Below are positions 1-36,675 of a stretch of DNA of 36,675 bases, piece by piece. The stretch is from positions 1 to 36,675 of the forward strand of contig DAOUUU010000009.1 of NCBI GenBank assembly GCA_030667985.1. The letters run 5' to 3'. The notes below the pieces were generated by a model. It saw nothing but the letters and a program-made list of their open reading frames with translations, ran no database searches and was not told the DNA's origin. The position numbers and the translations under genes were made by a program. The stretch is from Candidatus Krumholzibacteriota bacterium (lineage in GTDB: Bacteria > Krumholzibacteriota > Krumholzibacteriia > Krumholzibacteriales > Krumholzibacteriaceae). Each line of letters begins with the position of its first letter. Position 1 is the first letter of the stretch.

Positions 1-543
<543 letters not shown>

Positions 544-668
544 AAAAAAATCGAAGAGCATCACCTAGCGGTAGATGCTCAAATTGACTATGTTCCAAAC
601 CCTTCGGATACCACAAAGGTATCCTAGGGCCCGGACCGTAGGGCTTTGGTTTCGTACGCTACTTCATT

Positions 669-683
669 TTCAAAGAACAATTT
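669..683 (-). promoter_or_regulatory. boxA-like rRNA leader antitermination element
   Basis: Minus strand TTGTTCTTTGAAAAT in the 16S leader, resembling the boxA-like TGTTCTTTGAAAA found upstream of many rRNA genes. Confidence 0.5.
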
Positions 684-714
684 CCCCTGTATGGAAAATC
701 CTTCTCAATCACAG

Positions 715-743
715 ACTATATCCGAAATGAGGAGTTTTGTCAA
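715..743 (-). promoter_or_regulatory. rrn promoter (proximal), sigma70-type
   Basis: Minus strand TTGACA (738-743), 17-nt spacer, TATAGT (715-720). Confidence 0.75.
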
Positions 744-820
744 GACTAGAGAAGTATAAATTCAAGGGATACTTCCCCGCTATGGGGGCGGTACCCCTTC
801 CCATTCCGAACACTCGAATA

Positions 821-849
821 GATATAATCGATTACAACTTACTTGTCAA
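821..849 (-). promoter_or_regulatory. rrn promoter (distal), sigma70-type
   Basis: Minus strand TTGACA (844-849), 17-nt spacer, TATATC (821-826). Confidence 0.65.
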
Positions 850-999
850 TATAATTCGAGAAAAAACCGTGATTTTTTTGAAATATTTTTTCAATGAACC
901 GCCCAGGGCCAGAAAAGGGTGGAAATATCGCATGAATCCGGTTACCTTCCTCTGCGGGCCGAAGGGCCGGCCTTCCGGCACATCGAAAGGGGTTGTCTT

Positions 1000-3108
1000 A
1001 TGGTACGTTGGCCGACAGGAAAGGGAAAACTACTGCTACAGGCCGCTGCTTTAGCGGTTGTGGTCCTGCTCGGAATAACGATAGCCGGCATTCAGTGGTT
1101 CTCGCGCGATCTGCCCTCGATGGCGCGGCTTGAGATGATAGAGCCGGCGCTAAAGACAAGGGTTCTAGCAATCGACTCCACCGTCATAAAGGAATTCTTC
1201 ATTCAGGATCGGATTCTCCTCGAACTCGAGGAGATCCCGCTCGAGATGCAGCAGGCCTTCATAGCAATCGAGGACAGGCGCTTCTACAAGCACTTCGGAA
1301 TCGATTTCGTGCGCGTCGCCGCCGTCGTCTGGAAGGACCTCCGCCACTGGAACAGGCGCGAGGGAGCGAGCACGATCACCCAGCAGCTATCGAGAGACCT
1401 GTTTCTCACCAAGGAACAGACCTTTCCCCGGAAGATCAAGGAAGCCCTGCTCGCCGTCAGGATCGAACGTACATACTCGAAAGACGAGATCCTCGAACTC
1501 TACCTCAACCAGATATACTTCGGGGCAGGCACTTACGGAATCGAGGCAGCAAGCAGAAAGTTCTTCGGCAGATCGGTGAGAGAGCTCGAACTGCACCAGA
1601 CGGCCCTGATAGCTGGACTGAACAAGAATCCGGAGGGCTACAACCCCTTTGTGAATCCGGATCGGGCGCTGCGCCGGCGCAATATAGTGCTCACGGCGAT
1701 GGAGGGCTTCGGGATCATCTCGAAGGCGGAGCTCGATTCGCTGAAGGCCAGGGTCCTCGACGTCGCGCAGCAGGAGACGGGCAGGAACAGCATAGCGGGG
1801 CACTTCACTGAGTACATACGTCAGATACTGACGGCCAAGTACAGCTCACAGTCGATCTACCGGGAAGGTTACACGGTATACACGACGCTCGACCCGGTCC
1901 TGCAGCGGGTCGCCGAGGACAGCCTCGAGACATACGTGCAGCAGATAGAACGAGAAGAGAATTATGCTCTGACGCGCCAATCCTATCTCGACTCGATCGC
2001 GGCGGGCAACGAGCTGGAACCGGATTACCTGCAGTCGTCCGTCATCGCCCTGGATCCGAAAAACGGCCACATCAAGGCGATGGTCGGGGGCCGGAGCTTC
2101 AAGGATTCCGAATTCAACCGCGCGACACAGGCAAAGCGCCAGCCGGGTTCCGCATTCAAGCTCTTTATCTATGTTGCGGCTCTGACGAGCGGTTACAGTC
2201 CGAGCGATATCCTGCTCGATACGCCCATAGTCGTCGAGCTGCCTCACGGCGAGGTATACAAGCCGCGCAACTTCACCGAGAAATTCCACGGAGCCGTTTC
2301 ACTCCGCCATGCCCTCAATAAATCGATCAACATTCCTGCGATCAAGCTGCTACAGAAGATCGGCGCCCCGAGCATCATCGGCGTGGCCCGACGCATGGGC
2401 ATCAAAAGCCCATTAAGGCCCTATCTCTCGCTTGCTCTCGGGGCTCAGGAGGTAAACCTGCTCGAGCTGACAAGTTCCTTCGGCGTCCTAGCCACGGGCG
2501 GCATACGCGCCGAACCGATGGCTATCCTCAAGATCGAGGACCGCAACGGCAATACCCTAGAGGAGTTAAGAGAGTACCACGAGGAGGTCCTCTCGCCGGA
2601 GATCAGCTACATCATCACCGATATGCTCAAGACGGTCATAGACGAGGGGACTGGCAAAACGGTGCGGATGATGGGACTGAGGATCCCTCTGGCTGGGAAG
2701 ACCGGCACGACCGACGACTACACGGATGGATGGTTCATCGGCTTCTCCCCCGAACTCGCAGTCGGCGTCTGGACCGGTTTCAACGAGAAGATATCGATGG
2801 GGCGCAACCGGACGGGTGCACGGGTAGCTCTCCCCATATGGGTAGATGTCATGAGGGCCGCCTACCCTTCCGGTTACGGTCCGGATTTCCCCCGACCCGA
2901 GAGGATCACGGAGGCAACGATCTGCGAAGAATCAGGACTTCTTGCGACACCCTACTGCAAGATCGTGCGCAGGGAGATCTTCATCGAGGGAATGGAACCT
3001 GTGCGGCAGTGCGATCTTCACAAGGTAAGTCCCTACGATCTGCTCGATTCAGACCGCGACTTCCGCGAAATGGACAAAGAGGCGCTGAGGGACAGGGAAC
3101 TGCCCTAG
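1000..3108 (+). CDS. Class A penicillin-binding protein (PBP1A-like transglycosylase/transpeptidase)
   Basis: GT51 motif EDRRFYKHFGID and GASTITQQLSRDLFL; transpeptidase motifs GSAFK, SIN, KTGTTDDYTDGWF. The ORF track starts at 919, but ATG 1000 has a better RBS (AAAGGGG) and precedes the TM helix. Confidence 0.96.
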   Translation: MVRWPTGKGKLLLQAAALAVVVLLGITIAGIQWFSRDLPSMARLEMIEPALKTRVLAIDSTVIKEFFIQDRILLELEEIPLEMQQAFIAIEDRRFYKHFGIDFVRVAAVVWKDLRHWNRREGASTITQQLSRDLFLTKEQTFPRKIKEALLAVRIERTYSKDEILELYLNQIYFGAGTYGIEAASRKFFGRSVRELELHQTALIAGLNKNPEGYNPFVNPDRALRRRNIVLTAMEGFGIISKAELDSLKARVLDVAQQETGRNSIAGHFTEYIRQILTAKYSSQSIYREGYTVYTTLDPVLQRVAEDSLETYVQQIEREENYALTRQSYLDSIAAGNELEPDYLQSSVIALDPKNGHIKAMVGGRSFKDSEFNRATQAKRQPGSAFKLFIYVAALTSGYSPSDILLDTPIVVELPHGEVYKPRNFTEKFHGAVSLRHALNKSINIPAIKLLQKIGAPSIIGVARRMGIKSPLRPYLSLALGAQEVNLLELTSSFGVLATGGIRAEPMAILKIEDRNGNTLEELREYHEEVLSPEISYIITDMLKTVIDEGTGKTVRMMGLRIPLAGKTGTTDDYTDGWFIGFSPELAVGVWTGFNEKISMGRNRTGARVALPIWVDVMRAAYPSGYGPDFPRPERITEATICEESGLLATPYCKIVRREIFIEGMEPVRQCDLHKVSPYDLLDSDRDFREMDKEALRDRELP

Positions 3109-3138
3109 AATACACCCGCTCCGATTTTCATCAAGGGA

Positions 3139-4446
3139 TCAGAGAAACAGCTGTGGACTCGATACGGGCTCGTCTATGATGGAGATGCCGCCAAGCATGC
3201 GCCGGACGGCCCGCTCGGCATCAAGGTCGTTTCGGGCATGGACATCGAAGATCGCTTCTCCCTCGAGCACCGGATCGCCCTTCTTCTTGAAGATGCGGAA
3301 ACCGACGGCTGGATCTATCTCATCATCCATCCTCATCCTTCCCCCGCCGAGCTCTCGGATCGCCTCGCCCATAGTGCGGGGATCGATCATCGCCAGATTT
3401 CCCGATCTCGGAGCCCGGCCGGGCCTGGTGACCGGCGCCCTCGGCAGCCCGAGATCTGCATCGCTCAGATCGAGCTCACCCCCCTGAGCCTCGACTATCC
3501 TATGAAAACGCTCGAGTGCCCGTCCCGTGGCGATAGCGTCCGCCGAACGCACCCTCCCTTCCTCCAGCGTCTCCACGAGACCGCCCAGGAGCAGCATCTC
3601 GGAGACGAGCAGATTCGTGAGCTCCAGACAATCCTCGGGCCCCTCACCCCGCAAGACAGAGACCGCCTCTATGACCTCGAGAGCATTGCCCGCTGCGCTC
3701 CCCAGCGGCTGCTCCATCGAAGTGATAACGGTACTCACACCGATTCCCATCTCCCGTCCGACCATCTCCAGCGACTCCGAGAGCATCCGCGCATCTTCGG
3801 CCCGTCGCATGAAAGCGCCATTGCCACATTTCACATCGATTACGACGCCACTGATGCCCTCGGCGAACTTCTTGGAAAGGATGCTCGCCGTTATGAGCGG
3901 AATGCTTTGAACCGTCCCCGTAGCGTCCCTGAGTCTATATATCTTCTTGTCCGCAGGCACAATATCGTCGGTCTGAGCGCCGAAACAGCCGCCCAGCTCT
4001 TTCACCAGCTCCTCGAAACGCCCGGTCTCGAGATCGGTTACAAGACCGGGGATCGATTCGAGCTTGTCGAGCGTACCGCCGGTGAAACCAAGCCCCCTGC
4101 CTGAGATCATCGGAACGCGCAGCCCGCACTCTACGGCGACGGGCAGGAGTATGAGCGAGATCTTGTCTCCCACCCCCCCTGTGCTGTGCTTGTCTATGAG
4201 CGGGCCGCCCCCAGGACCGATGTCGAAGATGGTGCCGCTTTCCATCATAGCCTGAGTCAGCGCGACTATCTCCCTGCCCGTCATCCCGTTCAGCACGACC
4301 GCCATCAGAAGAGCGGACATCTGATAATCGGTTATTTCGCCGGCGACAAAACCGTCCGTGACATACCGTATCTCGCCTTCGTTCAACGGCGCACCGTCTC
4401 GTTTCTTCGAAATTATCTCGATGATGTTCATCAGTCTCTCGAGCAC
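3139..4446 (-). CDS. deoA/pdp: Pyrimidine-nucleoside / thymidine phosphorylase
   Basis: 435 aa; MNIIEIISKKRDGAPLNEGEIRYVTDGFV, DKHSTGGVGDKISL, MISGRGLGFTGGTLDKLESIPG. Confidence 0.95.
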   Translation of the reverse strand: MLERLMNIIEIISKKRDGAPLNEGEIRYVTDGFVAGEITDYQMSALLMAVVLNGMTGREIVALTQAMMESGTIFDIGPGGGPLIDKHSTGGVGDKISLILLPVAVECGLRVPMISGRGLGFTGGTLDKLESIPGLVTDLETGRFEELVKELGGCFGAQTDDIVPADKKIYRLRDATGTVQSIPLITASILSKKFAEGISGVVIDVKCGNGAFMRRAEDARMLSESLEMVGREMGIGVSTVITSMEQPLGSAAGNALEVIEAVSVLRGEGPEDCLELTNLLVSEMLLLGGLVETLEEGRVRSADAIATGRALERFHRIVEAQGGELDLSDADLGLPRAPVTRPGRAPRSGNLAMIDPRTMGEAIRELGGGRMRMDDEIDPAVGFRIFKKKGDPVLEGEAIFDVHARNDLDAERAVRRMLGGISIIDEPVSSPQLFL

Positions 4447-4462
4447 ATCCTTAAAGGGCCGA

Positions 4463-5134
4463 TCAGGGCCCGGCCTTCTTCGACCATTCCTCCATTATCT
4501 GCACTCCTGCGCTCGTCCCGATTCTGTTCGCTCCCGCCTCGACGAGCTCGAGCGCGAATTCCACAGTCCTTATGCCGGCTGACGCCTTGACACCGAATTC
4601 TGGGCCCACCGCTTTGCGCATGATGGCTACATCCCGCGCATTGGCGCCGAGTGGGCCGAAACCGGTCGAGGTCTTGACGAACCGGGCGCCCGCCTCCCTG
4701 GCTATCCCACAGGCCGCCACCTTCTCGTCGTCGGTGAGAAGTGCCGCTTCGATGATCACCTTGACCAAAGCCCCTCCAGATGCTTCTACGACACCGGCGA
4801 TATCATCCCTCACCAATCCAGCATCACCAGCCTTCAGAGCGCCGATGTTCAATACCATGTCTATCTCATCAGCGCCGGCAGCGACGGCCCTCTCCGCCTC
4901 GAACGCCTTGACCGCGCTGTCGACCGTTCCTAGTGGAAATCCCGATATGGAACAAACCTTGACCCGCGTCCCCGACACCTCACCGGCGACGAGCGGCACG
5001 TAGTGCGTATTCACGCACACGCTGAAAAACTCGTATCGTTTGGCATCGTCGCAGATCAACCGGATATCATCCGGTGTCGCCTCGGGTTTTAAAAGGGTAT
5101 GATCGATCAGTCTGTTTAGTTCGAGTTCTGCCAA
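4463..5134 (-). CDS. deoC: Deoxyribose-phosphate aldolase
   Basis: LIDHTLLKPEATPDDI, GFPLGTVDSAVKAFEAERAVAAGADEIDMVLNIGALKAG, FVKTSTGF, VKASAGIRT. Confidence 0.97.
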   Translation of the reverse strand: MAELELNRLIDHTLLKPEATPDDIRLICDDAKRYEFFSVCVNTHYVPLVAGEVSGTRVKVCSISGFPLGTVDSAVKAFEAERAVAAGADEIDMVLNIGALKAGDAGLVRDDIAGVVEASGGALVKVIIEAALLTDDEKVAACGIAREAGARFVKTSTGFGPLGANARDVAIMRKAVGPEFGVKASAGIRTVEFALELVEAGANRIGTSAGVQIMEEWSKKAGP

Positions 5135-5179
5135 CTGAATCCTCCCTGTTTCGTCATTTGGAGATCAACGATCCCGGCT

Positions 5180-6355
5180 TCATCGATCCGGCACGAGGTG
5201 AAGAAAACTCTCGCCGGCGATCCCCTCCAGGCCGAAGAACTCGGCAATCGTCGAAGCCACATCGGAGAGACTATCTCTCGTACCGAGCTGCATCCCTACC
5301 CCCGGTCCCGAACGGAATGCCAAAACCGGTACATACTCTCTCGTGTGATCGAATCCGGGCATCGTCGGATCACACCCGTGATCACTCGTTATGATACAGA
5401 GCGAACCTGGTTTCAGCGAATCGGCGAAGGGGCCCATCCAACGGTCGAACCGTTCGAGACCCTTCGCATAGCCTTTCGCATTCCGCCTGTGGCCCCAGAG
5501 CATATCGAAATCGATCAGGTTGATAAAGAGGAATGAGAAGTCATCACCCTCCTCGATCAAACCGGCCGCCCTGTTCATCGCTTCCTCGTTTCCCCCGGCT
5601 TCTATGACCTCGTCGATGCCCATACCGGCGAAAAGGTTATGTATCTTGCCGACGGTGACGACCTTGCGGCCCGCGGCGCTCAGCCGGTCGAGAAGTGTCG
5701 GCGACGGAGGAGGAAGGGAGAAATCCTTGCGTCCCGGCGTTCTCACGAACCGGCCCGGCTCGCCCCTGAAGGGGCGCGCGATTACACGTCCAACTGCATG
5801 GGGGCCGGTCAGGATATTTCTCGCCATGACGCACAGCTCGTAGAGCCGCTCCTCCGGAATCACATCCTCATGTGCCGCGAGCTGAAAGACACTGTCCGCG
5901 GAGGTGTAGAGTATGGGTTTGCCGGAGCGAATATGCTCTTTTCCGAGCTGCTCGATGATCTCGGTTCCGGAAGCGCGTAGATTGCCGATGATTCCAGATC
6001 CCGACTCCCGTTCGAACCGTTCCAGGATCTCGGGAGGGAAACCGTCCGGATAGGTCGGAAAGGCTCTATCGAGCTGACATCCCATCAGCTCCCAATGGCC
6101 GCTTGTCGAATCCTTGTCCGGAGAGCTCGATGCCATCCTGCCAAATGAAGCCTCGGGCTGATCGATCGCGCTGACTCCATCGATCTCTGCTATACCGCCG
6201 AGGCCGAGCCGCTGAAGGCGGGGCAGATGGAGACCCCCGATAGACCTCGCCGCGTGACCGAGCGAGTCGGCTCCCCGATCGCCGTACTTCGAAGCATCGG
6301 GAAGGGCGCCGACACCGACTCCGTCAAGGACTATGGTCACAGCCTGACGCTTCAT
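5180..6355 (-). CDS. deoB: Phosphopentomutase
   Basis: MKRQAVTIVLDGVGVGALPDASKYGDRGADSLGH and TSADSVFQLAAHEDVIP, ITSDHGCDPT. The listed ORF is over-extended upstream; the start is likely ATG at 6355 (or 6382). Confidence 0.95.
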   Translation of the reverse strand: MKRQAVTIVLDGVGVGALPDASKYGDRGADSLGHAARSIGGLHLPRLQRLGLGGIAEIDGVSAIDQPEASFGRMASSSPDKDSTSGHWELMGCQLDRAFPTYPDGFPPEILERFERESGSGIIGNLRASGTEIIEQLGKEHIRSGKPILYTSADSVFQLAAHEDVIPEERLYELCVMARNILTGPHAVGRVIARPFRGEPGRFVRTPGRKDFSLPPPSPTLLDRLSAAGRKVVTVGKIHNLFAGMGIDEVIEAGGNEEAMNRAAGLIEEGDDFSFLFINLIDFDMLWGHRRNAKGYAKGLERFDRWMGPFADSLKPGSLCIITSDHGCDPTMPGFDHTREYVPVLAFRSGPGVGMQLGTRDSLSDVASTIAEFFGLEGIAGESFLHLVPDR

Positions 6356-6429
6356 AGCTCCTGCACCGGTTTCAGAGTTCATTCGGCTTGGATGGAAAGA
6401 ATCGGATGGATCGTCTTCCGACCGGCTCT

Positions 6430-7593
6430 TTAATTCTCGTACATGCCGAGCAGGGTTTTGAGGCTGTCGACCTTGCCGTTCGACATGTAGATCCTTGCTA
6501 CCCGCTTGCTTATCCTGCAAAGGATCTCGTAATTGAGTGTGCCCTCCCACTGGGCGATCTCGTCGACGTCCAACGATGAATCGCCCTGTCTGCCGAAGAT
6601 GACGACCTCCTCGCCCGATCGGGGATCCTCGAACCCCGACAAATCGACCATCGTCATATCCATTGTAACACGGCCTATAATCGGTACACGGGAACCCCTG
6701 AAGAGAACTTCGCCCCTGTTCGAGAGACGATGACTCATACCGTGCCCGTAGCCGACCGGAATAATGCCCATCGTGATATGACCGGGAGCAATATAGGTCC
6801 TGCCATAACTGATACTGGACCCAGGCAACATCTCCCGGACCAGAACGAGTTTCGTCTTGAAACTCATGACCGGTACGACATCGACTTTTTCCCTCAGGCC
6901 GAAAGTCGGCGTATGCCCGTAAACCAGCAGCCCGGGCCTGATCATATTGAAATGCGACGACGGAAAATTCATAACCGCCGCGCTGTTGGCGCAATGTACA
7001 TAACAGAACTTAATTCCGTCGGCCTTCAACTCGTCCAGCAAAGCCTTGAACGACTCGATCTGATCTCCGGTAAAATCTATATCATTATCGGAAGCGGGGA
7101 AGTGCGTGAATATACCCTCTAACTCCAGATTCTCGAGGCCGAGGATCCCACGGATCTCATCGAGAGAGCTCTCGCGGCTGAGGCCAGCCCGCCCCATGCC
7201 TGTGTCCACCTCGATATGGACCTTGCAGTTCTTGCCGTTGCTCTTCGCCGTTTCGGAGGCGGCCCTGGCAAACTCGGTGCTCGATACGGTTACAGCCAGG
7301 TCGTATTCGAGTGCATGGATGACCTCCTCCGGAAGAACCGGGCTCAGCACGAGGATCGGAAGCTCGATATCCGCTTTCCTCAATTCCTTCCCCTCGTCGA
7401 CGGTTGCGACACCCAGCATATCCACACCGACTTCGGCCGCAAACCGCGCTATCCTGACCGCTCCGTGCCCGTACGCGTCGGCCTTTACAACGAGCAGGAT
7501 CGAGACATCGGCTCCCAGTAATTCCCTGACGACGCCGACGTTCCATTTCATCGCGTCGAGGCTCACCTCGACCCATGCCGGAAACCTATCCAT
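6430..7593 (-). CDS. alr: Alanine racemase
   Basis: LLVVKADAYGHGAVRIA PLP-lysine motif, FTHFPASD, GRVTMDMTMVDLS. Confidence 0.95.
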   Translation of the reverse strand: MDRFPAWVEVSLDAMKWNVGVVRELLGADVSILLVVKADAYGHGAVRIARFAAEVGVDMLGVATVDEGKELRKADIELPILVLSPVLPEEVIHALEYDLAVTVSSTEFARAASETAKSNGKNCKVHIEVDTGMGRAGLSRESSLDEIRGILGLENLELEGIFTHFPASDNDIDFTGDQIESFKALLDELKADGIKFCYVHCANSAAVMNFPSSHFNMIRPGLLVYGHTPTFGLREKVDVVPVMSFKTKLVLVREMLPGSSISYGRTYIAPGHITMGIIPVGYGHGMSHRLSNRGEVLFRGSRVPIIGRVTMDMTMVDLSGFEDPRSGEEVVIFGRQGDSSLDVDEIAQWEGTLNYEILCRISKRVARIYMSNGKVDSLKTLLGMYEN

Positions 7594-7608
7594 GAACCGC
7601 CACCCCTC

Positions 7609-8580
7609 TCATTCCTCCGAATCCTCATTGCCCCTGTAGATGAAACGATCGAGAAGCCTGACATATTCGGTCCAGTTACTCCTGCGATCGCCGCTCTTCT
7701 CGAGCACCTGGTTCACACCTCTTATCTGCGCATCGAGATTGTCGATATAGTGGAGAAGAAGAGCTTCGACCGTCATTGGCCTGATAGGAGATCCGTTTTC
7801 GAGCAGGCCATGATGGCTCACTATCATGTGCATCAGCTTCATCTTCAGTTCCTTGGGAAAATCTTCCATTCCCCGCAGGTACTCGGAGAGAAACTCGACG
7901 CCGAGAGTGATATGGCCGATCAGCCGGCCGTTGTCCGAATAATCTATGTGATTGGTGACCGAGAGTTCCTCGACCTTGCCCAGATCATGCAGGAGTACTC
8001 CCGCCAGCAAAAGATCCCGGTCGACATCCGGATAGACCTCGGCGGCCTTCATGGCGAGCTGCGCCATATCGTAGATATGCTCAACGAGCCCGCCTATGTA
8101 GGAGTGATGCCAACTCTTCGCGGCCGGAGCTCTCTTGAGACTCTTTCCGAATCCTTCGTTCTCGAATATCGCCTGCAACAGTGCCCGCAGGTCCTCGTCA
8201 CTGATACCTGTTATGATCTTGAGGATCTCCTCGTACAGCTCATCGACCGGCCTGTTGGAGGCGGGCAGAAACACGGATGGATCGTAATCCCCCTCGGCCA
8301 GTTTCTCGAGCCTGGCGACCCGGAGCTGCAGCGCGCCCTGGTAATCCTGGATCTCGCCGCTCACCTGGACCACATCGTCCACATTGATGCCACGCTCGAT
8401 CTCGTCGGCGGGCTCCCAGAGCACCCCCTTGAGGACTCCATCCATATCGGAAAACTGAAACAGGAGGAATTTTCCGCCAGTGAAATCCCTCCTGACCTTT
8501 TTCGCAACAACCATTACCCGTTCTACCCTGTCCCCCACCTTCATCGCACCACTCATACTACTCTCCTGGGTAAGTGCCAC
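7609..8580 (-). CDS. yhaM: OB-fold plus HD-domain 3'-5' exoribonuclease, YhaM family (start may be 8556)
   Basis: N-terminal OB-type domain, HD motif LLAGVLLHDLGKVEEL, KSWHHSYIGGLVEHIYDM, MIVSHHG. Confidence 0.85.
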   Translation of the reverse strand: MALTQESSMSGAMKVGDRVERVMVVAKKVRRDFTGGKFLLFQFSDMDGVLKGVLWEPADEIERGINVDDVVQVSGEIQDYQGALQLRVARLEKLAEGDYDPSVFLPASNRPVDELYEEILKIITGISDEDLRALLQAIFENEGFGKSLKRAPAAKSWHHSYIGGLVEHIYDMAQLAMKAAEVYPDVDRDLLLAGVLLHDLGKVEELSVTNHIDYSDNGRLIGHITLGVEFLSEYLRGMEDFPKELKMKLMHMIVSHHGLLENGSPIRPMTVEALLLHYIDNLDAQIRGVNQVLEKSGDRRSNWTEYVRLLDRFIYRGNEDSEE

Positions 8581-8599
8581 ACGTCTCCCCGCTCACGAT

Positions 8600-8628
8600 A
8601 CCGTAATGCACGCCGCCTGCATGGTCAA
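8600..8628 (-). promoter_or_regulatory. Candidate sigma70-type promoter for the yhaM-alr-deo cluster
   Basis: Minus strand TTGACC (8623-8628), 17-nt spacer, TACGGT (8600-8605). Confidence 0.5.
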
Positions 8629-8667
8629 GCTGATTCCTGTTCTATGGCATCTATCTCATCCCTTGTA

Positions 8668-8702
8668 TAAAAAAAGGGTGCAGCGAAAGAGAGCCACACC
8701 CT
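8668..8702 (-). terminator. Rho-independent terminator following the 8731..9501 lipoprotein gene
   Basis: Minus strand AGGGTG-16 nt-CACCCT followed by TTTTTTT. Confidence 0.8.
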
Positions 8703-8730
8703 GTATAAAACTTTTTTAAGAAGATCCGCT

Positions 8731-9501
8731 CTAGCGGACGACAACATACCTGTTGGCGTAGGCGATATAATCGACCGTCACTTCACCGGCCGAATCATAG
8801 TTCCTCCTGAAAGACTGGGAGGGTATTTCTCCATAACTCACGCCGCCCGTGAAATAGAGCTGCTCGTTGATCAGGGCCTTGAAGATGAGAATGATATCGT
8901 CGCCCGGATCCTTCACTATCAAACGGGTTTTTGGAAGGTGTATCGTGTACATCTCCTCTTCACCGATCATCTCGTACATGACCTTTGCGTCCTGGACCTT
9001 GAATCTCGTCTCGGGAAGGTCCTTCAACGACAGCCTGTTCGATGTGATCTTGTCGAGTTCTACTTCATCGAAATCATCCGTACTGAAATCTCTCATCTTC
9101 AGCAGGCTGGGTATCGCTACTTCGTAGGGCTCGCCCACCATCACGGTATCACTTCCGGCGACCAGGTAATCGACATTGAAGTGAATGACCGGGTCGAAGA
9201 ATTTACGGGCGCAGACCGTGAATCTACCGCCCGAAAGCTTCGAGATCTCTCCCTCGAGACCATCCCCGACGAAGATCTCGATCAGGTTTCCTTCACGCAC
9301 GAGACTGACGTTCTTGTGTACCGCCACGAAGTTCGGCGATTCGAATCCGAACTTGAAGCCGGGGCTCAGAACGTTCGTACGAGTAGCATCCCTCAGGGAG
9401 ATCGCGACATAGGTCTCATCGACGCTGCCACCGCATCCGGCGACAAAACCCGCTAGAAGAGCCACAATCATGAATGACTTGAAAGACCTGGACATAAACA
9501 A
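8731..9501 (-). CDS. Predicted lipoprotein of unknown function
   Basis: 256 aa ORF with signal peptide and lipobox (LLAGFVAGCGGS). No family recognised. Confidence 0.8.
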   Translation of the reverse strand: MFMSRSFKSFMIVALLAGFVAGCGGSVDETYVAISLRDATRTNVLSPGFKFGFESPNFVAVHKNVSLVREGNLIEIFVGDGLEGEISKLSGGRFTVCARKFFDPVIHFNVDYLVAGSDTVMVGEPYEVAIPSLLKMRDFSTDDFDEVELDKITSNRLSLKDLPETRFKVQDAKVMYEMIGEEEMYTIHLPKTRLIVKDPGDDIILIFKALINEQLYFTGGVSYGEIPSQSFRRNYDSAGEVTVDYIAYANRYVVVR

Positions 9502-9589
9502 GCTCCTTTGTGTGAAGTGACGAAATCCCTCCGAATGAATCGTTCCGAGCGGATAAGGCGCTACCGGGCTAAGCGCTTATTACCGTTGA

Positions 9590-9618
9590 AAATTAATACG
9601 GGGCTCATCGATTGTCAA
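9590..9618 (-). promoter_or_regulatory. Candidate sigma70-type promoter for the lipoprotein gene
   Basis: Minus strand TTGACA (9613-9618), 17-nt spacer, TAATTT (9590-9595). Confidence 0.45.
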
Positions 9619-9673
9619 CCATATTTTGATTCCGGGGCCGATGACCGGCCCTGATCCAGGAGCGGCCGTAACC

Positions 9674-10654
9674 CTAGTGTTTTCTTCTCTTTTGCTCCTT
9701 ATCTGTCAGATCCAGCCCGTAAAGATCAAAGAGGTGTCGGACCGAGTCATGCACCCTGATTTCCTCTTTGAGGGGTACGAGACTGAAATAGCTTCTCACT
9801 ATCTTCCCGTCGCCGTCGATCGAAATGTTCATCTTGCCGATGTACTGCCCGGCGCCGCCCGCCGCGACGAGAACGGTCTCGCCGATCTTCTCGAGCTTCT
9901 TGATGACAGGCTTGCCGTGTCCTACCACTATGAGATCGAATGCGGGTACCTCCCGTGCGAGATCCATAGAACGTTCAAGCCCCAGGTGACTGAGCAGAAT
10001 CAAAAAATCGGCTTCTCCTCTCATGTCACGGGCGAGCCGCGAGAGAGTCCCGGTCACCGTCTCTATCCTGAAGGAACTCGTGTCTATGTATCCGGGAAAC
10101 CTGATCGAATCATCGAGCACGCCGGTGATTCCCACCTTGACCCCACCGACATCTATCACCTTGTACCGGGAGCCAAACAGCGGCTCCCCCGTTTCCGCGT
10201 CTACGATATTTGCCGCTATGATATCGAACTCGGCTGTTTCGGCGAGATTCTGCAGGTAGGGCAATCCGAATACGAAATCTGTCTCTCCGGGAGTAAAGGC
10301 ATCCAACCGCATGAGATTGAACACGTCCCATGTCAGATCCGCCTCCTTCTGTGAATAGGATAGATCGATACTGAACGCATCGCCGGCGTCGAGGACGATG
10401 ACGTGCTCGTTATCCGCCCTTATCCCCTCCACATAGGTGGCCCTGCGGCCGAGGCCGCCCGTGTCATCGACGGTGCATCCGCACGACCTGATCTTACCGA
10501 GAAGATCGCTCGAAAAGAGGATAGTGATATCGACCGGTTTCGCCCGGACGCCATCCCCACTCTCCCCGCATGATATAAAGAAAAGCAGAGATAGTAGAAG
10601 AGCCAGAAACGCACGAGTCGTGAGTATCGGTTGCCTAATCGATTTTGTCATCAT
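9674..10654 (-). CDS. 5'-nucleotidase/UshA-like metallophosphoesterase lipoprotein
   Basis: Lipobox LLFFISCGES; ITILFSSDLLGKIRSCGC...GGLGRRATYVE, VIVLDAGDAF, LLSHLGLERS, DLIVVGHGKP. The start is probably at ATGATG (10654) rather than 10708. Confidence 0.85.
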   Translation of the reverse strand: MMTKSIRQPILTTRAFLALLLSLLFFISCGESGDGVRAKPVDITILFSSDLLGKIRSCGCTVDDTGGLGRRATYVEGIRADNEHVIVLDAGDAFSIDLSYSQKEADLTWDVFNLMRLDAFTPGETDFVFGLPYLQNLAETAEFDIIAANIVDAETGEPLFGSRYKVIDVGGVKVGITGVLDDSIRFPGYIDTSSFRIETVTGTLSRLARDMRGEADFLILLSHLGLERSMDLAREVPAFDLIVVGHGKPVIKKLEKIGETVLVAAGGAGQYIGKMNISIDGDGKIVRSYFSLVPLKEEIRVHDSVRHLFDLYGLDLTDKEQKRRKH

Positions 10655-10919
10655 ACTCCTTCTTCGATATGGATCCGGACAGGCGGGATCTGCCCTTGCC
10701 GGGATCATCCTGATAAAAATCCCTCATCATCATTTTTAATATAGCATATCGATATTTCCGATTTCCACATTCTTGGGCTTTGCCCTTGACACCGGCCGCT
10801 ATCAAGAGGTTACTTAATCGCGTGCAATACCTTCCGTCGGCAGCGACAATCGTTATCCGGCCGCAGTCGCGGCACAACCACGATAAGGAAACAGGACCTG
10901 GATCAAGAAAGGAATACGC

Positions 10920-12011
10920 ATGTTCAGACTGAGAGCTGACAGAACGAGGCGTATCGAGGCCATAATCATATTTACATCCATCGCAGTTCTAGCCGGCTGT
11001 GCCGCAACCCCGCCTCCCTCCGAATCGGTTCCGGAGACCGTGCCGGATGCTCCGGATGCAGAAATCGTCATGCTCGAAGCTGAAGCGATGGCACAGGACG
11101 AACAGTTCGAGGAAGCGGCGACGATCCTCGAGGAGCTCGTTGAGCGTGAGCAGATGAATACAGCGGCGATGAGGCTCCTGGCAAACGTCTACGCCGCCCT
11201 CGGCCTCAAAGACAAATCGACCGAAACCTGGACCCGGATATCCGTCCTTAATCCCAACGATCCCGACGCAGCGTATGAGACAGGGATCGCTATGGCCCGC
11301 AGCGGCGATTGGCAATCCCTGCGCAGCAAGATGCTGTTTCTAGAATCTTCCGGCAAGATGGAGAGCCGGCACTACCTGCTGCTCGGAGAGGCGGACCTCG
11401 AGCTCGGTTACAGATCGGAGGCGGAACTATATCTCAAGAAGGCCGCTGGTGAGACACGAGCGCATTACCTGCTGGGAGAACTCTACTACGGCAGAGGCAA
11501 GCTGGAAAAGGCCAAGAGAGAATTTGAAACCGTCCTGGAGTCCAATCCCGATAACTATTCAGCCCACCTGCATCTTGGCTGGCTATTGTATAATAAGGGA
11601 GAGGAAAGGAGCGCTCTCGCTCATTACAGTACGGCAGCCCGGCTCAATCCCGCAGACCCCCTCTCGGCCCTGAGCCTGGCGGGACTACTCGAGGAGATGG
11701 ATCAGAGAGGAAAGGCCATCGAACATTATTCCGACGCCCTCTCCCTCCCCGGCATTCCGCCGGAGGAGAAGAAGAAGGCCTACAACTCCTTAAGCCGTTT
11801 GCTTGTAGAAATGAAACGTTACCCGAGGGCAAAGGAGGTCATCGGGCACGGACTCGCGGACTTCCCCACCTCGGGCGGACTCTACTATCAATGGGGGATA
11901 ATACTCCTTTCAGAGGGCAGCAAAGAGGAAGCGAGGGAGAAGCTGCGGAAGGCGGCTCTAGACCCTGTATGGAGGGAGACGGCCCTGCAGAAGCTCCATA
12001 CGATCCGGTGA
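10920..12011 (+). CDS. TPR-repeat lipoprotein
   Basis: Lipobox SIAVLAGCAAT; repeated TPR units such as AHLHLGWLLYNKGEERSALAHYSTAARLNPADP. Confidence 0.88.
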   Translation: MFRLRADRTRRIEAIIIFTSIAVLAGCAATPPPSESVPETVPDAPDAEIVMLEAEAMAQDEQFEEAATILEELVEREQMNTAAMRLLANVYAALGLKDKSTETWTRISVLNPNDPDAAYETGIAMARSGDWQSLRSKMLFLESSGKMESRHYLLLGEADLELGYRSEAELYLKKAAGETRAHYLLGELYYGRGKLEKAKREFETVLESNPDNYSAHLHLGWLLYNKGEERSALAHYSTAARLNPADPLSALSLAGLLEEMDQRGKAIEHYSDALSLPGIPPEEKKKAYNSLSRLLVEMKRYPRAKEVIGHGLADFPTSGGLYYQWGIILLSEGSKEEAREKLRKAALDPVWRETALQKLHTIR

Positions 12012-12087
12012 CGGCACAAAGTGCTTGAAATGAGCGGGCCGGGGGTCATACTCTGGATGAAAGATCCAGTTTCCCAACTTCACGACT

Positions 12088-13449
12088 ATGCGTAAAACCG
12101 AATTGACAACGATCTTGAAAAGCGGGTGGATAACGCTCGCGATCATCGTTCTCCTGGCGGCGATCATAGCGCTCAACTGGTATTTTTATATCAAGATCCG
12201 CGATGGCCTCGACGAGGAGCTCGGACTGCGGCTGCAGGCGATCGCCTCCCTCGTGGCTTCACGTATCGACGTCGAGAACGTCCCGGTCCTCCGTCCCAAG
12301 GAATGGGAACCGCTGCGGCTGACCTCTGTCACGGAACAGCTTCAACGCCAGAGACAGGAATACTCCCTCTCGAATATCGTACTCATAAGGGAGGACGGTA
12401 TCATTCTGCTTTCCCTCAATACAATCTACCTTCCGGATGAGTACTATCCCAACTACGACATGGACAGCGAGGCGGTGACCAAGACGATCTCGGGTTCGAC
12501 CGCGGCGACAAGACTCTATCGCGCGTCTGCGGGCGAGTACATGAAGGCAGGTTACGCTCCAGCCTACGCGCCGAACGGCGAGGCGCTTTTCGCCGTCGGC
12601 GTCGAGGCGAGCGTGGACTTTCTGCACAGCCTGAGAAATCTGAGAACCATCCTGATGACGGCTACGGTAGTATCGGTCATAGGGATCGCCCTCTTCATAT
12701 CTTTCGCCGTCAAGGCGACACAGTCTCTCATCCGGGCGCGTGAGAGCCTGCTTCAAACGGAATCACTGGCCATCATGGGGCGGATGGCAGCGGGTATCGC
12801 GCATGAGATCCGCAATCCGCTCTTCATCATCCAGAGCTCCGCGGAACGCCTCAAAAAGATGCATCCGGAGGATTCAAAAGACATCAATACCTTTATCATC
12901 GAAGAGGTATCGCGCCTCGACGAGACCCTCAGGGACTATCTGCTTTTCGCTCGAAACGAGCCAGCTCCCAGGGGACCTCTCGATCTCACCGTCACCCTCA
13001 GGAGAAGCATCAGAATGATCGAGGAATCGACACAGGAGACCGGCATCGAGCTCGTGCGGGAGATCCTGCCCGAGGAAGCGCCCTTCCATGGTGAGGAAAA
13101 AAGGCTGCAGCAATCCTTTCTCAACATACTGCTCAACTCCCAGCAAGCATTGGGCTCCGAGGGAACGATCAAAGTGTCGATGGCGCTGACGGGAAAATAT
13201 TATATACTTATATTCGAGGACGATGGACCGGGTATTCCCGAAAAAGAGATGGAGAGGATCTTCGAACCCTTCCATACCACCAAGAAAACGGGTAGCGGTC
13301 TGGGGCTCGCGATCGTCAAAAAGGTAATCGAGGAACACGGCGGACACATAGAAATCGAGAGCGAACCGGACGCGGGCACGAAGGTGACGGTGAGATTGCC
13401 CTCAGCTTCACCGGAGGCCGGTCTCTCCAGGGGAGAGGTCGTCGAATGA
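12088..13449 (+). CDS. Membrane-bound sensor histidine kinase
   Basis: Two TM segments flanking an extracytoplasmic region; H-box MAAGIAHEIRNPLFIIQSSAERLKK; N/G boxes NILLNSQQALG, FEDDGPGIPEKEMERIFEPFHTTKKTGSGLGLAIVKKV. Confidence 0.95.
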   Translation: MRKTELTTILKSGWITLAIIVLLAAIIALNWYFYIKIRDGLDEELGLRLQAIASLVASRIDVENVPVLRPKEWEPLRLTSVTEQLQRQRQEYSLSNIVLIREDGIILLSLNTIYLPDEYYPNYDMDSEAVTKTISGSTAATRLYRASAGEYMKAGYAPAYAPNGEALFAVGVEASVDFLHSLRNLRTILMTATVVSVIGIALFISFAVKATQSLIRARESLLQTESLAIMGRMAAGIAHEIRNPLFIIQSSAERLKKMHPEDSKDINTFIIEEVSRLDETLRDYLLFARNEPAPRGPLDLTVTLRRSIRMIEESTQETGIELVREILPEEAPFHGEEKRLQQSFLNILLNSQQALGSEGTIKVSMALTGKYYILIFEDDGPGIPEKEMERIFEPFHTTKKTGSGLGLAIVKKVIEEHGGHIEIESEPDAGTKVTVRLPSASPEAGLSRGEVVE

Positions 13450-14804
13450 GCAAAATCGTAATCGTCGATGACGAGATCAAGATCACACAACTTCTCTCGG
13501 CAGAGATCACGCAGGAGGGTCATACGGTCACGACCTTCTTGAGCGGCGAGGAGGCGCTTCCCTACCTCGAACGCGACGATGTCGATATCATTCTGTGCGA
13601 TCTCAGACTGGGCGGAATGGACGGGCTCGAGCTGTTGAAACAATCGAAGAGGGTCTCTCCTTCGACCGATTTCGTCATGATGACCGCCTATGCGAGCGCA
13701 GAGACGGCCGTAGAGGCAATGCGCCGGGGCGCATACGAGTATCTGATCAAACCCTTCCAGATGGACGAGGTCACCCTCCTGCTCAAGCGTATCCAGGACA
13801 GGCGCGATCTGCTCAGTGAGAATCAGGCCCTGAGAGAGAAAATATCCGATGCATCCAGCGAACGGCGGATCGTGGGCAATTCAACCGCCATACACACAAT
13901 ACGGGAAATGATCCACAAGGTAGGGCCCTCGGATGCGCCTGTGCTCGTTCAGGGAGAGAGCGGAACGGGCAAGGAGCTCGTCGCTGCGGAGATACACATG
14001 AGCAGCTCCCGCTCGAAGAACCCACTTATCGTGATCAACTGCGCCGCGGTACCGGAGACATTGATCGAATCCGAGCTCTTCGGTTACGAGAAGGGAGCCT
14101 TCACCGGCGCGTCCAATAAGAAACCCGGCATGTTCAAGCTAGCCGATACAGGGACACTCTTTCTCGACGAGATTGGGGATCTATCGCTCGGACTCCAGGC
14201 GAAACTCTTGAGAGCGATCGAGAACGGCGAGTTTCTTCCGCTCGGAGCATCGAAGCCGGTCAATGTGGATGTGAGGATCATCGCCGCGACGAACCAAAAT
14301 CTCGAGGAGATGACCGATGATGGTAAATTTCGTAAGGATCTCCTGTTCCGTCTCAACGTATTCCCGATCCTGATCCCGCCACTGAGGGAACGGAAGGACG
14401 ATATCATTCCTATAGCGTAGATCTTCCTTCAGAGTTGGAAGATCTCTGTTCATACGATCGGCAGCGGAGTCATAGAAAAACTCACCGACTATCACTGGCC
14501 CGGCAATGTCCGGGAACTTAGAAATATTCTGGAACGGGCGGTGATCCTGGCCGGTTCCAAAACCATCATGCCGGAGCATATAACGATCATGGGGGAACCG
14601 GACAGGGGCTCGGCCGAAGAGAAGCTCCGGGCCCTGGTCGGGGAAAAGACACTGCCCGAAATTGAAAGGACCATGATCCAACTCGCCCTCGACAAGACTA
14701 AAGGCAACAAGAGTAAAGCGGCGGAACTTCTCGGAATAACGAGAAGAACACTCTATGGCAGACTCGAACGTATAGAAAATGAGGAAACGGATACGGAACA
14801 ATAA
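13446..14804 (+). pseudogene. NtrC-family sigma54-dependent response regulator (REC-AAA+-Fis HTH), interrupted by an in-frame TAG at 14418-14420
   Basis: 13446..14420 encodes REC (IVIVDDEIKI, DIILCDLRLGGMDG) and AAA+ (GESGTGKELVA, ESELFGYEKGAFTGA, RIIAATNQNLEEM, PLRERKDDIIPIA*). After the TAG the same frame continues without a stop: IFLQSWKISVHTIGSGVIEKLTDYHWPGNVRELRNILERAVILAG...NKSKAAELLGITRRTLYGRLERIE, ending at 14804. Pseudogene versus recoded versus sequence error is unresolved. Confidence 0.9.
14419..14445. repeat. Perfect 9-bp inverted repeat overlapping the in-frame TAG
   Basis: AGATCTTCC (14419-14427) - TTCAGAGTT - GGAAGATCT (14437-14445). Confidence 0.9.
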
Positions 14805-14823
14805 GATAGATACTGTACGCTGA

Positions 14824-14842
14824 GGTTCACACGATGTGTACC
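14824..14842. promoter_or_regulatory. Candidate upstream activator site 1 for the sigma54 promoter
   Basis: Dyad GGTtCACA-cga-TGTGtACC about 85-105 bp upstream of the -24 element. Confidence 0.55.
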
Positions 14843-14846
14843 TGGG

Positions 14847-14867
14847 GGTTCATATTCGTACATGACC
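14847..14867. promoter_or_regulatory. Candidate upstream activator site 2
   Basis: GGTTCATATTCGTACATGACC; imperfect dyad with the same GGTTCA half-site as site 1. Confidence 0.35.
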
Positions 14868-14927
14868 GGATCGGACAGAAAGTCTCAACTTGTTGTTTAT
14901 ATTATAGTTGTATCGGGAGCTCTGCAA

Positions 14928-14943
14928 TGGCACACCACTTGCC
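14928..14943 (+). promoter_or_regulatory. sigma54 (-24/-12) promoter
   Basis: TGGCAC-ACCAC-TTGCC: TGGCAC N5 TTGC with GG/GC spacing matching the RpoN consensus, 41 bp upstream of ATG 14984. Confidence 0.85.
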
Positions 14944-14983
14944 CGATTAGAGGGCCAGAGACCCGAAAAAGGAGACTATCAAT

Positions 14984-16282
14984 ATGAAATCGATGCAAAA
15001 ATATCTGATCCTCGTCATCTTGGCAGCCGTGCTCCTCGCTCTCCAGAGCGGTTTTGCATACTCACAATCGAACGAAGAGCCAGACAAGGACAAGGTACAA
15101 AAAGAACTTGATAAAACGCAGCAGATTCTCGAGTGGGCTCAGGAGATCGTAATGGAGAGCTCGAGCCTCAAGGGCCGTCTGATGCTCGAACAGGCTGAGT
15201 CGTTACAGGATCAGGCCCTCGAGAACTTCTCTTCCTCGCTCCGCAGCACCTTGAAACTCACGCTCGAAGCGAGACAGCTTGCCTATCAGGCGATCGCGCT
15301 CGCCAGGCAGGAGATGAAGACCGAAGTACGCATACAGCGGATCCTGGAGGAGACAAACGATCATATGGCCAAGGTCCGCGATGAGATCATAGAGCACAAT
15401 ATCAAGGCGGACAGAATAATAAAGCTGCTCGATGACGCGCGCAACCTGATGGAGAAATCGAAGCTCGAATCGCAACAGCACCGTTATCAGCTCTCGCTGA
15501 AACTCGCCGAGAGCGCCCGCAACCGCACCCTTCAAGCGGAACAATTCGTCCGGAGGATCAAAACACTCAAGGGAACGGTCGAACGGCGGCTGGCTCTGAT
15601 GGAGAAACTCTACGAGCGGGCCGTGGACCGGATCAGAGAACAGGACAACGAACAGACGCGCAACCAGCTTCTACTGGTCGAACAACAGATGGTCAATGCG
15701 AAGCAGCTTCTTGCGGATAACCGCTATCGGGCGTCAAAGATATCGCTCGATAATTGCGAGAAGACCTTCCGGAATATGATACGGCAGATATCCACGCAGA
15801 GTCCGAACAATCTGGAAGCCATGATCGAAGAGACTTACAGGCTGCTCGCCAGAGCCGAGGAGATGCCCTTCACTGCGGATGAAACCGCTCGGGTAAAACA
15901 GCGAGGATATCTCGATGAAGCAAAGAGGCTTCTGACGAGGGCGGGAGACGAGTTGGCGGAAAACAGGAACGAGGAGACGCTCCGGCTCATCAACGAAGCC
16001 AGGACACTCCTTCATCTGGCGGTAAGCGAGGAAAAGCTGGAGATGACCAGGGAGAGGGTGAAGATCGAGATCCAGAAGGCGGAAGCGATGCGTTACGAGG
16101 TCCGGAGCGCCGTCGAAGCCTGCGACGCGCCCGGTATCCAGACACTTCTCGATCGTGCCGACAGCCGCATAGGCAAGGCACGGGAGCTGCTCGAAGCGGG
16201 CGAACTGCCCAACGCCGAAGCCGAGGCGCGAATCGCCCGGAATCTGTATCAACGAATCAGAGAGATATGCGGAACATCGTAA
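14984..16282 (+). CDS. Exported, alpha-helical/coiled-coil protein of unknown function
   Basis: N-terminal signal peptide (LILVILAAVLLALQSGFAYSQ), then almost entirely helical, charged heptad-like sequence. Confidence 0.85.
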   Translation: MKSMQKYLILVILAAVLLALQSGFAYSQSNEEPDKDKVQKELDKTQQILEWAQEIVMESSSLKGRLMLEQAESLQDQALENFSSSLRSTLKLTLEARQLAYQAIALARQEMKTEVRIQRILEETNDHMAKVRDEIIEHNIKADRIIKLLDDARNLMEKSKLESQQHRYQLSLKLAESARNRTLQAEQFVRRIKTLKGTVERRLALMEKLYERAVDRIREQDNEQTRNQLLLVEQQMVNAKQLLADNRYRASKISLDNCEKTFRNMIRQISTQSPNNLEAMIEETYRLLARAEEMPFTADETARVKQRGYLDEAKRLLTRAGDELAENRNEETLRLINEARTLLHLAVSEEKLEMTRERVKIEIQKAEAMRYEVRSAVEACDAPGIQTLLDRADSRIGKARELLEAGELPNAEAEARIARNLYQRIREICGTS

Positions 16283-16614
16283 AGCTATGTACAGCGGTCA
16301 TCATCAGCCAATTCCTCGTCTGCTGTGCAACTTCACCTCCCCCAGCCAAAGAAAAAAACGTAAGGCCGGGGGAGATTTTTGTATCCGGACTCGATTCTCT
16401 CTACACATCATCCTATGATTTTCTTTTCATTCAGCTGCATACTGATATAATCCAAGAGTTCCGACGCCTGGAGGTGAAACATCAGTCGAGCGCGAGACTG
16501 ATCGAAGCGAGATCCGTCGTGCGGGTAGCCGAACAGATCTACCTCGAAGGCGATTACATAGTGGCTATAGAGCTTCTTACAGAGGTCGAGGAAATATTGA
16601 GGACCGTTCCTTGA
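16267..16614 (+). CDS. Small predicted lipoprotein
   Basis: MRNIVKLCTAVIISQFLVCCATSPPPA lipobox; overlaps the end of the upstream CDS by 16 nt and the next start (TTG/TGA overlap). Confidence 0.78.
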   Translation: MRNIVKLCTAVIISQFLVCCATSPPPAKEKNVRPGEIFVSGLDSLYTSSYDFLFIQLHTDIIQEFRRLEVKHQSSARLIEARSVVRVAEQIYLEGDYIVAIELLTEVEEILRTVP

Positions 16615-17867
16615 TAGATCGAACGTATCTTCCGAAAAGAGCCGTATCGGCGGTCGTTGCATTATTTGCACTGATCGCGTGGTTTCCTCTGGAATCCAGG
16701 GCCGAGCTGCGTAACCGTCTGGTTCTCGGATATGACTCATTCATAGACCGCTTCACGATTCTGGAGGACGACACGGCCGGATCGGTTCAGGAATTCTTTA
16801 CCGGTCTGGGCAACGATTTCCTCTTCAACCGCGACCAGGTGGATCTAGAGTTCCGCAACTACTTCAGGTACGGCACACAGACGATAAACGACCGATTCGA
16901 TGGGGAGATCTCCCTCTTTCCACGCCGGAAGACCCGGCTGGATCTCCGCACTTCCATCAGCTACAAACATTTCAGAGAAGGTAGCGACTACCACTTCGGC
17001 AATGATTACGTACAGTCGAACACCTTTCTGAGGCTCAGGAGAAAGCTGGGCAAATCCTCACGGCTGACGGCGCGCGGTAGATTCGAGACGGTCAACTACG
17101 AGAAAATGACCGATTTCGACTACAACTACTATTACTACGACGGCGGTCTCGAATTCGAGACCGGTTCGATCCTGAAGAGAATGGTCAGGGTTGCGGCCTT
17201 CACAGGCGAAAGGACGGCACCCGACACAACCGCCATGAGCCACAGAAGAACGATGGGGGAGATCGAGGGATACTTCTCGATAGGCGAGAGCACTATACTC
17301 CGCCTCGTATCGATGGGCGACCGGCGCGTCTATAGCGAGAAGGTGAGAAGCTCTTACTGGCTCGTTCTGTCGAGCGGGGAACTCATGATCACCGGCATCA
17401 CCGGAAGAAACCTGACCTTGAGATTGGAATCGGAATACACGGCCTACGACGATCCCACCTTTGTCTACTTCGACACCCATTTCGTTCGCGGAAGCGCCGG
17501 CATCAGGTTTCCATTCAAGATCCGGTACTCCCTCATGTTCGAGCCTCGCGTAGCCCGTATGATCTGTCCCAACTTCGAAGAGGAGCGGTACTTTGAATAC
17601 ACACTACTTCTAGGTTTCGAGATCTTCAATCTAAACGATTTCTGGCTCATGGCCGGTTACGAGCCCGGTTACAGGGATTACCTGGCCGACGAAAACGACC
17701 TCTACAGCGACTTTTACCTCAACAGGCTGTCACTGATGGGTAGCATCCCTCTCTCGAAGGGATTCTATATCAGGCTCTTCGCGATGCACGATCCGGAAAA
17801 GCACATGAGGCGTGAAGACGATTTCTCGATAACGCTCTTTTCCATCGATCTAACGAAAAAATTCTAA
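16611..17867 (+). CDS. Putative outer-membrane beta-barrel protein
   Basis: Signal peptide, alternating aromatic/polar strands (e.g. YNYYYYDGGLEFETG, RLTARGRFETVNYEK), C-terminal Phe (IDLTKKF). TTG start overlapping the preceding stop. Confidence 0.75.
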   Translation: MIDRTYLPKRAVSAVVALFALIAWFPLESRAELRNRLVLGYDSFIDRFTILEDDTAGSVQEFFTGLGNDFLFNRDQVDLEFRNYFRYGTQTINDRFDGEISLFPRRKTRLDLRTSISYKHFREGSDYHFGNDYVQSNTFLRLRRKLGKSSRLTARGRFETVNYEKMTDFDYNYYYYDGGLEFETGSILKRMVRVAAFTGERTAPDTTAMSHRRTMGEIEGYFSIGESTILRLVSMGDRRVYSEKVRSSYWLVLSSGELMITGITGRNLTLRLESEYTAYDDPTFVYFDTHFVRGSAGIRFPFKIRYSLMFEPRVARMICPNFEEERYFEYTLLLGFEIFNLNDFWLMAGYEPGYRDYLADENDLYSDFYLNRLSLMGSIPLSKGFYIRLFAMHDPEKHMRREDDFSITLFSIDLTKKF

Positions 17868-17931
17868 TCACACATAGTAAATGATGTTATCGATGTCCTG
17901 ACGGCCACTTACAGGAAATAGGCGAAATAGC

Positions 17932-17960
17932 TTGACATCTCGGTTGATCGTTGTTAATTA
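17932..17960 (+). promoter_or_regulatory. Candidate promoter for ferredoxin gene
   Basis: TTGACA (17932-17937), 17-nt spacer, TAATTA (weak -10). Confidence 0.4.
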
Positions 17961-17992
17961 CCTGCAAAGGCATTTAAAAAAAGGAGTATGCA

Positions 17993-18181
17993 ATGGCAAA
18001 AGTACCTTTCGTCGATGCTGACCTCTGCACTGGATGCGAGCTTTGCATCGAGACTTGTTCCGACGTTTTCGAGATGAAGGACGATGTCGCTATCGTCTCG
18101 GATCCGGAAGGCGCAAGCGAAGAAGAGATTCAGGAAGCCATCGATAACTGCCCGGTCGAAGCCATCATCTGGAAGGAATAG
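17993..18181 (+). CDS. 4Fe-4S ferredoxin
   Basis: DADLCTGCELCIETCSDVF ... DNCPVEAI; 62 aa. Confidence 0.95.
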   Translation: MAKVPFVDADLCTGCELCIETCSDVFEMKDDVAIVSDPEGASEEEIQEAIDNCPVEAIIWKE

Positions 18182-18204
18182 CGGGCGGTTCGAGCGTGAA
18201 TTGA

Positions 18205-18238
18205 AGAGAGCCGGGTCACCTATGTGATCCGGCTCTCT
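18205..18238 (+). terminator. Hairpin terminator after the ferredoxin gene (weak T-tract)
   Basis: AGAGAGCCGG-G-TCAC-CTAT-GTGA-T-CCGGCTCTCT. Confidence 0.65.
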
Positions 18239-18276
18239 CTGTATGGTCTGAGTTCAACACTCCTCACTGAGGCGGC

Positions 18277-20298
18277 TTAAGGCTCGGCAGCCTGGTTCCC
18301 CAGCATGATCTCGGCGATATCGAGGACCTCGACGTCATCCCTCTCTCTCGCCTTCAGCCCATCCTCGAACATCGTAACGCAGAAGGGACAGGCGGTAAAT
18401 ATCTTCTCTGCACCTTTCGATAACGATTCGTCCACCCGATCCTCGTTGATCCTTCGGCCGAGAGTCTCCTCCATCCACATCCTCCCCCCCCCGGCGCCGC
18501 AGCAAAAGCTCTTCTTCCCACGGCGATCGAACTCCATCAGACGAAGTCCTGTCACCGACCGCAGCAGATCTCTCGGTTCATCCAGTATTCCATTATAGCG
18601 GCCCAGATAGCAGGAATCGTGGTATACGCCGTTCAGGCCCTCGTATGACGGGGCTTCAAGCTTGCCGGACTTCACCAGCTCCAGCAACAATTCGGAATGG
18701 TGTATGACCTTCGCTTCGAAGCCGAATTGCGGGTATTCGACCTTGAGCGAATTGTATCCGTGCGGACAGATAGTGACGATCCGCTCGAACTTATACTTAC
18801 GAAGCGTCTCGATATTTGACTCTATCAGCATCTGCGCCAGATACTCGTTGCCCATTCTCCTGGCCGTCTCGCCGCAGCATTTTTCCTCGACACCGAGTAT
18901 GGCGAAATCGACACCGGCTCTTCTCAAGAGCTCGGCCATGGCCCGCGCGATGCGTTGTCCCCGGGAGTCAAACGATCCAGAGCAACCGACCCAGAAGAGT
19001 ATGTCGAAACTCCCCTTGTCCGCCGCGATGGGCAGATCGATATCCAACGCCCAATCGGCCCTGGTCGAGTAGCCGAGGGCCCAGGGATTGTAGTTGACCT
19101 CCATGTTTTTGAAGACCGGCTGCATCTCGGCCGGAAAACGGCTCTCGGTGAGAACGAGGTATCGTCTGAGATCGACGAATTTCTGCACATGCTCGATAAA
19201 CGGCGGGCATTCCTGCATACAGGCCCCGCAGGTCGTGCAGGCCCATATTTCATCCTCTGTCGTTGTATCCGGCACGATCTGTGGAGCGTCTGAGGCTCCG
19301 CTCCCGTCGCCTTTCGAGAGCAATCTTTCCCGCTCACTCATCAGATGGCCCCTCAGCCTGTGGATCACGCGGTATGGGCTGAGCGGCTTGTCGGTAAGAA
19401 AGGCCGGACACACGGCCTGGCATCTCCCGCATTCAGTGCAGGCGTAAAGATCGAGGAGCTGTTTCCAGGTAAACTCGCCGATCTCGGAAATACCGAACTT
19501 CTCCGCGGATTCATCTTCAAAATCCATGCGGCTCAATGTTCCGGCGGAGCCCAAGTTCCTGAAAAAGACGTTCGGGATCGCCCCCAGAATGTGAATGTGC
19601 TTGGAAAATGGCACATAGATCAGAAAGAAAAATACGATCAGGTGATGGATCCAGGCAAATATCATATTCGCCATGGAGAGGTTCATATCCCACCCGTTCA
19701 TCAAACCGGACACGTAGTGGGAGACGGGAGCGTGGGCCACCGGTATATGGCCCGGTTTCATGAGGATCTCGGTCCCCCTGATCCCATACATGAGCAGGAT
19801 AAGAACGGAGATGAGGCCCAGGATCAGAACTGCCTCCCTCTTCGCCTTCGGATCGTCGATACGCAGCCTGACCGGATTGAAGAAGAACCGCCTGACGAGC
19901 GAGATGATGATCGCTACAATGACTAGCAGTCCGAAGATATCGAGAAGCAGGGAAAGGATGCCGTCAGCCGTCCTGCCGATTATCACCTCGAACCCGAAGC
20001 CGGGAATGATCATTCCGAGGATATGTTCCATCGTTCCGAGCGTGATGAATATGAATCCCCAGAAGATGATGAAATGGCCCAGGCCTGCCAGCTGGGTCAG
20101 AACGCGCGCCTGCGCCCCGACAAAGACAACAACTGAATTGACGCGCTCAACCCATCGATCGAACCTGTTTTCGGGCTTTCCCACCATGAGAAGCCGCACG
20201 AGTAAGCGCAGGATGAACCCGAAGGCGATGAGGACGGTTGCGAACACTATGAGCAGAATCATTCCCTGAACCGTCATCCGATCCCCTTTCTGGAACAT
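18277..20298 (-). CDS. Membrane Fe-S oxidoreductase, heterodisulfide-reductase-like; likely ETF:(mena)quinone oxidoreductase
   Basis: N-terminal multi-TM nitrate-reductase-gamma-like domain; CTECGRCQAVCPAF and CTTCGACMQECPPF 4Fe-4S motifs; two CCG-type motifs (EKCCGETARRMGNEY, SFCCGAGGGRMWMEE). Adjacent to etfBA. Confidence 0.88.
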   Translation of the reverse strand: MFQKGDRMTVQGMILLIVFATVLIAFGFILRLLVRLLMVGKPENRFDRWVERVNSVVVFVGAQARVLTQLAGLGHFIIFWGFIFITLGTMEHILGMIIPGFGFEVIIGRTADGILSLLLDIFGLLVIVAIIISLVRRFFFNPVRLRIDDPKAKREAVLILGLISVLILLMYGIRGTEILMKPGHIPVAHAPVSHYVSGLMNGWDMNLSMANMIFAWIHHLIVFFFLIYVPFSKHIHILGAIPNVFFRNLGSAGTLSRMDFEDESAEKFGISEIGEFTWKQLLDLYACTECGRCQAVCPAFLTDKPLSPYRVIHRLRGHLMSERERLLSKGDGSGASDAPQIVPDTTTEDEIWACTTCGACMQECPPFIEHVQKFVDLRRYLVLTESRFPAEMQPVFKNMEVNYNPWALGYSTRADWALDIDLPIAADKGSFDILFWVGCSGSFDSRGQRIARAMAELLRRAGVDFAILGVEEKCCGETARRMGNEYLAQMLIESNIETLRKYKFERIVTICPHGYNSLKVEYPQFGFEAKVIHHSELLLELVKSGKLEAPSYEGLNGVYHDSCYLGRYNGILDEPRDLLRSVTGLRLMEFDRRGKKSFCCGAGGGRMWMEETLGRRINEDRVDESLSKGAEKIFTACPFCVTMFEDGLKARERDDVEVLDIAEIMLGNQAAEP

Positions 20299-20314
20299 TC
20301 GTGACGGGATCTCA

Positions 20315-21295
20315 TCAGAGTATCTTTTTGATTTCCTCCGTCATAATAGGAACGACGTCGAAGAGGTCTCCGACGATCCCGTAATTCGCCTTCTCGAAGA
20401 TAGGAGCGTTGGGATCCTTGTTGATGGCGACGATCACCTTCGACGTGCGCATACCGGCAAGGTGCTGAATCGCGCCGGATATACCACATGCGATGTAGAG
20501 TTTGGGATTCACGATCTTACCCGTATGGCCCACCTGAAGACCGTGTTCGACGTATCCTGCATCGACCGCGGCACGGGAAGCCCCGACGGCCGCCCCGAGC
20601 AGATCGGCGAGCTCTTCAAGTATCTTGAAATTGGATGCGTCCTTCATTGCGCGTCCGCCCGCGATAATGACCTCCGCCTCGGTGACGTCCGGTCTGCCGC
20701 CCGCTAGCGGGATGATCTCCTTGACTAGAGCCCTGATCGATTCAGCGGTCACACCGGCGGGTCGTGAAACGATCTCGACGGAGCCGCCGGCAGGTTCGGC
20801 CGGTGGCATATTGTTGGGACGAATGGTGATAAACACGGGACGTTCACCGGCGGGTGTTATCTCGATAAAGAGCCTTCCCGAGTAAACAGGCCGCTTCGCG
20901 ACGACCTTGTCCCCCTCATACCTCACATCGACGCAATCACTGAACATCACGCCGTCGACCTTGGCCGTTACGCGGGAAGCCAGGTCTCTCCCCTGCGACG
21001 TCGCCCCGAGCAGTACGTACCCCGTTGATATCTCCTGGACGAGATCGGCGAGGAATTTGGCGTATCCCTCGGTCGAATACTCTTTGAACACCTCGCTCTC
21101 CGAGATATATATCTTCCTCAGGCCGAACTCCTTCAGGGATTCCGCAGCTTCCTGCGCTCCATCACCGATGAGCACCGCGTCAATCGAACCGCCCGTTCCC
21201 TCGGCTATGATACGAGCCGTACCGATGAGTTCCTTGACGGCTTTTTTTAGCGTGCCGCCTCTTATCTCTCCAAATACCAGTATATCACTAGCCAT
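20315..21295 (-). CDS. etfA: Electron transfer flavoprotein alpha subunit
   Basis: [26 protein letters not shown]-terminal [70 protein letters not shown]. The ORF track start (21427) is over-extended. Confidence 0.96.
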
Positions 21296-21315
21296 TATCA
21301 ACCCTCCATCTATGC

Positions 21316-22107
21316 CTATAGGACCTTGGCCTCTTCGCGCAGGAGCTTTACGAGCTCGGCGGCGGCGTCCTTTATCTCTTCCGCTTCGACCATCTTGCAC
21401 TCTCCACCCTTCGGCAGGGGGAACCACTTGAGAATCTCCGAACGGCCTCCCCCCGGAGCGCTATCGAACCCGAGGTCCGCGAGGGTCTTCTTCCTGATTT
21501 CTTTCTTCTTTGCTTTCATGATCCCCGGAAGGGATGCGTAGCGAGGTTCATTGAGACCCTTCTCGCACGAGATAATAACGGGAAGCTTCGTTTCCACCCT
21601 CTCGTCCCCTCCCTCTATACGCCTGTTGAGAACCGCCGAAGAATGGTCATCGCTGATCTCGAAAACGACCGCCACGTTGACCTGCGGGATATCAAGTATC
21701 TCGGCGGTAATCGCCTGTACCTGCGCCATATCGTCGTCGATCGCCTGCTTGCCGCAGAACACGATATCGAATCCTTCATCCTGCAGCACCTTGGCCAATA
21801 TGGCCCCAGAGGTGAATGGTCCCGGCTTCTTGAGAGCGGGATCACAGACGTGCACGGCGTCATCGGCACCCATCGCTAGGGCCGTTCTGATAAGCTCGGC
21901 CGATTCCTCAGAACCGATGCAAACGACAGTCACCTTGCTGTCCCCGCCAACCTTTTCCTTGAGCCTCAGGCCCTCCTCGATGGCGTACTCATCGTATGGA
22001 TTGATGACGAACTTGATATCATCCTCCCGTATACCGGTTCCTTCCTGGTTTATCAATATCCTTGCTTCGGTATCCGGTACGCGTTTTAACAAAACGATGA
22101 TCTTCAA
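21316..22107 (-). CDS. etfB: Electron transfer flavoprotein beta subunit
   Basis: MKIIVLLKRVPDTEARI, KFVINPYDEYAIEEGLRLKEK, VFCGKQAIDDDMAQV. Confidence 0.96.
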   Translation of the reverse strand: MKIIVLLKRVPDTEARILINQEGTGIREDDIKFVINPYDEYAIEEGLRLKEKVGGDSKVTVVCIGSEESAELIRTALAMGADDAVHVCDPALKKPGPFTSGAILAKVLQDEGFDIVFCGKQAIDDDMAQVQAITAEILDIPQVNVAVVFEISDDHSSAVLNRRIEGGDERVETKLPVIISCEKGLNEPRYASLPGIMKAKKKEIRKKTLADLGFDSAPGGGRSEILKWFPLPKGGECKMVEAEEIKDAAAELVKLLREEAKVL

Positions 22108-22140
22108 GGGTTCCTCCTTTCCTCAGCTCCCCGAAACATT

Positions 22141-23343
22141 CTATTCTGGAAGCATTCTCTCGTATTCCTCTACAACTTTTTTCGAGATGACGAGATGCTG
22201 GATCTCGCTCGTCCCCTCGTATATCTCCATGGCGCGGGCGTCCCTGAAGAGACGCTCGACCTTGAACTCTGTAGTGTAGCCCACTCCCCCATGGATCTGC
22301 ATGGAGTCGTATGACGCCTGGTTGGCAGTTCTGCTCGCAAATAGCTTGGCCATCGCGGCTTCCTTGGTCATATTCTCGCCGGCATCCTTCAGTTTGGCAG
22401 CGCGGTACATCAGGAGCCTCGACGCTTCGATCGCCATGGCAATCTCCGAGATCTTCAACTTTATGGCCTGAAAATCAATGATTCGCTTGCCGAACTGTTT
22501 CCTCTCCCTGGCAAAGGTGACCGCCTCATCGAGGGCCGCCTGTGCGATACCGACCGATTGCGCCGCGATGCCTACGCGGCCACCGTCCAATACGGCAAGA
22601 GCTATCTGCATCCCCATTCCTTCTTCGCCGAGGAGATTCGAGGCGGGAACCCGGCAATCCTCAAACACCAGCTCGACCGTAGTCGAGGCTCTGAGTCCCA
22701 TCTTGTGCTCGATCTTGCCTACGCTGAACCCTGGATAATCCGGCTCCACGATAAATGCGCTGATTCCGCGGTTACGATTCTCCTGATCGGTGCGCCCGAA
22801 GACGGCTATCACTTGCGCCTTGTCGCCCGTCGAGATAAAGATCTTGGTGCCGTTCAGAACGTACTCGTCACCTTTCCTCTCGGCTGTGAGTCGGAGCGCG
22901 CTCACATCGCTCCCGGCTGCCGGTTCGGTCAAAGCGTATGCACCGATCATCTCCGCCGAGGCAAGCCCGGGCAGATAGCGGTCCTTCAGAAAGTCGCTTC
23001 CATATTCCAGGATAGCCCAGTTGACGAGGGAATTGTGAACCGACATTGCAACCGCGGTGGATGCGCAGACCTTACTGATCTCCTCCAGTGCCAGAATGAG
23101 GCAAAAATTGCTGAGACCGACGCCGCCGTACTTCTCCGGAACAGTCATGCCCATGAATCCGAGCTCGCCAAGCTTCTTGTAGATCTCCTCGGAATAGACA
23201 CCCTGTTCGTTATTTTCGACGGCAACCGCCGCGAGGTCCTTCCTGGCGAACTCGCGGGAAGTACTCTGAATCATCCGTTCCTCTTCGGTAAGCGGGTATC
23301 TCATCATCCTTCCTTTGCCGAAAAAGACGTAGCGTGAATGCAA
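22141..23343 (-). CDS. acd: Acyl-CoA dehydrogenase (start possibly 23307)
   Basis: GVGLSNFCLILALEEISKVCASTAVAMSVHNSL, ALTEPAAGSDVSALRLTAE, QIHGGVGYTTEFKVERLFRDARAMEIYEGTSEIQHLVISK. Confidence 0.97.
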   Translation of the reverse strand: MHSRYVFFGKGRMMRYPLTEEERMIQSTSREFARKDLAAVAVENNEQGVYSEEIYKKLGELGFMGMTVPEKYGGVGLSNFCLILALEEISKVCASTAVAMSVHNSLVNWAILEYGSDFLKDRYLPGLASAEMIGAYALTEPAAGSDVSALRLTAERKGDEYVLNGTKIFISTGDKAQVIAVFGRTDQENRNRGISAFIVEPDYPGFSVGKIEHKMGLRASTTVELVFEDCRVPASNLLGEEGMGMQIALAVLDGGRVGIAAQSVGIAQAALDEAVTFARERKQFGKRIIDFQAIKLKISEIAMAIEASRLLMYRAAKLKDAGENMTKEAAMAKLFASRTANQASYDSMQIHGGVGYTTEFKVERLFRDARAMEIYEGTSEIQHLVISKKVVEEYERMLPE

Positions 23344-23367
23344 TTTATCGAATCAAAGTAGGCAAGC

Positions 23368-23396
23368 ACAATAAACAAAATTCCGAGCGGTGTCAA
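23368..23396 (-). promoter_or_regulatory. sigma70-type promoter for acd-etfBA operon
   Basis: Minus strand TTGACA (23391-23396), 17-nt spacer, TATTGT (23368-23373). Confidence 0.65.
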
Positions 23397-23421
23397 TCCC
23401 CTTTACCGAACAACTTGCCTG

Positions 23422-23452
23422 TTGAACATACTGGACCGATAGGTTATATAAT
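23422..23452 (+). promoter_or_regulatory. Candidate promoter for YkgJ-like gene
   Basis: TTGAAC (23422-23427) and TATAAT (23447-23452, 19-nt spacer) or TATATA (17-nt spacer). Confidence 0.5.
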
Positions 23453-23492
23453 ACATCTCGGTCGCGCAACGCTATGAGGAGGGAGCAAAAAC

Positions 23493-23885
23493 GTGTTCAA
23501 CAGATTCGCGAATAAATCCAAGAAGAAAAAAAATCCCAAGAAGAAGCACGAGAACCCGTGTGATAAGTGCATCCCGGCCAAGTGCTGCATGTACTTCTCG
23601 ATCGAGATCGACGAACCGGAGGATGAAAATGATTATGACGACCTCCTCTGGATCATCGCTCATAGGGATGTCGAGATATATGTGAACGATGGCGACTGGT
23701 TTCTGATGGTACAGACTCCCTGCAGATTCTACGATCCGATAAAGGGGTGCCTTATCTATCCCAAGCGGCCTCGGATATGCAAGCAGCATCGACTCGAGGA
23801 ATGCGAATTCGATGACGATTACGGATTCGACGAACACTTCCACAGCTACGAGGAACTCGATCGTTACATCCGCAACAACACATAG
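23493..23885 (+). CDS. YkgJ-family cysteine-cluster protein
   Basis: GTG start with GAGGAGGG RBS; CDKCIPAKCCMYFSIEID plus downstream PCRFYDPIKGCLIYPKRPRICKQHRLEEC, the zinc/iron-chelating CxxCx4CC-type arrangement. Confidence 0.85.
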   Translation: MFNRFANKSKKKKNPKKKHENPCDKCIPAKCCMYFSIEIDEPEDENDYDDLLWIIAHRDVEIYVNDGDWFLMVQTPCRFYDPIKGCLIYPKRPRICKQHRLEECEFDDDYGFDEHFHSYEELDRYIRNNT

Positions 23886-26800
23886 TTAACGGAGCAGCAC
23901 CATCTTTCGCGTCGCGACGCTATTGCTGATGCCGAGCCTGATGAAGTATATCCCGCTCGCGACCGACTCGCCCCTCTGATTCCTGCCGTCCCATTGGACG
24001 CTGTGCCTTCCTGTAGGACAGGCTTCGTCAACAAGCGTCCTCACCTGAGTGCCTCTCACGTCGTAGACCACCAGTGAGACCCTTTTCCTGCTTCCCTCCA
24101 CACCAGGAACGGTAAATGGAATAGTCGTGTTGGGATTAAAAGGATTCGGGTGGTTCTGGTATAGCCTGGCATTGGCGACCGGCACCATGATCTGATCGGT
24201 CTCTATGAAGAGGTCGGGGCTTTCCTCGGCTTCGAGCTTGTAGAGGTATGTGATTCCCTCCTCTACAGATCTATCAACATACTGGACGATTCCCGATCCA
24301 TCGGCGAAAAGATCTCTGCTGAGAAGCCTGTAGTTCGAGTCCGATTCCCTGCGATAGAGGGCCCATCTATCCACTGTGGGCAGCACAAGGCAGTTCAGCT
24401 CGATCGCGCCGCCGATCAACCTGTGAGTAAATGTCATTAGTTCCGCGCTGGTCAGCTGATTGTACCCGTCCCAGCCGGAGTTTGTGACGTTGCCGTGGAA
24501 TCCGTTCCATGCGCTGTAGTCATGGTGCCACGCGCCTTCGAGATCCCAGACATACAAGAAACGGTCCCAGCATGCCACCACGAGCTCGAGGTCGGCGTCC
24601 ATATCGAGATCTCTCACCATCGGCGTTCCACGGATGAAGCCGTTCAAGTAAATCGGGAAACCGGGCAGGTTGGCCCCGCTCATATCCCACGCATTCAGGA
24701 TCCCATCCTCGCAACCGAGCACTATGTCCAGGCTGCCGTCTCCGTTGAGATCGGCGATCGTAGGTGATGATTCGGTCGGTCCACCACCTGTATTGTAGGG
24801 CTGCGGCCATCCGGGCTGTGAGCTGCCGAGATAATCGAATACGTGGCAATAACCGTCCATGCTCGGAATCACGATCTCGAGCTTTCCGTCCCCGGTCAGA
24901 TCGCCCAGTGCTGGTGAACCCATGAAGAAGTTGACGCTGTAGATCCATACCGGCCATCCCGCCATGCAACTGCCGTCATGGTTGAGCCCGTAGATCATGC
25001 CGGAGCTGTTCTGCACTACGACCTCCTGGTGCCCATCACCGTCTATATCCCCCACGACGGGGCTGGCGGATATATTGGCGCCCTCCTCCGCTACCGGCAC
25101 GGGCCATCCGGCCACATAGCTGGCATCGTGGTTCAGGCAATAGATACTGTCGCCGGGAGAGCACAGGACTATCTCCGGAAGTCCGTCCTCATCGATGTCG
25201 GCGAGGGCGGGCGTGGATGTATGCCATCCGAGTGATTCGCTTCCATCGCGGTAGAAGAACGGGCCGTTCGTACTCGGATTACCGTCGCCGTCACGAAGTT
25301 CCGTGCCGTCGTGGTGCCACGCATAGAGTATCCCGTCGATATCGAATGCGAATATCTCAGGATCACCGTCGCCGTCGATATCGGCGGCGGTCGGACTCGC
25401 CCAACAGAGATCGCGCGTATCCTGCGGCCACCCCGGCAGCGTATTTCCGTCATGGTCGAACACATATATCTTTTTCAGACTCCACGAGGCACCGATGATT
25501 TCGTCTCCGGGTTCACCGTCAATTTCGATAAGGGCCAGGGAGGCGGTGAAGTTATCACCCTCGGTGTTGAGTATCCCCCATGTGGCGGGCTGGCCGTCTC
25601 CGTCCCTTACCTCGATCCCGTCGCCATGCAACGCGTAAACATACTCCGCCCCCATGACGACCTCGGGATGGCTGTCGCCGTCGATATCCCCGACAACGGG
25701 GCTGCACGAGCTCTCCCGGCCGAGCTTGATCGGCCACCCCGCAAGCTGCGGTGAACTCGTGCTGATATTTCGTTCTACGCATGGAGCTCCCTCGTTACCG
25801 CACGAATCGATAGTCGTCACTATGTAGTAATATCTGGTGCTCGACAGGAGCCCGTGATCGTTATAGAGCGTGTGGAATACGAGGTCCTTTGTCGCTAGCT
25901 CGTAAGGCCCGCCCGACTGCTCGGAGTGGTAGACCTGGTAGCGATAATGCTCGGTGCTGTCTGGAGGATCCCAAGTAGCGTGTATCTCGTTCGGGCCGAA
26001 GCTCGCGTCGAGGTGCAGGAGATGGGGTGGATCGGGCTCCCTCAGTTCCAGATCGTAGGAATATACACGTCCATAAACGTCGGTTAGCTCGAGATGGAAC
26101 AGGTTCGGGATGAGCATATTCGCTTCAGATAGAACGAATCCGTCGCCATACTCGACTCCCAGCAGCGGAATCTCGTCATAGTCGCTGACCGCATCCACCA
26201 CATTGAGATGGGGCGATAGGCTGCTTATCACTCCCTGGAGTCCCGTCGCAGCGCCCGTACCAAAATTCTTTAACCCGATCTGGAGAAGAAAATCCTCTCC
26301 CGGCTCTATAATACCGTTATTGTTCCCGTAGGGAAGCGTATCGCTCAGCATATTCACATAGAATTCAAACTGCGGAGCATGAGCTTCCAGCGCGAACTTC
26401 TCGGACCATAAACCCCCCGTCGAGTCGCGGATCTCGAGTTCGAACTCGAGGGCCCGCTCGTCAGCGACACTCATATGCACCGTAAACTGGAAACCGTCTG
26501 CGTTCCAGTTGGCCGCACCCTGAGAGACATCCGGGTAGAGAGCCGTGCTGTCGAAAATGGCCACAGTGGTCTCATCGGTCCGCAGGATGGCATAGAGTTT
26601 TTCGGCATCCGCCTGCCCGGTGTTGCGCAGCTTGAGGAACAGGCCTACAGTCTCGCCCGAATCGAGGTTCCCGTCGCCGTTTCCGGTCACACCGTCGGCG
26701 ATTATCCTGTCGTCGATCCTGAGATAGGGATCCAGCTCTTCCTGGACAAGCATCGAATCGAGATAACGGGAGTGGTTGAGACCGGTCACCGTAACATAGA

Positions 26801-28868
26801 TCTTGCCTTCGTCCCGACATAGGAATTCGTTGAACGTGACCGATCCTGTTTCGTCCGTCAGGTCATACGCATAATCATCGCCGTCCTTGTAGAGGCAGAC
26901 GAGGGCTGAATTGACAGGCGATCCGCCGCTAAAAACATCTATGGTTATATCGTTTGGCCCGAACGACGCCGCAGACGGCTTCACTATAGAGAAGGTGCCT
27001 GGCGCGGCCTTGAAGGTGCTTACCTCCGGATCACCGAGATAATTATATATGAAATGGGTCCATCTATCCGCCGTCTCGGATACCGCGCTCGGGGTGTAGG
27101 GTTCCCGCGATTTTGTGAAACACTTGCCGAGCTGCACTACATCGTAATCGAACATCAAGAAATAGTAGTAGTCCAGGTATGGTCTCGAAGCGCTCGGAAA
27201 CGCGGATCGACTCGACCCGGTTGCCGCGAATGCGCCTCCCTCGTCGTTCAACATGAAATACTCGGCGATGCATTTCATGTCGAAGGCGGCGTTGGAACAG
27301 TTCATCAAGTACATCGAGAAAACCGCGTCACCGTTGGTGAGCTCGCTCGCATCGGCATTCAGAATAGTGCCGGTGCCGACCGACATGTTATACGCGTAGC
27401 CGTGGCCAACGTGCAAAACGTGACTGGCTCCGGCGTTCATCGCACCCAAGGCCGATCCCCTCGAAAGATATATGGATCCGGGGAATGAATCACAGGTCTC
27501 ATAATAACGCAAGGTCTCTATGTCCGGATCGTCCTCGAGGTAGAGCCTGTAGATATTATCAGCGATATCGGCTCCATCGAGCCAGATATTGTCTCCCGGA
27601 TTGTAAGGAACCGGGAAAATGATCTCCGCGAGCATCACAAAATCATTCTTCGTGTCATATTCGATCGGAGTGGCATAACCGATCGTCTTGTTCACGAGCA
27701 GTTCCGCTTCCTGGTAGGTAGTGGCCGGCATCCTGCCTATATAGACCTCGCTGTAGATATCAGCCTCGTCACCGGTATCATTGTCGTTATGGAATGCTTC
27801 GCCCCAGAGAGAATCACCGTCCGCGTTCCAGTTACCGTCCAGGCAGGAGAAGTACATATCGGTTGGGATGAACTCGCCCGCAAAGAATGCGACATATCCA
27901 TACCGGGCGGGGATGATCTCCGTGTCTCCACCGAGCAGCACCCATTCGGTCCCCCAATTCGCATAGGCCTCCTGAAGAAAGTTTCGGATCGATTCGGCGC
28001 GGTCGGCGCCGGCACGGTAATTCTGGTCGATCCACTCGACGGTCCTTACGACAGCCGGTACGCCTTTCCTGGTCTTCCATTCCGCAAGACGCTCAAAGAC
28101 GGGCGCCATCTCCTCGTTCGTCACGATGACATAGGAGACTTCGCTCCCCTCCATGCTCGGCAGGTAACTCGGCACAAAGCCCCTATCCGGCGTATCGACT
28201 TCGATATCGTCGAAAATATAGGCTGAGGACTGTTCGGGATTGATCACCATAGAACGGATCTGTTTCTCGGAATCCTCGCGGAAACCGGGAATGTGCCTCT
28301 TGCGGATGACGCTTTCCGTATCGGTCACATCGAATTCAGTCCGAACCACGAGTTCGATTTCTCGATTGAGCGTAAGCCTGCCCGACGAGAGATCGTAGCT
28401 GAAATGGTATACAGCGAAACTTGCGACACGGTATCCCTTGTAATTACTCGTGCCGACATGCCGCACCTTCCATTTCGGGAAGATGACACCGTCTTGTGTC
28501 ACCTCGTCCGCAGCAGCGGTGATTCCTGCCTTGCTTCCGTCTTCTAGGAGATCCCCCTCGAAAACGGCGAGATCGATCGCCGGATCCACCTCGATCATAT
28601 CAAGAATCTCTATATCGTAAGAGGAGACGATCTCTCCCTGCGGCAGGAGAACATTGACGACCCGATAGGGCAGCCCAGGATAATCGAAGTAGTTTAAATG
28701 ATCGAATCCCTTGACGGCGAGAACGACGCCGCCGCTGTCGGAGTCCCTGAATCCCAGATCCGCCGTGTCGACTTCGAGCTTTAGCGAGATCGAGGCTCCT
28801 GACACGACAGCAAACGGTATCGCGATGATCATTGATACGACTACAGAGATACGGAAAATACGACTCAT
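23886..28868 (-). CDS. Large gingipain-like (peptidase C25) protein with FG-GAP repeats and T9SS/FlgD-type C-terminal domain
   Basis: C25 catalytic-type motifs ASHVLHVGHGYAYN and YLMNCSNAAFDMKCIAEYF; seven GDIDGDxxPEIV-type FG-GAP motifs; fibronectin-like segment; C-terminus ARLYQNHPNPFNPNTTIPFTVP...VYDVRGTQVRTLVDEACPTGRHSVQWDGRNQRGESVASGIYFIRL. Confidence 0.92.
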   Translation of the reverse strand: MSRIFRISVVVSMIIAIPFAVVSGASISLKLEVDTADLGFRDSDSGGVVLAVKGFDHLNYFDYPGLPYRVVNVLLPQGEIVSSYDIEILDMIEVDPAIDLAVFEGDLLEDGSKAGITAAADEVTQDGVIFPKWKVRHVGTSNYKGYRVASFAVYHFSYDLSSGRLTLNREIELVVRTEFDVTDTESVIRKRHIPGFREDSEKQIRSMVINPEQSSAYIFDDIEVDTPDRGFVPSYLPSMEGSEVSYVIVTNEEMAPVFERLAEWKTRKGVPAVVRTVEWIDQNYRAGADRAESIRNFLQEAYANWGTEWVLLGGDTEIIPARYGYVAFFAGEFIPTDMYFSCLDGNWNADGDSLWGEAFHNDNDTGDEADIYSEVYIGRMPATTYQEAELLVNKTIGYATPIEYDTKNDFVMLAEIIFPVPYNPGDNIWLDGADIADNIYRLYLEDDPDIETLRYYETCDSFPGSIYLSRGSALGAMNAGASHVLHVGHGYAYNMSVGTGTILNADASELTNGDAVFSMYLMNCSNAAFDMKCIAEYFMLNDEGGAFAATGSSRSAFPSASRPYLDYYYFLMFDYDVVQLGKCFTKSREPYTPSAVSETADRWTHFIYNYLGDPEVSTFKAAPGTFSIVKPSAASFGPNDITIDVFSGGSPVNSALVCLYKDGDDYAYDLTDETGSVTFNEFLCRDEGKIYVTVTGLNHSRYLDSMLVQEELDPYLRIDDRIIADGVTGNGDGNLDSGETVGLFLKLRNTGQADAEKLYAILRTDETTVAIFDSTALYPDVSQGAANWNADGFQFTVHMSVADERALEFELEIRDSTGGLWSEKFALEAHAPQFEFYVNMLSDTLPYGNNNGIIEPGEDFLLQIGLKNFGTGAATGLQGVISSLSPHLNVVDAVSDYDEIPLLGVEYGDGFVLSEANMLIPNLFHLELTDVYGRVYSYDLELREPDPPHLLHLDASFGPNEIHATWDPPDSTEHYRYQVYHSEQSGGPYELATKDLVFHTLYNDHGLLSSTRYYYIVTTIDSCGNEGAPCVERNISTSSPQLAGWPIKLGRESSCSPVVGDIDGDSHPEVVMGAEYVYALHGDGIEVRDGDGQPATWGILNTEGDNFTASLALIEIDGEPGDEIIGASWSLKKIYVFDHDGNTLPGWPQDTRDLCWASPTAADIDGDGDPEIFAFDIDGILYAWHHDGTELRDGDGNPSTNGPFFYRDGSESLGWHTSTPALADIDEDGLPEIVLCSPGDSIYCLNHDASYVAGWPVPVAEEGANISASPVVGDIDGDGHQEVVVQNSSGMIYGLNHDGSCMAGWPVWIYSVNFFMGSPALGDLTGDGKLEIVIPSMDGYCHVFDYLGSSQPGWPQPYNTGGGPTESSPTIADLNGDGSLDIVLGCEDGILNAWDMSGANLPGFPIYLNGFIRGTPMVRDLDMDADLELVVACWDRFLYVWDLEGAWHHDYSAWNGFHGNVTNSGWDGYNQLTSAELMTFTHRLIGGAIELNCLVLPTVDRWALYRRESDSNYRLLSRDLFADGSGIVQYVDRSVEEGITYLYKLEAEESPDLFIETDQIMVPVANARLYQNHPNPFNPNTTIPFTVPGVEGSRKRVSLVVYDVRGTQVRTLVDEACPTGRHSVQWDGRNQRGESVASGIYFIRLGISNSVATRKMVLLR

Positions 28869-29024
28869 TCTCTCATCCCTCCTGAGAACAATCCTGTCAA
28901 TTCAGTTTTTGATGCACTTGAGAACTAATAAGACGGTAGCTGTTGGACCCCTGATGCAGCTCCTTTAGGATAGGTATCTCTCAAACTCTTCGAAAGAAGA
29001 AGATGAGGAGCATATGTTCCATCT

Positions 29025-29054
29025 ATTATACCTTACATCTGGCTTTTTTGTCAA
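29025..29054 (-). promoter_or_regulatory. sigma70-type promoter for the gingipain-like gene
   Basis: Minus strand TTGACA (29049-29054), 18-nt spacer, TATAAT (29025-29030). Confidence 0.75.
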
Positions 29055-29077
29055 GCAGTTGCTTCATAACGGCACAC

Positions 29078-30910
29078 TCAATTGGGATAGGGTACATCCG
29101 GTATATTCCCCATATCGTATATGGCGGGCAGGTGATAGATGATCCGCACCATGTTGGCCTCGTCCTCCGTTACTTCCTTCTGGGTCGGCAGTGTGAGCCC
29201 GAGCATTATATGCCCGGCATCAGAGCTGTGAGAGAGACATAGTATATGCCCAAACTCATGCGCGAAGACGAGGTGCGAGTACCGCGCGAGAGGCACATCC
29301 GTGTTGTACGGGTTCGCGATAATCTGTTTCTTCTTCGGCGTCCCGTCCGCATTCTCCTCGATCATCACGACTTGGTGCCGTGTCTGGGCATCGGGATCAT
29401 CGAGGTAGGTGATGTAGACATCCGCCGAGAGGGAATCGTCTGTGATCGTGAAAAGATCGAGACCGGCCATAGCCTCCCATTCGTCCATCGCGCCCTGCGC
29501 CGCCATCTGCAGATCGAGGGCGTCGAGCATCTGGGGCGGGCTGTAGACTGTGAGCGGATAGTCATGCCAGCTGTAGAATATGCTCGGATGATAGCCGTCG
29601 GTCATAGTAATATCTTTCACGAACTTGATAAAACCATCTTCGTAAACATCGTACTTTGTGTCGACGAGCTCGAGAGTGGGAAGGATGAAGATATCTAGAT
29701 AGTTGATCGTGGATGTTATCGTCAGCGGCTCCACACAATCATAATAATCCCCCACTTCCGGGTATGGAATGTTCTCGTCGAGTATCTTGAGCTTCGTGAC
29801 ATAGTAGGGGATATTCTCGAGTTCGTAGTAGCCGGCTCCGTCGGTCACGGTCAACAGCATACCACCGGATACATCGATCCCCGGGACAGTGACGCCGCTG
29901 TGAGCGTCTATTACATTCCCCTCGAAATCTGCGCCGCGAACGAGGATATAGACGCAATTGCCGAGCGGCCCCCAGTTGAAGAAATCATCCTGAGCCCGCA
30001 TCGACGCATAGAGATAAGTGCCGGGGTTAAGCCCTGTAACGACCATCTCTTCGGGCGTCCCGAACGGCGAAGGGACGGGCTCTCCCAGCTTGCCAGACGC
30101 GGCGACCCAATCCTCTTCGGTGAGAATCGGATACATTGATGTCCTCACATTGTAGGAAGAGGCGGATCCCGAGGTCGTATCATCCCCCGGGGCCGTCCAT
30201 GCCAGACTGATCGATCCCATATTATCACCCGGCATTCCTGCAAGGTCATCGATCACCGACGGCGGTATCGTGTCCGGGAATCCGGTCACAGCAACATTCC
30301 ACGAGGTCGTATCCTGGTTCAGCCCGTCGGTTACGATCCCTTTAAGAACAAATTCGCCTGTCTCGAAAACCCTGAGATCATAGCCGGAGCTGGTGAGATA
30401 CTGAACGAGCATCTCGTCATCGAGGGTATAACTGAATCGAAGCGAAGAGGGATAGTCGTCACTGACGGAGAAGGAAAAATGCAGCGGTTCCCCCACGGCC
30501 GTGGCTACAGAGTTCTGATTCGGATTCCTGTTCACGATCTCGGGCGGCTCGTTCGCCTTGGCCAGAACAGTTACGAACCATTCATGAAAGACGTAATCGT
30601 TACCGTCGCGGGCCATTCCCGTGATGTTGAAATAACCGTCTTGAAGCGGTTTGAAACAAAATCTGTCCGCTTCGCCCATAATCTCGCCGCGGACAGTGAA
30701 AATATATTCCAGATAATCATTATCCGGATCCAGTACATCCATACTGAAGACGCACGAATCCGGGATGACAATGGAGAAATAGGTCACCTTCGGCTCGTAG
30801 TCGTTCAGGACCGGCGGACTGTTTGGGGTCAGCGGATCATTCTGAAAAATACATGATTCGGTCAGGAATGGCAGAAGGAACAGGGCTATCAACAGAACCC
30901 GTTTTTTCAT
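29078..30910 (-). CDS. Metzincin-like metalloprotease lipoprotein with Ig/Fn3-like domains
   Basis: Signal/lipobox MKKRVLLIALFLLPFLTESCIF; C-terminal AHEFGHILCLSHSSDAGHIM (HExxHxxxxxH plus Met); fibronectin-like segment SVIDDLAGMPGDNMGSISLAWTAPGDD. The ORF extends to 30946. Confidence 0.82.
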   Translation of the reverse strand: MKKRVLLIALFLLPFLTESCIFQNDPLTPNSPPVLNDYEPKVTYFSIVIPDSCVFSMDVLDPDNDYLEYIFTVRGEIMGEADRFCFKPLQDGYFNITGMARDGNDYVFHEWFVTVLAKANEPPEIVNRNPNQNSVATAVGEPLHFSFSVSDDYPSSLRFSYTLDDEMLVQYLTSSGYDLRVFETGEFVLKGIVTDGLNQDTTSWNVAVTGFPDTIPPSVIDDLAGMPGDNMGSISLAWTAPGDDTTSGSASSYNVRTSMYPILTEEDWVAASGKLGEPVPSPFGTPEEMVVTGLNPGTYLYASMRAQDDFFNWGPLGNCVYILVRGADFEGNVIDAHSGVTVPGIDVSGGMLLTVTDGAGYYELENIPYYVTKLKILDENIPYPEVGDYYDCVEPLTITSTINYLDIFILPTLELVDTKYDVYEDGFIKFVKDITMTDGYHPSIFYSWHDYPLTVYSPPQMLDALDLQMAAQGAMDEWEAMAGLDLFTITDDSLSADVYITYLDDPDAQTRHQVVMIEENADGTPKKKQIIANPYNTDVPLARYSHLVFAHEFGHILCLSHSSDAGHIMLGLTLPTQKEVTEDEANMVRIIYHLPAIYDMGNIPDVPYPN

Positions 30911-31033
30911 CAGACTTACCCCCGATGTTCTATTTCCTGTTATCAAGATAAGAAATACTGAATCGGCATGAAAGCGAAATATGCACGTTGGACATAGACG
31001 GGCATGACAAACAAATAGTCGAACGGGACGGGC

Positions 31034-31357
31034 TCACTCCCCGGCGCACTCTAGAAAGTGCTGGAGCGTAAGGTCGAGAGCCGCGTAGAAATCCTCCTCG
31101 GAACCGACCCGCAATGAACAGGGCGTTCTTTCTCCGATCGAGACGAGAAAGAGTTTCCGGTAGGGAGAGACAGACACTTTGAAACCGCTGTCGGAATCGA
31201 AACGCACCTCAAAGGGAGTCGTCTCGATCCGAACGCCGCCCGGGAAACCGGCGACATCACCGCAAAAGGCGTTAAAGAAGCGCCGCATATCTTCCTGGAT
31301 CAGGCGCTCGGCGAGGGCAAGCGCCTTGTCGAGTCCATCTGCGGTATCCGATTTCAT
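31034..31357 (-). CDS. Small protein of unknown function in ParA operon
   Basis: 107 aa ORF; start lies 3 nt from the upstream gene's stop, suggesting translational coupling. Confidence 0.65.
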   Translation of the reverse strand: MKSDTADGLDKALALAERLIQEDMRRFFNAFCGDVAGFPGGVRIETTPFEVRFDSDSGFKVSVSPYRKLFLVSIGERTPCSLRVGSEEDFYAALDLTLQHFLECAGE

Positions 31358-31360
31358 CTC

Positions 31361-32122
31361 TTAAAGAGCCTTTCGCCGGTGGCTGATCACCTGCAGAACG
31401 TTGGAAACGAGTCCGTCGAAGAACGGATCCTCCGGCGCAGCGCGAACACTCCAGGAAGACCGTATTCCATCCGGCAACGGATAGATCTCGGATGCTCCTG
31501 AATGCCTACCGGATTCGGTGCCACAGACAACATGGAATATAAGCTCACCGGAAGATCTATCTACTACCGATCCGATGATCGGCTGCACAGTCCCGGCATC
31601 AGCCACTATTACAACCGCATCGGGTTTTCCATCACTCACGTCTATCCGGCTGCACTGCTGCCGTACCGCGTCGACATGGCCGGAATCGGATGCCGCGCCA
31701 CAGAGCTCGAATGCTGCCAGGGCGATATTGGGGGAATCCGTCTTTGTTCGGGCAGCAGTGAATCCATGAAAAGACTCTGGCCTTCTGCAGCTTGCGAATT
31801 CGATGCCCGGCTCGATACTACCCGCCACTATGACCGTATCGTCCAGTACTGGCCTCAGGTATCGCGAGGCTTCTATACCGAAGTAATAGCCTATGTTAGG
31901 CAAGCCCGTATCGAATTCGAGCAGTGTGACACCGAGTCCTTTACCGGCCAGTGCGAAGGAGCAGCCGGCAGCGAAATGCGCCCGGTTGATCCGCCCCCGC
32001 TGTGTAACGAGCCAGATATGCGCCCCAGCGGAACGGGGTGCATCCGTCTCCGGTTTCATGCCATGGGACAGAAAAAGATGGGATACGTCGCGAAGATTCT
32101 TTGGTCTGCGTTCAGCAGGCAT
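31361..32122 (-). CDS. MinD/FlhG-like P-loop protein lacking a canonical Walker A motif (putative pseudo-ATPase)
   Basis: IWLVTQRGRINRAHFAAGCSFALAGKGLGVTLLEFDTGLPNIGYYFGIEASRYL aligns by eye to MinD/FlhG GKGGVGKT...NLAxALAxxGKxVLLxDADLGLPNxxxxLGLEPxxxL. Confidence 0.65.
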   Translation of the reverse strand: MPAERRPKNLRDVSHLFLSHGMKPETDAPRSAGAHIWLVTQRGRINRAHFAAGCSFALAGKGLGVTLLEFDTGLPNIGYYFGIEASRYLRPVLDDTVIVAGSIEPGIEFASCRRPESFHGFTAARTKTDSPNIALAAFELCGAASDSGHVDAVRQQCSRIDVSDGKPDAVVIVADAGTVQPIIGSVVDRSSGELIFHVVCGTESGRHSGASEIYPLPDGIRSSWSVRAAPEDPFFDGLVSNVLQVISHRRKAL

Positions 32123-32125
32123 GTG

Positions 32126-33199
32126 TCACACAATCAGCAGCGAGTTTTCCTGTCCGAACTCGTTAAGCACTGAATCGACATTCGCCGGATCCTTGATCCA
32201 GACTCCATCGACGATGAAGCGGTATTCATATTCCCCCGAGTCGAGATGCAGGAGCGCCTTCCAGATGCCATCTTTTTCGTCCCGCTCCATCTTCAGCCCT
32301 TCTCTCGACCAGTTCGTGAATTCTCCGGTCAGGTGGACCGTCTTGGCGTTCGGCGCGTCGATGACGAAGAGTATGCCCTCTTCCACCCTTCGCGGACCGT
32401 GCAGTCTCAACATCCAGCCATCGACATCCTCCGTATCGATCACCGAGACCTTGTTATCGATCTCGCGGGCTAGCGAGAGAAACTCGTTCTTCAATCTCTC
32501 CACCCGTTTCATCCCGAAGATGGAGACACCCCTCAAGGCGGCCTCCTTGTACCTGACCGAATGGCTGATGATCGTGTCCATCAGCACACCGCCGTGTTGA
32601 TTTTCCAGTTCGTAGATTATATCCCTGCAGAAGGTCGTGTGCTTCTCGACGTTTGTCGCGAGGACATGCACGATGATTCTGTGCTTTGTCTCGTACTCGA
32701 GCAAATCCAGTGTTTCCCGCAGTTTTTCGAGGCCCTGCAATGAGAAGAAGCTTGGATCCAGTGGTATAACCACCTCCGACGCGGCGATCAGGGCGTTAAA
32801 GGTCAGCAATCCCACATTGGGAGGCGAATCGATTATCGCGTAATCGTAATCGTTGGAGACTCTCGTCAGCTTCGCGGCAAGTCTCGTCTCGCGCGCCGGT
32901 TTTCCGGATAATTCCTGTTCCACAGCGCTCAAAACGGCCGACGACGGCACGACAGACAACCTCTCATCGATGGGAAACGCCGCATCTTCGACCCTCACTC
33001 TCGGATTGATGAGCAGATCATACGTGTTGTAATCGAGTTCTTCCGAAACGATATCGAGACCGATCGATGCATGCGACTGCGGGTCTAGATCGACCAATAG
33101 TACTTTCTTGTCCATCTCTCCAAAGGCAGCGGCGAGATTGATGGCAACGGTCGTCTTACCACATCCGCCCTTCTGGTTTATCACTGAGATGGTACGCAT
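32126..33199 (-). CDS. ParA-family ATPase fused to a C-terminal CBM48/AMPK-beta-type glycogen-binding domain
   Basis: N-terminus MRTISVINQKGGCGKTTVAINLAAAFGEMDKKVLLVDLDPQSHAS, IIDSPPNVGLLTFNAL; C-terminus ILFVIDAPNAKTVHLTGEFTNWSREGLKMERDEKDGIWKALLHLDSGEYEYRFIVDGVWIKDPAN. Confidence 0.92.
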   Translation of the reverse strand: MRTISVINQKGGCGKTTVAINLAAAFGEMDKKVLLVDLDPQSHASIGLDIVSEELDYNTYDLLINPRVRVEDAAFPIDERLSVVPSSAVLSAVEQELSGKPARETRLAAKLTRVSNDYDYAIIDSPPNVGLLTFNALIAASEVVIPLDPSFFSLQGLEKLRETLDLLEYETKHRIIVHVLATNVEKHTTFCRDIIYELENQHGGVLMDTIISHSVRYKEAALRGVSIFGMKRVERLKNEFLSLAREIDNKVSVIDTEDVDGWMLRLHGPRRVEEGILFVIDAPNAKTVHLTGEFTNWSREGLKMERDEKDGIWKALLHLDSGEYEYRFIVDGVWIKDPANVDSVLNEFGQENSLLIV

Positions 33200-33243
33200 G
33201 CTCTCTCCCCTTCCGTTCCTCTGGCCGGAAACTTAATTAAGCT

Positions 33244-33279
33244 AAAAAAAAAGCCAAATCACCCCTTTGGCGATTCGGC
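33244..33279 (-). terminator. Rho-independent terminator upstream of parA-like gene
   Basis: Minus strand GCCGAATC-GCCAAAGGGGT-GATTTGGC followed by nine T's. Confidence 0.75.
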
Positions 33280-33440
33280 CTCGATAAGAACCTTTACTCC
33301 GATTATTCGTATTCTTCCCGTCACACCGCTTCTTCGGGTTTTACAGCCGGCCTCCCGTCCGTAACCTTCTCAACAGCCTTCTCTCCTACACGCAATAGTT
33401 ACGTTCGAACTACCTGGCCGTATGAAAAAGATTCTTTCCG
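33244..33440 (-). ncRNA. Candidate structured leader RNA or independent small RNA
   Basis: Bounded by a promoter-like element (33447-33476) and a terminator; contains CGTAAC/GTTACG and CCCG/CGGG stems; no convincing ORF. The family was not recognised. Confidence 0.5.
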
Positions 33441-33446
33441 ATTGCT

Positions 33447-33476
33447 ATTTTCAATTGAAAATGGAGGGAGTGTCAA
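33447..33476 (-). promoter_or_regulatory. Candidate sigma70-type promoter for leader RNA/parA operon
   Basis: Minus strand TTGACA (33471-33476), 18-nt spacer, GAAAAT (33447-33452). Confidence 0.5.
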
Positions 33477-33513
33477 GCAATTTCTGGATCGGAAATGAAA
33501 TGTGGACAACCGT

Positions 33514-33936
33514 TCAGTAGAGGAGCAGCGCTACGAGCAGCCCCAACGCAAATCCCCCCCAGACTTCAGCCCATGTATGCCCGATCAGCTCCCTGAGACT
33601 CTCGGCGTTGATATGGTGCGTCTCCTTGAACTTCTCGATGATCTCGTTCAGAACACGCGCCTGATTGCCCACCTCCTGCCTCAGGCCGGTCGCCTCGAAT
33701 ATGAAATAGAGGCTGAATATCAAAGATATTCCGAATAGGGGGGACTTGACCCCCTGATATACGGCGACGCCGACCGTAAGCGCGGTCACGACCGCCGTAT
33801 GCGAGCTCGGCATACCCCCGGTATCGAGCACGCGAAGAGGGTTGAAGGTCCTGTTCCGGATCAGATCGATGACGACCTTGAGAACCTGAGCGGATAATCC
33901 GCTGACAAGCGCCGCTATGCCGATCTTATGGATCAC
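33514..33936 (-). CDS. Divergent PAP2 family (YuiD-like) membrane protein
   Basis: VLDTGGMPSSHTAVVTALTVGVA, RQEVGNQARVLNEIIEK, LRELIGHTWAEVWGGFALG. Confidence 0.92.
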   Translation of the reverse strand: MIHKIGIAALVSGLSAQVLKVVIDLIRNRTFNPLRVLDTGGMPSSHTAVVTALTVGVAVYQGVKSPLFGISLIFSLYFIFEATGLRQEVGNQARVLNEIIEKFKETHHINAESLRELIGHTWAEVWGGFALGLLVALLLY

Positions 33937-33963
33937 TAGATCTCGTTTCCTTTGAATCCCGCG

Positions 33964-35613
33964 TCAGATCTCCCCGATATACCATTCGTGAAGGTTATGA
34001 TACATGCTTATCGCGTTCGGCTTAGCGCCTTTGAATTCATTGCTGAGGGCGCTCAAAGCAGTGGTCACATAGAGGAAAGTGTAGGGCTGGTCCTCGTAGA
34101 TCAACTTCTGCACTTCGTAGAAGAGGGGTTTCGCCTTCTCGAAATCGAGCATCTTACAGGCGCGGGCATTCAGGCTGTCCACCGCCTCGTTGCAGTAATC
34201 GATCCTGTTATACCCTCCGGCTCTTCGCGCCTCGCAGGACCAGATCGGAGCCAGATCCGCCTTGGTCGATGCCCGCCAGGCATTCACCATCGCCTGAAAA
34301 TCGCCCGATTTGATCTTGTCGAGCATCACCGTCCATTCGAGGACGACCGGATTCATCTTTACCCCTACTGTCCGCAGCATCTCCTGGACCATGATCTGCG
34401 TATCCATCCGGATCTGGTTGCCGTAATTGGTGATGAGATCGAACTCGAAACGCTTGCCGTCCCGGTCGAGCCAACCGTCCCCGTCCCGATCTATGAATCC
34501 TTCCCTGGCGAGCATCTTCCGGGCGAGCTCCGAATCATGCGGAAGCGCCGCGATATCGGGATTGTAGGCCCAGATAATCGGTGGGAATGGGCTCGAGCAT
34601 TCCTCGGCGAAACCATAGTAAAGGTTGTCGATTATAAGCTTACGATCGATAGCGTGACTCAGCGCCCTTCTCACATTCCGATTCTCGAAGGGCTCGTGCG
34701 CTCCGTTCCAGCCGATGTAGTTATAGTTTCGCGTCGGAAAATCCAATATCTGCAGCTCGGGATGGTTCTCCTTCAGTCCCTGGACTTCACTGGGAGGAAG
34801 ACTCTCCATGCAGTCGATCTCGCCCGCTTTCAGTTGCGTAAGCAGGGTCGTCTGATCCGGGACGATCTTAAAGATGACTTTTTCCAGATAGGGTTTCCCC
34901 TTCTCGTAGTACCGCTCATTGGGAACCAGTGTGAGAGATTGACCGCGGACCCAGAGCTCTATCTTGAATGGTCCGTTTGTTGGAAGCTCAACGACCGGTA
35001 TTGACTTGATCTGTTCGGGCGGCACCTCTTCGATTATATGCTTCGGCAATATCACCCCGTCATTGGCGTCCATGAGCTGGTAGGGATACACTTCACTGAA
35101 ATGAAAAACGGCCGTCCGATCGTCCAGCGCGACGACGCTGTCAATCCCGTCCTTGAGATGCCTGCTCGCCCAGAGCACCTTCGGATCCTTTTGCGCTCTG
35201 AAAGTAGCCACCACATCATGGGCGGTCACCTGGACTCCGTCGCTCCAGTAGACGTCGTCTCTCAGGTGAAATGTCAGCTGCTTCCTGTTATCGCTGAATT
35301 CGTACGACTCCGCGAGCCTCGGCTTGAAGGTCAACAGGTCGGACTGCTCCTCGAGAAGCTCGAGAAAGAGCTGCTTGTACACATCCCTGGCATGCGCATC
35401 GGTCGTGGACATCGGATTCAGGCCCTCGAAATCGCTGATCTCGCCGATAACAAGTGTCCCTCGACGGGTCACCGATGAATCATTGCCTGTACAGGAATGG
35501 AAAGAAACGAGGAACGAGAGAATCAGGATGATATTCAATGTCGTACAGGAAATCCTTCCCCCAGCCATTTCAAAACCTTCTTTCATGCATGTCCCGGTAT
35601 CTTTACCTTGCAT
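33964..35613 (-). CDS. ABC transporter substrate-binding lipoprotein, family 5 (peptide/nickel type); start may be 35586
   Basis: Lipobox LVSFHSCTG; YEFSDNRKQLTFHLRDDVYWSDGVQVTAHDVVATFR; NVRRALSHAIDRKLIIDNLYYGFAEECSSPFPP. Confidence 0.93.
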   Translation of the reverse strand: MQGKDTGTCMKEGFEMAGGRISCTTLNIILILSFLVSFHSCTGNDSSVTRRGTLVIGEISDFEGLNPMSTTDAHARDVYKQLFLELLEEQSDLLTFKPRLAESYEFSDNRKQLTFHLRDDVYWSDGVQVTAHDVVATFRAQKDPKVLWASRHLKDGIDSVVALDDRTAVFHFSEVYPYQLMDANDGVILPKHIIEEVPPEQIKSIPVVELPTNGPFKIELWVRGQSLTLVPNERYYEKGKPYLEKVIFKIVPDQTTLLTQLKAGEIDCMESLPPSEVQGLKENHPELQILDFPTRNYNYIGWNGAHEPFENRNVRRALSHAIDRKLIIDNLYYGFAEECSSPFPPIIWAYNPDIAALPHDSELARKMLAREGFIDRDGDGWLDRDGKRFEFDLITNYGNQIRMDTQIMVQEMLRTVGVKMNPVVLEWTVMLDKIKSGDFQAMVNAWRASTKADLAPIWSCEARRAGGYNRIDYCNEAVDSLNARACKMLDFEKAKPLFYEVQKLIYEDQPYTFLYVTTALSALSNEFKGAKPNAISMYHNLHEWYIGEI

Positions 35614-35675
35614 TATAACAATGTTTTCGGTATACGAAAGGAAAATGTAGGGGCCGGACCAAAAAGGATCTGACT

Positions 35676-36675
35676 GTGGTCAAAACCGGTTGTGACATCC
35701 TCGCGAAAAGCGCGCGAACGCGGCTCAAGGAGAGCCGTGTCGGGCTTCTGGCCAATCCCGCCTCCCTGACATCGAAACTCGTCCATCTGAGCAAGGCCCT
35801 CACCGAACAACGGATCAGGCTCGAATGCATCTTCGGCCCCCAGCACGGCTATAGGGGCGAGACCCAGGCGAACATGATCGAGTGGCAGGGCTACCTCCAC
35901 CCCACACTCGGGATACCGGTCTATTCACTCTACGGTGAGAAGCGGGAACCGGACCGCTTCATGATCCAGGATCTCGACACACTCGTCGTAGATCTTCCCG
36001 ATGTGGGCGCCCGGCCCTACACCTATCTCTGGACCGCGGTGATCATGATGAAGGCATGCGCAGCCGAAGGCGTCACCGTTACGGTCTGCGACCGGCCCAA
36101 TCCAATAGGAGGATCGGCTGTGGAAGGCCCGATGCTCACCCAGGATCACACCTCCTTCGTCGGGCTCTATCCACTGATCATGCGGCACGGCCTGACGATC
36201 GGAGAGGCGATGAATCTCGTCAACGAACAAGACGGCATCGGCTGCAAACTGAGAATAATCCGGATGAAGGGCTGGGACAGAGAGATGTTCTTCGACGAGA
36301 CCGGACAGCCGTGGATCATGCCTTCACCCAATATCCCGACGACCGAGACGGCTCTACTCTATCCCGGTATGGTCCTGATGGAAGGAACTAACCTCTCCGA
36401 GGGCCGCGGCACAACGAAACCCTTCGAACTGGTAGGCGCCCCCTGGATCGAGCCGGAGAAATTTGCCCGGAAACTCTCCTCCGCCGGGCTCGAGGGAGTC
36501 CTGTTCAGACCGGTCCACTTCGAACCGGCCTGGGACAAATACCGGGGAAACACCTGTGGAGGAGTTCAGATACACGTTACCAGGAGAAAGGTGTTTCAGC
36601 CGGTCAGGTGCGCCGTCACAATACTCGACGCCGCCGCGTCGGTCTATCCCGGGGAATTCTCCTGGAGCGAACCGC
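35676..36675 (+). CDS. namZ: NamZ-like exo-beta-N-acetylmuramidase (DUF1343), partial, runs off window end
   Basis: GTG start after AAAAAGG; own translation VVKTGCDILAKSARTRLKESRVGLLANPASL...IFGPQHGYRGE...GIPVYSLYGEKREP...LVVDLPDVGARPYTYLWT...VCDRPNPIGGSAVEGPM...HGLTIGEAMNLVN...MEGTNLSEGRGTTKPFELVGAPW. Absent from the supplied ORF track. Confidence 0.9.
   Translation, partial: MVKTGCDILAKSARTRLKESRVGLLANPASLTSKLVHLSKALTEQRIRLECIFGPQHGYRGETQANMIEWQGYLHPTLGIPVYSLYGEKREPDRFMIQDLDTLVVDLPDVGARPYTYLWTAVIMMKACAAEGVTVTVCDRPNPIGGSAVEGPMLTQDHTSFVGLYPLIMRHGLTIGEAMNLVNEQDGIGCKLRIIRMKGWDREMFFDETGQPWIMPSPNIPTTETALLYPGMVLMEGTNLSEGRGTTKPFELVGAPWIEPEKFARKLSSAGLEGVLFRPVHFEPAWDKYRGNTCGGVQIHVTRRKVFQPVRCAVTILDAAASVYPGEFSWSEP

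Follow-up and report, generated by a model that had tools for sequence, protein, structure and literature searches.

A ParA-type ATPase fused to a CBM48 domain and its predicted pseudo-ATPase partner, a candidate glucan-positioning pair of Krumholzibacteriota

Known cargoes of ParA-type ATPases range from chromosomes and plasmids to carboxysomes, flagella and chemoreceptor arrays. In the McdA/McdB system, an orphan ParA acts together with a small divergent partner to position a metabolic body; McdA carries no carbohydrate domain, McdB has no ParA fold, and the cargo is a protein shell. A tie between a MinD/ParA-family protein and polysaccharide has been described for BcsQ (PMC9178275), a cellulose secretion ATPase that goes with BcsR. 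Our search of the open-access literature turned up neither a ParA that carries a carbohydrate-binding domain nor any work on ParA-driven or otherwise active positioning of bacterial glycogen. Here we describe a locus that shares features with each of these systems and with the CBM48 of the AMPK beta subunit. The window, that is the whole stretch of DNA analysed, comprises 36,675 nucleotides of a Krumholzibacteriota genome (G000), and the genes concerned all lie on its reverse strand:

31034..31357 (-): orphan protein of 107 aa, third gene of a tight run in families f1 and f2; similar short ORFs occur at f7 loci
31361..32122 (-): P2, 253 aa, with an N-terminal basic and hydrophobic motif (RRPKNLRDVSHLFLS) followed by a ParA/MinD-like fold without a P-loop (a predicted pseudo-ATPase)
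32126..33199 (-): ParA-CBM48 fusion, 357 aa, ATG start; ParA 1-250, linker 251-265, CBM48 266-357
32129..32404 (-): CBM48/AMPK1_CBM domain of the fusion, residues 266-357, with the glucan-contact equivalents W297, R327, W334 and N352
33514..33936 (-): DUF212 (divergent PAP2 family) membrane protein, PF02681, E 2.6e-38
33964..35613 (-): extracellular solute-binding protein of family 5, a neighbour in f1, f2, f7 and f8

An earlier note on this DNA had placed a ParA fused to a CBM48 at 32126-33199, and both the domain call and the coordinates agree with Pfam and with solved structures. The front of the protein is a complete ParA domain, which shares with the ParA/Soj partition ATPases the deviant Walker A (KGGCGKTT), the Walker A' motif DxDPQ (here DLDPQ) and DSPP. 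Residues 1-174 match Pfam AAA_31 (E 7.8e-50), and the solved structures nearest to residues 2-247 are ParA/Soj chains (E 4.6e-39), with McdA also among the relatives. The back of the protein is matched by AMPK1_CBM PF16561 over residues 284-355 (46.0 bits against a cut-off of 26.8) and by CBM_48 PF02922 over residues 273-331 (35.8 bits against 22.4), and the solved structure nearest to residues 285-355 is AMPK beta-1 (E 1.3e-8). No C-terminal membrane helix was found in the fusion. By these matches, the N-terminal domain is a member of the ParA/MinD ATPase superfamily and the tail is a true CBM48.

Conservation at the sequence level supports an ATPase-competent fusion: the signature K10, the catalytic K15 and the Walker A' and Walker B aspartates D37, D39 and D124 are invariant in 57/57 homologues. 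Positions 216 and 218 belong to the part aligned to the 'NVRLSE' stretch of Soj, and the basic residues found there (R or K at 216 in 56/57 homologues, a basic residue at 218 in 57/57) are compatible with ParA-type DNA binding. Over 57 copies the mean entropy is 1.38 bits for the CBM48, 1.42 for the ParA domain and 2.42 for the linker, so that CBM48 and ATPase are equally well conserved and the linker is less so.

Unlike the ParA/Soj ATPases, the fusion carries its C-terminal CBM48 and appears to be partnered by a pseudo-ParA instead of a ParB. The earlier note saw no ParB and no glycogen enzyme in the vicinity, which holds for the main ORFs of the window, and because no ParB adjoins the fusion among these ORFs, the system is, as far as gene content tells, not ParABS. 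A canonical ParA-ParB pair is encoded in the same genome on contig C11, which led us to reject the fusion as the chromosomal Soj; the glycogen synthase of this genome lies on contig C94. Judged by its score of 53 bits against the BcsQ model TIGR03371, far below the cut-off of 157.85, the fusion is not BcsQ either. Moreover, BcsQ has no CBM, the operon in the window has no cellulose synthase, and no bcsA-like gene was found among the neighbours scanned.

We surveyed 80 genomes of the phylum, 46 of them of high quality, which belong to one class and eight families (f1-f8), using a search profile built from the fusion copies of 18 relatives. The full-length fusion was detected in 62/80 genomes, including 38/46 of high quality, and nearly always in a single copy; nearly all of the 39 relatives searched first carry it at full length (residues 1-357 or nearly) with 42-71% identity. 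In a gene tree of 57 copies every family with at least two tips is monophyletic, the f1 node being weakly supported, and since the copies group by family the fusion gene looks vertically inherited. A one-off fusion or a misassembly is ruled out by the same 1-357 architecture in dozens of independent assemblies, single-contig genomes included. As to other sources, a phage origin was rejected, the viral contigs having no ParA-CBM48 and their matches stopping at or before residue 271. A plasmid origin was likewise rejected, as far as the annotated matches show: all plasmid matches to the CBM part fall in isoamylase-type set domains, in an amylase or in stretches that carry no annotation. We describe the fusion for this one phylum and do not claim its absence elsewhere. 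One genome, a single contig of 4.3 Mb (G036), holds two diverged ParA-CBM48/P2 copies (C1 960939-962012 and 1789209-1790282), and its usual DUF212 locus is empty.

The best solved relative of the fusion tail is the CBM48 of the AMPK beta subunit, in which W100, K126, W133 and N150 (AMPK-beta1 numbering) are reported to be critical for glycogen binding (PMC4032982; PMC2642990). Alignment to 1z0n equates these residues with W297, R327, W334 and N352 of the fusion; W297, W334 and N352 do not vary among the homologues, and 56/57 of them have R or K at position 327. The earlier note had held that a loss of the glucan-contact residues would speak against its reading. No such loss is seen, all four positions (K126 as R or K) being retained in 62/64 fused copies, and the glucan site of the CBM48 is thereby supported as intact at the sequence level. 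As a control, 30/39 other AMPK1_CBM domains in the same genomes also keep all four contacts; since the contacts are this common in other copies, their retention fits glucan binding, for which it is necessary, but is not specific to it and does not prove it. The fusion differs from AMPK beta in that its tail sits on a bacterial ParA and not on the scaffold of a kinase complex, and in that the equivalent of K126 is usually R. AMPK1_CBM domains are abundant across the phylum, with 2-11 matches per genome. The genome of the window has four further ones, at L069 (contig C8; 8637-11537) and L070 (contig C53; 5266-7056), hosted by one large protein, two short lipoprotein-like proteins and one protein of 596 aa, and some of them have no equivalent of W133.

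The earlier note had taken the protein for a lone fusion; instead, it is the product of a phylum-wide gene with a conserved partner, the predicted pseudo-ATPase P2 at 31361-32122, whose gene begins three bases past that of ParA-CBM48. P2 has no Pfam or NCBIfam match. It lies directly downstream of the fusion at 54/60 loci, the exceptions being four f6 loci, where a divergent ORF shows the same N-terminal motif by eye, one f7 genome in which the region has decayed (G033) and one with a weak match (G043). The protein evolves fast and keeps its N-terminal motif, a set of basic residues followed by [IL]xx[IV][AS]H[LH][FY][LIF]. ParA partner proteins in general contact ParA via positively charged N-termini (PMC10241942), and the ParB of the same genome, which starts VKRKVLGRGLEALIS, has a layout that resembles the P2 N-terminus.

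An AlphaFold2 model of P2 (pLDDT 83.9, pTM 0.82) found MinD, FleN, FlhG and ParA as its best solved matches in Foldseek, and BcsQ was also matched; against the MinD structure 1hyq the probability is 1.0, with E 3.7e-5, TM 0.52-0.56 and 14% identity. hhalign aligned the decayed TQRGRINRAHFA of P2 with NQKGGCGKTTVA, the Walker A of ParA (E 4e-4, with a probability of only 34%). Because of the MinD/ParA-like predicted fold and of this alignment on the Walker A, P2 is most likely a pseudo-ParA. As a ParA/MinD fold that has lost its P-loop and is encoded beside a functional partner, it resembles the TadZ/CpaE-type ParA relatives with decayed ATPase motifs; no sequence relation between them and P2 was detected. 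The f3 homologues of P2 (L057/L058) keep DLDP and a KAD/KSD remnant at the former P-loop, and seem to stand midway in the decay from ParA to pseudo-ATPase. A P2 of 641 aa in L055 crosses a run of masked N, and the apparent fusion there is not to be trusted.

Four loci lack both ParA-CBM48 and P2 although the genes to either side are kept. G065 has all of the f5 neighbourhood but the pair (SurA, DUF212, secreted protein, Wzy, GT4 and WecA-like genes), and in the genomes G075 and G076, as at a third locus of G036, the metalloprotease gene directly follows DUF212. In G033, P2 has decayed while the fusion persists. The gene arrangement supports ParA-CBM48 and P2 as a unit, with a pairing that looks obligate.

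DUF212 lies immediately upstream of the fusion at 48/59 loci and co-occurs with it (Fisher p = 1.7e-5). We nonetheless rejected it as a core partner, as it persists at loci without the pair and f3 lacks it; it is probably a neighbour with no core part. Most genomes of the phylum have two DUF212 (YuiD-like) paralogues, here 33514-33936 and G000:C44:18497-18889, of which only the better-scoring one adjoins ParA-CBM48. The order of genes in f1 and f2 (solute-binding protein, DUF212, ParA-CBM48, P2, a 110-aa orphan and an M10-type metalloprotease) is, by inference, the ancestral one, and we do not count the family 5 solute-binding protein, an ancestral neighbour, as a component of the system. The 107-aa orphan at 31034-31357 has no Pfam or NCBIfam match.

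Two further contexts are found in other families. At about 21 f5 and f6 loci, DUF212, ParA-CBM48 and P2 (in f5 with a secreted protein added) are followed just downstream by a Wzy_C ligase/polymerase, a GT4 and a WecA-type Glycos_transf_4. In f7, the genes after the fusion of G033 encode a stand-alone CBM48, two glycogen-synthase-like glycosyltransferases, of which one is a GT4, a GH57 branching enzyme and an alpha-glucan phosphorylase; after one of the two G036 copies come P2, the stand-alone CBM48 again and part of a synthase gene. The f5/f6 contexts point to polysaccharide at large and the f7 context to alpha-glucan in particular, and the f7 glycogen link may go back to a single relocation. 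The stand-alone CBM48 proteins of f7, 111-114 aa in length and encoded directly upstream of the glycogen-synthase-like genes (L054 10000-10341, L056 10866-11198), are possible glycogen-targeting subunits.

The reading that we favour, tentatively and as somewhat less likely than not, is a ParA-type system for positioning or partitioning that is made up of two proteins, ParA-CBM48 and P2, and has alpha-1,4-glucan as its cargo, most probably in the form of glycogen particles or of enzymes bound to them. In such a system, ATP would allow the ParA domain to dimerise and to bind DNA non-specifically via its conserved basic residues, while the CBM48 tail would hold the glucan. P2, predicted to be incapable of the usual ATP binding, would engage ParA by its basic and hydrophobic N-terminal peptide and, in the manner of a ParB-type partner, would either stimulate the hydrolysis of ATP or gate the formation of the dimer. 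The outcome would be an even distribution or inheritance of glycogen, or else a glucan-dependent control of the ATPase. Glucan binding, DNA binding, the role of P2 as an activator, glycogen as the cargo and the positioning outcome are all steps that we infer. It is doubtful, though quite possible, that the pair represents a new class in which a ParA binds glycogen cargo directly via a fused CBM48 under the control of a pseudo-ParA partner, and thereby actively governs the placement and inheritance of storage glycogen across the phylum. Several observations count against glycogen positioning. To our knowledge, the known ParA systems hold their cargo via the partner and not by ParA itself. Glycogen synthase shows no significant link to the fusion, GlgA being present in 53/62 genomes with it against 12/18 without it (Fisher p = 0.09), a result on which we dropped co-occurrence as proof of function. 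The loci of most lineages have no glycogen genes, P2 has decayed in G033 although the fusion is still there, and G036, with its two fusion copies, has no GlgA or phosphorylase above threshold. The suggestion of the earlier note, a ParA that positions glycogen or is regulated by glucan, thus stands in part: the conserved contact residues and the glycogen neighbours in f7 speak for it, while the presence of the fusion does not track glycogen synthase, most loci are without glycogen genes and two families lean towards surface polysaccharide.

In another reading, the CBM48 would be a mere E-set (Ig-like) domain for protein interaction or dimer stabilisation, and ParA and P2 would position an unrelated cargo. 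The phylum has numerous AMPK1_CBM domains, many of them in envelope proteins that are large or resemble lipoproteins and in which a structural role is possible; this is in line with such a reading, as is the fact that the contact residues match the family-level consensus; yet both contact tryptophans and the asparagine are invariant and R327 is R or K phylum-wide, while W133 is gone from some of the other copies in the same genome, and we regard the structural reading as rather unlikely. The pair might instead act in the manner of BcsQ, localising or gating a Wzy-type surface-polysaccharide machine at the inner membrane, with a glucan or glycan signal in the cytoplasm being sensed by the CBM48. 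The f5/f6 clusters favour this role, together with a weak GNVR (Wzz-type) match at one f6 locus and the precedent of BcsQ, a ParA/MinD-family protein of the cell pole without which cellulose is not made (PMC9178275). Against it, the Wzy cluster is intact in G065 without the pair, f1, f2, f4 and f7 have the pair without the cluster, Wzy products are made outside the cytoplasm, beyond the reach of a cytoplasmic CBM48, and the CBM48 contacts are of the alpha-1,4-glucan type, which makes such a role unlikely in our judgement. A metabolic sensor, finally, in which glucan on the CBM48 would allosterically shift the ATPase or dimer state of ParA and P2 or a target gene would read this out in a FleN-like way, can draw on FleN, a regulator of the same superfamily, among the top fold matches of P2, and on the allosteric inhibition of AMPK by branched glucan bound to its CBM (PMC2642990); no conserved transcription factor or kinase adjoins the pair at the loci compared, and we consider a sensor improbable. 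If the pair does place or sense glycogen, a polysaccharide would join the list of ParA cargoes, and an active division of the energy store between daughter cells would become directly testable. ParA-CBM48 and P2 also add what appears to be a clear pair of catalytic ATPase and pseudo-ATPase to the ParA superfamily.

Two other genes of the window deserve mention. At 23886-28868 lies a gingipain-type Peptidase_C25 of 1660 aa with FG-GAP repeats and a FlgD-Ig C-terminus, an architecture usual for proteins that are secreted by way of a sorting domain; it is conserved near the locus in several families. At 35676-36674, a NamZ exo-beta-N-acetylmuramidase adjoins the gene of the solute-binding protein; the two are kept together in f1 and f2 and may form a peptidoglycan recycling unit.
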